DNA of 64,000 nt from Cordylochernes scorpioides (Eukaryota > Arthropoda > Arachnida > Pseudoscorpiones > Chernetidae): positions 144,011,081 through 144,075,080 of the forward strand of contig CP092865.1 of assembly GCA_030710605.1 (NCBI GenBank), written 5' to 3'. Each line of letters opens with the position of its first letter. Position 1 is the first letter of the stretch. Below the pieces are notes generated by a model. That model did no database searches, was not told the origin of the DNA, and saw nothing but the letters and a program-made list of their open reading frames with translations. The position numbers were made by a program, and so were the translations under genes. Shown here piece by piece: positions 1-64,000 of the stretch.

Positions 1-78
1 GAAACATCACACACTATTTATTTGAATTTGGTCTAATACCTTGTGTTTATAATCTATAATCCAAATTGTGCCTTATCA
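1..78. repeat. P1 palindromic family, single right arm
   Basis: This is the right-hand arm of the most abundant repeat in the window. It reads from the GAAAC/TCACACAC block through TTGTGTTTATAATC to the terminal TTGTGCCTTATCAT. The matching left arm lies outside the window or is missing. Confidence 0.8.
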
Positions 79-280
79 TTAATACATTTATTTATTATTT
101 GTTTATTTTATTGATATGTTGACGTCCCAAGATTTGTAAGACCTGCCTGCCTATACTGGAAGGATATAATTCAAATTAAGATTTCATCAACAGTTTTTTT
201 TGAAGGTTTATTGTCCTTTAACGTTTCAGCGACCCACTGTTCCCCTTTTTCAAAAAGGATGGAAAGCCTATTAGTGTAGT

Positions 281-574
281 ATTGTCAAAGATTATAAAAC
301 AAGGTAATAAGACCAAATCCAAATAAATAAATAGTGTGTGACGTTTCGGTAACAGCGTTGTTACCATCTTCAGACAAAAGTACTGAATGAGAAAAAATAT
401 CACCTTATATAATAACCCTCTCATGATATTTTTTCTCATTCAGTACTTTTGTCTGAAGATGATAACAATGCTGTTACCGATACGTCACACATTATTTATT
501 TATTTAGATTTGGTCTTATTACCTTGTGTTTATAATCTACTATCCAAATTGTGCCTTATCATATTGTCAAAGAT
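281..574. mobile_element. P1 palindromic element with 12-bp target-site duplication
   Basis: Two inverted arms of about 110-125 bases meet in a short AT-rich centre. The left arm is truncated and starts within the arm at about 293; the right arm is complete and ends TGCCTTATCAT at 562. The flanks at 281-292 and 563-574 are the same 12 bases, ATTGTCAAAGAT, which I read as a target-site duplication. A long, variable duplication plus arm truncation suggests insertion by target-primed reverse transcription rather than cut-and-paste. Each arm carries CTGAAGA, a hairpin formed by inverted seven-base words, then a GAAAC-like block. Confidence 0.75.
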
Positions 575-787
575 GTAAGTTCTCGTTAACGGCAGTTTAT
601 CATGTTGGTTTCTGGAGGTTGGGGCTGTGTATAATATTTTGGGTGAATGAGTGATGGGATTATCAGTTTGGGATGCATTCATCATGTAGAGCTATCTCGG
701 CCCTAAAGGTCAGCCACCATCATGGAACATCTATTCTCAACTCTTCATGTCTTCTAATGCCTTCTATTTGAAACCAATTCTTCTTTG

Positions 788-1100
788 ATAAGGCACAATT
801 TGGATTATAGATTATAAACACAAAGTAAAAAGACCAAATCCAAATAAATAAATAGTGTGTGACGTTTCGGTAACAGAGTTGTTACCATCTTCAGACAAAA
901 GTACTGAATGGTTGCGGTAACACTGAAAAAAGTGAACAATCACCTAATCAGAAGGTACACCCTCAATGTATTCCTATATTTACCGTGAACGTAAACATTG
1001 ACAGACTTATGATAAGGCACAATTTGAATTATGAACACAAGGTAATAAGACCAAATAAATAAATAGTGTGTGATGTTTCGTTACCTTGTGTTTACAATCC
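788..1100. repeat. Two partial P1 left arms
   Basis: Positions 788-911 hold a P1 left arm (GATAAGGCACAATTTGG to AAAGTACTGAATG). A second, internally shortened copy occupies about 1012-1098. The bases between are AT-rich and unrecognised. Confidence 0.7.
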
Positions 1101-1317
1101 TTCTTTGTTCCACATCTTCCTTCATCCTCCCATATGGTCAAACAATGGCCTCCTGTTGATCCTCTAAGCCTGCAAATTTCCATATTTCCTTTTGAGTATT
1201 CAATTTAAAAGGTTAAATCTTCTCTAAACTTCTTTATTTATCACCCTATGTGTCCGTTTAATCTTGAGGATCCTTCTTGCACATCCTGTTTGTTGTGGAA
1301 AATGGTTAATCCATTCC

Positions 1318-1685
1318 TCTTCTTCTTTCTTATCTCCACTCAATCATATTAGGGTATCAAGCTTGTAGAGCTTGAGACTTGACAACAATCATGACTGGGT
1401 GAAGTAAAATGTGTCTGCCTTTGTCATTAAGACTGGGAGCACTACTCAGTGGCAGGCCGACTTAGCTCCAAAAGAAATTGCCGCCTCTGACATGAGGAAC
1501 AGACGCCATGTGCAGCCGCTCCTAACATGGAGGACAAACGCTGCTCATCCTGTATCCCTGGATTAGGAGCCCTTATAGGGTACTATCAGCCGGGCCAGCT
1601 GAGCCCAGGTTTTTTAGCGAGCTTGTTACTGCTCCCCCTCCTCCTTTTTCATTCGAGCTTGGGACCGGCAAAGGCGGAGTTGATC
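1318..1685 (+). repeat. 380-bp dispersed repeat (R380), near full length
   Basis: It begins CTTATCTCCACTCAATC and ends near GGCAAAGGCGGAGTT. The same unit recurs at 5251, 12603, 14338, 20585 (fragment, -), 25376 (-), 61196 (-) and 63089 (fragment). It is more GC-rich than its surroundings. I see no terminal inverted repeat or obvious promoter boxes, so class is unknown; a non-autonomous retroelement or a LINE untranslated region are both possible. Confidence 0.75.
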
Positions 1686-1892
1686 CATTCCTAATGGGTA
1701 GTAGTTCACTCTATCTCTCTCCAATGGAGGACAACAGAAACACCGTACCTAGAAGATTGCATTGACGAATTCTGAACCCAAAAGGGAGATCCTGATTTGC
1801 CAACTGCTGTTGGTACCTAAAAGTTATTATCAGTCATACACACCATTGACCTCAGAGTAAGGGATATTGGTACATCACGTGTGTAGAAACAG

Positions 1893-2239
1893 ATGTTTTC
1901 TTGGTGATAAGGCACAATTTGGATTATAGATTATAAACACAAGGTAATAACACCAAATAAATAGTGTGTGACATTTCTGTAACAGCGTTTTTACTATCTT
2001 CAGACAAAAGTATTGAATGATAAATTTTACCACAGCATGTTTTAAATAGTTACTGTTATCAATTGAAATATTTTACCGCAGCATGTTGTATAACTTGATA
2101 ACAATAACTATTTAAAACATGCTGTGGTGAATTTTCTCAGTACTTTTGTCTGAGGATGGTGACAACGCTGTTACCGAAATGTCACACACTATTTATTTAT
2201 TTGGATTTGGTCTTATTACCTTGTGTTTATATGTTTTCT
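1893..2239. mobile_element. P1 palindromic element with about 9-bp target duplication
   Basis: Both arms are present, with an extra internal inverted block around the word ACAGCATGTT. The bases ATGTTTTCT at 1893-1901 are repeated at 2231-2239, which fits a target duplication. The left arm starts at GATAAGGCAC and the right arm stops early at TTGTGTTTAT, so it is truncated on the right. Confidence 0.6.
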
Positions 2240-2751
2240 CTATGTGTTATCATTTGAAGATATCAGTTTGATATTAAATGACAGAATACACCAGGTTGTG
2301 TGGTTTGTTGACATTAGTTTCCTCCTCCCTGTGTTATTCACCTCCCCCCTGAGTGAATTTCTATCATCAAAACATATGTAAATAAGTGAAGAATGAAGCA
2401 ATTACTGTAATTATTTATTTATCCACTCCCTTGAAAGTAATGATCTAAAGGTATTCATATGATGCATCAGCGGGTCATCTGTTATAAGAAATTTAACCTC
2501 GACACATATGATTGATTTATTTTTAAAAGAATCATCATGTCAAAAATAGTTTTAAATTTCTTATAAAGGTTTTCATGTCCGGTAACTCTTTTCCAGTATT
2601 TTCCCTCCTTGCTCCAATGGTTAAAGTGGTGTGAAACAACATTAGTGTTCCAAATGAAAATATTTTTAAAAAAAAACTTTTTTTACATCATTTGTTGGTT
2701 GAAAATTTGATTGGAAAATCTTCCAAGGAAGTTTCAGTTTAATTCTCTTTC
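2240..2751. other. AT-rich intergenic or intronic stretch
   Basis: No coding signal was seen. Bases 2510-2575 (AAAAGAATCATCATG and TTTAAATTTCTTATAA) resemble the arm of the foldback family found at 24.3, 31.5 and 42.4 kb. Confidence 0.4.
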
Positions 2752-2871
2752 GATACTTTTGTCTGAAGATGGTAACAACGCTGTTACCGAAATGTCACAC
2801 ACTATTTATTTATTTAATTTGGTCTTATTACCTTGTGTTTATAATCTATAATCCAAATTGTGCTTTATCAG
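2752..2871. repeat. P1 single right arm
   Basis: The arm runs from ACTTTTGTCTGAAGATGG to TTGTGCTTTATCA. The left arm is absent. Confidence 0.75.
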
Positions 2872-3166
2872 CAATAAAAGCTATAAAAAGATTATAAAAG
2901 CATTATAAAAGATTATAAATGTGTGAACTTTGTTATTATTTTCCACCTAGTGCTTCTGCCCAGTGGGTAGCAACTTCCCCCACCCAGGAAGGAAGTTCTC
3001 AGCTGTTTGCACAACCTCCTCCCACTTCTTTGTCACACTGCTCTATATCATCACACTTGGAGCTAAAACAGCAAAGGAATGTGTGGAATAAAATGCTAAG
3101 AGATTGTTCCTGAAGAACACATCTTGAGAAAGAAAATTTATTTCTTATAATTATTTTTAGGAAGTG

Positions 3167-3187
3167 TGTGTGTGTGTGTGTGTGTGT
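3167..3187. repeat. (GT)n microsatellite
   Basis: A short run of GT dinucleotides, about ten units. Just upstream (2935-3112) is a less AT-rich stretch that is open on the + strand and follows a possible acceptor (TTTTCCACCTAG). No donor was seen, so I do not call it an exon. Confidence 0.8.
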
Positions 3188-3595
3188 TTCATACCGAAAA
3201 AGACCGTCTATGAAGGAAAAGGGAAAAAAGTTGGGGGAGATAACAAAATGAGGAAAAGCAATTGTTGCTATAGAATATAAGATGTCAAGTCTTTTGTGTG
3301 TGTGGTCAAAATAATTGTTGCAGAACAAATACCTCCACACAACTCAAGTTCACAATTAAAACCAACAACCTTTTGGTTGCTTGTATGATATTAGAAAACC
3401 CTGCTTAGTAGACATTCACTTCTGACCATTAGGTACTAGTTGCAAAGCCAAAGTGATTTTTAGAGCGAGGTGTCCACTCATGGAGGTTTTACCGTGCCTC
3501 TTTAGACAAAGGATGGATATTTGGAGCCCAGGAAATTGTGGGCCTGCTCAACAAGAAAGCGAGAGACATGAACTGTTTCAACCCCCAATTTTTAA

Positions 3596-3898
3596 TTTTA
3601 TTATCATTATCCCTAGTGTACATGTGGGATAATCATGGAGGGTAGTAGTTGGCGATTGCTTTTACTATAAGTGCACTACATATCTACACATGTGAAAAGC
3701 AGTTCAACTCTTCAACTCATAATGGTTCCCGAACCTGATTTGGTTACTTGCACTTACTAGTGGGGTTGAACTTTTGCAAGAATCGAAGACCATTAGAATT
3801 TTTTTTTTTTATTAGAAAAAGTGCCAATGCGGGATTCAATCCTGGGTCGTAGCAGGCAAAAACCAATGGTTTAGACCACTTGTCCACCGACCCCTCAA
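3596..3898 (-). mobile_element. tRNA-derived SINE, minus strand
   Basis: Read on the minus strand, the head is a tRNA-like block with a Pol III B-box (GGTTCGATTCC-like, here slightly decayed), then GCATTGGCAC, a T-run, a conserved body (GAACTGCTTTTCACATG, CCACCATGATTATC) and an end near TACTAGGGATAA. The same body is seen at 13487, 19920, 21179, 38152 and 62489. Confidence 0.75.
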
Positions 3899-4129
3899 AT
3901 GTATATAACTGAACTACAGAAACAGATAGTGACAGAGAAGTTTCTCTTTCTTTCATAATAATGGTTTCATTTGTATGTTCAGTTCCTATACCAAAGTTTT
4001 ATAGACTCCAAAACCATATTTTCTTGCAGCCTTTCCCCAAAAACTCTTTTCTAGCAAAAAAAAATGTTAATAAAAGGTAATGTTATAATAAGGTAGAACC
4101 TCAAGGTAAAACAAGCCCAGATCCAAATT

Positions 4130-4378
4130 ATTGATTATTTGGAGTTTTGATTTTGTTACCTTTTGTTTCTAATCTATAATCCAAATTGTATCTTATCGTA
4201 GTGAAACCTCCATAAAAGGGCACTCTCGCTAGACGACACCTATCTACCAAAGTCAGTTTTTATTGTCAAAATTGCCATTTTTACCATATAGAAACTCTAC
4301 AGTAAGAGGACACCTCTCCCTAAAGGACACTTTGGCTCTGTAACTGAGTGTCTTTTACAGAGAGTTTGTTCTACTGTA
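4130..4378. repeat. P1 arm tip followed by a pogo/Tigger-like MITE
   Basis: Positions 4130-4196 are a decayed P1 tip. From about 4197 to 4378 a palindromic MITE (called MITE-G here) follows, with ends related to CAGTAGAACCTCC and GGAGGTTCTACTG and TA at the edge. The CAGTNNAACCTC end is typical of pogo/Tigger elements; no transposase is present. Confidence 0.6.
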
Positions 4379-4561
4379 GAACCAATTTGGTTTTCAAAAT
4401 ATCTCGTCCATCAGTCACAGATAAGTTCAAAGATGACGAACTATATTCATGAGAATGTTTCCAAATGAGTAAAATAAATAAGGCCAAATTTACTCCATTC
4501 CAATCATGGCAAATTGTATCATTTCTCATTGCTCTATATAAAAAGAACTAATGTAAGGTTA

Positions 4562-4716
4562 TGATATAAGGTACAATTTGGAATATAGATAAGATAATAA
4601 GAGTAAATCCAAATAAATAAATAGTGTGTGACAAATCAGTAACAGTGTTGTTGCCACCAAAATGTCGCATGCTATTTATTTATTTGGATTTGGTCTTATT
4701 ACCTTGTGTTTCTAAT
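4562..4716. repeat. Short P1 palindrome
   Basis: Decayed left and right P1 arms lie close together; the central hairpin block is mostly lost. Confidence 0.65.
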
Positions 4717-5029
4717 GTAAGGTTATATTTTGGATCTTAAATTCTTTAGAGTTCTCGCTGTGTTATGAAGCAACACGCACCTATCAGGTATTTCCCAGTA
4801 TCTTTCTATCTACCCCTTCTCTGTACTCATGCCATGGAAGTATTTCTTCCGTCAGGTTATACATGGAGAGCATTTGTCACGGATTCTCTGTGGGAACATG
4901 GTATTAGGGGGAGATGTTGCCCCAGATACAAAACACATGAACCTAGTAGTTGGTGGTGTATTTCTTTTTCCACTGTTAAATTTAATGATAAGGCACACAA
5001 TTTGGATTATAGATTATAAACACAAGTTT

Positions 5030-5204
5030 ATATTGTGATAAAAGAACAAAAAGCAGCTTCTTGTGTAGAACACGTTTATTCCGCTAGCTTTCAAATGACA
5101 TCTTTCTTCAACCACGCCTGTTGAAGAACAATGTCGTTTGAAGCTAGCGGAATAAACATATTCTATACAAGAGAAGCTGCTTTTTGTTCTTTTATCGCAA
5201 TATA
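5030..5204. repeat. P2 palindromic element
   Basis: Near-perfect arms: AAAGAACAAAAAGCAGC on the left and its complement GCTGCTTTTTGTTC on the right. Inside lies CTGTTGAAGAA followed by TTTGAAGCTAGCGG. It shares design, but not sequence, with P1. Confidence 0.7.
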
Positions 5205-5250
5205 GTCACTATAATCAAAAAGTTGTTCTCTACATAAACAACACAAGGTC

Positions 5251-5425
5251 TTCTTCTTTCTTATCTCCACTCAATCATATTAGGATATCAAGTTGTGACC
5301 CTTGATGGTGTCTGTTTGACAACTATCATGATTGGGTGAAGTAGAATGTGTCTGCCTTTGTCATTAAAACTGGGAGCACTACTCAGTGGCAGGCCAACTT
5401 AGCTCCAAAAGAAATGGCAGCCACA
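5251..5425 (+). repeat. R380 repeat, first half
   Basis: Matches the first 175 bases of the R380 unit at 1318 (CTTATCTCCACTCAATC to AAAAGAAATGGCAGCC). It is cut off by P1-arm sequence, which follows at 5426-5545. Confidence 0.7.
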
Positions 5426-5545
5426 AGGTAATGAGACCAAATCCAAATATATACATTCAGTACTTTTGTCTGAAGATGGTAATAACGCTGTTACCGAAAC
5501 ATCACACACTATTTATTTTGGATTTGGTCTTATTACCTTGTGTTA
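5426..5545. repeat. P1 arms, partial
   Basis: Short left-arm remnant, then the right arm from CAGTACTTTTGTCTGAAG to CTTATTACCTTGTG. Confidence 0.7.
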
Positions 5546-5734
5546 AATTTAAATTATGTGTTATACAGTATATATAACCTCTTTAATTAAACCCTCTTTT
5601 TTTCATTTATCAAATCCCAATATGGCTATTTTTCTTTAATATATAACCGACTTTTAATTTTTCAACTGAAAATTTTGGTCCATTTGTATGTTGAATTAAA
5701 GAAATTGAACTGTAAGTCTAGTTTTTGTTGTCTA

Positions 5735-5757
5735 TGATAAGGCACAATTTGGATTAT
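5735..5757. repeat. P1 left-arm tip interrupted by a Helitron
   Basis: GATAAGGCACAATTTGG followed by ATTAT, then the Helitron at 5758. The P1 sequence resumes at 6106 with TAGATTATAAACAC, so the two pieces were once continuous. Confidence 0.75.
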
Positions 5758-6105
5758 TCTATATACAGTTACGAGCGTCATGCGTGGCCTCTGTCACGGT
5801 TTGCTTTTTTTTTTTGGAATGGCGCCCTCCTATTGGTCGGCTACGATCACGCCACCCCTCCCCCGGGTCGCTCCTTAAATAAATGCATATATTAGTTAAT
5901 AACCAAATAGAATCCTCTCTTTCTTTTTCCCAGTAAGAGACGCCTACGGAAGCCAACAGTACATAGACAGATAAAGCACATAGGCTATAGTTATTAACTA
6001 AAATATGCATTTATTTAAGGCGCCAATTTATAATTGTAACAAATAGTATTTGAATCAAACATTCAATCAGGTAAAACATGGGCATTGCCCGGGTCATTTG
6101 GCTAG
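5758..6105 (+). mobile_element. Non-autonomous Helitron (348 bp)
   Basis: The 5' end is TCTATATACAG. The 3' end has a GC-rich stem (GGGCATTGCCC) about ten bases before the terminal CTAG, followed by T. TC at one end, a hairpin and CTAG at the other, without inverted repeats or target duplication, is the Helitron signature. It splits a P1 arm. Its left half also occurs, inverted and with the same P1 flank, at 33085-33325. No Rep/helicase gene is present. Confidence 0.7.
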
Positions 6106-6216
6106 TAGATTATAAACACAAGGTAATGAGACCAAATCCAAATAAATAGTGTTACTGAAACATCACACACTATTTATTTATTTGGATTTGGTCTTATTAC
6201 CTTGTGTTTTTGTTGT
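6106..6216. repeat. P1 arms, short palindrome
   Basis: Left arm resumes after the Helitron (GATTATAAACACAAGG) and meets a right arm (TCACACACTATTTATTT to ACCTTGTGTTT). Confidence 0.75.
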
Positions 6217-6844
6217 CTAATTTATAGTTTCTTTTATTAATAGGCATAGAAGACAAGTTCATTTCTAAAGTTTTAAGTTAAAAATAATTTATTAACAAAA
6301 TCTATAGAATACAAAACGTGATAACAATTTTACAAGTGATAATCTACAAGAAAGGTAATATGGGTATTGACGTAACCAAATATTTTAGTTGATAAACTAA
6401 CTGCATAGTATTTACAACAATTATTCTGTGACAATATTACCCTTTTTTCATTATTTTCAGAGAAAAAAACATCAGCTTAGAGATGGTGAGGCAAATTGTC
6501 CATTGCTTTCATGATGACTCAGGAAGAGAGATAATGTTGTTACTTTTGCTATGACAGATACTGGCATTCCAAGAATGTCTGGCAGAGATAACTCTCAGCT
6601 CTGAGCATCTTTCAGGAACCTTTCCAGAAACTGGTGTTTTTGATGGGCTCCTTGTCCATCTCTAACTTGAGGCACCATCAACAATAAACCTCCTCCATAA
6701 ACCCATCTCAACTGGTGGAACTCCTCAATCAGGTTTCTCCCAAGATGATTAAACAACAGTTGTTAATATAAACCTTCGTCCCCTGACTTATAATTTTAAA
6801 TTATCCAAAAATCATTTTTAAAAAAATTTTAAACAAACAAATAC
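6217..6844. other. Intron-like sequence with weak exon candidates
   Basis: A good polypyrimidine-AG acceptor lies at 6441-6460 (CCTTTTTTCATTATTTTCAG). A 35-codon open stretch follows a CAG at 6555-6557 and ends with TAA at 6663-6665; it is less AT-rich than its surroundings. No convincing donor or phase links it to the exon at 7232, so it is left as a candidate only. Confidence 0.3.
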
Positions 6845-6955
6845 CAACACAAGGTAATAGACCAAATCCAAATAAATAAATAGTGTGTGACATTTCGGTA
6901 ACAGCGTTGTTACCATCTTCAGACAAAAGTACTGAATAAGAAATTTTACCACAGC
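6845..6955. repeat. P1 left arm
   Basis: AACACAAGGTAATAG to AAAAGTACTGAATAAG, without its partner arm. Confidence 0.7.
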
Positions 6956-7231
6956 ATGTTTAAAAAATACTGAAAAAGTTTTAAAAATTAGGACTTAAAC
7001 TCTCTAATGGTGTTATAAGCATGTTGCTGCTATAAAGCTGTTCCATGTGTTATGAACCGATGTGCACCTCTTTGCTATTTCACAGAGGCTTTTTGCTGAA
7101 CTTTTTTTTTCTTCTGAAAACATCCTATGTTCTTGTGGTACTGCTTGAAAGTTTTCTCCAGGTTGAAAGTCCTAGATGATTCCTCATCCTAGGGACATCT
7201 TGTATGTATCTAGGAGGATCTCATGTTACAG

Positions 7232-7346
7232 TGGCTGAGGTTGCTGACAAACTGCTGTGTGTATCCAGACAAACAGCACTCAGGCCAAGTAACCCTTTGG
7301 ATCCCATTCCAGCATGCTGCCACCAATGCCACCACATTGTACAAAG
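7232..7346 (+). CDS. Internal coding exon of an unrecognised gene (gene 1)
   Basis: An acceptor (ATCTCATGTTACAG) precedes a 115-base open exon ending in AAAG followed by the donor GTAACT. It translates in the frame beginning WLRLLTNCCVYPDK and ending ATTLYK plus one base (phase 1). The next plausible exon, at 14487, starts by supplying two bases, so the junction stays in frame. Base composition is clearly less AT-rich than its flanks. I do not recognise the protein and see no named domain; it is called on splice signals, composition and phase only. Confidence 0.5.
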
Positions 7347-7453
7347 GTAACTTATCCATTCACTCTCCATCAGAAATCTCTATGTCGTACATATATCTTC
7401 CATATTGATCTTCTATGTGAGATCCTTTTGTTTGTTTTGTAAGTACAGTCTTA

Positions 7454-7718
7454 ATATACACTCATGGACAAAACTTAAGGAAGTTGTACCTTCTAGCATG
7501 TATATCAGGATTCAGACAATAACTCTGAAATATACACTCATGGACAAAATTAAGGAAGTTGCACCTTTTAGCATATATATCGGGATTCAGACAATAACTG
7601 ATATTATTTGATACACAGTGGCCTTTATTGAAGACACACGAGAACAGTGTAAACAGCCTCTTGTCTCCTTTAAAAAAAAAAAGAAACTGACACCGTCAAA
7701 GACTTTCCACTTTCTTAA
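7454..7718. mobile_element. Mariner-like MITE (MITE-T), with duplicated 5' end
   Basis: Ends are TA-CACTCATGGACAAAAC and CTTTCTTAAGT. The first 75 bases occur twice (7457 and 7532), so either one copy inserted in another or the end was duplicated. The body (TTTATTGAAGACACACGAG) matches ten or so other copies in the window. Non-coding; TA target duplication in other copies suggests a Tc1/mariner superfamily source. Confidence 0.75.
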
Positions 7719-7929
7719 GTCCATATAAACTGTATTGGAGGGTTAATTCTTTGTAATGGTGTTACCAAGCTTCTGTAATTGTAGGAATTTATCCTATAGG
7801 ATAAAAATAAATGGAGGACTTGAATAATTTCCTCATCGTCAACATACAAATGGTACTATGTGTTCTATTTACTAAAATTTTAACAATTAAAAAATAAATA
7901 AGAATTTATAATATTTTGATATTTTGTGC

Positions 7930-8385
7930 GCACAAAGTTATAAGGCATTTCAATAAAGACACAGTAGAGGTATTCCCTATGGTCACTTATGAATGTGAGA
8001 GCTTGACTCTTAGAAATGAAGAAAGAAAAAGAATTGAACCTCTTGGAAATGAAGACATAGAGAAAGCTACTTAGAGTGTCATAGACAGATATAAAAAGAC
8101 AAATGTTTAAATCTTAAATGAAATTAATCCTGGTAGATCCTTAGAATCCCAAATATGTAAACAAAGACTGACCTATTTCAGACACAAAATGAGAACAAAT
8201 GGTTTATAAAAGATGTTGATGTTGGGCAAATTTGAAGAAAGACCTGCAATGAACTGCTAGCTAGAAGGGATCAAGAAAACTACCAGAAGGTCACTAAATG
8301 AGCTGCAAGTGTTGATCACTAACAAATCAAATTGGAGAATTTTTGTCCAAATTGTCACCAAAAGTCGACGGACACTAACAACAAC
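7930..8385 (+). pseudogene. Fossil non-LTR retrotransposon 3' end, RTE-like
   Basis: Translation in shifting frames gives the C-terminal part of a reverse-transcriptase polyprotein: VTYECESLTLRNEERKRIE, then LNEINPGRSLES, LTYFRHKM, LMLGKFE and NELQVLITNKSNWRIFVQ. This order matches the conserved tail of RTE/BovB-type pol proteins (YGCESW, FGH, MLGK, W-x-x-FV blocks). Several frameshifts and stops break it. It ends near a CAACAACAAC tail. An inactive remnant lying in an intron of gene 1 or its flank. Confidence 0.7.
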
Positions 8386-8480
8386 AAGACCCAATTTTAA
8401 AAAAGTAACCTATACATGATGTTTCAGTAACAGCCTTGTTACCATCATCAGACAAGAATACTGAATCCAGTACTCTCATC
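8386..8480. repeat. P1 left-arm fragment
   Basis: Contains the complement of CTGATGATGGTAAC, that is, the CTGATGA form of the P1 core, followed by decayed sequence. Confidence 0.55.
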
Positions 8481-9724
8481 AGCAGAGGGTAGCCGTACTT
8501 TTGCTGATGTTTCAGGTATGAATTGCCTTTTTTTTTTTTTTTTTCAGGTTTTCATTATTTGTGATTTTTATTCATAATCCAAGTTGTACAGTAATACAGT
8601 CAAACCTCTCTAAAACAAGCTGGGAATATGATGAAGTATTCCCCAATTCCATTACAGTGAAAAAATACCCTTGTTATATCAAACTGTGTTTTTTGAAGTA
8701 ACAAATTACACTATGCTATAATGAACCAAATTTTAAGTTCCAAACTTGTCTAGTTTTTAAACTTCAAAATTTTTAACAAGTTTCAGCTTACAGATCATGA
8801 ATTGAAAGTCATTTCGGCAGCATTGTTTTTTTTTTACGTCCATGTTCCAATTTTGACATGGGTTATATCCATTTTTTTTTTTTTACAAATGGGAAAATAT
8901 TAATAGATTAAATTTACATTCAATCAAATTCAATGTAAAACAAAAAAAATCAAATGGCTTCCAAAACTAAAGAAAAAGTTGTTCGTAATAAGATACCACT
9001 AGACAAAACTAAACAAAGCTTTTGTAAGTTAACCAAAAGCAAACAGAACATCACAGAACAAGTTAAAAATGAAACATTTCTGCTACATAAGGCAAAAGAG
9101 AAGCTTAAAAAAATGCTACAAAGAGGAATCAACATCAAATTTTGCCATGATTGTTTGTGTTAGTAATCACTTTTAGAAATGTTCTTTATCTGTCTAGTTC
9201 AAGCCAGACTTAAAATGTCTTATTAAACTGTCAATGATGGAACAAAAGTTTATTATTTTCATGTCATGAACTATGGTTATTTTGAAGCCAGAAATGGCTG
9301 GCAGGACAGGTTAAAAAGAAGATTAAATCTAGTCTTCAGAAAAATAATGTTGAGAAACTGGGAAGAAAAAAATTATTCACTCCCAAATTATTCAACCCCC
9401 AATTATTCACTTCCAAAAGCTAATTGATATATATCTAGCAATAAATATGTATATATATGTTTCTATGAAAATGTTAATCTGCAAGACGCAGGTTATCATC
9501 ATCCCTTTTTGATTTGTTTTTGTCACTTTGGCAGTTTGCAAATAAACAACAAAAGATGTATCAGACATTATAAAGACAATAAAGATTTTCTGATAATAAA
9601 AAGGTACAAAGATATTGCACTAATACTCTAAAAGTTTTTTTAAGCAACAAAGTTTTGCAGAATTTTTTTCAAGTAAGCTTCGTATTGTAGAGTAATAATG
9701 CTGAAATTGTTTTAAAATGACTTA
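8481..9724. other. AT-rich sequence, no gene recognised
   Basis: A half-copy of a pogo-like end (CAGTCAAACCTCTCTAAAAC) starts near 8599. A 69-codon lysine-rich open frame at 8954-9163 (+) starts MASKTKEKVV; it has no recognisable domain and lies in A-rich DNA, so it is not called as a gene. Homopolymer A and T runs are frequent. Confidence 0.35.
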
Positions 9725-10195
9725 CAGTCGACTCTTGATAATTTGAAATTAAAGGGACCAGAAAAAAATTTCAATTTATCAAGAGTTCAAAATATCACGA
9801 GTTTAAACAACTAAGATAGAGGGAGTAAAAAAATCGAGTAAACAAGAGTTTGAAGTTTTGGCAGTTTCAGGATATACATACTATGTTGATACAAGATTGA
9901 ATAAGTGACTTTCCACAAGTATGGGTCTTTTTAAAATAATACATTTATTGGGAACTTTCGGGTCTTGCCCTTTCTCAAACAAGAGTTTGATCAAAATTTG
10001 TGATTTATTATTTTAAACTTTTGTACAGTTACAAATGTTCATTTGTGGCAAGATACTATTCCTTCAAATCCAAATTACCAATTAATATTGATTTTATTCA
10101 ACCTTTATTGCGAGTATTTTTCAAGTAACTGGGAAAAATTTTCAAATTATCGAGATATTCAAATTAACAAGTTTCACATTATTGAGAGTCGACTG
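9725..10195. mobile_element. Pogo/Tigger-like MITE with a nested insertion
   Basis: Terminal inverted repeats CAGTCGACTCTTGATAA and its complement TTATTGAGAGTCGACTG are flanked by TA on both sides. The CAGTCGACTCT end is typical of Tigger-like elements. A 180-base block at 9889-10071 recurs at 10457-10640 and is a separate repeat inserted in it. No transposase coding sequence was seen. Confidence 0.7.
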
Positions 10196-10199
10196 TATC

Positions 10200-10905
10200 T
10201 TTTAATATACAATTATAATAATGCACAATTTTTGGATTATAGATTAGAAACGCAAGGTAATAAGACCAAATAAGTAAATAGTTTTTAACAGTAACAGCAT
10301 TGTTACAGAAATTTCACACTATTTATTTGTATTTGGTCATATTACCTTGTTTTTAATGAAACTTTACCTAGGATTTTCATGATGATTTTAGATTAGATAC
10401 TAGACTAAATTAGATTTATGCTAATTAAATGATCAGAAAAATCCATTATCAGAGGACATGATTAAATAAGTGACTTACCACAAGTATGGGTGTTTTTAAA
10501 ATAATACATTTATTGGGAGCTTTCGGGTCTTGCCCTTTCTCGAACAAGAGTTTGATCAAAATTCATGATTTATTATTTTAAACTTTTGTACAGTTACAAA
10601 TGTTCATTTGTGGCAAGATACTATTCCTTCAAATCAAAATTTGGCCTTATTACCTTATGTTTATAGTTGGTTAAATTTGAAGTAGATCAATTCTAATGGA
10701 ATTTGAAAAAAAAAAAGTTGAATTAAACTAAATGTTGAATTTCTGTCAGCTTTGAATTAAAGAGGTTCTACATTTAAGGTAACAAGAACAAATCCAAATA
10801 AATAAATAGTGTGACATTTTGGTAACAACCCTGTTACTGAAATGTCACACACTATTTATTTATTTGGATTTGGTGTGGTTACCTTATGTTTCTAATATAC
10901 AGTTA
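10200..10905. repeat. P1 fragments and a dispersed 180-bp repeat
   Basis: P1 short palindromes occupy about 10215-10360 and 10770-10900. Between them, 10457-10640 is a second copy of the 180-base block in the preceding MITE, containing GGGAGCTTTCGGGTCTTGCC; its complement has a GAAAG core like the other palindromic families. Confidence 0.65.
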
Positions 10906-11055
10906 AACCTGTCTATAGTGCCCCCTCTAAATAGCGCCTTCCTCTCTATAGCGCCCGATATTAAAAATTAAAATGTAAACAATTTACATTAAAAGTGACC
11001 TCTCTATAGCACCCTATTTTGGTGAGTCCCAAAGTTAGACAGGTTTAACTGTATA
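10900..11055. mobile_element. MITE-S, TA-flanked palindrome
   Basis: Ends are TA-CAGTTAAACCTGTCTATAG and AGACAGGTTTAACTG-TA. It is GC-richer than its flanks. A second copy stands at 63730-63892. The ends resemble the CAGTNNAACC pogo group; non-coding. Confidence 0.75.
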
Positions 11056-11394
11056 ATCTAAATTTTACCGTATCAGGTTCTACACTGTTTTTATTAAATA
11101 CCATTTTAAAAAAATTGTATACAGATGTGATTTCTCTGTTGTATTGAGAAGTTTTATTTTGAAGAGGTCTGGCCAAAAAGAAAGTGGACCAAGAGATGCC
11201 AGGCCCCATCAACTAAATATAGAACCATCCATCAGCTAGGGATAGAAGTGTTCTATTTGCTAAACGGGAGCCCTCCTCTTCCATGGTGTCTACAGCAGAA
11301 TGTGGCGAACCTAGACTGAGATGTTTATAAACATCCCTGACACAGCCTTCAAGAAGCAGATGTGAAAGCCGCTCTCTTGTTTATAATTTACATA
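11056..11394. other. Unassigned intronic or intergenic sequence
   Basis: Moderately GC-rich near 11165-11345 but no consistent open frame or splice pair was found. Probably part of an old retroelement with the block that follows. Confidence 0.3.
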
Positions 11395-11565
11395 TTTACA
11401 TTAGAACTACCTCTACAGGCAAAGACAGACTTTCACCAAAGTGTGCCTGGATCATGTTGCCATGATCAATGAAAGCTGCATCCCATTCCATGAGGCTCGA
11501 GGAGCATGAACTCATGGAATTTGTGCACGAGGGGATAAGAAACAATAACAAAAGAACTACCTCTC
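11395..11565 (+). pseudogene. Non-LTR retrotransposon 3' end remnant
   Basis: The + strand translation includes LEEHELMEFVHEG, the same C-terminal peptide found at 17.8 and 20.7 kb on the minus strand (ERPLLIIKQLKEHELMEFV, EEHEL). It ends GGGGATAAGAAACAATAAC, matching the AAC-rich tail of those copies. Confidence 0.55.
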
Positions 11566-11900
11566 TGTAAACAACACCTAGTTGCAGTCTTCTTACAAGA
11601 GAGAGTTGCTCATATTAGTAAAAAAATGTAAAATTTGATTGTGTAAACTGTCCTTGGTAGAGAGGTGTCTTCTCATGAAGCATGTTCTACTGTAATTGGT
11701 TAAAGTTCAAAGATGCACCCATTATTTCTTCAGTATTGAGATTAGATCCTATGGGGAAGTATGTCTTGCGAACAAAATGCAAGCTTTCAAGCACACCACA
11801 CTTCATCTAGTTAAATGTTACCATTTTACTAGGGTATTTTGTTAACCTATTAATTGGTTACAATTATAGACAGCCTTAGCCTTCCATTTAGAAGTTAATT

Positions 11901-12109
11901 TACACTCAAGGACAAAACTTAAGGAGGTTTTATCTTTTATGTATATCGGAATTAAGACAATAACTCTGAAATATATTACAGTGACCTTTATTGAAGACAC
12001 AAGAGATAACCAAGTGTTAACAGCCTGTCTTTTTAAAAATGTATATATATAGATGACTGGTGACATCAAAGATTTTCTACTTCCTTAAGTTTTGTCCATG
12101 AGTGTTTCA
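11901..12109. mobile_element. MITE-T copy
   Basis: Starts ACACTCAAGGACAAAAC and ends TAAGTTTTGTCCATGAGTG. Complete non-coding mariner-like element of about 205 bases. Confidence 0.8.
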
Positions 12110-12178
12110 TATCTAACTCAAGTTATAAAAGTTTAGGTCTATATTGTTTCCTTAAATACAAATACCAAAAAATAGTTT

Positions 12179-12425
12179 TCAAATAACTAATGCAAGAAAA
12201 TATGATCTAATCTAAATATATTAATAGTGTGTGACGTTTCGGTAACAGCGTTGTTACCATCATCAGACAAAAGAATAAATCATTATTTTAAATAAAGAAT
12301 AAATTATTATTTTGTCTGATGATGGTAACTACGCTGTTGCCGAAACATCACACACTATCAATTTATTTGGATTAGGTCTTTATTTTCTTGGATCTTTAAT
12401 CAAAATTGTGCTTTATCAAATAACT
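12179..12425. mobile_element. P1 element with 10-bp target duplication and CTGATGA core
   Basis: TCAAATAACT at 12179-12188 is repeated at 12416-12425. The left arm is truncated. Both arms carry the CTGATGA form of the core, with stem GGTAAC and GAAAC block, which is the consensus conserved core of a hammerhead ribozyme (CUGAUGA, stem II, GAAA). Confidence 0.7.
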
Positions 12426-12602
12426 GTAATGTCTTAATTCTAGCTTGGTCTGCTGTGATTTTACTAGGTATCACTGACATTGCTAAGTACCACCACCCTG
12501 GTGTATGTTTTTGGGTATTACTGTGTTTATCTAGAAACCAACCAGTACAGTCTCCAAAATAGAAGAGGTTTTAGAATAAAGAAAAGAGAGAGGCAGAAGG
12601 TG

Positions 12603-12912
12603 ATTTGACAACCATCATGACTGGGTGAAGTACAATGTGTCTGTCTTTGTCATTAAGACTGGGAGCACTACTCAGTGGCAGGCCACTGACTTTATCTCCA
12701 ATATGAAATGGCCGTCTCTGACATGAGGAACAGATGCCATGTACAGCCACTCCTAATATGGAGTACAGACGCTGCTCATCCTGTATCCCTGGATTAGGAG
12801 CCCTTACAAAGTACTATCAGCCAGGCCAGCTGAACCCAGGTTTTTTAGTGAGCTTGTTACTGCTCCCCTTCCTCCTTTCCATCCAGGCTTGGGACCAGCA
12901 AAGGCAAGGATA
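12603..12912 (+). repeat. R380 repeat, 5'-truncated
   Basis: Begins within the unit at TTGACAACCATCATGAC and ends near GGGACCAGCAAAGGC. Confidence 0.75.
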
Positions 12913-13486
12913 GGGTGGAAATCTCCCTCCCTCTCACAAGGTCATTTCAAGATCATATGTGGATGGCATTCTCCCCAGCCAACTCAGTTATCTCTCATCA
13001 GTACCATTGAAGAGGGATAGTCACCTAGCAATATCTTCACTATGTTGCTGCATTAGGAGCTTATTTTCAATTTTAAAATTCACATTTTAAAATTCTTCTC
13101 TAAAATGTAATTTTATTCTCTCTACATACCTAGCCTCTCTTTCTTTTAATGTAGATTTCTCGTAGCCTTTGTGTATGGAAATAAAGAGTATTATAAAAAT
13201 ATTGCAAACTTATCAAGTGTGTGCTTAAGCACAAAGGCATTTTATCATCAAGACATTTTGTTTCCCTGGCCCAGTATTTGTCTACAGTAGTGTATGTTGG
13301 TGGTTACTAAATCCAACACTCTTCAGATTGACTCTTCTATCACCCTGCAACAGCTACGTTCTTTGTATGATGGCTTTGAGGATATCTATATCAGTTATGC
13401 CACTGAGGAAGGACCTTGTGTGCAAGCTGTTTGAGTCCCATTTCAACCATAACTGGTTCTTTGTTGTCTTGTCAGTAAGGAAAGGC
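12913..13486. other. Unassigned sequence
   Basis: No repeat or exon was recognised. Confidence 0.3.
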
Positions 13487-13785
13487 TGGGTTGGTGGAAG
13501 GCTGGTTAAACCGTTTGGTTTTCGACCACTACGACCCGTGTTTGATTCCCACATTGGACACTTTTTTTCTTATTTAAAAAAAAAAATGCTCCAATGGCCC
13601 CCGATTCTTGCAAAAGTCCAACCCCACCAGCGAGTGCAAGCAACCAAACGGGGCTCTGGCCCATTTGTAAGTGCAAAGTCGAACTGCTTTTCACGTGTGT
13701 AGACATGTGGTGCGCTTACAGTAAAAGCAGTCGCTAACTACCCACCATGATTATCATGGCCTGTACTAGGGATAATTGAAAAAAA
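13487..13785 (+). mobile_element. tRNA-derived SINE
   Basis: Head GGTTGGTGGAAGGCTGG, decayed B-box TGTTTGATTCCCAC, T-run, body with CAACCCCACCAGCGAGTG, and end TACTAGGGATAA followed by an A-run. Intact length about 295 bases. Confidence 0.8.
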
Positions 13786-13930
13786 AAAAAGTAAGGAAAG
13801 CTAATCCTCAGGCTGTTTTGGATAAATTTCATTTTGACTTTTACCCTGTCCAATGCCTATTCTGATGATAAGTACCTGGTTTTAGGCTCCTAAACATTTT
13901 CAAGCCATTTAAAAAATAATAATAATAATA

Positions 13931-14105
13931 CAGTAGAACCTCCCTGTAAAGGACACCTAATTTCAGAGCCAACGTGTCCTTTAGGGAGAGATGTCTTCTT
14001 ACCAGTGAGTTGCTAAATTATAAAAATGGTAATTATGAAAATGAAAACTGTCCTTTGTAGAGAGGTGTCCTCTAGCGTGAGTATCCTCTCATGGGGGTTC
14101 TACTG
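13931..14105. mobile_element. MITE-G copy
   Basis: Ends CAGTAGAACCTCCCTG and GGGGTTCTACTG with TA on both sides; inner arms carry GTGTCCTTTAGGGAG and complements. Non-coding. Confidence 0.8.
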
Positions 14106-14337
14106 TAATAATTTTTTAATTCATGTTGGTATAGTCAATTCCAGAATACCCTAGAATATATCTTTGAAATCACCATGGAGAACCTCCAAGTGTTGGCAGT
14201 ATGTTCATAAAGAGCCACTATCCCCTAGCCTTCCTGAATGCTCTCTAAGCTCACATTAGACTTCAAGAACCATCTCTTTGGGATTCGCTGTATTAAGCAA
14301 AGGTATGAATAATGCATCACAAAATTGGAGAGGAGTC

Positions 14338-14430
14338 TTCTTCTTCTTCTTCTTTTTTCTTATCTCCACTCAATCATATTAGGGTATCAAGTTGTAACCC
14401 TTGATGGTGTCTGTTTGACAACCATCGTTG
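14338..14430 (+). repeat. R380 repeat, 5' fragment beside an exon
   Basis: The first ~90 bases of the R380 unit (CTTATCTCCACTCAATC to GTTTGACAACCATC) end only about 55 bases before the splice acceptor at 14486. Confidence 0.7.
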
Positions 14431-14486
14431 GTTTAACCATGGAGATAAGCACCACCATGAATAATGCTGTTTGTGTGTTGGGGCAG

Positions 14487-14735
14487 CCTGTGTGGAGTCA
14501 TCATCTCTGCTCTGCGACATGAATCAGAAGACCGGCATGCACAAGAGGAACCGGGACCTGGTGGAATGGACCAAGTCCCGGCCCAGAAGGACCATCCGGA
14601 GGGAGGAACTACTGGCCTTCCTGGCAGGTTGTCCCCCTCCTTCCCCCTGGCTGCGGTCCCAGCCTGTGGCTACCTCAACTACTGCCCCTGCTGATCCCAC
14701 CCCGCTGCACGACGCCTTCCGCGAGGCCCTGCGCG
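14487..14735 (+). CDS. Internal coding exon of gene 1
   Basis: A GC-rich 249-base exon follows the acceptor TGTGTGTTGGGGCAG and ends at the donor G-GTAATC. It starts with two bases that complete a codon and reads CVESSSLLCDMNQK, MHKRNRDLVEWTK, RRTIRREELLAFLAG, then a proline-rich stretch and FREALR plus one base. The charged arginine-rich middle suggests a nuclear or nucleic-acid-associated protein, but this is inference. Phase fits the exons at 7232 and 18597. The open frame would continue to 14846 if unspliced. Not recognised as any named family. Confidence 0.6.
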
Positions 14736-14887
14736 GTAATCATGTGTTATCCTACTTTATAGGATTGATGTCTCAACTAGCTTTGTATTGTAAGTCAAGC
14801 CATGCTCTGGCCTCGGAACACTGCTCAGACTGGAGGCTGGTTCAATAGATACTCCATCTTCAATAATCCTTTGTATCAAGGTGAAAT

Positions 14888-15036
14888 CATCAGGCTTCCA
14901 GGGATAAATTTGGTTTTTTGAAAAATTTTAATTCAGATCTCTATATCTTTCGGGCAGGAAGAAAAGCTTTCATGCCCAAAACCTAGAGATCTAAATTAAA
15001 TTTTTCTAAACAACTACTTATACCTGGAAGCCTGAT
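14888..15036. repeat. P3 palindromic element
   Basis: Arms ATCAGGCTTCCAGGG and ACCTGGAAGCCTGAT enclose further inverted blocks including CTTTCGGGC. Related copies stand at 55249-55490, and half-copies at 36.3, 60.0 and 60.75 kb. Confidence 0.75.
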
Positions 15037-15040
15037 AAGA

Positions 15041-15195
15041 ATCTCTCTCTAAACAACAACACCTAATTGCAGAGCCAATATTTCAGCTAGAGAGAGCTGT
15101 CTTCTTACCAGAAGGTAAAATTCCTAATTTTGGTGATGAAAACTGTTCTTTGTAAAGAGGTGTCAATATTGTCCTCTTATGGAGGTTCTACTGTA
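15041..15195. mobile_element. MITE-G copy, decayed
   Basis: Contains ACACCTAATTGCAGAGCC and ends GGAGGTTCTACTG-TA; the left end is degenerate. Confidence 0.65.
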
Positions 15196-15790
15196 TATTT
15201 TTTAGAATAATTGAAGTGTGCATGTGTATAGAGATGGGGGGGGGGGGTGGATGATCAATTATATATTTTATATAAAATGAACAAAGTATCGCATGTTATA
15301 TTTATATTTATGCACATTGACTAAAACCTCTGCTATTAACTGAGTGAATTATTAAAAAGTTCTTGAGTCCTTGTAACACCTGGTTCTAGAGATTTCAGTA
15401 TTTCTGCTGTGGAGTAAAGATTCTCTCTGACGGCTCCGACATACTTTGGGATTGGTAGATTTAGGGCAAGTCTCTCATCACTGGTGTGGCTTGTTTTAAA
15501 CTTCCCTCTGATCTGATTGCTAGCTCTCAATGGATAATAAAGGTTTTATCCCTATGAACCAATGTCATTTGTTCTCCCTATTTATGTGTTTGTAGGTTCT
15601 TTTAAAGGTCGAACCTATCAAAGGCTGAGGTTAGAGGAATGCTGATGATTTAGTCAATTAAGCTGTTGTTTTGTTTCCATCTATACTCATATGGGATGTG
15701 ATTTTACTTCTTAGGTGCCACATGAAAGAAGTTATTATTATATAAGATCTGTTTCATTATACACTAGAGCCTCCCTGAGAGAACTCCCCG
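15196..15790. other. Unassigned sequence with a G-run
   Basis: A G homopolymer at about 15235-15247. The 64-codon minus-strand frame at 15336-15530 has no recognisable feature. Nothing else seen. Confidence 0.3.
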
Positions 15791-16035
15791 ATTTGGATTA
15801 TAGATTAGAAACAAATAATAATAAGACCAAAGGAATAAATAATGTGTGACATTTTGGTAACAGCAGCATTATTTTTATTAGACCATCATTAGACAAAAGT
15901 ATTGAATGAGAAACTATTTAAAAACATGCTGTGATTTTTTATCATTGAGTAATTTTGTCTAATGATGGTAACAATGCTGTTACTGAAATGTCACACACTA
16001 TATATTTAGATTTTTTTCTTATTACCATATGTTTA
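15791..16035. repeat. P1 palindrome, decayed
   Basis: Left tip GGATTATAGATTAGAAAC and right arm ending TTACCATATGTTTATA. The core is CTAATGATGG, mutated from CTGATGATGG. Confidence 0.65.
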
Positions 16036-16180
16036 TACTAAGGGCAGTTTTCGTCACTAAAATTAACCATTTTTACCACTTAGCTCTTCCGGGAAGAAGA
16101 CACACCCTTCTCTAAAGGGCACTTTGGCTCTGCAACTAGGTGTTGTCCTTTTAGAAAGTGTTTAGTTCTACTGTATTTTG
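16036..16180. mobile_element. MITE-G copy, decayed
   Basis: Inner arms (TTTTTACC, GACACTTTGGCTCTGC-like words) and the end AGTTCTACTG-TA are recognisable; the left end is lost. Confidence 0.6.
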
Positions 16181-17111
16181 TTAACTATTGTACTATTATT
16201 GAGAGGGCAGGGTGTGAGGAAGTCCTACAGCATTTGGTTGTCAGAGTGCTAGTTTTATTGCTTAAAGATCTCAGGAAAAATGCTCAGAATGGTTTGTAGT
16301 GTCATCCACACTCAAAGCATCCAAATTCATCACTTTCAATCTAGGACCCTTTACATCAAGAGCTACCATGTGTGAATTATGACTGTGCAGTCGATATTTT
16401 CTTTTTGTGTTTGGATGCCAACGAAATTCTTTATTCTCTAAGGATATTAGAATGCGTGTATTTCCACCATTTTTCAGTGTACATTTCTAAAATTCGGATT
16501 TATCAGGTGTTCTATAGTTGGTTGAGGGGTTTGTGGGAAGTTGAATAATTGCTATTATCAATGCTATATCTTCTATATATTATTCTAGGTCCAAATTTTT
16601 TGGTCGCAGAGGTACAGTCTGCCCTATGCTTGCTGATGAGGGCCAATAGCCTGAATTTGCTCTCTTTAAGTCATAATAGTATTAATAGACACATAGACAT
16701 CCCTGATATATACAAAGCAATATTTCCATAGTGTACCTTAGGTGACCATAGCCAGTACGTTTTATTTTGGCTTGTTTCACTCATGCTGCCTTAAATTAAA
16801 TTGTATCTTAAACGTGAAGCTTCTTTTGATTTCCCACTTGGCATGCTCGGGGCACGCGGATATTTCTTACTGTTACTTTTCTCACTAATTTGCTATTACG
16901 TTTGTTTTTCTTGTGTATATGCTAATTTTTCTCAATATGGATATATATATAAGATGCAAGTTTATTTAAATATGATGTCCTGTAGAAGGGTTATTGACCC
17001 GAAAGCTCGCCTTTATTAAAACTTATAAGAAACGCATCCTCGTACGCTTTAAATCTATTATTTACATTCTTTAGAGGATTCCAACCTTCTTTAGCCTGAA
17101 TTGTGTACGTG
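16181..17111. other. Unassigned intronic sequence
   Basis: AT-rich. A short block at 16972-17020 (CCTGTAGAAGGGTTATT, then GACCCGAAAGCTCG) has the CTGTNGAAGG...CCGAAAGC grammar of the palindromic families. Confidence 0.35.
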
Positions 17112-17254
17112 GTTGACTTTTCTTGATTTATCAAGAAAATAGGTTTTACTAAATATCAAGGAACAAGTTAAATCAATGTTTAGGTGATTTTTGTTCCACT
17201 AGATGGCGCTCTGCCATATAAAATGTTCATGTGGGCAGTCAGGATATACCTTTT
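17112..17254. repeat. P7 family, half copy
   Basis: Contains CTTGATTTATCAAGAAAAT and TTCCACTAGATGGCGCTC followed by CAGGATATACC, matching the palindromes at 26.6 and 55.5 kb. Confidence 0.65.
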
Positions 17255-17734
17255 TTTATTATTATTATTATTTATATGTGTGGTTATCAATTGTAAAGAT
17301 ACTGATTTCTGATTTGTCAAGGTTTTCATATCAATTTTTTTTTTTTCTGAAATATTTTTTATCCAAACTTTTCAAGTAAGTTTAAAACAGTTTCTGTGCT
17401 TTTATGTTATCTTGTTAAGAGACTTTTAAATAACTGTGGCATTTGTGATTTTTATTGGGTGATGAGGTTTGATGGCTTTGAAGCTCCAGAGTTGTTGTTT
17501 CTTAGTAAACGGAGGTCTTCTGGAGTATCTCCATAGTTGAATCAGAATGGGAAGATCACTTTCAATGGACCATTTGGAGCTAAGAGGTGAAGGTCATCAG
17601 TTGTTCCATAAGAATGAGAAAAATAGGTAACCCATGGTTTAGAATTTGTGAAGTCCATTTTCATCAAAGAAATTATAAAGGCTCCTGCCTTTAGCCTTCT
17701 CTTCATCTGAACCCCTTCTGAAGTCACTAACATG
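17255..17734. other. Unassigned intronic sequence
   Basis: AT-rich, no recognised feature beyond T-runs. Confidence 0.3.
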
Positions 17735-17862
17735 GTTGAATTTTGTTGTTTCTTATCCCCTTGTGTAAACATTACACAAATTCCATGAGTTCATGCTCTT
17801 TGAGCTGTTTAATGATAAGCAGCGGCCTCTCCCAAAGATCCTGTAAAGGGTTGTATTCTGAT
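17735..17862 (-). pseudogene. Non-LTR retrotransposon 3' end remnant
   Basis: Minus-strand translation gives LWERPLLIIKQLKEHELMEF then a stop, followed by the GGGGATAAGAAACAACAA tail. Same family as at 11395 and 20668. Confidence 0.6.
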
Positions 17863-18560
17863 ATGGTACAATTTGGATTATAGATTAAAAAAATAAAAGG
17901 TAACAAGAGACCAAATCCAAATAAATATATTGTCTTTTCTCTGGGTAATACCACTGTTACTAAAAAGTCTCGCACTATTTATTCATTTGGATTTGGTGTA
18001 GTTACCTTTTATGTTTGTATTCTCAATGTTTTTCCAGCAATGTGAGGATCCTTGTTTATTTGGTGGGTGGATTTATTGGCTTCAAGCGGAATTGACCTAC
18101 TGGTGGTGATGGTGGGGTTTCACTTGGCATGGGAGTTACACAATCTTGTCTGGTTGGGAAAGCTAGCAATATCTAAAATGAGAAGTTACTGATTAAGCCA
18201 CCAATTTGGTTGGTGAGTCAGACCTGTCTAATTACATTGTTGCTTTGTTGAAGCATTTCTTCCTGAATTTAGTTTCACATTTAGGTCAACTGTTTTTCTC
18301 ATTAATAACGTGTGTGTCTTTTGATTGAGGATTATTTCAATAGCTGCGGTTGAATACTTGGAAACTGTGTATACTTTTCAAATAGGTAATAAGACCAAGT
18401 CAATGAAATGTTTGTCTTATCAAAAACAATAAGGCACAATTTGGGGTTATAGATTAGAAACAACAAAAGTAACAAGACACTCCAAATTAAATTAATAGTT
18501 AATAAATAAATTTGTTCTTTGTTACCTTTTTGTTTTTGATCTATAATCCGAATTGTGCCA
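17863..18560. repeat. Two P1 remnants with unassigned sequence between
   Basis: P1 pieces lie at about 17863-18020 and 18425-18560 (complement ends GATCTATAATCCGAATTG). The 400 bases between hold no recognised feature. Confidence 0.55.
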
Positions 18561-18596
18561 TTTTCAATCAGGACTTTCTACCTCTTCTCCTTGCAG

Positions 18597-18673
18597 CAAC
18601 CAATGCAGCGGAAGACTGGTGTATTAAGATGTACCTGTTGCTGTATAACCAGCCACCTGAAGGATTCATTGAA
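18597..18673 (+). CDS. Penultimate coding exon of gene 1
   Basis: A strong acceptor (CCTCTTCTCCTTGCAG) precedes 77 bases. With one base from the previous exon they read A-TNAAEDWCIKMYLLL then NQPPEGFIE, ending at GAA before the donor GTACTA. That donor is weak; without splicing the frame would run six more codons and stop at TAG (18690-18692), giving an alternative C-terminus. The spliced form stays in frame with the last exon at 19242. The P1 arm just upstream ends about 36 bases before the acceptor. Confidence 0.55.
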
Positions 18674-18739
18674 GTACTAACTGACAAGTAGCCCCACATT
18701 TTACTTTCCTTTCTTTATTAGGAAAGGATATTTCTGTTT

Positions 18740-19185
18740 ATATTATATTGTAATGTAAGGGCACACGCCATATCTTCCTTATACAGTAGAACCTCCCTGT
18801 AAAAGACAACACCTAATTGCAGAGCCAAAGTGTCCTTTAAGAAGAGGTGTCCTCTTACCGGAGAGTTGCTAAATAGTAAAAATGATAATTTTGGAAATGA
18901 AAACTATCCTTTGTAGAGAGGTGTCCTCTAGTGCGAGGGTCTTCTCATGGAGGTTCTACTGTATTATATTGTAAGGGCACACCCCATATCTTCCTTATGC
19001 AGTAGAACCCTTCTGTAAAGGACACTCACGCTAGAGGACACCTCTCTATAAAGGACCGTTTTCATTTGCAAATTTACCGTTTTTACTATATAGCAACTCT
19101 CTGGTAAGAGGACACCTCTCCCTAAAGGACAGTTTGGCTCTGCAATTAGGTGTTGTCCTTTACAGGGAGGTTCTACTGTAATGGT
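18740..19185. mobile_element. Two adjacent MITE-G copies in a local duplication
   Basis: One copy spans about 18784-18962, the other about 18999-19182. The 40 bases leading into each (AAGGGCACACGCCATATC / AAGGGCACACCCCATATC, then CTTCCTTAT) are the same, so the flank and element start were duplicated. The second copy ends GGAGGTTCTACTG-TA only about 60 bases before the last exon of gene 1. Confidence 0.7.
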
Positions 19186-19241
19186 AAAGCACCATTCTAG
19201 CTTGTTGCTGTGTGTGTCTGGCAGGGGTTGGCAGACAGCAG

Positions 19242-19388
19242 GGTTCAGCAGGGTCCCCTAGCGGGAGGGGCTACAGCCGCCCCCGGAGTGGCAGCGAGGA
19301 CCACCACCCCCCGGTGGACCGCAAGAGGCCGGCTTCCACGGATGTCACCATGGACTCCCCCACACACAAGAGAACTCGCTTCATCTGA
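19242..19388 (+). CDS. Terminal coding exon of gene 1
   Basis: A GC-rich exon. With the acceptor ending CAGACAGCAG at 19241 it gives a 48-residue tail in phase 0, starting GSAGSPSGRGYSRPRSG, passing PPVDRKRPAST and ending DSPTHKRTRFI before TGA at 19386-19388. The serine/arginine/glycine-rich composition and two basic clusters (DRKRP, KRTR) look like a nuclear localisation tail; this is inference. A nearer acceptor (CTGGCAG at 19224) would put the exon in another frame, so the choice of acceptor is the main uncertainty. Confidence 0.55.
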   Translation, partial: GSAGSPSGRGYSRPRSGSEDHHPPVDRKRPASTDVTMDSPTHKRTRFI

Positions 19389-19919
19389 CATCTGCCAAAT
19401 CCCACATTTTGAGTTGCTTTTTTTCTTCCTTCTTCTTCAACCCCCACATCTCTCTCTCTCTATCTTTCTCTCTATCCCTATATAAACATATATATATATA
19501 TATTTTTGTGAAAGTTTATTTTTGTAACTTGTTGTTAATTCTATTGCTGTAAATAACAATATAAATTTCACTGCAATATGATAATTATTATATATAAGTC
19601 TAAATTATTTATATGTGTTTTTTTTTAATTATTATATATTATTATGCATACTTGATTGTCTCTTTTTTTCTCTTCTTTTCTCTTCTCTCTCTTTTTTTTG
19701 GAATATAGACCTTTTAAAAAAAAAAATTCTCTCTCCATTTTTTAGTGAATATAATTTATGTACATATTATACCATATATAAAATATTATATTATATATAT
19801 TATAGTGTTTGCAAAATAAAATCCTTTCATATGAATCATCTAAATGGTTGTAGGTTTTCTGTGTCAGTAACCTAACATAAACTACGGTTGTTTTACTCTG
19901 TCATTGCTGGTACAGTAGA
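19389..19919 (+). other. Probable 3' untranslated region of gene 1
   Basis: Very AT- and pyrimidine-rich sequence follows the stop. A canonical AATAAA lies at about 19815-19820. No further exon signal. Confidence 0.45.
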
Positions 19920-20230
19920 ACTAGGGGATCGGTGGAAGGATGGTCTAAACCGTTGGTTTTCGACCGCTAGGACCCGGGTTCGATTCCCGCATTGGGCACT
20001 TTTTTTCTGATATAAAAAAAAAATGCCCCAATGACCCCCGATTCTTGAAAAAGTCCAACCCCACCAGCGAGTGTAAGTAACCAAACGAGGCTCTGGCACA
20101 TTTGTAAGTGCAAAGTCGAACTGCTTTTCACATGTGTAGACATGTGGGTGCACTTACAGTAAAAGCAGTCGCCTACTATTACCCACCATGATTACCATGG
20201 CCTGTACCACGTGTACTAGGGATAAGCAAA
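19920..20230 (+). mobile_element. tRNA-derived SINE, best-preserved copy
   Basis: The head GGATCGGTGGAAGGATGG leads to an intact Pol III B-box in GGGTTCGATTCCCGC. GCATTGGGCAC, T and A runs, the conserved body (AACTGCTTTTCACATG) and the end GTACTAGGGATAAGC with an A-run follow. Of the copies seen, this is the best one for deriving a consensus. Confidence 0.85.
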
Positions 20231-20413
20231 AAAAAAACAGTAGAACTACCTCCCCCCCAAGACCTATTAACTGCCTCAAAGTGGCGGGGGGGGGGGGTGA
20301 CCCTGGACAGGTGAAGTATGTCTGGAGAACTCCTGGTACCCAAGACACTATGTCCAGCTAAACCTACATCACATGTCCCATCAACAGACATCTAAATACT
20401 CCAATGAATTCTT

Positions 20414-20583
20414 CTACAGTAGAACCTCCCTGTAAAGGACAACACCTAATAGCAGAGCCAAAGTGTCCTTTAAGGAGAGGTGTCCTCTTACCAGAAAGTT
20501 GGTAAATAGTAAAAATGGTAATTTTGTAAATGAAAACTGTCCTTTGAAGAGAGATGTCCGCTAAAGGGAGGTTCTACTGTACT
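20414..20583. mobile_element. MITE-G copy
   Basis: TA-CAGTAGAACCTCCCTG to GGGAGGTTCTACTG-TA; near-complete. Confidence 0.8.
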
Positions 20584-20584
20584 A

Positions 20585-20660
20585 GGCCTGGATGAAAAAG
20601 AGGAGGAGCAGTAACAAGCTCTCTCACAGAAACTAGGTTCAACTAACCTGACCTGAGGCA
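20585..20660 (-). repeat. R380 fragment
   Basis: Matches the 3' portion of R380 on the minus strand (GGAGCAGTAACAAGCTC). Confidence 0.55.
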
Positions 20661-20667
20661 ATAATGT

Positions 20668-20880
20668 GTTGTTGTTGTTGTTGTTTCTTATCCCCTTGTG
20701 TAAAGATTACATGAATATTATGAGTTCATGCTCCTCAAGCTGTTTTATGATAAACAGCGGCCTCTCCCAAGTGCATCTAATGTAAGCCAAAATGTGCTCT
20801 GGAGCTGCAGGAGCCAAGCTACATATTGGGCAAGTGGAGTAGATTTTGTTATTATTTCTATCTTCAATGGCTTGAGATGG
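20668..20880 (-). pseudogene. Non-LTR retrotransposon C-terminus with zinc-knuckle-like motif
   Basis: Minus-strand translation reads STCPICSLAPAAPEHILA then CTWERPLFIIKQLEEHEL, followed by the GGGGATAAGAAACAACAAC tail. A CPxC...H block before the stop is typical of the extreme C-terminus of Jockey/I-type pol proteins. Only the 3' end is present. Confidence 0.65.
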
Positions 20881-21178
20881 CCTGTTCTAAATTTTTTTTA
20901 GCATTGTTTGATGCTGTCTATTTCTGAGGTTGCATGATCAGGATAGGCTTTTGTTTATTTTTCAATTTTACCATATCTGACTCCATTACAAATTCCCTAT
21001 CTACTAGATTGTTTGCTAGATCAAATTACTATATTTATGGAGTTGTTGGACTCATGGTGCAATCTTTGCACAAAGGGATAAGAAACAACAATTTAGTTTC
21101 TCTCTGAGGACATCTCTCTTTGTCTCACAAATAGGTGTTCTTTACAGAGGTTCAACTTATAATAATAATAATTGAAAT

Positions 21179-21468
21179 AGGGGGTCGGTGGAAGGCTGGT
21201 TAAACCGTTTGGTTTTCGACCACTAGGACCCGGGCCGCATTGGACACTTTTTTCTGTTTAAAAAAAAAAAGGATGCTCCAATGGCCCCCGATTCTTGCAA
21301 AACTCCTACCCTACCAGCGAGTGCAAGCAACCAAACGGGGCTCTGGCACATTTGTAACTGCAAAGTCGAACTGCTTTTAACATGTGGTGTACTTACAGTA
21401 AAAGCAGTCGCTAACTACCCACCATGATTATCATGGCCTGTACAACGTGTACTAGGGATAAGCAAAAA
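21179..21468 (+). mobile_element. tRNA-derived SINE
   Basis: Head GGGTCGGTGGAAGGCTGG, body and TACTAGGGATAAGC end are present; the B-box has lost its centre (GGACCCGGGCCGC). Confidence 0.8.
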
Positions 21469-21527
21469 ATAATTGATATATTTCTAATATTTAACTATAG
21501 ATGGTGTCAAGTTGAGATGAAACGTGA

Positions 21528-21738
21528 AATACACTCATGGACAAAACTTAAGGAAGTTGTACCTTTTAGCATGTGTATCGGTATTCAGACAATAACTCTT
21601 GAGATATATTTGATACACAGTGACCTTTATTGAAGATACAAAAGATAACAAAGTGTGAACAACCTGTCTCCTTTATAAAAATAGACTACCAGAGGCATCA
21701 AAGTATGAAACATCCTCAAGTTGTCTCCATGAGTGTAA
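21528..21738. mobile_element. MITE-T copy
   Basis: Begins ACACTCATGGACAAAAC and ends GTCTCCATGAGTG-TA. Confidence 0.8.
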
Positions 21739-21807
21739 ATGATATTAGAATGAATTCTTTTTTTTTGTTTTCTTAAGGTGTGTGATATAAGGCACTATGA
21801 TTATTTT

Positions 21808-21895
21808 TTAATTATCCTTAGTATACATGGTACAGGCCATGATAATCATGGTGGCTAGAAGTTGACTGATTTTACTGTAAGTGTACCACAAGACA
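21808..21895 (-). repeat. SINE 3' fragment beside the TIR element
   Basis: Minus-strand 3' end of the SINE (ACCATGATTATCATGG) stops about eight bases before the terminal repeat at 21904; the rest of this SINE is not seen on the far side. Confidence 0.65.
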
Positions 21896-21903
21896 CTCTG
21901 ATA

Positions 21904-23657
21904 ACACTGGTCAACAACATTTTTGCCCAAGAGAACCTGATGGTGTTTCTAGTGTAACTTTTCATGCTGAACTCAAAAATCTAATCAGAAATTTTTCCCT
22001 ACCCATGGTTTTTGCATGACAGCCTTTTTTTGTATTGGGATAAATACAGCAAAAAATACAAAAATGTATTACGTAAGCATTTTTGCATAAATCTTATTAC
22101 ATTACACTGGCTTATCAAAAATTATTTTTCTTTGTCCCAAAAGAAACAGCATAATATCTAAATTTAACTCTTTGTACTGATTCCAAATATACCATTAGTT
22201 TTTTTCTATCACGCAAGATTTTTGAGATACACCTACTTGAAATTTGGAAATGTTTTTGATACAGAGGCCTATATGAACGAAATATATTTATTTTATTGAA
22301 AAGTAGTGACAGTGGATTTTCTTCTATACTTTGCTTGTGGTACATCCCTCTTGAGTGTCCAGCAGTAGTCAGCAAGCATACCGGGACTCTATTTACCTTG
22401 GTACCGCTTCTCCATGCTTGATATATCTTGAAAAGAAGTCTTGAAATTCATCTTGACGCTTGCGAAAAAAGCATACTTTTGTGCCTTTATGCAGCAGATT
22501 CCAGCCTTTTAACCTAGAGCCTAAAAGTTCACTCTTTTTTTGGATAAATCTAAATCACGTACGAGGTCATTCAAATCTCCTTGGGTTAACAAATGAGGTT
22601 CAGATGAAGCACCTGCTTCAAAATTTGTGTCATCCGACTGTTGCTCTCATCTATCTGAATCATCGTCACTAACTATTACATTTTCAGGAGGCTGTGGCAC
22701 AGGTAAAATATCACTATGAGGAACCGGTCTCATAGCAGAAGGCAAATCTGGATATTCAACTGTATGTCTTGATTTGGATGTAATATCTGTAGTCTTTGTC
22801 AAAAAAAATTACAGTCTGAAGAATGGTCTTTAGGTTCCCGCCATATCATTGGAACCGCAAAAGGCAATATGACGATCACCTTTAATCCACCCTGTAAGAC
22901 ATCGAGCACAAATTTCACAACAATGATGAGGAGCCCAAGTCTTATCTTGGTCACCGACTTTACAGCCAAAATAAAGTTCATAGCACTTTTTGATGAGCGG
23001 TGTAAAGTTTCGCCTTTGAACTTTGAAAGTTAATTCCTCACAAATGTAACAGAAAATATCAGGAATATTAATGCAATGCCTCGGCATATTGACACAGTCT
23101 AGTGCACACGATTTATAAAAGCAAATCGATAGAAAAGAATAAACTGATCACTTCAAATTTACCGTCACTTCTGATGCAAATCTATTAAGCAAATCATTAG
23201 GTTCAATTTAAATATATATATTAAAACTGTTATTCAGCAAATAGCATTCCAGAGCTTGTCGTTATTTTTGAGTTTAAAGCAAAATAAATTGCATTAGAAA
23301 ATAAACATATTTAATTTAAAATTCAATAATTTGTTATTTAAATTAATATTTATGATTCTTAAAGAGCAAAATTTAATTAATAACAAATAAAATAAAGCTT
23401 TTGGCTCCACATATCATCTCTTCTTGTCAAAATTAAAGCTCTAGCTAATGTAAAGATGTTTACTTAAAAATGCTTACGTAAAATTTTCTGCATTATTACT
23501 GTATATAACAATTTATAGAAAAAATGGTTATCCTGCAAGAACTATGGGTGATGGAAAACTTCTGATTTCATTTTTGAATTCAGCATGAAAAGTTACATTA
23601 GAAGCAACATCAGGTTTTCTCCGGCAAAAAAAAAAAGTTTTTTTTGTAAACCTGTGT
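21904..23657. mobile_element. TIR element (1.75 kb) carrying a broken gene of unknown function
   Basis: Long imperfect terminal inverted repeats of about 180 bases: the left starts ACACTGGTCAACAAC and the right, read on the minus strand, starts ACACAGGTTTACAA. Both then share AACCTGATG, GTAACTTTTCATGCTGAA, a CCCAT block and TTACGTAAGCATTTTT. Between them lies one minus-strand gene remnant. The arrangement is that of a DNA transposon whose cargo or transposase is the remnant. I cannot assign the superfamily from the ends. Confidence 0.65.
22310..23087 (-). pseudogene. Degenerate cysteine-rich protein of unknown function, internally deleted
   Basis: From the minus-strand ATG at 23087 it reads MPRHCINIPDIFCYIC, then CKVGDQDKTWAPHHCCEICA. 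A frameshift follows, and the next frame gives PFAVPMIWREPKDHSSDC, HTVEYPDLPSAMRPVPHS, and further on SSEPHLLTQGDLNDLVRDL. A C-terminal-type block, LADYCWTLKRDVP, appears by about 22330-22385. The C-x2-C and H-C-C-x2-C clusters suggest an N-terminal zinc-binding domain. I recall this as an abundant, uncharacterised multicopy protein in invertebrate genomes; the middle third appears deleted. It lies between the inverted repeats of the element above. Confidence 0.6.
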
Positions 23658-24188
23658 AATTAAAGAGAATGTAAGTAGGAAATGTCAGTTTGGAAATTGT
23701 ATTGACTATTGCTAAGATGTTTAATCTACATTACAAAATTACCAAAGGTTGGTATGGGTCAACTTACAAATGAAGTGATCTTGAGTGAAAAAAATAAGAG
23801 AATGGTGGTTGTCTCAATCTTTGGATGAACGAGTCATAAAATGTTTTCCAGTAGTGCTTAAGTGAATGGAAAAATTAATCAAGCGAAGGTTTATATCATC
23901 TATTGACCCTCTCCGCAAACTAACGGCCTCAATGACAAAGCCACAACACCAGCTTTGGCAAACTGAGAACCATCCATGGTTTCTGTCTAATGGATTTCGT
24001 CAGTCTAGGGTGGACTTTATTTAATGATACCACACGGGATCAAATGAAATCTTCACAATCTGCCAAAGAGGTGTTTAGATGGTTAAGTAGCTAGGCCAAA
24101 ATTTCCATCTATAAGTGAAGACAAAAAGCCACCGTATCAGGCTTGCAGGTTTGTATCTGCAAAGAATTTTATATAGAAAATTTATATT
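23658..24188. other. Unassigned sequence
   Basis: No repeat or coding signal recognised. Confidence 0.3.
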
Positions 24189-24410
24189 CAGTAGAACCTC
24201 TATGAGAGGACACTCACGCTAGGGGACGCCTCTTTACAAAGGATAGTTTTCATTTGCAAAATTTTCATTTTTACTATTTAGTAACTCTCTGGTAAAAGGA
24301 CACCAATGACGAACCAGGCATTATTTTATTATTGCAGTAAGGGCAGTAGAAAATTGATTTACTTTAAAAAGAATCATACGCATCAAAAATAATTTTAATT
24401 TCTTATAAAC
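24189..24410. repeat. MITE-G half followed by a P5 foldback arm
   Basis: 24189-24304 is one half of MITE-G (CAGTAGAACCTCTATG to CTCTGGTAAAAGGACACC). It joins at about 24305 to CCAATGACGAACC and GCAGTAAGGGCAGTAG, the arm of the foldback at 31545. Confidence 0.6.
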
Positions 24411-25375
24411 TGAATACCACGGCCCAATCATGTGGAACTTTCCGAGTTGCATCACATTACCATCATTTGAGTCGTAACTTATTTACACATCAGCCCTTTT
24501 TTTTTTTAATATGTAGCAGCTGAAAAAAATGTTGTAATTGTTATAATTTAATTATGAAGTATAGATTAATTTTTCTTTAATTATATAAATAAAAAACTAA
24601 ATTACTCTATGAAATGTAAATTAAAAAATGAGTAAATGTTTTTAATAGGAATAATACTATATATGTCTAGCTTGCTATAGTTTTGCTTGGCTAAAAAGAA
24701 TAAGAGCCTAGCCGGGATATCGCGTTTTTTGTGCTGAAATAAAATAAAATGCATGTATAAAAAATAATAAATAAACGTTTTTTCTAACCAACGGTGAATG
24801 AATTTCTTATTCTGAATCCCTGATAATACTTACATAATACTTTCAACATTTAGACAACCCTCTGTTGTCCTTTTCATGGAATTTTCAAGGGCGACAAAGG
24901 CTCATCAAAACGTTAGAAGTATTAAAGAAATGGGTTTTTATGTAAATAATGTATGACTCAATTGAAAAAACCAACCTTCAAAATGGCGTTTTCAATTATC
25001 ATTCGAAAGATAGAATCCTCTGAAATGTAAATAATAATTTAAAAAAACGGTCTCCGAAGTTTCTTAAAAGGTTTATAATACCTGAAAGTTTGAGAGAGAA
25101 TATGTAGATAAAGCAAGAAACTTATCCTTGGAAAGGGCATCTCCTTATCATGCAACTGAAAGTTGCTGACGGCTTGCGCCATTTATCGGAATAAATATCA
25201 ATTATTCGTTGATTTTTTAATTATTCCAGAATTGTGGCCAAATACCTATTCTTGATTAATCAAGAAAATCTAACCACGTACGTATTTCGAGCTGTTGGCA
25301 CTCGTCAGCGTGGTGCAAGCTGTTCACATTATCCTTGGAAGCCGTTTTTTTATTATTGCACATTATGATCATTGT
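24411..25375. other. AT-rich sequence
   Basis: Fragments near 25095-25150 (AAGAAACTTATCCTTGG) resemble the P3 arm tip and 25245-25270 resembles the P7 centre. No gene. Confidence 0.35.
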
Positions 25376-25745
25376 TAATAACTCCGCCTTTGCCGGTCCC
25401 AAGCCCGGATGAAAAAGGAGGAGGGGGAGCAGTAACAAGCTCACTAAAAAACCTGGGCTCAGCTGGCCCGGCTGATAATACCCTGTAAGGGCTCCTAATC
25501 CAGGGATACAGGATGAACAGCGTTTGTACTCCATGTTATGAGCAGCTGCACATGGCATCTGTTACTCATGTCAGAGGCGGCCATTTCTTTTGGAGCTAAG
25601 TTGTCTTGCCACTGAGTAGTGCTCCCAGTCTTAATGACAAATGCAGACGCATTCTACTTTACCCAGTCATGATGGTTGTCAAACAGACACCATCAAGGTT
25701 CACAACTTGATACCCTAATATGATTGAGTGGAGATAAGAAAAAAG
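25376..25745 (-). repeat. R380 repeat, near full length, minus strand
   Basis: Complementary to the copy at 1318. A 100-codon frame at 25256-25558 crosses it, but the same peptide is not kept open in other copies, so I do not call it a gene. Confidence 0.8.
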
Positions 25746-26050
25746 AAGATCATTGTTAATTATTTCACCACTATGTGTAGAATATAGGATAACTCTATAT
25801 AATTCAACAAAGACCTGGCTGATATGAATGGTGTTCCACCAACGTTCTCTGTACTGAACAATTCTGTAGATAACTGTAGGTGATGATGGAAGATGTAATA
25901 TCTGATTGATCAGTACTGGACTTGTTGGTCTTATTCTTTGAACCGTTGGTAGGCTTGTATACAATAGACAATTTAAAGATTTATATTGACTTTCAATCAA
26001 TGGTTATAAGGAAATTATTAATAATATATTATTCTCAAGCCCAGCAATGG
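25746..26050. other. Unassigned sequence
   Basis: Open minus-strand frame 25659-26000 lies partly in R380 and has no recognised feature. Confidence 0.3.
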
Positions 26051-26540
26051 CCGCAACCTTGCAGAAAATTGACATAGACCCAGAGCAGTAGCTTTACACA
26101 CCCAAGATAGTGGACATTGCTGCTGCTGTGATAGAGATGCATGGATACATTTGAGGCTCTTCATTGGACACGACAACAACAGAAAATTGACATGGACCCA
26201 GAGCAGAAGCTTTACACACCCAAGATAGTGGACATTGCTGGTGTTGTGATAGAGATGCATGGAGGCATCCGAGGCTCTTCATTGAACACGACAACAACAA
26301 CAACAACAGAAAATTGACATGGACCCAGAGCAGAAGCTTTACACACCCAAGATAGTGGACATTGCTGCTGCTGTGATAGAGAGGCATGGAGACATCTGAG
26401 GCTCTTCATTGGACACGACAACAACAGAAAATTGACATGGACCCAGAGCAGTAGCTTTACACACCCAAGATAGAGGACATTGCTGCTGCTGTGATAGAGA
26501 TGCATGGAGACATCTGAGGCTCTTCATTGGACATGACAAC
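26051..26540. repeat. Tandem repeat, about 118-127 bp x 4
   Basis: Units contain ACACACCCAAGATAGTGG, TTGCTGCTGCTGTGATAG and GAGGCTCTTCATTGG. Length varies by the number of CAA triplets between units. The overlapping minus-strand frames here are products of the repetition. Confidence 0.85.
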
Positions 26541-26616
26541 AACAACAACATTAATAATATATAATAAACAAAATATTGTGTAGGGAAAAATATACAGTAA
26601 TATTAAAAGCAAAGAA

Positions 26617-26795
26617 GGCATATCCTGACCACGAGCACATGTGCTTTAGATGGCAGAGCGCCATCTAGTGGAACAGAAATAAACTAAACGTTGATTTAGC
26701 CTTTTCCCTGATATTTGGCCAACCCATTTTCTTGATAAATCAAGCACTAGATGGTGCTCGGCCATCTAAAAAGCACATGTGCTCGTGGTCGGGAT
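26617..26795. repeat. P7 palindromic element
   Basis: Arms ATATCCTGACCACGAGC and its complement at the right, each with the word GATGG(C/T)-GCC-ATCTA. The centre holds CTTGATAAATCAAG, itself palindromic. Confidence 0.75.
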
Positions 26796-27318
26796 TTTCT
26801 GAAGTCCTAACTAAAAACGTTCACAAGCAAAATTTACTGGTATTAATATATAGGAACCAAGAGATTACCACAGATTATAAAAGCGATGAGTTTCTTCTAT
26901 TACAAACTGGAAAACTTTCAAGATCATTGACCTACCTAAAATAAAATATTATATTCTGTTTATTTTATTTCGGCCCATCAATGATCTTTCGGTCAAATTT
27001 TAATTAAAAATTAGGTAGAAGTATTTAGAATGGATTTCCTTAAGACATCTATTTATAGCAGATAGGGACATGAAGAAAATCTCTTTTGACTTTAGAGCTT
27101 TCCCAGTTTTATCGAGAAAAGAATAAAGAAATACGTAGTTAAATGTGGTGTGTTGTCGTGTTTTAAACAATTACAAGCAGTACTACAGTACCGAGGTAGA
27201 TGGTACAAAGAGATTGAGTACAATGGGGTAGCTAACCATAAATCAACCTGCCGTCCAGTTACCAAACGCGGTCAGCGCAGCGCCCCCGCACGGACGAACA
27301 TCACCAGTCGCCAGCCAC
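26796..27318 (+). promoter_or_regulatory. Probable upstream region and 5' UTR of the USH1G-like gene
   Basis: AT-rich until about 27235, then GC-rich with several CG dinucleotides up to the start codon, as expected of a transcribed leader. No TATA box is obvious at a fixed distance. The bases before the start (CAGCCACATGG) are a fair Kozak context. Confidence 0.4.
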
Positions 27319-27476
27319 ATGGAGCTCCAGCGGGCGGCCCGCGACGGCTGTCTGGATCGGCTACGGCAGGCCACACGGCGAGAAGCCAACGAGACCGATG
27401 AGGATGGTATGACACCGGTGCTCTGGGCGGCCTACGCTGGACGTCTAGATTGCCTACGTCTTCTAGTTGGTCGAGG
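27319..27476 (+). CDS. USH1G: USH1G (SANS) / ANKS4B-like ankyrin protein, first coding exon
   Basis: The exon begins [19 protein letters not shown] and continues [20 protein letters not shown] and [10 protein letters not shown] before the donor GGTAAGT. RAARDG-x-LD-x-L, DEDGMTP-x-LWAAY-x-G and LRL-x-V-RG are the start of the USH1G/ANKS4B family, where ankyrin repeats precede a central region and a C-terminal SAM domain. In vertebrates USH1G is the scaffold protein SANS of the Usher 1 complex in hair-cell and photoreceptor membranes. The exon is 52 codons plus two bases, splitting a glycine codon; as I recall, human intron 1 also falls after the second base of the equivalent codon. No second exon was found downstream. 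The start is set by ankyrin homology and the upstream leader. Confidence 0.85.
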
Positions 27477-29553
27477 GTAAGTCCAACCTTTAATATAAAT
27501 GTTTTAAATAGATTTGACTAATGTTATTATTGTTTTTTATAAATATATAAAATAAGTCTAGAGAGAGATTATAATCTCCGCGGATCCAATCCGGCCTAAC
27601 CTGCCTCTTCCCTAACGGAGATTCTGTCCCTAGTCTCTCCAGCCTGGTCATAGTGGTTTTATATATTCCGCTTTACGCGGCCATTGGGGCTCAAAAATCA
27701 TTTATTTTGGTTAGCAGCCCCGTAAATAAAGATACTTTCCATTTATAATATTAGGTATGTTACACTTTGTTAATTAAATAAATAAGTATTTTATAGAGAT
27801 ATATCTATCTTCAATAAAAATAATAAACATATTACACCAGCACTACTCTGGGGTGTAGTTTCAATCAGGATATTCCATGACATTTGGGAAAATACATCCA
27901 GAGATAAGTTCCTTGTATGGATAAATTACAAAACTTCGGTGAACAAGGATCGACAACAGCCATGAACAGGGATCGAATCCCGCATTGGACACTTTGTTTT
28001 AATATGCAAATAACCTTCACATATTATTTATTGTTGTAAATATCATAAGCTAGGTTTCTCTTTTTAAGCGGCACCTAGTAATGTTATTTTAGAACCTGAG
28101 TTTCTTGTATGAGTCTTTTATTAACTCAAACTTTTTCCAAGAGTATTGCTGACAAACTATATTCCATTTCATAGGTTTTATAATCGCCTGGAGAGAAAAT
28201 AATCAAAATTATGAAATGGTGAAAAGTTTCTTTATAGGGTTTTTTATTATTTAGCTGAGATTTCAAGCATTTCTACCCTTCTACAGAATAACAAAGGGAA
28301 AACGTATAAGAAGATCAATTCACGATTTCGTTATTTTGATTATCCTCCATTTCTTTTATTAAATTCTGGGTCAATTTCAATGCGACAGGATCTTCCTAAG
28401 ACCTTGCATTTAAACATCTTAAATCCTGTATGGCTAGAAAGCTAGCCCAGAATTCAATAAAAAGAAACGTGAAGTTAGAATGTTGTGGAATCTCTTGGTA
28501 GAAAATTGTATCGACTATTTTTTTAGTACGATGAATCATTTTCTGTTAGTCTTTAACTCAGTTCTGAGATAATATTGATATTTTAGTATACTAGATATAC
28601 GAACTAACTTTCTAAATAGTGGTCAAATCTTTTTTTTGAAGAATTATTGTTTATTTATATTGAATCGGTCTAGCGTAGTATAGCCTCTTTGTCTTTTTAG
28701 TGAAAGCAGAGATATCATCTGATAATGGCACTTTCTTAGGTTGTTTGACGAAAATACTTCCGTCTCTTTTATTTCCTTTTGTGATTTTTTTTCCACAGAT
28801 TTAGGCAAAGGATTTTAGGGTATTTATGACCAAAGAGGATTGTTGGTTTTGTCAGCTTGATATATAATAGTGTTTAAATATAATAAATAAAGTATATAGA
28901 TTTAATTATTATTTTTTCTAGTATGTGTGTGATAATATACATTACACACTAGAGAGATGAAGGAGGGTTTGGTCGAAAGCTTCAGTAATTCCTTTTATAA
29001 TAATAATTAGTGATAATAATAAATTGCTGTGCTCTGACGCGTTTACACTTTTGATTTTGAGAGTTGCTTCTGAATTTTTTAGCCCTGAAACCTGGGTAGA
29101 CGTTTGGTTATATTTAAACCACATTCTAAAAAGAATTTCAGAAAAAGTATACTTATTATTTCATTCTGTTGAAGCTTGTATAAATTTTATTTTGAAAAAA
29201 AATAAAAGCAGTTTTGAGATCTTTCAATGAAGAACTAAGGTAACTCTGGAGAAGTGCTCGATCAAAGCTGTCTCTTTGTAATCTATATATTTCACTAATG
29301 TAAAGAGATACATTTGTTGGAATATTACACAGAGTAACAATGGCTATAGATGAGCTCGTGTTTGAAAAGGAACTTGTATGTATATAATGTTTTAGTATCG
29401 TTTTCGTTGTTTTCATGTAAAATATATACCAAGATTTGTTTCATATAATTACTATTAATAATAAATAATATGTAAAGTTAAATTGGTTACGTCCTTCTTA
29501 CTTACTTTAATTACATAACAACATTGTAGTGTATATATTACTTATATAGTAGA
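27477..29553. other. USH1G intron 1, first part
   Basis: Begins with the donor GTAAGT. A GC-rich block at 27560-27740 has small inverted words (GGGGCT...AGCCCC). A SINE head fragment (GGATCGAATCCCGCATTGG) is at about 27967-28003. The rest is AT-rich; small open frames near 29024-29416 occur on both strands and look random. Confidence 0.4.
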
Positions 29554-30076
29554 CTAGCCGAATGACCCGGGCAACGCCCGGGTTTACCCGATTAAATGTT
29601 TTTATTCAAATACTATTCGTTACAATTATAAATTGGCGCCGTGGATGTCACTCTTGTGAAACGTCCCGCTCCAAACTTTGTGTCTGAGAAGCGATATTTT
29701 TATAGAAAGATGATCTGGCTTTTGTTTTCTGCTCGAATGAATGTTTTTCTGTCAGAATTTTTTGTTCCTGCGTACAAAATAATGAACTGGTTTCACCCGT
29801 GGTCTCTGCTTTTTGGAATTTTTCCCGATATAATTTTGTGTCTGATAATCAAACATGATACAGAAATATCGTCATCATCATTTTCTGACTAAAATATATA
29901 GTTTTAATAATTGATTTATATATTTTTTAAAATAGCCTATCGTCTTCCCCGTATTTTTTTACCTATGTATGGAAATTTTGGTTTGAATTAGTGAACTACT
30001 GCGAATTTGTATACCGGACATACAAACCAACAAACAAACAGACAAACATACAAACATTCATTTTTATATATATAGA
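29554..30076 (-). mobile_element. Non-autonomous Helitron, minus strand (523 bp)
   Basis: Read on the minus strand it starts TCTATATATATAAAAATG and ends with a hairpin of CCCGGGCGTTGCCCGGG about ten bases before CTAG at 29557-29554. It sits between A (29553) and T (30077), as Helitrons do. An 83-codon + strand frame (29641-29892) inside is not recognisable and is not called as a gene. Confidence 0.75.
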
Positions 30077-30471
30077 TATATATTTACTATAAAGATTTCT
30101 ACGATCTGTAGTATAAGTGATGGTTTGGTTTAGTACAAAAAGAGGGTAGATAATAAGTGTCAAGTCCACCTATTTTTTTGAACAGTGACATTATCTGCAT
30201 TTCTCTCTTCCAACCTAACCTACATTAGTGCACAAAAGTTAAGAAACAAACGATAAAATTGTGCTTTTTTAAAAATTAACAGAGAAATATTATTTCTAAA
30301 AAATTGCATGTATATATTATTTGCATGTATATATAGACCAAATACACCAAATACATATAGACCAAAGTGCAGAACTAAATAATCGCTTGAATTCAACTTA
30401 TCAAAAGACGCTTACTTTTCATATTTTAAAACGATGGGTCTTATGCAAATCATTATGTGAAGATTGGTATA
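30077..30471. other. AT-rich intron sequence between two Helitrons
   Basis: No feature recognised. Confidence 0.3.
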
Positions 30472-30970
30472 TCTATATATATAATTGCCTTATTCTGTCT
30501 GAAGCTCACGGATAGAATGCGCGCCCATTGGCTGCCGGCGAACACGTGTCCTCCCTGCCCCCCTCTAGACAACCCTGTTATCAGCTGTGTGATACATACA
30601 CCTGTCTATAGCGGCCATTCTAGACAACCCTGTTATCAGCAGTGTGTTACATCCACCTGTCTATACAGACCACCCTGTCTATAGCGACCACAGACCACCC
30701 TGCCTATAGCGACCACTCTAGACAACCCTGTTATCAGCTGTGTGATACATCCACCTGTCCTTACAGACCACCCTGTATATAGCGGCCATTCTAGATAACC
30801 CTGTTATCAGCTGTGTGATACATACACCTGTCTATAGCGGCCACTCTAGACAACCCTGTTATCAGCTGTGTGATACATCCACCTGTCTAATAGCGACCAC
30901 CCAAGACAACGTTTTTAAAATATATTCGCACTCGGGTAAAACCCGGTAGTTGCCCGGGCCATTCGTCTAG
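30472..30970 (+). mobile_element. Non-autonomous Helitron with internal minisatellite (499 bp)
   Basis: Starts TCTATATATATAATTGCC after A and ends GGGCCATTCGTCTAG before T. The hairpin before the end is weaker (CCCGG...CCGGG). Bases 30565-30905 are a tandem array of CTAGACAACCCTGTTATC and CACCTGTCTATAGCG words in units of about 60-70 bp. The words resemble the terminal repeat of MITE-S. Confidence 0.75.
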
Positions 30971-31544
30971 TAGAATACATATTTAAACACATTTTCAGCT
31001 TTCCTTTTTACGAGCTAATTTTTAAAATGTAATTAAATAATTTTCTTTCTCTCTCTACTTAGCTTTTACACATTAAATAATTCAGTATTTATAATACAAC
31101 TACATATTTCTGTATCAAAATTCGAAACTATTATAGACGCGTATGATTCTTTTTAAAAAATAAACAATTTCTACTGTCCTTAATGGCGCGCTAATGCATC
31201 ATAATATTTCTATATAACATAAAGTTGCAGAAGGATGATATTAATGTACCTAAAGAGGCATCTCTCCCTTTAATTAAGCATCAGAACAATGCATGTTTAT
31301 CACTCTAGCAGTAAGAACTTTACTTAGTGGTGATAAAGACACACACACAACACTAGTTTCGGTAAATTCAGAAATGTTGGCTTTTAGCCAGAATTTTCCA
31401 TACTGGTATAGTGGCTCATTCTTTATCATTACTAGTAATTTTATTTTTAACATAATACATCGTTCTGACGTATAATTAAAAAGAGATGTACCTCTTTAGG
31501 TACATATTTCTATTATGATCTATTAACGCGCCATCTGTTATGAA
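30971..31544. other. AT-rich intron sequence
   Basis: Holds stray P5 arm words (GACGCGTATGATTC near 31136). No gene. Confidence 0.3.
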
Positions 31545-31778
31545 AATTCAAAACTATTATAGACGCGTATAATTCTTTTTAAAAATGAAGCAATTTCTAC
31601 TGTCTTTACTGCAATGGAAAAATTAATGGGAGGGCCTGGTTCATCAGTGATGAACCCTCCCGCTGGAATGAGCTGCTGAGCTAAGCCCTTCCATTAATTT
31701 TTCCATTACAGTAAGGACAGTAGAAATTGTTTAATTTTTAAAAATAATTGTACGCGTCTATAATAGTTTAGAATTTAC
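31545..31778. repeat. P5 foldback element
   Basis: Arms ACTATTATAGACGCGTATAA and its complement near 31755, plus inner AAAAATTAATGG and complement. The centre includes TTCATCAGTGATGAACCC, a palindrome. Fragments recur at 2.5, 24.3, 35.9, 42.4 and 58.0 kb. Confidence 0.75.
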
Positions 31779-31821
31779 ATATTTCTATACATTTACCATA
31801 CAATATAATGCGGCTTATGAT

Positions 31822-32224
31822 TGTAAAACGACATTTGAAAATTACCCCGCATTTGTTTCTTTTAAACGAAAAATCGAAATTTATTTTTAAGGAGAAATAA
31901 CGATTATTTCTAACCTTAGGGATGAAGTATGAAAGGATGAATTGTGAAGAGTAATGATAAACGAAAAATAAAAGTGTCCAGGGATGGGGAAATATATTTC
32001 CAGGGTAGCCTAGTGGACATGGCATCTGCCCGGTAAGCGGAACACTGTGGGTTCGTTTCCCATCCCTGGACACTTTTATTTTTCCGTTTATCATTACTCT
32101 TCACAATTCATCCTTTCATACTTCATCCCTAAGGTTAGAAATAATCGTTATTTCTCCTTAAAATAAATATCGATTTTTCGTTTAAAAGAAACACATGCGG
32201 GATAATTTTCAAATGTAGTTTTAC
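31822..32224. repeat. P6 foldback element with a tRNA-like cloverleaf at its apex
   Basis: Arms of about 170 bases (AAAACGACATTTGAAAATTA... and complement) contain AAGGAGAAATAACG and GAAGAGTAATGATAAACG. The arms extend inwards to GTGTCCAGGGATGGG on the left and CCCATCCCTGGACAC on the right. The right inner end is also the 3' half of a tRNA-like sequence (31999-32071), so that strand could pair either within the tRNA or with the far arm. Confidence 0.75.
31999..32071 (+). tRNA. tRNA-like sequence (possible Thr-GGT), probably not functional
   Basis: A full cloverleaf folds by eye. The acceptor is TCCAGGG with CCCTGGA and the D stem is GCC/GGC. The anticodon stem is TCTGC/GCGGA around loop CCGGTAA, giving anticodon GGT. 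The T stem is GTGGG/CCCAT around TTCGTTT. B-box GGTTCGTTTCC and A-box-like TAGCCTAGTGG fit a Pol III promoter. The base before the anticodon is C instead of the usual T, and the sequence lies inside a foldback repeat, so a SINE head or tRNA pseudogene is more likely than a working gene. Confidence 0.5.
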
Positions 32225-32512
32225 ATACCTTTACCACATTATAAAAATGAACAGTTAGCGACCAATAGGCGACTAAAGGTATGTTCCTCTAACAAGAGTA
32301 GCTAGCCATGTGTTCATCAGTGAAAACAGATGTTCTAACGGCCATCAATGACTCAGTCGTTCTGGTTATTCTCTAATTGACAGCAGGAAATATCGCTAGA
32401 CTAATATGTAGTCTATGCAACACAGAGAACGTTGTGGAGAACCCTCTAGTGCTGATCTCTTCAGTATTGTGCAGCATAAACTCTATCGATCCTCATCTTT
32501 TATATATATCTT
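32225..32512. other. Unassigned intron sequence
   Basis: No recognised feature. Confidence 0.3.
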
Positions 32513-32798
32513 GTAGAACGACATTTGAAAATATCCCTCATGTGTTTCTTTTAAACGAAAAATTGAAATTTATTTTAAGGAGAAATAACGATTATTTCTA
32601 ACCTTAGGGATGAAGTATGAAAGAATGGTTTGTGAAGAGTAATGATAATTATTTTTCCGTTCATCATTACTCTTCACAAATCATCTTTTCATACTTCATC
32701 CTTAAGGTTAGAAATAATCGTTATTTCTCCTTAAAATAAATTTCGATTTTTCGTTTAAAAGAAACACATGCGGGATAATTTTCAAATGTCGTTCTACA
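32513..32798. repeat. P6 foldback element without the tRNA-like insert
   Basis: Same arms as the element at 31822 (GTAGAACGACATTTG to complement GTTCTAC), meeting at a short AT-rich loop (GATAATTATTTTTCC). A half copy is at 36523-36666. Confidence 0.8.
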
Positions 32799-33011
32799 AT
32801 CATAAGCCGCATTATATTGTATTATATATATATTGTAATGAAGAGCAAAAACATATTCACACACATTGTGAAACAGAGTCTTAAAAGACTGTAAGCGCGC
32901 CATCTATATATAACAAAAGAAACGATTTAGCGCTATTCTTTTTATTTTCAACTTTTAAAACTACTTTTTAAAAATAAAGTAGAACATTTGTTTTAATCTT
33001 TATATAAGGTT

Positions 33012-33330
33012 CTAAACACAAGGTAATAAGACCAAATCCAAATAGATTAATAAAAGCATACACTATTGATCTATTTAGACTCTTACTGGGAAAAAGAAAG
33101 AGAGGATGAGGATTCCATTTGATTATTAACTAATATATGCATTTATTTAAGGAGCGACCCGCTCCAACACAATAGTTACAAAAATGGGGGGGGGGCAAAG
33201 GTGGCGTGATCGTAGCCGACCAATAGGAGGGCGCCATTCCAAAAAAAAAAAAGCAAACCGTGACAGAGGCGACGAAGAAGGATGCTCGTAACTGTATATA
33301 GAATAATCCAAATTGTGTGCCTTATCATTT
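33012..33330 (-). repeat. P1 plus Helitron composite, inverted partial copy
   Basis: 33012-33055 is a P1 arm. About 33085-33305 is the complement of the left part of the Helitron at 5758 (AAATAAATGCATATATTAG, CCTATTGGTCGGCTACG). It is followed by GAATAATCCAAATTGTG and CCTTATCAT, the same P1-Helitron junction as at 5757. Confidence 0.7.
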
Positions 33331-35167
33331 ATATACGGCTCTTTGTGGGATAAATCTGTAAATAGCCTTTTGTTGAGGCGTTTACTTTGAGAATACAGAA
33401 TAAAAGAATAAATCTACCTTATTTACTGCTATGTAAAAATATCAAAAGGGCGTGGAGCATCAATAGAGAATTGTTGTGTATTTAGGGTTACCGCGTAGTT
33501 GTAAACAAATTATTTTAACTCGTACTAATCCTTTTCTATATGTATTTATTTAGACAATAGGATTATACAATATATTCATAATAGAAATAGAGTAATTTAG
33601 GTTAGATATAAAGTCTAACTAACGACGCGGATGGTCGTTATTTACCAAAACCAGAAACAAAGATGTAGGAAGATGATGATAAAAAGAATAATTATATTGA
33701 CCAGTCATATGAAATATCTATCAAGAATCCTTCGAGATTTAACTGATGAAACCGTTGGAAGGGTTCATTTCTGGAGAGCCGGTCTCTCCCAATATTTTTC
33801 AATAGCAGAAGAACAGGCAAAGGAAAAGTCTAAATAAATCCTTAGAATATAGTGTCTTTAAGTAAAGCCTCTTATAGCTCAATATTTGCATAGCTTATTC
33901 AAATGTAAGTTAGTAAGTAGTGAGAAGTTTTAATTGCTGTAAGAACTCTCTTATCATTATAATTATGTAATATCTTATCATTATTATTAATTATAATCAA
34001 TATTATATCCATTCGAGTAAATTATTATTGTTATTGTCATTATTATCAATATTTATCCATTTTCTTAAATTATTATTTTATCATTGTTATCAATTATAAT
34101 CAATACGATATCCATTCGATTGAATTATTATTGTCATTGTTATCAATTATAATCAATATTATATCCATTTTCATAAATTATTATTAGCATTATTATTATA
34201 ATTATATAATCAATATTTATCCATTTTCTTAAATTGGCTGTACGCCATCTTCATATCTCGGTCTCTTTGTTTCGTAAATGCTTTGACTCAACACGCGATA
34301 TCTTAACACACACGCAATTGTAAAGGGATGATAGAAGTTTTTACTGATTTCGGTTAACACTACTGAATCAATAATCATTAGATAACTTCACGTGAAGATA
34401 ACTGCTGTTTGACATATAGGCTATTCTTGTTAATTTGTATATTTTTTAGGATCGCAAAATGATATATTAATGAATTCTTGTCATCATTCCTACAACCATT
34501 AAGAGCAATAGTAAATTGTCAAACCACATCATAATTAACCTTTGTTGAAACAATGATCGTTGAGAAAACATCTACTAGGGCAGAACCCTAGCCAAACCGG
34601 GTCATTCAACTAGTAAAGGATATAGTTAGCGTAAAAACTAACTATACATCAGACTATTCTTTAAGTTTTTTATGTGTTTTCTTGTGTCAATGCACCGACT
34701 ACCATAACATTATTTGAAAATAATTGAGAGAAAATTGGTATCTTCCTTCTTAAAATTACATTTTAAAAAACATATTGATCGCTTCCTCGATATTTTTTTA
34801 ATCAAGAAATCTAACCAGGGATTGGCAACCTTTGTGGTGATCTTGATGAAGTTGGTTGACTATTCTCTCTTGAAGAAGTTTCAGTCTGGAAGGTATCTTC
34901 AACTCTAAGGGAAAGGTGGTGTATGAAATTTTCTTCTTTACATCTTTTTTTTTATTGAAGATTGTTTGTTGTCTTGAAGATTGCTTCTCATCTAGCCTAA
35001 CGGAAGGATATCTGTTATATAGCTTCACTCAATGCCATTCTAAATCTTTATAGATTCATTTTTATATAATTGTGATGAAAACATATTTGAAATATATATC
35101 AAAATCTTTCGCAAAGCGTTTATTCTATCAAATCATGGTGTGCTTCAGTACTATAATTTTTTAACTA
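33331..35167. other. AT-rich sequence with an ATT-rich microsatellite and a Helitron 3' end
   Basis: 33930-34235 is a degenerate tandem array of ATTATAATCAATATT and TATCCATT words. A Helitron-type 3' end (AACCGGGTCATTCAACTAG, then T) stops at 34613; its 5' end is not clear. Open frames at 33631-33837 (+) and 34714-35028 (both strands) are not recognised. Confidence 0.4.
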
Positions 35168-35394
35168 ACACTCATGGGCAAAACTTAAGGAAGTTGTACC
35201 TTTTAGCATGTATATCGGGATTTAGTCAATAATTCTGAAAGATATTTGATACACCGTGACCTTTATTGAATGCACACGAGATAACTAAGTGTGAACCAAA
35301 TTGCCTGTGTCTCCTTAAAAAAATAATAACAATAAAAAAGACCACCGGCGATATAAAAGACTTTCCACTTCCTTAAGTTTTGTCCATGAGTGTA
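35168..35394. mobile_element. MITE-T copy, complete
   Basis: ACACTCATGGGCAAAACTTA to TAAGTTTTGTCCATGAGTG-TA. A SINE 3' fragment (GATCATGGTGGGTAGAG) follows at about 35421-35500. Confidence 0.8.
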
Positions 35395-35499
35395 TGCATG
35401 TATGTCTCTAAGGTAGACACATGGTGGAATATGCAACAATGATCATGGTGGGTAGAGATTGTTGTTACTGTAGATACACTACATCGCTACACACACTTG

Positions 35500-35949
35500 G
35501 CTATTTATTGGCGATATAATACATTAATGTCCATACTCCATTCTCTAGTATAAAATTCGCAATAATTATTCTGGAAATGCATTTATTTTAACATATATGA
35601 ATAAATATATAATATTTATAGATCTTACTGCATTGATACAAATAATCGAATGAGAGAGCTATAGAGATAATATTTGATAATATATATCAAAAGAAATACA
35701 TTGCCAATATAATCATTACAATTTTTGTATCGATAGATGGCAATTTGTGTGCAGGTTTGTGTTGTGTGTGAATTTATATATATAATCCACTCACTAGTAT
35801 AGGCTGTATGTTGTCATACGATTGTTTAACCCTTTTAAACTAAAAATCTGCTAAAAAAAAGTCTTTCAGTATCTCAAAATGGAAAGGGTTCACCAATGAC
35901 GAGTCGGATCCTTCCAATGATATTTTTTAATCGCAGTAAAGCTATAGAA
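35500..35949. other. AT-rich sequence
   Basis: Ends with a short P5-related word (TTCACCAATGACGAG near 35890). Nothing else. Confidence 0.3.
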
Positions 35950-36145
35950 ATGATAAGGCACAATTTGGATTATAGATTATAAACACAAGGTAACAAGACC
36001 AAATCCAAATAAATAAATAGTGTGTGACGCTTCGGTAACAGCGCCGTTACCATCTTCAGACAAAAGTACTGAATGTACTTTTGAAAGTAGTAACGAAGCG
36101 TCACACACAGTTTATTTATTTGGTCTTGTTACCTTGTTTTATTTG
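35950..36145. repeat. P1 palindrome
   Basis: Left arm complete from GATAAGGCACAATTTGG to AAAAGTACTGAATG; right arm shortened, ending TTACCTTGTTTT. Confidence 0.75.
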
Positions 36146-36718
36146 AAAATGATAAAATTCCAGTTTACTAGTTTCGTTGTATACCTTCTCGTGATCTTTA
36201 TTTGCAGAGAATCTTACAATAAGACAAAAATGGCGTTAATCTAATAAATAAAAAAACGCATAAAATAATCCCTTGAATCAAAATTTTAAAAAGAAACTTT
36301 TCCCTGGAAGCCTGACATTTTCACTTTAACATTGACAATATTGTAACATAGAAAATTAGGAAAGACAAACTTCAGAATGACGCAGCAATTTATTTAAGAC
36401 AAAACCAAATTAAAACTAATAAAATAGCAGAGAGGTAATGACAAAATTTTACAGGGTTTCAAAATACAAATATCGAAATTAAAAATCTTTTCATAGAATA
36501 ATTTCATAGAATAAAGGTTTATTTTTTCGTTTATCATTACTCTTCACAATTCATCCTTTCATACCTCTTTAAGGTTAGAAATAATCGTTATTTCTCCTTA
36601 AAAATAAATTTCGATTTTTCGCTAAAAGAAACACATGCTGGATAATTTTCAAATGTCGTTTTACAATAAATAATCTGTTACAATATTTTAAGTTTTATTT
36701 GTACTTTCCGTTGTAAAT
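36146..36718. other. AT-rich sequence with P3 and P6 half copies
   Basis: About 36290-36320 matches a P3 tip (TTTTCCCTGGAAGCCTG). 36523-36666 is one P6 arm (CATTACTCTTCACAATTC to AAATGTCGTTTTAC). Confidence 0.6.
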
Positions 36719-36949
36719 TTATCGATACTTTGTTGATTCCAAGCCTATCATGATGTTCGAAGAGATATATTCAAAATCTAAGTTAATTTTCTGCTTGAAA
36801 GGTGCCGTGAAGGTATCAGAAACTTGTGATGTTACTGTGCTCGGTCGAATGGAACGGGTTTCAATCTCCTTATTGCTTCGTTCCAAATCGTCTGCAACCC
36901 ATTTTTTACAGTTACTGGAGTGGCCTCCATCCAGACATTCCTCCTGCAT
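36719..36949 (-). CDS. Unrecognised coding-like frame, 76 codons
   Basis: The minus-strand frame starts MQEECLDGGHSSNCKKW, continues LERSNKEIETRSIRPST and ends just before TAA-flanking AT-rich DNA. Its codon use and polar, helix-friendly composition look more like protein than random AT-rich DNA, and it is bounded by repeats. The CAG before GAGGAATG could instead be a splice acceptor. No domain is recognised. It could be an exon, a retroelement fragment, or chance. Confidence 0.25.
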   Translation of the reverse strand: MQEECLDGGHSSNCKKWVADDLERSNKEIETRSIRPSTVTSQVSDTFTAPFKQKINLDFEYISSNIMIGLESTKYR

Positions 36950-38027
36950 TTATTTCAGAAGGATTCCTTTTTTTGAAAAAAAGTTGATGATCACCATTCC
37001 AGAGTAGAATATTATCTATTCTGGAATATATTCTGTTTTACCACATACTTCCTTCTATTCGATGTACTTCTGAAAGCTACTAGACAATTGACAATTACAA
37101 GGTTGTCACAAAAGTTCGTAAACACTTGCAAAAAAAATTGAAATACCAATATTATTCGCAGTTATGTATAATGCCTTTGCATTATGTATAAAGTAATTGT
37201 ATTATGTATTCGCTGTAATAATATTATTCGCCATGTAATAAGAAAAACACGATCTTTTGGGACAACCTTATAACATAAGGTCAGATTCCTGTAATCCAAA
37301 GATTAAACACAAGTCTAATTTGTGACTACAACTATATATAAATTAGTTTTTACACAAAGTACACAGATAGATATTTTAAAATTAAAAAGGCATATATTGG
37401 ATCAAAATATCATAAAATAAATTATAATATATGATCCAATATATGCCTTTTTAATTAAAGATTTATTTATGGATTTATTAAAATATTTAAAAGTATATTA
37501 TGTATATTATAAAGGGAGCAATAAAACACGCCATTTATATATAATAAATGAAAGCATTAATGTACGGATGTTACTTTTATACATAAAACAAACTTCTACT
37601 GTCTTTACTGCTTATGTCCATAGTTTGATTGAATACCATTTCTGAGATTCCACCCTTCAGTGTAACATATATAAGCGGAATCGTACAATACAGTATTTAA
37701 AGCTCTAAAAAGCGGTCTGTAGAACCATTCGTGTTTTACTCTGATTTCTATTCTTATATTCTCAGTTGTCCGGTATTGTGATTAGGGTGCATGGACCGAT
37801 CTGATCTGCTTCATGGACAAGACACCACCAATTCTAATATTATATATATATATATTAGACAAAAAAAAAAGAACTTCCTAAAATCGAATATTCAATATAA
37901 AAATTTCCATAAAGAAACACGGCTTGCTGATTGGTTGTAAGGTCACGTGACAGTGAAATAATTAGCTGTTCGCTGTCACGTGACCTTAATCAGACAATCA
38001 GATTGCGAATAAAATTGATGCCATATA
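36950..38027. other. AT-rich sequence with small palindromes
   Basis: 37381-37460 is a P8 palindrome (AAAAAGGCATATATTGG and complement). 37930-37985 is a compact palindrome with CACGTG in each arm (GGTCACGTGACAGTGAA and complement). No gene. Confidence 0.45.
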
Positions 38028-38152
38028 TATATACTCATGGACAAAACTTAAGGAAGTTGTACCTTTTAGCATGTATATGGGGATTGAGACAATAACTCTG
38101 AAAGATATTTGATACACAGTGACCTTTTTTAAAGACACACGAGATAACCAAG
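38028..38152. mobile_element. MITE-T 5' half, cut by a SINE
   Basis: Starts ACTCATGGACAAAAC and runs to GAGATAACCAAGTG, where the SINE begins; no 3' half is seen beyond the SINE. Confidence 0.75.
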
Positions 38153-38382
38153 TGCACCACATGTCTACACATATGAAAAGCAGTTCGACTTTGCACTTAC
38201 AAATGTGCCAGAGCCCCGTTTGGTTACTTGAACTCGCTGGTGGGGTTGGACTTTTGCAAGAATCGGGGGCCATTTGGGTATTTTTTTTTTTTTTATCAGA
38301 AAAAGTGCCTAATGCGGGAATCGAACCCGGGTCGTAGCGTTCGAAAACCAACGGTTTAGACCATCCTTCCACCGACTCCCTG
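38153..38382 (-). mobile_element. tRNA-derived SINE, minus strand, 3'-truncated
   Basis: Head with intact B-box complement (GCGGGAATCGAACCCGGG) and body to CCACATGTCTACACA; the last ~70 bases are missing. Confidence 0.8.
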
Positions 38383-38645
38383 CAAGTATTTTTCTGTTTA
38401 CAATTAGCCCGATCAGTTGTTAAAATAGGAAGATTTGAGGAAATTATTTCAAAGCAATCTTGTTATTCTTGCAGGATACTGTATTTCTAAACATCCATTG
38501 TAGGGATCTAAGAAATGTAATCTCAGTGGAATAGTTTTTATCGAATTTTCGGAATCTGAAGAACTGTACATAATAGCGTCTTCTCAAGCTACCTACTACA
38601 ATTCTATTAATCATCCTGACTAATTATTCGCCTTTGCCTCAAGGT
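38383..38645. other. Unassigned sequence
   Basis: No feature recognised. Confidence 0.3.
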
Positions 38646-39455
38646 ACCAATATCGCTTAATAAGTCTTTATAGAAAATTTAGATAGTTGTATTCTCGAAT
38701 ATTGGTATTTTGGCAAATATTCGAAAACATCCCGATCGATACAGATCTTCATGTAAAATCTGAGGATTGTCAAATATTCGCCCCAGGATACAAATTGATA
38801 AGTATTCATAAAAAAATTGAGTTTTTATATTCTAAAACCTTGGTATATTGGCAAACATTCAAGAGTGAAAACACCCCGATCCCTACAGATTTCCACGTAA
38901 AAGCTGGGGCTTGTCAAATGGTTGCCCCAAGATACGAATCCAATATCGATTGATACTTCTTCATAGAATATTTGAATGTTTATATTCACGAATCTTGGTA
39001 TCTTGGCAAATAATCGAGAGTGAAAACACCTCGATCGCTACACAGATTTCCACGTAAAATCTTGGGGTTGTCACATGTTCTCCCCGAGATACAAATATCG
39101 TTTGATAAGTCTTCATAGAAAATTTGGATGTTTGTATATTCCCAAGTATTGTAATCTTGGCAAACATTCGAAAGGGCAAACACCCCGATCGCTACAGATT
39201 TTCACGTAAAATCTGGGCTTGCCAAATATTCGCCCCAGGATATCAATATCGTTAGATAGGTCTTCATAGAAAATTTGAATGTTTATAATCTCGAACCTTG
39301 GTATCTTGACAAAAATCGAGAGTGAAAACACCCCAATCGCGCTACATAGATTTTCACGTAAAATCTGGGGCTTAGTATTGTCAAATGTTCGCCACAAGAT
39401 ACCAATTGACAAGTTTCCATACAAGAACGGGATGCAGGCACCGTCAAACATTCGC
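38646..39455. repeat. Tandem repeat of about 150 bp x 5
   Basis: Each unit contains TTGGTATCTTGGCAAA, GAGTGAAAACACCCCGATC, TTTTCACGTAAAATCTGG, TTCGCCCCAGGATAC and AGTCTTCATAGAAAATTTG. The repeated anchor TTGGTA-TTGGCAAA lies near 38702, 38841, 38995, 39146 and 39296, and the last unit degrades by 39455. Open frames on both strands come from the repetition. Confidence 0.85.
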
Positions 39456-40027
39456 CCCGATGTTCCAAGCAGTATGTCCCGCCCGACCTGGTAGAGATTT
39501 TCTTGTCCAAACTTCCGGGTGGAGTGAACTACTCCACTTACCCGCAGCTCACTTTCCTAAGTCTGACTTGGGATTGAAGAAATTAATGCCCTTCAACGTT
39601 TTTGTAAGATTTTTTGGTGATAGGAGTAAATCTTGTATTTGTATATTCCGTGATATACACTGTGATCTACTGGGGAAAAATATTCGTAAAAGAAAAAGAA
39701 GGCTGATAATTACGAATATCCTTTATTACCTAAAGGTATTTATAAACAATAAGGAAGGACAAGAGATAACATTATATATACACCAGCAGTTCACACCTAT
39801 CAGCGGCCTGCCCTATCCAAGAACCGCTAGCCAACAGAACAATCTAACAAAGCTGCGATATATAGGCTGAGAGACCTTTAACATGATCAACATCAGAAAA
39901 ACTAAAAAATAATGAAATTCTGATAATATCACGATCGTTTGAGAATAGTTGCAACTAGAATTTAGATTGGTTTAAAACACGTAGCATTTTATTATGAAAT
40001 ATTGAATTCCAAATATAGAAAAACGAT
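39456..40027. other. Unassigned sequence beside the satellite
   Basis: A + strand frame from 39385 to 39870 spans it but starts inside the repeat and has no recognisable domain. Confidence 0.3.
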
Positions 40028-40238
40028 TTCCCTTTTGAATAGGTATTATATGTATTCATAGACAAAACTTGAGGAAGTTTCATTTATTTATTTAAGGAGA
40101 CAGAGGCAATTTTGTTCACACTTGGTTATATCGTGTGTATTCAATAAAGGTCACTGTAATATCTTTCAGAGTTATTGTATGAATACCGATATACATGCTA
40201 AAAAGTAAAACTTCCTTAAGTTTTGTCCATGAGTGTAT
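40028..40238. mobile_element. MITE-T copy, inverted
   Basis: Starts near TTCATAGACAAAACTTGAGG and ends CCTTAAGTTTTGTCCATGAG-TG; inner sequence is the complement of other copies. Confidence 0.8.
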
Positions 40239-42502
40239 ATTAAAATAAAGCAATACCAAAGTGTAAAATGTTTTTTTTTTATTTCACCTGTTTAATGACC
40301 ATTCATCGATTTAAAATATATTTTGATAAAAGGTGTAGGCGATATCCCGACGCTATGCCTCTTCGTAGGAATCATTCTTCCATCAGAAACTTTATCATCG
40401 AAAACGATGTGAATGATCATCATATTGCGACTGTGAGCAACTTCCAGATATCTAGGGGGTGGGGAGGTATGTATTTAATAAGTACACTACACATCGCTGT
40501 ACAGCATGTCAACCGGCTTCTACCGAGGCTCCATATACCTTAACGCTGTTGGAAATATGCAAATAAGTCATTATCACCTATGCGTCGGTAGAGAAAGCCG
40601 ACTTGCACGTCATTCTTTACATGGATTTTCTACATTACAATTCTCTCCTGCATCTAAAACCTTACATTTCTACAACACACTAACTTCGCTAAATTTGATT
40701 GTAACTATGGGCGAAGAAGAGGTAGGTAAGATCCAAATAGACAATAGCTCAATAATGAAAATTTTGTGGAAATGACAGCCAAGCTGGCCGATTTCAACAT
40801 GTGCAAATATTTCCATGACTTAATTAGAGAAAAAGAAGATTGTATGGCCAATGATGTAAATACAGTTTCACCATCACAATGTAAACTTCTCTGAAAACAC
40901 ATTCACAAACTGATGCAAACATCATAATGAATTGAGAGAAATCCTTGTATTGATTTAAACGTGAAGCAGTATACAGTATTCTTTTGTCCGATTTTCGAGA
41001 AATTTCAAAACATTTGAATAACATTTCATAATATTTAACGTTGTAGCTGTGTGTGTGTTGCAATAAATTAAAAATAATAACTTGCTATTGTATTTTGAGT
41101 ATGCATATCAGGCTTGAAATATGACTAGATTTAAAAAACAGAAGAAAATAAATCTGTTGTATATTTGTAAATGTCAAGCGAATGCATATCTGAGAATAAG
41201 GATTCTTACCTGCTTGGAAAAAATATATAGAGGTGAAATTTGACGCTTTTTTTTCAATTCTAATTTATAAAATGTGTTTTTTTAATCTAAAGCATTTGTT
41301 TAACAATAGGAATAAAGAAACATAAACCACAATAATAATTCCATTGTTAAAAAAAAAACAATTAAAAACCTTGATGATTAAAACTACGTTTTTTACATTC
41401 CTTTTTTCTTTGTAACCTTCATTTTACATACTTTCCTTTATTTTAGACTAATTATGATCTTATAATACCAATGTTTGCTCCTCAATGGTTTTCATTTTAG
41501 TTTTAAAATTGGAAATTGTGTTTGTATAAGTACATTTTTTTTTTTTTTTTACGCTCGAGTTCAGGAAATGGAGTTGAGATAATTGTATAGATATATACGC
41601 TTTTTCGCGCGCAGCGGTAAATATGCAAAATTGGATTGAAACTTATATGGTTGAAACGGGACGTTGTTTCATCCCCAATCTGAAAATATAAATTTCATTA
41701 AATTACTATAAGGTTGAAAAGAAACTGAAATACAACGAACTTTGTCTACATAATGTGCTTTGTCGTTGCCATTTCTGAATAAACAACAATTATTTTCGTT
41801 TGTTTAAAATCTAGTCATCTTTTAGATTATTGCAACACACACACACAGCTACAGCGTTAAATATTTTGAAATGTTTATTCAAATGTTTTGGAATTTTAAA
41901 ACAACCCAAAAGTTCAGCTAATCAGAATAATGTCCGAGAAAAAATATATAGCGATAGAATTGTTTAACTTTCATAAAGCGTTAGAGAACAAGGTAATCTC
42001 TAAGAACTAAAATTACAGAACAATTTCCTTCCATAGTTAATTTGTATAGGTTATGTTGAATACTTTGATTTCCTATTCATTTTCCCTTCTCTCCTTTGTT
42101 TATGTTTTTTTCCCCTTTCTCCATGAAAATGTATGGCGAGTCCTTACAGGACGGAAATGTCCTAATAAAGCAGTTGTTGTTGTATATGGTGAATTTAGAA
42201 TGTATAATCATTGATTCGTTCTAATCTCTGTAGAGTTTAGTGCAGAGTTGGATTTGCCTGAATTCTCTCACTTGATCTTCCTGTTGTTGTTCAAATCGGC
42301 TATCTTCCCTGAAACGTTTCATGTCTGGGAAGAAAGATTCCACTCTCAACCTCATCTTCATTTTCTTTACCATTATATATGAAGACGATTGACAAGCAGA
42401 AATACATTCATATTACGATGCACTAGCGCGCCATCTGTTATGAAAATTAGAAACTATTTAAAAAAGAATCTTACGCGTCTAAAATAGTTTCTAATAAATA
42501 CA
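40239..42502. other. AT-rich sequence, no gene recognised
   Basis: Small open frames near 40268-40900 have no family features. Two related blocks near 40990-41060 and 41850-41880 share ACACACACAGCTAC / complement words. 42085-42180 ends with GGCGAGTCCTTACAGGACGG and a TTG run and may be a short retroelement tail. 42425-42500 is a P5 fragment (CGCGCCATCTGTTATG). Confidence 0.35.
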
Positions 42503-42721
42503 TTCATGGACAAAACTTAAGTAAATTGTACATTTCATCATATATATCGGGATTCAGACAATACCTCTGAAAGATATTACAGTGACCTTTATTGAAGACA
42601 TACCAGATAACCAAGTGTGAACAAAATTGTATCTGTTTCCTTCAAAAAAAAAAAAACTGACGATCTGCATCAAAGACTTTCCTTAAGTTCCACTTTCTTA
42701 AATTTTGTCCATGAGTGTACA
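42503..42721. mobile_element. MITE-T copy
   Basis: ATTCATGGACAAAACTTAAG to AATTTTGTCCATGAGTG-TA, about 215 bases. Confidence 0.8.
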
Positions 42722-43179
42722 TATTTCTATCTTAAAATTGTCATATGTATACCGATTTTCTTTCAATAATCGTTCTGTAATTTCCAAAATTTTACAATTT
42801 TATTTGTTTTTCATTTTGTAGAAGGCAGGTATATTTCAGGATAAATTGAAAAATTAAAAGAATGAAGTATTCTCTATAAGTGCGTGTGGTACATTCAAGA
42901 AGGCTTGATGTTGGTACAAGTTTGCACAGAGAGAAAATCGAGGTGACGTGGAACGCCTGGTGGGATACAAGTTGGCCATTGACCTACAACATCACTTTCT
43001 ATGTCAGCCATTCAATCGGCTGGATATTGACAAATTCCTTCTTTGTGGAGTTTTCAAATTGTTCATTGTCTCTTCCAAGGTATAAGGTTGCGTATGTTGA
43101 CCAGAATTAAACAACCAGGTCGTTAATAGATTGTTTATTGCGTCACTTCCATTGTAGAGGGGGTGTCAGAATCTGTGTA
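42722..43179. other. Sequence with a possible but unproven exon
   Basis: A less AT-rich stretch at 42890-43085 is open in two + strand frames, one ending at a good donor (TCCAAG-GTATAAG). A T-rich acceptor (TTTTCATTTTGTAG) is at about 42823. No family is recognised, and the two frames compete, so it is not called. Confidence 0.25.
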
Positions 43180-43470
43180 CTTTCCGACCAGGTCGGTTAT
43201 ATATTGTCTATAGCACCCATTGTAGAAGTGCTATAGAGAGTGTAGTCACCATCCAGGCCGGTTATAAGATGTCTATAGCCCTCCATTGTAGAAGTGCTAT
43301 AGAGAGTGTAGCCACCACCCAGGTCGGTTATAAGATGTCTATAGCTACACTTCCCCATTTTAGAAGTACTAGAGAGTGCACCCACCATCCAGGTCGGTTA
43401 TAAGATGTCTTCCCCATTGTAGAAGTACTATAGAGAGTGTAGTCACCATCCAGGTCGGCCATAAAGTGAA
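43180..43470. repeat. Tandem repeat of about 66 bp x 4-5
   Basis: Units contain ACCATCCAGGTCGGTTATA, AGATGTCTATAGC and CATTGTAGAAGTGCTATAGAG. GC-richer than surroundings. Confidence 0.85.
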
Positions 43471-43837
43471 ATGGGGAGAATCCTCAAGAAGAACCAGGCC
43501 GGTCCAGGCCTCAGGGCGAGCAGACGAGCATTGTCGAGGCGACGTGCGTCTGCTTACAATGACGGCGCCCCAGGAGTTTGTTTCACTTGTCCGAAAGGTC
43601 ACAAGAACACTCCCCAGGGGATAATGCCAATGTCACGAGAAGTTATATTTAACACAGTAATAACACCCTCTGAAATAGATTTCCAAATAAACAACCACCA
43701 AGAATGAAATATAGATGGCAATTTTACAAACTATAGGCGCATGCATTTTCAGATCTATTTTAACGTGAAAATGTATTTAACTTATATATATGTTAATATC
43801 GTTTCGAATATAGATCAATATATATTTAAATCTTTAG
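43471..43837. other. Unassigned sequence after the minisatellite
   Basis: 43471-43625 is GC-rich and open in several frames on both strands; no domain recognised. Confidence 0.3.
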
Positions 43838-43996
43838 GTAATGAAAAGGCATATATTGGATTGAATAAAAAATATTTATTTTGGTAATATTTGTATAGTA
43901 ATGCCTTGACAAAGGTTAGCATTCATTAGCCAACCGAAATATTGACAAAATAAATATTTTTATTTAATCCAATATATGCCTTTTTATTACCTAAAT
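43838..43996. repeat. P8 palindromic element
   Basis: Arms AAAAGGCATATATTGG and CCAATATATGCCTTTTT enclose CTTGACAAAGGTTAGC and CCAACCGAAATATTG. Copies at 37381-37460 and (half) 57505-57600. Confidence 0.75.
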
Positions 43997-44381
43997 ATGT
44001 TAATATTATTTTTATTCCGTTTCGTCAATTTAAAACATTTTAGCCAGAACTCTCTAGCTTTGTTGAAAATTTTCGAAGCAATTTATCGTATTTTCGAAGT
44101 TTTATTTTCAATTTAAATCTAATTTGTTTCTATGTTTTTTTTTTTTTTAAGTAATGATTTAAAACTATTCTAGCCTGTAAAACACAAATTCAAAATAAGG
44201 ACAATATTTATCTGTGTGTTGTTTGTGTATTGTGTTGTGCGTATAAATAAATTTATATCAAAATTTAAGTATAAAATAATTTAAAAGCTAACAATATCAC
44301 ATGAGTATATGATCCGAAGTATATAAGTATTTCTTTACTAATGGTGATAAAATCGCGCACAGAAACTCAAAATTCACAAAT
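43997..44381. other. AT-rich sequence
   Basis: No feature. Confidence 0.3.
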
Positions 44382-44601
44382 ATACACTCATGGACAAAAC
44401 TCAAGGAAGTTGTACCTTTTACCATATATATCGGGATTGAGACAATAACTCTGAAAAATATGACAGTTACCTTTATTGAAGACACACAAGATAACCAAGT
44501 GTGAACAAAATTGCCTCTGTCTCCTTAAAAAAAAAAAACAGACAACCGGCGACTTCAAATATATACTTTCCACTACCACAAGTCTTGTTCATGAGTGTAT
44601 A
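44382..44601. mobile_element. MITE-T copy
   Basis: ACACTCATGGACAAAACTC to GTCTTGTTCATGAGTG-TA. Confidence 0.8.
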
Positions 44602-45437
44602 TAAGTACAATGTATATAAAATTATTTTTTCTTTACTTTTAATATTATCTCGGTTGCTCTTTTATATAAAATATATATGTACATACATCTCTAAAGTCGC
44701 CTATAAATATATCCGTATATTCTGGAATACAGCATTCAGGTATCTCTGTTTTCGTTTCTGTTTCTATTCAGATTCTTTTCTTGATTTCCGATTCTCTAGA
44801 GGTAAAGAGAGAAAATCTGTATGAATTTAAGATCTTAATAAATTATTTTCTATAGATTGCATGTGTAATTTTCGGTAACACTTCCTGATACATCAATGTG
44901 ACATTTAAAATCATCGTAATTTTATAAAAATAGTTTTTTGACCTAAAATAATCCTTTTGAAGTATGCCCATGTATAATTATTGAATTCTGCGTATATTTA
45001 AATATGGAAAATGGGAAGATGGGAAATTTTCTCGCTCAATGCAATGGAGAGAATGGGTTGAAGCCAGGATGGCTGCCATGATGAAAGGGGCGGAGCCTGT
45101 GTCCCAGTTTTGTGGTAGTTTGGGGAAACGGTGCGCCAACAACATGTTTGGATGCATGTTGGTTAGACACGGCTCCTCTATAGCCATTGTAGCCCTAGTT
45201 TCCTGGTTATATTCAGCTTAATATCTTGTGTATATGATCATATTCAAACGTGTCGAATTAGACTCTGCCTGATAGAACAGGTTATAAAGAAAGTAAAATT
45301 CAAACATCGAGTGGAAACTTGGCGACCGTTCTTCTTCGGTTCAGAAATTCATTAAGCCGTATTGTTGCTCTATCCTATCTCCTCAGCTTCTCAACTTATT
45401 AATAAATAAATATTATTATTCTATTTTTAAAAAATAT
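44602..45437. other. AT-rich sequence with one GC-rich island
   Basis: 45039-45221 stands out as GC-rich and open for 60 codons on the + strand (MQWREWVEARMAAMMKG) and for 69 on the minus. Neither is recognised. Confidence 0.25.
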
Positions 45438-45788
45438 AATCCGCTTAAGATAAAGCCCGCTTAACACAGAAGGTTCGCTTGAAACAGAGAGCAGGCTTAA
45501 GACAAAGGACAAGCTTAACACAGAAGTCCCGCTTAAGACAGGTGTCCGCTTAAGAAAGAGGGCTCACTTAACAGAGAAGGCTCGCTCAAGACAGATGGTC
45601 CGCTTTAAAAAGAGGGCCTGCTTAACACAAGGAGCCCACTTATCGTATAAGGCTCGCTCAAGATATAGGGCAAGCTTAAGGCAGAGAGTTCGCTTAAGAC
45701 AGAGGGCCGCTTAAGACAAGGAGTCCGCTTAAGACATTTGGCCTGACTAAGACATAGGGTCGCTTAAGAGCTATTGGGCCTGCTTAAC
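45438..45788. repeat. Minisatellite of about 18 bp, roughly 20 units
   Basis: Variable units on the pattern CGCTTAAGACAGAGGGTC. Single-base changes and indels shift the phase, so it codes for nothing. Confidence 0.85.
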
Positions 45789-46044
45789 CATTTCACTCAA
45801 TAAAATATGTTTAAAATGTATATGTTTGAGATGAAATAAGTAGTCGCAAGGTAAAAGGGAAAGACGGCCAGATTGGATGTACCAGCCAGTAGAGGAAGAC
45901 CATGTGGGGGATGAAGGAAATTCCAGTCCAATCGGCGATTATAAAAAAAGGGCTGAGTTAAAATGGCTGAGCAAGCGATGTTTCCGCTCGCCACCTGCGG
46001 GTGGTACTTCCGGGGGGTGGTCCCGCCTACGTCTCCCTGGGTGA

Positions 46045-46138
46045 GGAACGCTTCACGATTTTGCGTGTCATCCTTGCGCCATGCTAATATTCTCTTTACG
46101 TTCCTCATGTAGTAGTTGTACCACCGAACAAGCGTGTA
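46045..46138 (-). ncRNA. U6 snRNA-like copy (probable pseudogene)
   Basis: Minus strand reads GCTTGTTCGGTGGTACA, then a changed middle, ATTAGCATGGCGCAAGGATG, ACACGCAAAATCGTGAAGC and GTTCC. The 3' half is U6-like but the CCCCT before GCGCAAGG is missing and the ACAGAGA box reads AAAGAGA. No T-run terminator follows. Confidence 0.75.
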
Positions 46139-46609
46139 CAAGCGTAAACTTATTGCGAAGGGCGTTTAGATATTTGTATAAAAGTATATCGCAATTTGCT
46201 TATAATTGAAAAGGATTGTTGAATAATAAATATCATTTTAAATAAAATGTTTTATTTGCACACTAAAAATTTGGATTTTAGAATATGACATGGGATCAGA
46301 TTCTATTATGCTTCGTGCTTAACGCCACATGGCAGTCATTGCCTGGCTGTAAGCTGATACGTCTCCTCAGTCAGCCTTCATCAGGGCTTGATTTCTATGA
46401 CTGTCTTTTTACAATTGAAACAATTTTATTGTGACATCTAGTCAATAATAATAAAGAATGGGGGAATATCTACTTTAATTCAAGAGTAAGAAAGGCTCCA
46501 CCACCTTGATAAGGTCTTCCTCCAAACCAGAAGGGGGTCTTATTGGATTCTCCGCATCTCCTGGCCCAGGAAGTGCTTATATATACCGGTCTTGGCAGAC
46601 GCCAGGATG

Positions 46610-46704
46610 GTACACGCTTGTTCGGCGGTACATATACTAAAATTGGAACTATACAGAGAAGATAAGCATGCCCACTGCGCAAGGATGACACGCAAAATCG
46701 TGGC
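46610..46704 (+). ncRNA. U6 snRNA-like copy
   Basis: Reads GCTTGTTCGGCGGTACATA, TACTAAAATTGGAAC, ACAGAGA at 46653-46659, AAGCATG, CTGCGCAAGGATGACACG and CAAAATCGTGG. U6 is the catalytic spliceosomal RNA transcribed by Pol III. A TATATATA box lies about 30 bases before the start, as in external Pol III U6 promoters. The 3' end diverges after ATCGTG and lacks a T-run, so this copy is also likely inactive. Confidence 0.8.
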
Positions 46705-46744
46705 TGTCTTCTGATGATATTGTAGGGTCTATTGTCCATGAATT

Positions 46745-47040
46745 CCCTTCTCAACCTTCTTATTCATCATCTTATTCCTATACATCCCTCCAGAAATACT
46801 TTTATCCACTCCTAGTGTCGGACAATATGTCCAAACTTTCTAGTTTTCTTATCAATTGTTTCCAGTAGGCCATATCTTTCCTTGATCATTTTAAGGACAT
46901 CTTCATTAAGTCTGCCAGTCTTCTCATCATTGGTCGCCAGCATCACCCTTCGAAAGCCTGTCGATTTACCATTAAACCAATCTATAGAATTGTTCTTGAA
47001 ATCAGAGACATTCTTCGGCCAGTAGAGGTTGCACTTTTAT
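46745..47040 (-). pseudogene. Probable non-LTR retrotransposon C-terminal fragment
   Basis: Minus-strand translation reads CNLYWPKNVSDFKNN, FRRVMLATNDEKTGRLNED, KTRKFGHIVRH, then after a stop KVFLEGCIGI. The FGHIVRH plus basic G-rich pattern is common near the end of non-LTR pol proteins. Assignment is tentative; no catalytic motif is present. Confidence 0.4.
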
Positions 47041-47756
47041 CGACGATTCAACAAAAATATATTGTCCTTGTCAGGAAAAAATATTAAATATATACTTTAG
47101 GGAAAGGCATTAAAAATAATAAATTTTAACACCACATACACACATTCTGTAAAGTTTAAGTGTCTCTTATATCAAGATCAATGAATGCCTGGAAGGCAAC
47201 CTCTATCTTTAATATAGAAAGAGAATTTTTCATTTTGAGGGAAACTATGAAATTTTCCCTTCAGGCAAATATCGTAACACAAGTAGGTCGCTATGAATTC
47301 ACTATCTTGACTTTAAGTTCTTAGGGTGTAAAAGAACGGCTTAGTCTGGCTATAAACCTACTTCAACAGCTGATATCACTTTTAGGGATTTTTAGCCATT
47401 TGGAATGCCATTTTATGCTAATTCTTTCCTCAATGTCCGTTATTAAAAGCAAACAAACAAAAGTCTTTATTAAGACATAAAGTCTTATACTGTATTTGTT
47501 ATATATATATTATTAAAATGACTTATTAAATATAGTATGATGGATGAATTCGTAACCTTTTATTCATATTATTGATTATTAATAGCAAAGATACAAAAAC
47601 AAAATTAGTAAAAGTGAAACAAAGAACAATAATTATAATTATTGTTAATTATAATTAAAAGAAAAATAATTTGCATAAATATTAGAATATTATACAAGTG
47701 CATATTGTCAATGTATTCCAAACGATATTTTTTATTATATGGTGTTGTATTAGGGT
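47041..47756. other. AT-rich sequence
   Basis: No feature. Confidence 0.3.
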
Positions 47757-47913
47757 TTACACTCATGGACAAAACTTTGGGAAGTTGTACTTTTTATCAT
47801 GTATATCGGGATTCAGACAATAACTCTGAAAGATACACTCATGGACAAAACTTATGGAAGTTGTACCTTTTAGCATGTATATCGGAATTCAGATAATAAC
47901 TCTGAAATATATT
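47757..47913. mobile_element. MITE-T left part, interrupted by the BEL element
   Basis: Two copies of the 5' end (47758 and 47835), as in the copy at 7454. The MITE continues after the BEL insertion at 54102-54211. Confidence 0.8.
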
Positions 47914-48889
47914 TGTTAAAACTATTTTACCGTTCTTTTACTTTGTACGTAGAATGAAAAACTTAGGTGAAGGGAGACAAGCAAGATATCGACATGGTCG
48001 GGGAAACTCCCAGCTGCGAGCCCCAGGACAAAGGTCAGCAGATGGCCCGGGGAGAAAAGTCAAGTGGATGTCTGGAATTTGGTTTTTTTGTTCTGCAAGT
48101 CCCGGGACAGCCCGCCATGTGGCGTCTCTTTTTTTTCTCAGAGTTAGTTGGAAGCAGCGGACCAGGCGGAGCAGACGCAGCATGAGTTAGCAGCAGCGGC
48201 CCAGGCGGGGCAGACGCGCCTGGGAAGTATCCCACGAGCAGCGTCTCGTGGACGGAGAGAACGTCTTGGAGTATCCCACGAGCAGCGTCTCGTGGACGGA
48301 GAGAACGTCTTGGAGTATCCCACGAGCAGCGTCTCGTGGACGGAGAGAACGTCTTGGAGTATCCTACGAGCAGCGTCTCGTGGACGGAGAGAACGTCTTG
48401 GAGTATCCCACGAGCAGCGTCTCGTGGACGGAAAGAACGTCTTGGAGTATCCCACGAGCAGCGTCTCGTGGACGGAAAGAACGTCTTGGACATCGCACAA
48501 CGCGCGACAAAGTGGAAACCAAGTCAAGCCAGCGACGGCGTTGACACCCGAGGTACTGTACAACGCTGGACATTCCCCCTGACACTTATTTTTTATCTCC
48601 CTTCCCTAAGACTACTTTAATTTTACTTTAATTTTTTGCTTAACCTTTTTTTATCTTGTTTTTTATGCATAATTCTTTACATATATAAGTATAATAGTTT
48701 TTAGCCCTGTTTTAATCTTTAAATAAACCATAATTCTTTATATATAAGTGTAATAGTTTTAGCCCCTTTTTGTTTTAATTTTTAAATAAAATCTTTTGTT
48801 ATACTGTGTTTTATGTGCATTTATTTCCCCCATTGTTTTTCCTTTCAATCGATCACCTTTTTTTTTGTTTTTTTAAACGAACAAGAACA
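47914..48889 (+). repeat. BEL 5' LTR
   Basis: Starts TG and ends CA. It holds six 44-bp units (48228-48490), each with the hairpin CACGAG-CAGCGT-CTCGTG. The 3' third is T-rich with several AATAAA words, fitting polyadenylation. Confidence 0.9.
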
Positions 48890-48891
48890 TT

Positions 48892-48909
48892 TTGGTGAGC
48901 CGGACGTGA
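48892..48909 (+). other. BEL primer-binding site
   Basis: The bases TTGGTGAGCCGGACGTGATC begin two bases after the LTR. The part from TGG onward differs at about two positions from the complement of an animal tRNA-Trp 3' end as I recall it; tRNA-Trp priming is inference. Confidence 0.6.
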
Positions 48910-48925
48910 TCGATTTAAAGGAAAT

Positions 48926-49987
48926 ATGGAGGAAATGGATGCAATTAAAAAGCGCAGAAAAGCCATAAGAGGTACTTTCACTAGAATTATTAATGAAATA
49001 AAAGGAGAATTTGAAAAGTCTCAAATTGATAGGAATGATATTTATTCTAAGTTTAATAGACTAGAGTCTTATTACACGAAACTTGTAGATCTAAACGAAA
49101 AATATCAGGCTTTATTGGTAGTGAAAGAAGGGATTACAGAGGAAAGTATTGATAGGGAATGGCAAGAATGCGATAAATATGAAGAGGAAAAGTTTGATAT
49201 TCAACAGAAAGTCAGTGTACTACGGAATCCCGATAAAGAAGAAACAATCCCGATTGCTAGCGAGGACACTGTAATAAATGTGAAATTACCAGAGTTAGCC
49301 CTAAAAAGCTATGACGGCTCTCTGGAAGGTTGGTTGCCTTGGTGGGCGCAGTTTTCGAAAATTCACGAAAATAAGAATTTATCCGATAGCGACCGGTTTT
49401 TATATTTGCGTCAAGCAATTGTACCAAATTCAGAAGCCTATCGTGTTGTAGCAAGCTATCCCGTTACAGGCGCCAACTATGTTTTGGCGGTACAAGCCCT
49501 ACAGGAGCGATTCGGTGACCCGAATATACTGACAGAACTATATGTCAGACGTCTATTGAATTCGGTTATATCTAATGTAAAGAAAGAAAATAGAAATTTA
49601 AGCAGTCTGTACGACGAACTGAGCAGTCACCTCCGGTCATTAGAGACATTGGGCATTGATCCCCAGTTGTCGGGTATTTTTTTATACCCTCTTGTCGAGT
49701 CTTCATTACCTTCGGATATTTTGAAAATATGGCACAGGCATCCTTCTTCGGGTTATGGTATAGAGTTAGCAAAACGGGAAGAGTCAGATAAAGGGGTTGG
49801 AGGAGCTCAAGAAAGGCTCAGGTTATTATTGGACTTTCTAAAAGCCGAAGTAAGGAGTGCTCAACGGCTGAAATTAGTGGAAAAAGGCTTTAAGCAGGAA
49901 GAATTAGCCTGCCGGGTAGCAGAGGAGGAATTAGCCTGCCGAGTAGCAGAGGAAGTATTAGCCTGCCGAGTGCAGAGGAAGTATTAG
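48926..49987 (+). CDS. gag: BEL/Pao Gag-like protein (353 residues, truncated at a repeat tract)
   Basis: Starts at ATG 48926, 36 bases after the LTR. Residues 1-100 are charged and helical, probably a coiled coil. From about residue 120 (LPELALKSYDGS, then W-x-x-WWAQFSKIHEN, LSDSDRFLYLRQAI and RFGDP) it matches the Pao Gag domain known as DUF1759. From about residue 324 the protein runs into copies of EELACRVA encoded by a 27-bp tandem repeat, then stops. The nucleocapsid zinc knuckles and protease that should follow are missing. It lies in the same sense as the partial pol downstream. Confidence 0.85.
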   Translation: MEEMDAIKKRRKAIRGTFTRIINEIKGEFEKSQIDRNDIYSKFNRLESYYTKLVDLNEKYQALLVVKEGITEESIDREWQECDKYEEEKFDIQQKVSVLRNPDKEETIPIASEDTVINVKLPELALKSYDGSLEGWLPWWAQFSKIHENKNLSDSDRFLYLRQAIVPNSEAYRVVASYPVTGANYVLAVQALQERFGDPNILTELYVRRLLNSVISNVKKENRNLSSLYDELSSHLRSLETLGIDPQLSGIFLYPLVESSLPSDILKIWHRHPSSGYGIELAKREESDKGVGGAQERLRLLLDFLKAEVRSAQRLKLVEKGFKQEELACRVAEEELACRVAEEVLACRVQRKY

Positions 49988-50170
49988 CCTGCCGAGTGCA
50001 GAGGAAGTATTAGCCTGCCGAGTGCAGAGGAAGAATTAGCCTGCCGAGTAGCAGAGGAAGAATTAGCCTGCCGAGTAGCAGAGGAAGAATTAGCCTGCCG
50101 GGTAGCAGAGGAAGAATTAGCCTGCCGAGTGCAGAGGAAGTATTAGCCTGCCGAGTAGCAGAGGAAGTGG
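49893..50170 (+). repeat. 27-bp tandem repeat inside BEL
   Basis: Units GAGGAATTAGCCTGCCGAG with TAGCAGAG or TGCAGAG. Units of 27 keep frame, shortened ones shift it and close the gag frame at 49987. Confidence 0.85.
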
Positions 50171-50194
50171 GAGAGCCTGCAGATCGGAAAATAA

Positions 50195-50440
50195 GCTAAA
50201 GAAGCTCAAGGGAAAAAGAGCTCAGTGAAGCTCAAGGTTTAAAGGAGCTCAAAAAGCCCTTTGTTAAAGGTTTAAAGGAGCTCAAGAAGCCCTTTGTTAA
50301 AGGTTAAAAATAGCTCAGTGAAGCTCAAGGTTTAAAAGAGCTCAAAAAGCCCTTTGTTAAAGGTTTAAAGGAGCTCAAGAAGCCCTTTGTTAAAGGTTAA
50401 AAAGAGCTCAGTGAAGCTCAAGGTTTAAAGGAGTTCAAAA
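50195..50440 (+). repeat. Second tandem-repeat tract inside BEL
   Basis: Alternating words AGAGCTCAGTGAAGCTCA, AGGTTTAAAGGAGCTCA and AAGCCCTTTGTTAAAGG. It fills the place where protease and most of reverse transcriptase should be. Confidence 0.8.
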
Positions 50441-50456
50441 GGCCGCAATTGAAATT

Positions 50457-52949
50457 ATGGACAGGGCTAAAATGGACTTACGAGAGTGGGAATATTCTCT
50501 GGAGGAAAACCCTGAAAAGGGGACTTGTACAAAAATATTGGGTGTTGTTTGGAATAAAATGAAAGATTCATTAAAATGCGAACTCCCTGACAATTTGAGT
50601 CTTCAACCCAAATTAACGAAAAGGCTGGTACTGTCCATGGTTCAGCGGATATTTGATCCACTTGGATTTTGCGCTCCAGTATTCTTACCACCAAAGTTGT
50701 TACTGCAGCGATCATGGGGACTGAAACTAGGTTGGGATACACCTCTACCCGAAAGTATGGCCCAGGAATTTCGAACCTGGTTGGATCAAATAAAATTAAT
50801 AGAGTTAATAAAGATACCGAGATATATGTGGAATGATCTCATTTTCCCTACAGAAGTTCATATCTTTTGTGACGCTAGTCAAATAGGCTATGGAGCTGTA
50901 GCCTATTTAAGGAGCGAAACGGGACGAGAAAATACTCTAACTTTGATTTGGAGCAAAGTCAGATTAGCTCCTATGAAGAGTATTACGATCCCTCGCTTGG
51001 AATTAATGGCCATGGTACTAGGAGCTAGACTAGCCAATGCAATCCAAGCTGCCTTGGAGAGAAAATGTGAAACAACTCTTTGGTCTGACTCTACTACCGC
51101 GCTAAGTTGGATAAAGAAAGAAATTGAGTGGAGAGTTTTCGTGAGAAACCGAGTCAGAGAAATACAGGCCACTACCAATTTGAACGATTGGAGGTTCGTT
51201 CCTAGTCAGTTGAACCCGGCCGATCTTCTGTCTCGAGGTTGCCCTCCAAGCCAGTTTGTGCAAAGCAGATGGTGGGAGGGCCCCGAATGGTTGAAAAAAC
51301 CTAAAGAATTCTGGCCCAATTCAGAGTTCTCGATAAATCCAAAAGAAATAAATGTTGAAGAAAACATTATGAAAACCAACATTAATTTGAACATCGATTA
51401 TAAAGACTGGATACTGACAAGGAGGTCTAATTACTCTCTCAACATCAGGGTAATGTCCTATGTTTTAAGATTTTTAGGGAAACTTAAAAAACAGTCAACT
51501 GAAACAGGACCTTTGAAAGTTTCAGAATTAGACTTGGCAGAAAAAAAGCTTATCCGAATGATTCAGGAGAAAGTCTCCATAGAGAAATCGAATGCAACCA
51601 AGAGTTTTAAAATATTAAAAAACACTGACGGACTTTGGTGTGTAGAAAGCAAACTTTTACATGGACAGGTCCCAGAAGAATTTAAAACTCCTATCATTCT
51701 ACCAGGCGACCATCCCTTCGTAGAGCAACTTATATGGGAAGTGCACCTGAAGAATGGACATGTAGGGGTGCAATTCATTTTATCAAAGCTGAGAGAGAAA
51801 TTTTGGATAATCAGGGGAAGGAAAACGATAAAGAAAATTATCAGTAAGTGCATTGCTTGCAAGAGACTTAAAGAAAAGTCTCTGCAAAGACCAATGGCAG
51901 CTTTGCCAGAAAACAGAATTGGACTGGGCAAACCCTTCCAAATTACAGGAGTTGATTTATTAGGCCCTCTTCATTTGAAAGAAGGTGGGAAAGTGTGGGT
52001 AGCCGCCTTTACTTGCGCCGTCTATCGAGCTATTCATCTGGAGTTGGTGAAGAGTTTAGAGACAGGAGTCTTCATGATGGCCCTCCATAGGTTTATTTGT
52101 CGGAGAGGACGCCCCGAGAAAATATATAGCGACAATGGCACCAATTTCGCAAAACTTAATAGAATATTCAAGAGATTGGATTGGATTAGAATTGAAAGGG
52201 AAACCTTAATTGAAAGGATACAATGGATTTTTATCCCTCCTTCTGCTCCTTGGTGGGGAGGATTTTGGGAAAGAATGGTTAGGACAATAAAGGAAATGTT
52301 GATAAAGATGCTAGGTCACAGGAAGCTGAAATATGTACAACTGCAGACTGCCCTTTGTGAAATCGAATCTATCATTAATAATCGACCCCTCACTTATGTC
52401 TCTGAAGACGACAATGATCTAAAACCGTTAACTCCTAATGAGTTTTTACAAAATGGTCCAGAGTCTAGCTTTCCTGAATTTGAAAATTTAAAGCCAGAAA
52501 TGTTGCACACTAGATACAGAGAGTTAGGTCAACTGAAGAGAGAATTAAAGCAGAGATTCTTAAAGGAATATTTAGGCGCGCTGATTCAGAAATCCGAAAA
52601 TATTGATAGAAGACAGTTGAAAGTAGGAGACGTTGTACTGATCGGGCAAGAAAATCTTAAAAGAATGTTTTGGCCTAAAGGGCGAATAGTAAATCTCATA
52701 CCAGGAAAAGATGGAATAGTGAGAGTGGCCCATGTTAAAACATCCACAGGAACCTTGATCAGGGCTCTACAACGCTTACACCCTCTTGAAATATCCTCGA
52801 ATGTTGAGACGATTCAAAAGGACAATTCAAATACCGAACCCCAATCTGAAGCATTTTTAGGAAATAGGCCCAATACTGAATCCAGGGACTTTAGAAGTAG
52901 ATATGGTAGGGTAATCAGAAAGCCTGCAAGGTATGACTCGAAGGACTAG
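50457..52949 (+). CDS. pol: BEL/Pao Pol, C-terminal part: RT thumb, RNase H, integrase (830 residues)
   Basis: The frame opens within RT, in the region after the catalytic YxDD (missing here): KMDLREWEY then KILGVVWN. RNase H follows, with Asp139 (FCDAS), Glu182 (IPRLELM), Asp211 (SDSTTAL) and Asp256 (NPADLLSRG). An integrase zinc domain (HLKNGH ... CIACKRL) spans about 427-470. The core has Asp500 (GVDLLGP), Asp559 (SDNGTNF) and Glu605 (WWGGFWER), spaced as in Pao integrases. The C-terminal domain (KVGDVVLIG, WPKGRIV, about 715-770) matches DUF5641. The chosen ATG is simply the first Met; the native protein was longer. RNase H and integrase residues look intact, but RT activity is impossible. 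Confidence 0.9.
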   Translation: MDRAKMDLREWEYSLEENPEKGTCTKILGVVWNKMKDSLKCELPDNLSLQPKLTKRLVLSMVQRIFDPLGFCAPVFLPPKLLLQRSWGLKLGWDTPLPESMAQEFRTWLDQIKLIELIKIPRYMWNDLIFPTEVHIFCDASQIGYGAVAYLRSETGRENTLTLIWSKVRLAPMKSITIPRLELMAMVLGARLANAIQAALERKCETTLWSDSTTALSWIKKEIEWRVFVRNRVREIQATTNLNDWRFVPSQLNPADLLSRGCPPSQFVQSRWWEGPEWLKKPKEFWPNSEFSINPKEINVEENIMKTNINLNIDYKDWILTRRSNYSLNIRVMSYVLRFLGKLKKQSTETGPLKVSELDLAEKKLIRMIQEKVSIEKSNATKSFKILKNTDGLWCVESKLLHGQVPEEFKTPIILPGDHPFVEQLIWEVHLKNGHVGVQFILSKLREKFWIIRGRKTIKKIISKCIACKRLKEKSLQRPMAALPENRIGLGKPFQITGVDLLGPLHLKEGGKVWVAAFTCAVYRAIHLELVKSLETGVFMMALHRFICRRGRPEKIYSDNGTNFAKLNRIFKRLDWIRIERETLIERIQWIFIPPSAPWWGGFWERMVRTIKEMLIKMLGHRKLKYVQLQTALCEIESIINNRPLTYVSEDDNDLKPLTPNEFLQNGPESSFPEFENLKPEMLHTRYRELGQLKRELKQRFLKEYLGALIQKSENIDRRQLKVGDVVLIGQENLKRMFWPKGRIVNLIPGKDGIVRVAHVKTSTGTLIRALQRLHPLEISSNVETIQKDNSNTEPQSEAFLGNRPNTESRDFRSRYGRVIRKPARYDSKD

Positions 52950-53126
52950 TGAAAGTACCTGCAAAAAAAAAAAAGTGTAATATGTGTATTCTTTTATGTG
53001 TATTCTTTTATGTGTATTTTATGTAATGTAATAGGCATATCTACTCTTGTGTGTATTGTGTATATATATGCTCTTTTGTCTTATACTTAATTTTGACTTC
53101 TTTCAGAGCAAAATTTTGTGGGAGAA

Positions 53127-54101
53127 TGTTAAAACTATTTTACCGTTCTTTTACTTTGTACGTAGAATGAAAAACTTAGGTGAAGGGAGACAAGCAAGAT
53201 ATCGACATGGTCGGGGAAACTCCCAGCTGCGAGCCCCAGGACAAAGGTCAGCAGATGGCCCGGGGAGAAAAGTCAAGTGGATGTCTGGAATTTGGTTTTT
53301 TTGTTCTGCAAGTCCCGGGACAGCCCGCCATGTGGCGTCTCTTTTTTTTCTCAGAGTTAGTTGGAAGCAGCGGACCAGGCGGAGCAGACGCAGCATGAGT
53401 TAGCAGCAGCGGCCCAGGCGGGGCAGACGCGCCTGGGAAGTATCCCACGAGCAGCGTCTCGTGGACGGAGAGAACGTCTTGGAGTATCCCACGAGCAGCG
53501 TCTCGTGGACGGAGAGAACGTCTTGGAGTATCCCACGAGCAGCGTCTCGTGGACGGAGAGAACGTCTTGGAGTATCCTACGAGCAGCGTCTCGTGGACGG
53601 AGAGAACGTCTTGGAGTATCCCACGAGCAGCGTCTCGTGGACGGAAAGAACGTCTTGGAGTATCCCACGAGCAGCGTCTCGTGGACGGAAAGAACGTCTT
53701 GGACATCGCACAACGCGCGACAAAGTGGAAACCAAGTCAAGCCAGCGACGGCGTTGACACCCGAGGTACTGTACAACGCTGGACATTCCCCCTGACACTT
53801 ATTTTTTATCTCCCTTCCCTAAGACTACTTTAATTTTACTTTAATTTTTTGCTTAACCTTTTTTTATCTTGTTTTTATGCATAATTCTTTACATATATAA
53901 GTATAATAGTTTTTAGCCCTGTTTTAATCTTTAAATAAACCATAATTCTTTATATATAAGTGTAATAGTTTTAGCCCCTTTTTGTTTTAATTTTTAAATA
54001 AAATCTTTTGTTATACTGTGTTTTATGTGCATTTATTTCCCCCATTGTTTTTCCTTTCAATCGATCACCTTTTTTTTTGTTTTTTTAAACGAACACGAAC
54101 A
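53127..54101 (+). repeat. BEL 3' LTR
   Basis: Same as the 5' LTR apart from one T missing near 53873 and A-to-C near 54096, including shared quirks such as the TATCCTACGAG unit. Confidence 0.9.
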
Positions 54102-54211
54102 ATATTTGATACACAGTGACTTTTATTGAAGACATACGTGATAATCAAGTGTAAACAAAATTGCCTCTGTATCCTCCAAGACATTTCCTTAAGTTTTGTC
54201 CATGAGTGTAT
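54102..54211. mobile_element. MITE-T right part, separated by the BEL insertion
   Basis: Continues ATATTTGATACACAGTG to GTTTTGTCCATGAGTG-TA, completing the copy interrupted at 47913. Confidence 0.85.
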
Positions 54212-54488
54212 TTTAGAGTCTGATTGATGCCTAGGTTCAGTCCACACCGGTGAAAGAGATGTCACAGATCATTATGGTACTTGATGAGAAGATGAGTTAC
54301 CCGCAATTCTTCTTCGATGCCAATCGTCAAAGATAATATTTCCAGAAGGTAATTCAGAAGTAATCGGGAATTCTAAAATTTTGAATTTTAAAATCAGACA
54401 GCTACATGGATGGACACTTTAAATTTATTCAGATCACGTTGAACTTCCAAGACACAGGTCCATTTTGATTAATCTTACCTAGTAGAGT
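54212..54488. other. Unassigned sequence
   Basis: No feature. Confidence 0.3.
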
Positions 54489-54702
54489 ACACTCATGGAC
54501 AAAACTTAAAGAAGTTGTACCTTTTAGCATGTATATCGGGATTCATACAATAACTCTGTAAGATATTTGATACACAGTTACCTTTATTGAAGACACACGA
54601 GATAACCAAATGTAAACAAAATCGCCTCTGTCTCCTTCAGAAAAATAGATGGTTGGTGACATCAAAATTTGAAACTTCCTTAAGTTTGTCCATGAGTGTA
54701 TA
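54489..54702. mobile_element. MITE-T copy, complete
   Basis: ACACTCATGGACAAAAC to CTTAAGTTTGTCCATGAGTG-TA. Confidence 0.8.
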
Positions 54703-55248
54703 GTTCGACAGATATCCAAGAGAAAAACAAAATATTTCGAAATGAAAATTGATATCTTAACCAAGAAAAATTTAGGACAAGTTTTAATTTATTTGTGACT
54801 GCATTTACCTTCATTAAAAATAAGAAGAAACTTCACAAGTTTCTTTTTTTTTCAAATTGCAGCAAGTTTTCAAGTATTTGATACTTCTACAGGCCAAAGT
54901 GATATTTAAAAAAGGGTAATTTGAATACTACAATAAACAGATATCCATAAAAAAGGTACTTCAAGCTATAGAAGAATGAATTACTTGAATGCTTACATCA
55001 TAATTTGGAAAAAATTAAACGCAAAGCAGAAATTCTGATGAACAAACTTGATTGGATGTCAGCCGACCCAAAGTAGGTCAAGGAAGGAAGAATTACCAGG
55101 TGCTCTCACTCTGCTAGCGACCATCAGGGAACAAACTGACTGAAACAGTTTTTGGCATTTGAATTCATTTCAAACGATAGTCATTCTTCAGCAAGCCATT
55201 CACTGATTTTCACATCAATTAATTTGTGAAAAAATAAAAAGGTCAGGT
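54703..55248. other. Unassigned sequence
   Basis: No feature. Confidence 0.3.
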
Positions 55249-55490
55249 TATTAAAATAAGAACATTAAGCATCCAGGGAAAAGTTTATTTCTAAAATATT
55301 TTTTATTTTAAAATCTTTCAAGTTTTCGGGCAAGAAAACCTTTCTACGGGACAAAATATCTTACATTATTAAAACTTCAATAAATTTCTCCCGTAGAAAG
55401 GCTTTCTTACCCGAAAGCTTGAAAGATTTTTAAATAAAAATTATTTTAAAAGAAACTTTCCCTGGAGGCTTAATGTTCTTATTTTAATAT
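55249..55490. repeat. P3 palindromic element, full
   Basis: Arms AAAATAAGAACATTAAGC and complement; inner CCAGGGAAAAGTTT / AAACTTTCCCTGG, CTTTCAAGTTTTCGGGC / GCCCGAAAGCTTG-like words, and TCTACGGGA / TCCCGTAGA. Confidence 0.8.
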
Positions 55491-55541
55491 TGATTCAAGG
55501 AATTATTTTATCAAAAAGGTCAGGTATTGATATTAAGAATA

Positions 55542-55740
55542 AAGGATGCATATCCTGACTAGGAGCACTTGTGCTTTTTAGATGGCAGAGCGCCAAATGG
55601 GTTGGCCAAATTGGGTTGGCCAAATATCAGGGAACAGACTAAATCAATGTTTAGTTGATTTCTGTTCCACTAGATGATGCTCTTCCATCTAAAAAGCCCA
55701 TATGCTTCTGGTCAGGATATGCCTCCTTTATTTTTATCAA
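55542..55740. repeat. P7 palindromic element
   Basis: CATATCCTGACTAGGAGC to its complement, with TTTTTAGATGGCAGAGC and complement; related to 26617. Confidence 0.75.
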
Positions 55741-55770
55741 TTGATTTAAAACTCCTGAATATTAATTAAA

Positions 55771-56020
55771 TAATTAAAAAGGTTTCTGGAGATGTGAGTT
55801 TCTTTTTGATTTTATTAAAGCAGTCTCGAGCTATCTGATATCTCTGGCCTTCTCTTCAGGAGAACATAATAAACGAAGAAAATGTCATTTGGCATCAGGC
55901 GAAGTTTTATTCGTTTATATATGTTCTCCTGTAGAGAAAAGAGCAGAAATATCCTAAAGCTTGAGACTGCTTTAATAAAAACAAAAATAAACTCATCTCC
56001 AGAAACCTTTTTAATTAATG
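55771..56020. repeat. P4 palindromic element
   Basis: Arms AAAAAGGTTTCTGGAGATG and complement; inner AAAGCAGTCTCGAGC / complement and AGGAGAACATA / complement. The centre includes CTCCTGTAGAGAAAAG. Confidence 0.75.
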
Positions 56021-56186
56021 ATTTTCATTACAGCCGAATCATCTGTAAAATCCATCGAGGTATCTTCAATCAGCCATCATTTCTCTTCAAACTGATACAA
56101 ATAAGGATCTTCTGATATCGTTATATAGCCGTGATAGATCCTTTATTACATAAACATACAGCTTTATTAAGATCACCAGTCTTATA

Positions 56187-56690
56187 CAGATTCACCACAG
56201 TAAGAAAGCATAGATGGAGCTCCTATACTCCAGGCAGCACAGAACCCAACAACAGCCTCCAGGGTCTTATATAGATTCACCACAGTACGAAAGTATAGAT
56301 GGAGCTCCTATACTCCAGGCAGCACAGAACCCAACAACAGCCTCCAGGGTCTTATATAGATTCACCACAGTAAGAAAGCATAGATGGAGCTCCTATACTC
56401 CAGGTAGCACAGAACCCAACAACAGCCTCCAGAGTTTTATACAGATTCACCACAGTAAGAAAGTATAGATGGAGCTCCTATACTCCAGGCAGCACAGAAC
56501 CCAACAACAGCTTCCAGGGTCTTATACAGATTCACCACAGGAAGGAAGCATAGATAGAGCTCCTATACTCCAGGTAGCACAGAACCCAACAACAGCCTCC
56601 AGAGTCTTATACAGATTCACCACAGGAAAAAAGCATAGATAGAGCTCCAGGCAGCACAGAACCCAACAATTGGCTCCAGGTAGAGCCTTT
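56187..56690. repeat. Tandem repeat of about 84 bp x 6
   Basis: Units contain TACAGATTCACCACAG, GATGGAGCTCCTATACTC and CAACAACAGCCTCCAGG. Length a multiple of three keeps a short frame open, but there is no other sign of coding. Confidence 0.85.
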
Positions 56691-56794
56691 TCCAAGTGAA
56701 GCACCAGTAAGAATTCCAATTTTAAACGTCAAAATTGTATTTCTTCCACGGTGGGCGGTGACCCGAAAAGTTTAGGAACCAATGGAGTGAACCA

Positions 56795-56985
56795 TTAGCC
56801 GTAGTTTGAAAGAAGAGGAGAAGGTCTTTATGTCAGAATTTATTGATGTTTAAGTCACTTCACAGGAGAGACCATTTAAACTGGTGCAAGCATCACGCCA
56901 ACTGGACCGTAGAACAATGGGCGACTTTAACAGACGAGTCTAGGTTTTAAGTGATTCAAGAAGATTTTCTAGATCCGGATAGAAA
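56795..56985 (+). pseudogene. Tc1-like transposase fragment
   Basis: One + strand frame reads RRDHLNWCKHHANWTVEQW then TDESRF. In Tc1 transposases the RxxHLxWxxxHxxWTxxxW segment leads to the SDEs(R/K)F motif holding the first catalytic aspartate. The rest of the DDE domain is absent and upstream frames are broken. Confidence 0.65.
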
Positions 56986-58369
56986 AAAAAAACTAGCTAA
57001 ATGTACACGCTCTATCTAAAAGATACTTAAAGTACTTGTCTAGGTAGTGTTTTTATAGTTAAGGAAGACATCTATATATGTTACAGCATAAATTTGCGGA
57101 AGAATGATATTCATGTACCGAAAATGATGCCTCTTCCTTCAAAATGAACATTGAAACAAAGAAACAATACATTTTGGGTTATCGCCTCAATATAAACGTA
57201 GAGCTAGTGATAAAGGATGAGCCACAATACCAGATTTGATATACCACGGTTTCAGGCTCTGGCTCTCATCAACAAAGAGACGGCTTCGATTTCATAACAT
57301 CCAAAAAGAGGAGTTATGAAATCGATCGAGTTGGCCCAAAAGGTGCTTAAACTGGTGAAATGGCTAAGCCGATTTCAGGCTAGAAATCAACATAAAAGTT
57401 GCGGGAGGATATTTATGTACCAAAAGTGGTATTTCTACTTTTATTTATGCATATATCTTTATTTTGAAAATAGAGCAATCCATATTTAATTCATTAGAAT
57501 TAGAATTAGAAACGGTTGGCGTTCAGCCAGCCGAAATATTGGCAAAATAAATATTTTATTAAATCCAATATATGCCTTTTTATTATCTAATATATCTTTA
57601 TATAACGAACATTTTGCTATTAACTATTAAAACTAACTATAATAACTATTTTTTTATCGTGGTCTTTCTTCTTATTTTTTTTTTTTTAATAAAACGATAA
57701 TCTCCTTATTGAGAGGTCCTGGGTCATCACAGTGGTAAACACTCTCAGCGGTTTCGACATTTCAACCCACTACACCGCTCAAATATTATATTGAGATAAT
57801 GCGTTTACATACCCGATAGTCTAGAAGAATTCTTGGTTAAGATATTTAACTAATCTCTGGTCAAAAAAATTGAAGGAGTAGAAATATATTTACATATTTG
57901 CAACAAGCATATTGCTCTTCCGCAAAAAATAAAAAATAAAATCACAAAGAGCCAGTTAGGAACAAATCAAAAAGACCAGGCCCTCCCAATATTTTTAGAA
58001 CACAGTAAAGAAAGTAGAATGTCGTTTTATTAAAAATAAAATGCGCTAAACAGTTTTATTACGTACCTACAGATGGCGCGCTAATGCCTTACGTTTAATC
58101 TTCGGTCTCTTTCTCTCCCAAGACATTGTATATTCGGGACATGTCATTGCCCCGAGGTATATGGCCAGGTTGTGAGACCACACGACCTGCCTCTATAGGC
58201 TGCACTTTGTAATGGTGATGGATATTTTCTCTTCTTCGCAGAGAAAGAAAGCTATAGATGCTATAGGGGCGGGTATAGTCTACACGGAGGGGGTGTTACT
58301 TTCTTCTGACCTTATAGATAATGTCTGACATTCCCTAATGATATACAATAATGGATAAAGCATAAGAAA
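56986..58369. other. AT-rich sequence with foldback fragments
   Basis: 57270-57345 has TTCGATTTCATAAC inverted around a short loop. 57505-57600 is a P8 half copy (AGCCGAAATATTGG to ATATATGCC). 57975-58090 is a P5 fragment with CAGATGGCGCGC. No gene. Confidence 0.4.
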
Positions 58370-58545
58370 GTTAAAAATACCGGTCGTCTGTGATTTTGAA
58401 GGAAAGAGAGTAAATTTTGTCCACACTTCGTGATCTTGTGTATCTTCAATAAAGCTCACTGTAATATCTTTCAGAGTTATTATCTGAATCCCGATATACA
58501 TGCTAAACGATACAACTTCCTTAAATTTAGTCTATGAATGGATAT
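58370..58545. mobile_element. MITE-T copy, inverted, decayed
   Basis: Complement of the MITE-T body (ATCTTCAATAAAGC, CCCGATATACATGC) ending TTAGTCTATGAATG. Confidence 0.65.
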
Positions 58546-58775
58546 GTGGTGTTGAGAGAACCAATCAAGGTTTCAGGAAAATGTGTTACGATAATTTCAC
58601 ACTTACAGGTGACCGTTTTAGATACGTCGTAGGTTTTTAAAAAAGAAGAGAGTTCACAATAAAAGGTACCAGCTATCAATAAGAAATATACAGGAGGAAG
58701 CCAAGAAGTCTTCAAGAAATAGACAGAGTATATACAATATATATGTACAAGAAGAATTATAAGTGAAAAAAAGTC

Positions 58776-59135
58776 GACAAGAAGTATATGAATATGCAAC
58801 AAAGCCAACAAGAAGTATATGAGATATGCAACAAAGTCAACAAGAAGTATATGAGATATGCAACAAAGTCAACAAGTATACGAGATATGCAACAAAGTCA
58901 ACAAGAAGTATATGAGATATGCAACAAAGTCAACAAGTATATGAGATATGCAACAAAGTCAACAAGAAGTATATGAGATATGCAACAAGTCAACAAGAAG
59001 TATATGAGATATGCAACAAAGTCAACAAGAAGTATATTAGATATGCAACAAAGTCAACACGAAGTATATGAGATATGCAACAAAGTCAACAAGAGGTATA
59101 TGAGATATGCAACAAAGTCAACAAGAAGTATATGT
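58776..59135. repeat. Tandem repeat of about 32 bp x 11
   Basis: Unit words CAACAAGAAGTATATG and AGATATGCAACAAAGT, with a few shortened units. Confidence 0.85.
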
Positions 59136-60315
59136 TTAAGAAATTGAATATATATATATATAATAGAGAGACAAGAAGCTCAGATGACGCAGAGCATGTA
59201 CAAATAATTTTATCATTTAGAATCAAAGAAGCTTCACACACCTGCCATGGGCCAGAATTCCGTGCGAGGCGCCAAGATCAGTTTCCAATGGTAAGATATA
59301 TCCAAACTAATTTATTGAACAAATAAGCAATATTAATAAAGTTGAGCCTGGATCAAATATGTTATTACTCCGCTATTTTGACGAGGCTTATTTCCTATTT
59401 TCTTCTAGCAGTAGATCTCTAAGAAGCTTTTTTTCCCCACTGATATATATGAGAATTGATCCCTTTTAAAATGAAAAGTGTTTCTAGTTTTAAAAAGGTC
59501 TAATTATCCTACACACCAGCGGATAGAAGTTTCTAGAGAAAATGTTTATAGAAGATCAATCAATCAACCTTGTCGAAATGACGGAAGATATTGATGAAAT
59601 ATATAGTTTGTCACATTAGTAATGAATATTACTATATTCTATATTTCTCTGACATATATGTAAATGTGAGAAATATCTTGGAGAGATAGGAGCATGCGAG
59701 ACCTCAAAATATAATGAAATATAAACAAAGAAGTTAATGAATAATGTAAGAAACTATTTACCAAAGAGATAAAAAAAGGAAAGTGATGTTTTTGTAAATG
59801 TGTTTATCTTTCATTGTATTTAAAATACCCACGCGCCGCACGTTCGACGCGATTTTAAATATCAGATCTTCCACTAAATGGAAAAACACCATTGTAGGAT
59901 GTTTTCCTTGACAAAGGTCAACAGCAGGTCGCTGAGACAAAAGAAGAAAGGATATGAAAGGGATTCATTAATACTAATTTAAGACATTTAAAACATTTTA
60001 ATTCTTATTATAAAATAAATGAAGCTTCCAGGGTTAAGTTTCTTGTGCAACTTTTTATTTTCAAGCTTTAGGACTTATCAGTCCTTCAACAGGATTATCA
60101 CTTTAACAATTCAATAATAAATTCATTTTTTATATACACGTTATTATATACATATTTTAAATACCTACTATATACTGGGAGAAAAATACACTACATTATT
60201 TCTGTTTGAAAATCAAAATATTTTGAAAATGTACGTGCGTGGTGGATGAATGATACGTGCTGGTTGAATGATATCTCGAGACTTCAAATTTAATTTTATA
60301 AATTCGTGAACTATT
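59136..60315. other. AT-rich sequence
   Basis: 60005-60110 has P3-like words (AAGCTTCCAGGG, CCTTCAACAGG). No gene recognised. Confidence 0.35.
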
Positions 60316-60672
60316 GTGTTATATATAGAAGAGACCGGCCATGGTTACATTCAGGCAGACCTTGCAACGGTATCGAAAGAAGACCCAACTTGCCCCCACT
60401 GCCAAGATGAAGACCAAACCGTAGACCACCTCCTCTTCACTTGCCCAACCTTCCAATACCAAAGATTCCAGACAGCCACTCTCCTAGGTATCACCAACAT
60501 ATGTCCAGCATCCCTAGAAAATATCCCAAGAAAGAAATCTGCCTGGCGACACCTATTAATTGGACTTCCACTGGCATTGTATATAAATCCAAGAAGACTT
60601 AGGTCAGAAGGACATCCCGGGTAGTTGGCGACTTCTGTACGCTCCAGGAACCTGGGTTTTACTTAAATAAAT
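60316..60672 (+). pseudogene. Non-LTR retrotransposon pol C-terminus (zinc-knuckle end)
   Basis: An open frame reads TGHGYIQADLATVSKED, then CPHCQDEDQTVDHLLFTC and RKKSAWRHLLIG. The CPHC-x8-H-x4-C spacing before the end of pol is typical of Jockey/R1-type non-LTR elements. It finishes in TAAATAAATAATAAT, a likely 3' tail. Everything upstream, including RT, is missing, the usual 5' truncation. Confidence 0.7.
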
Positions 60673-61195
60673 AATAATATAGAAGAGTGCCTACATTTAA
60701 TCCTTGGTTTCTCTCCTGTTGAAGGGCGTTCATGGCCGAAAGCTAGAGATTTATGAAGTAAAATGTTTTAAAAGTAACTTATCCCTGGAAACTATATTTT
60801 CACCTTAATGGGAAATAAGGAAAGACAAACTTCAGGATGACACAGCAATAAATGATAAACAAAAGATAAGCAATGAGGGAAGTTTACAGAGTAGCAAAAT
60901 TTAAACATAAAAATGATACTCTGTTAATAAAATAATAAATAATTTGTTACAATATTGATACAAGGGGTTATTTTATTGAACTAATTTAAGAAATAGACTT
61001 TTATTGTTCTCTACTTAGTAATACAAATTGAAAGTTTAGCGATTAAAAGAAAGAAACAAACAGCAGATATTTTCATGGCAATGAAGACAATGATGATAAG
61101 GATCAACGATAGTAAACGTCTCTAGGAACTTCACCATCTAACAGGCCGCTGGCAATTCTCTCTTTGGCACATTCTCTTATATAAACGACAAAGTA
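60673..61195. other. P3 half copy and unassigned sequence
   Basis: 60710-60800 has CTGTTGAAGGGCG, GGCCGAAAGCTAG and TATCCCTGGAAAC, the P3 grammar. The rest is AT-rich. Confidence 0.45.
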
Positions 61196-61553
61196 GTGAA
61201 CCGCCTTTGTCGGTCCCAAGCCCGGATGAAAAAGGAGGAGGGGGAGCAGTAACAAGCTCACTAAAAAAACCTGGGTTCAGCTGGCCCGGCTGATAGTACC
61301 CTGTAAGGGCTCCTAATCCAGGGATACAGGATGAGCCACGTTTGTACTCCATGTTAGGAGCAGCTGCACATGGCGTCTGTTCCTCATGTCAGAGGCGGCC
61401 ATTTCTTTTGGAGCTAAGTCGGCCTGCCACTGAGTAGTTCTCCAAGTCTTAATGACAAAGGCATTCTACTTCACCCAGTCATGATGGTTGTCAAACAGAC
61501 ACCATCAAGGGTCACAACTTGATACCCTAATATGATTGAGTGGAGACAAGAAA
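61196..61553 (-). repeat. R380 repeat, near full length, minus strand
   Basis: Complement of the unit at 1318, from GGTCCCAAGCCCGG to GATTGAGTGGAGA. Confidence 0.8.
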
Positions 61554-61642
61554 GAAGTAGCAATAGGGAGTTCGAAGATGTGTTTATTGCTTTGTTGTAT
61601 ATTCATCACAGACTTTTGGATATCACAAACCTTTCTACTAGT

Positions 61643-61822
61643 ACAGTAGAACCTCCCTGCAAAGGAAGTCTAATTGCAGAGCCAATATGTCCTTTAGGGA
61701 GAGGTGTCCTTTTACTGGAGAATTGCTAAATGGTAAAAATGTAATTTTAAAAATGAAAACTGTCCTTTGTAGAGAGATGTCCTCTAGAGCGAGTATCTTT
61801 TCAAGGAGGTTCTACTGTATAT
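61643..61822. mobile_element. MITE-G copy
   Basis: TA-CAGTAGAACCTCCCTGC to GGAGGTTCTACTG-TA. Confidence 0.8.
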
Positions 61823-62488
61823 GAGGTCCTGTAGAAAGGTTTGTGATACCTGAAAGCTTGAAATGAATATACAATAAAACAAGAAACTCACCCTCGGAAA
61901 CCGTTCTGTTTAATATTTATATGTATTACTGAGTATTCTACTTTTACGAAAGTAGAAATATGTGGAGAATGGAATTAATCAACTCATTTTTTTTTCAATA
62001 TATGCAATGAACTTATACAATTAGTAGGCTGAAGATGAAAAAGGATTGGAATGAGGCTTGGCTCATTAATGGTGAACTTTCCCAGCGATTTTGCCAATTT
62101 AATCTACCAGCTCGATACAACGATTGTACTATTCATTATGCTTATAGTGTCTGTACTTGAAGTACTCTTGTGTTGGTGTTTAACGAAATTATGTACAAAG
62201 GCTTCTGTAATTTTATAAATTTCCCAAATTTTATCTTCAGTTCACTAATTGTAGAAATTCGTCCATACATTAAAAAGTGTTGAGCAATTCCATTCTCGAT
62301 AAAACAGAGCGTGCTATGTAGTTAGAGTTGAAATATCTACCTATACACACACTTTGTTCTTCCGTTCCGAATTTGATATGAGGCTATGTTTATAGATTGG
62401 CCCAATACCTGTTTATGGGCAAAATGAAGTTCTACTGGATATGGCATCAGACACAAACTGTGATTTTTTGGTGAATCTAAATATATAT
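61823..62488. other. Unassigned sequence
   Basis: 61835-61910 has CCTGTAGAAAGG and CCTGAAAGCTTG, again the P3 type of grammar. Confidence 0.35.
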
Positions 62489-62768
62489 TATTATCCCTAG
62501 TTCGCATGGTACAGGCCATGGTAATCAGAGTGAGTGGAAGTTGGCGACTGTTTTTATTGTAAGTGCACCACATGTCTACACATGTGAAAATCAGTTTGGC
62601 ATTTGCTCTACAAGGGTGCCAGAGCTCCGTTTTTTACTTGCACTAGCTGGTGAGGTTGGACTTTTTCAAGGATCGGTGACCATTGGAGAAATTTTAAAAT
62701 TAGAAAAAAAGTGCCCAATGTGGAATTCGATCCCGGGTCGTAGCAACCAAAGGTTTAGACCCCTCGTT
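62489..62768 (-). mobile_element. tRNA-derived SINE, minus strand
   Basis: 3' end ATTATCCCTAGTTCGC to a head whose B-box complement is GGAATTCGATCCCGGG. Confidence 0.75.
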
Positions 62769-63729
62769 CAGCTCAAGAAGACCATTAAACAAGGAATTCT
62801 GTGCGGAACAAAGAAGTGGCGGGACACAGCGAGGAAGGAATTCCGCCGACGCCTATGTATCCTAGGCAAACAAGAAGTGCAGGGTTTGTGTGATCTGGAC
62901 GGGAACAATGGTCCTTTGTTGGGTCAGCTTCGCGGCCAAGTGGGATGCAGCCACAGAACATAGCACCTTCATTTTAATTAGTTTTTTTTTTTTATTAATT
63001 TGCCCACACACTCGCACTGGATGGAATCAAACACGCGGTTGATATGCTACGTATGGTACAAAGTATCCAAGCTTCTGGCAAATCTCTTCTTATTTTTCTT
63101 ATCTCCACTCAATCATATCAGGATATTAATTCTGTAGAGCTTGATATTTTGGATGGTGTCCGCTGGGGATGAGTAGAGCTGATTATAGGATGAACCAATA
63201 CAGTCAATGATGTGGTTTGAAGTTGCAGAATTATACTTAGTACATAGTGGGAAAACCTTGGACCATTCTGGAAAATCATTGTCCATAGATGACCAGAGGC
63301 AAATCTTAATCGAAATGAAAAAGAAATGATTGTATGCATGTTCCGCCATTTCCCTATAATACCAGGCCTATTCGGATAAAACACAGCTTCAATATAGAGT
63401 TATGTCTGGAAGGATTTTGTCAGTTTTTTTTTAATATACTTTTCATATATATGTATAGATATTGTGCGTTATTGCCTTATTAAATAAAAATTAGCATTAA
63501 ATATTTGATCGCATATTTTATTCGAACAGTTAGGAATTCATTTTAAAACCAGAAAATAAATCATTTGTGACGTAAAGCTGCTAAGTTTGAATAATTGTTG
63601 ATTGTACTTCCAACTGTACTTTACAATTGACAATTGAAATAACTTTATTGACATATTGTCCATACATGCAAAAGTGCACAGTCTTCACTATTTAAAAAAA
63701 TAATAATAAATATATCCTTGTATATATAT
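62769..63729. other. GC-rich patch, R380 fragment and AT-rich sequence
   Basis: 62769-62961 is GC-rich and open on both strands (for example LKKTIKQGILCGTKKW on the +), but not recognised. 63089-63172 is an R380 5' fragment. The remainder shows nothing. Confidence 0.3.
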
Positions 63730-63892
63730 ACAGTTAAACCTGTCTATAGCGCCCCCTCTTGGGACTCACCAAAAAAGGGTGCTGCAGGTCACTTTTAATT
63801 TAAAATGTTTACATTTTAATGTTTAAAATAGGGCGCTATAGAGAGGAAGGCGCTATTTAGAGGGAGCGGTATAGACAGGTTTAACTGTATAT
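63730..63892. mobile_element. MITE-S copy
   Basis: TA-CAGTTAAACCTGTCTATAG to ATAGACAGGTTTAACTG-TA. Confidence 0.8.
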
Positions 63893-63915
63893 GCATGATA
63901 CTATGTACAAAGAAC

Positions 63916-64000
63916 ATGACGTCTCTGCCACCGCTGCAGAGTTTGGTGGAGAATCGCCAGCGGGTCTCCAGCGACACCACGTATTTCGCGAGCTACGAAG
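63916..64000 (+). CDS. Start of a gene cut by the window end (possibly PRMT-like)
   Basis: From ATG 63916 a GC-rich frame reads MTSLPPLQSLVENRQ then SSDTTYFASYE and leaves the window. A short leader followed by D-x-x-YF-x-SYE resembles the start of the catalytic core of protein arginine methyltransferases (YF-x-SY before a conserved H-x-x-ML motif), but 28 residues cannot prove this. The exon begins only 24 bases after a MITE; it could also be an internal exon with acceptor near 63912. Confidence 0.4.
   Translation, partial: MTSLPPLQSLVENRQRVSSDTTYFASYE

Follow-up and report, generated by a model that had tools for sequence, protein, structure and literature searches.

The closest described systems to the locus reported here are the Chapaev3 transposons. 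In the portions of PMC4079192 drawn on here, Chapaev3 elements have the CAC/GTG ends of Chapaev, insert between an A and a T, and are flanked by TWA duplications, while their transposases are mostly single-exon and carry C(2)C, LH, and H(4)H motifs; internally deleted derivatives are also described. In the excerpts of PMC4411706 considered, a highly complex zinc finger known as the Chapa domain is found in Chapaev3 and is equated with part of the RAG1 N-terminus. The superfamily filing differs between these two sources, at least in the parts used: Chapaev and Chapaev3 are clades of Transib in PMC4411706, whereas Chapaev is placed in CMC in PMC4079192.

Within the window, by which we mean the entire 64,000-nt stretch of DNA that was analyzed, the feature at 21905–23656 is very probably a Chapaev3-type cut-and-paste DNA transposon in a non-autonomous, internally deleted form, judging from its sequence and those of its relatives, and the gene it encloses is what is left of the element's own transposase. 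From its CAC start to its GTG end, the exact element is 1,752 bp long. The left terminal inverted repeat (21905–22104, plus strand), which starts with CACTGGTCAACAAC, lies on the 3′ side of the gene, and the right repeat (23446–23656, minus strand) lies on the 5′ side and ends on the plus strand with AACCTGTG, compared to GACCTGTG in most other copies. The first-pass annotation had reported repeats of about 180 bases beginning with ACAC(T/A)GGT. The repeats are indeed real (~185 bp, 77% identical when gaps are allowed; the arms without gaps measure 116 nt at 82% and 36 nt at 81%), but they start with CAC(T/A)GGT, and the first A of the reported start is instead the last base of a TAA target-site duplication. 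This duplication occupies 21902–21904 on the left, where it is preceded by an A at 21901 (A-TAA-CAC), and 23657–23659 on the right, where it is followed by a T at 23660 (GTG-TAA-T).

Between these ends, we observe the single degenerate minus-strand gene that had been noted previously, with its Cys/His-rich start and later conserved blocks. All of the quoted blocks are present in several frames: CYIC and HHCC-x2-C fall in the open frame at 22830–23147, PFAVPMIWREP in that at 22799–23029, and PSAMRPVPHS in the minus-strand open frame at 22647–22808, while DYCW is contained in a C-terminal piece at 22296–22430. This last piece (QDISSMEK...DYCWTLKR...TTFQ, minus strand) was found by tblastn with the intact protein of a full-length copy, L045, to which it is 89% identical over residues 528–572, and it contains one internal stop. 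The N-terminal part (22410–23087, minus strand) consists of a Cys/His-rich, Chapa-like domain and an acidic linker and aligns to residues 2–242 of the same protein with 73% identity across the full alignment, which takes in out-of-frame parts. The frameshifts and missing middle described in the first pass are likewise seen, as the N-terminal part is disrupted by stops and frame changes and there is no equivalent of approximately residues 242–527 of the 572-aa intact protein. The deletion junction lies at 22405–22435 (query 526/528 boundary), where ~860 bp are absent compared to full-length copies, and the deletion took out the candidate catalytic residues along with C(2)C, LH, and H(4)H. The window copy has thus lost its catalytic core, and no transposase can be made from it, while both ends are retained. 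Pfam scans of four stretches of the window returned nothing at E up to 1.

The rest of the window contains several features of other kinds. A BEL/Pao-type retroelement spans 48035–53833, with DUF1759 at 48899–49987 and Peptidase_A17, integrase zinc-binding, and below-cut-off core domains at 50415–52946; it lies between LTR-like repeats at ~48.0–48.6 and 53.2–53.8 kb that have identical open-reading-frame translations. Matches above the Rfam gathering scores include U6 snRNA at 46610–46719 (plus strand) and 46037–46139 (minus strand) and a tRNA at 31999–32071 (plus strand).

The genome assembly that was searched (2.62 Gb in 24 contigs) contains a large family of related elements. The 39 other places scored first against the window copy match it with 92–97% identity, the closest among them being L002 (97% over the larger piece). 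Most of the 40 scored places, such as L002, match as two pieces ~860 bp apart, and the window copy thus has an internal deletion; L003 aligns with it straight across the junction. The full-length element is ~2.6 kb long (2,407–2,623 bp for 25 elements cut from fetched loci), with terminal inverted repeats of ~185–205 bp that start with CAC(T/A)GGT, and its transposase is encoded in one open frame of 572 aa (552 aa from the first ATG). Genome-wide, exact left ends (CACTGGTCAACAAS) number 2,331, with ATWA preceding 1,929 of them, and the reversed controls gave 0 and 8; together with the 92–97% matches, these counts exceed what is expected by chance. Exact right ends followed by TWAT number 2,812, some of which belong to short palindromic MITEs.

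Among 114 scored protein matches, 20 have a stop-free open frame of 572 aa or more (572 aa in 19 and 595 aa in one). Because these 114 loci are the best-scoring of 10,357 loose candidates, the intact share in the family as a whole is probably lower. Eight of 30 fetched loci are listed as intact, and the same eight are stop-free over 572 aa when read; the other 12 intact frames are known from the match table alone. By distance to L002 or L045, three of the 25 elements group with L002 and the other 22 with L045, with mean DNA differences of 3.4% within the 3, 3.1% within the 22 (range 0.5–24%), and 7.5% between them. The two repeats of a single element are 86–92% identical over ~205 bp in the 22, compared to 78–83% in the 3. 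From the intact frames and low divergence, we infer recent activity of the family. We estimate a dN/dS of ~0.51 within the larger group, and the same value in comparisons to L002 (210 and 21 pairs, respectively, from 22 sequences). The estimate is based on few differences between copies chosen for intact frames and is thus biased and not taken to prove selection; among codons with a single fixed difference, 5 are synonymous and 10 non-synonymous.

We examined target sites in loci L001–L075, in which 31 elements have both ends recognized after removal of duplicate left flanks (L069 and L070 still have a right flank in common). In a search for CAC/GTG-type ends that allowed 2 and 1 mismatches, 30/31 elements start with CAC and all 31 end with GTG. 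Identical 3-bp flanks are found in 26/31 elements, with 25 being TWA (TAA or TTA) and one ATA, and they are absent in the other five. In comparison, the next triplets outward agree in 0/31 and those beyond in 2/31. The target triplet is preceded by A and followed by T in 26/31 elements. In a broader view of left flanks, the 60 distinct ones include 27 that end in TTA and 26 in TAA (53 TWA in total), with an A before the triplet in 57.

Sites without the insertion provide a further comparison. When the joined flanks of 34 copies (including 3 duplicates) were compared to the fetched loci and the window, seven gave spanning matches. Six comparisons covering five insertions were displayed, and they resolve clean empty sites with a single TWA for two insertions: that of L041, versus both L003 and window 29748–29894, and that of L033, versus window 25132–25318. 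The remaining three displayed comparisons (L045/L025, L031/L038, and L067/L003) show no clean triplet, and L056 and L065 also gave spanning matches outside of the displayed set. The window itself therefore contains unoccupied paralogous sites for the transposon, at 25132–25318 and 29748–29894.

It had been proposed in the first-pass annotation that the gene is borne by a DNA element, perhaps as its transposase, and that its full-length relatives should be checked for matching inverted repeats and a constant-length target duplication. Both are found, with a duplication of 3 bp (TWA), and the full-length relatives with the same ends, together with the empty sites, bear out the proposal. Neither of the observations named as contrary to it, relatives without terminal repeats or a gene fragment within an unrelated element, was made. 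The description of the element as little-described, on the other hand, does not stand, as its ends, target site, and protein landmarks match those of Chapaev3 in the published portions used here (PMC4079192).

The intact protein contains candidate catalytic residues D272 and D326, a C(2)C motif (C345-F-L-C348), an LH motif with H394, and the segment E521-H522-GERF-H527. D272, D326, H394 of LH, and EHGERFH are kept in all eight intact frames, as are E521 and E524, either of which is a candidate for the third catalytic residue. C(2)C is kept in 7/8, with L055 having V in place of the first cysteine (C345). An RNase H signal (RT_RNaseH_2) appears at approximately residues 252–300 in 9/9 members, below the Pfam cut-off (E 0.025–0.14). 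The ends, target, and motifs are those of Chapaev3, and a DDE/RNase H fold for the candidate core is supported although not settled.

At the N-terminus, 16 Cys/His residues occur within the first 140 aa and are the same in 7/8 intact frames, with one changed in L053. In a genome search with the Pfam model RAG1_imp_bd, two of eight candidates matched, and the better one, L074, belongs to this family (24.1 bits, with the cut-off at 23.3, genome-wide E 0.025; 27.5 bits and E 2.9e-6 in the protein scan). The model scores above its cut-off in one of five copies scanned, with three others at E 0.016, 0.27, and 3.2 and L043 giving none; in a separate scan of nine members, two matched, with a best E of 0.19, and in a further scan P0001 gave E 1.8. 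The Cys/His-rich start thus appears to fit a Chapa zinc domain, an assignment that is supported but not settled. Protein-level membership in Chapaev3 rests on the motifs and the RAG1-model match. Pfam scans of these proteins gave no significant transposase match and no match to DUF1280, the domain assigned to Chapaev in the part of PMC3985635 that was used. A search of solved structures gave matches at chance level only (best E 0.2 and 0.45), scans of viral contigs with the protein and motif found nothing, and none of the phage records matched at E up to 1. Nine bacterial contigs contain the motif, but their best tblastn E was 0.37, which is not convincing homology, and they were judged to be chance occurrences.

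When compared by description only to the Chapaev3 elements Merrow, Garfield, and Conan, as far as they are covered in the portions of PMC4079192 used, the family has the same CAC/GTG ends and A-TWA-T duplication and the same C(2)C, LH, and H(4)H motifs. It likewise includes derivatives with internal deletions, and it has a single reading frame, as most Chapaev3 do. The transposase is similar in size to that of Garfield (556 aa), whereas Merrow and Garfield differ in having two exons and in being shorter (2,289–2,455 bp). The one copy above the RAG1_imp_bd cut-off resembles the importin-binding/Chapa region of the RAG1 N-terminus. Unlike RAG1 and Transib-RAG, the family is not accompanied by a RAG1 core match in our genome search, which does not prove its absence, and unlike Transib, for which a 5-bp target duplication is given in the excerpt of PMC8355894 considered, it duplicates 3 bp (TWA). 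Molluscan haemocyanin families were likewise without a match in the genome, which again does not prove that they are absent.

The TWA duplication is also what would be expected if the family were instead of the PIF/Harbinger type. PIF/Harbinger elements likewise favor 3-bp TWA targets. The CAC...GTG ends and the C(2)C, LH, and H(4)H landmarks, however, are those given for Chapaev, and no Harbinger-type model is among the four Pfam families listed for nine members at E up to 10, making this assignment highly improbable. Even less credible, to the point of being nearly negligible, is that the gene is a multicopy host gene and that part of it became lodged in an unrelated repeat. Although it would agree with the lack of a Pfam transposase family matching the protein, the gene and ends travel together, with 25 elements of 2,407–2,623 bp lying between the same ends, and both target duplications and empty sites are present.

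Under the Chapaev3 assignment, the N-terminal Cys/His-rich Chapa domain would help bind the element ends, while the D-D-E core (candidates D272, D326, and E521 or E524) would excise the element and join it into A-TWA-T sites, such that TWA is duplicated. For the window copy, the simplest reading is that the deletion arose once and that the defective copy then moved with borrowed transposase. Its junction is matched at 97–100% identity, end to end or nearly so, in 4/40 scored places including the window itself. The other carriers are L060 on contig C1 and L061 and L062 on C11, the latter two having a common left flank and being counted once. A further 22 places span the junction at 83–88% with gaps, and they therefore have other, nearby breakpoints. 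Because the same breakpoint is seen at no fewer than two other insertion sites, full-length copies probably mobilized the window copy in trans once the deletion had occurred. No empty site for the window insertion was detected among the 40 scored of 1,634 candidates, as the sequence on its left side belongs to a different common repeat. The window copy could instead have been placed by segmental duplication, with no transposition following the deletion. Duplicated loci do exist, with L061 and L062 having the same 12 bases before the left end. The window copy, in contrast, is bordered by a perfect A-TAA...TAA-T of its own, and it is preceded by different bases from those in front of L060 and L061; we therefore consider segmental duplication unlikely here.

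Deletion derivatives are also seen beyond the breakpoint found in the window. In a sample consisting of the first 103 Mb of contig C1, 53 of 92 exact left ends have an exact right end as partner no more than 8 kb away, with 38 pairs measuring 1,280–1,351 bp and four measuring 2,556–2,622 bp. Short derivatives thus dominate over full-size elements in this sample. The one short-class element that was read (L003:157–1500, 1,344 bp) is without positions ~1,160–2,432 of the full element and without the 5′ half of the gene.

Right ends also pair with one another on C1, with eight such pairs of 126–199 bp among the 100 right ends listed. The one pair that was read, L093 (G000:C1:13229975–13230200), is a near-perfect palindromic MITE of 196 bp with CACAGGTCTACAAA at both ends, a fold z of −28.7, and A-TAA/TAA-T flanks. 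Its interior matches a common repeat of the window rather than the transposon, with 11 matches of 78–84% in the window, one of them beside the element. In the window, a decayed palindrome is found at 21530–21737, leaving ~165 bp between it and the left end of the element, with arms of 29 nt at 86% identity, and one arm is 81–83% identical to the L093 interior. The shared ends suggest, but do not show, that the transposase may also move MITEs that share only its ends. The wider reading, that the family is still jumping and that intact copies drive both the 1.33-kb derivatives and the unrelated palindromic MITE with CACAGGTCTACAAA (L093), is one that we hold as possible but rather doubtful. If true, end exchange would recruit foreign repeats to a Chapaev3 transposase.

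Apart from the Chapa domain, the finding represents ordinary transposon biology. It provides a likely identity and function for a gene family that was described as uncharacterized in the first-pass annotation, and the ends, target site, and intact copies of this family could be assayed. With several intact copies and an apparent Chapa domain, the published counterpart of part of the RAG1 N-terminus, the family may offer a practical place to study this domain.
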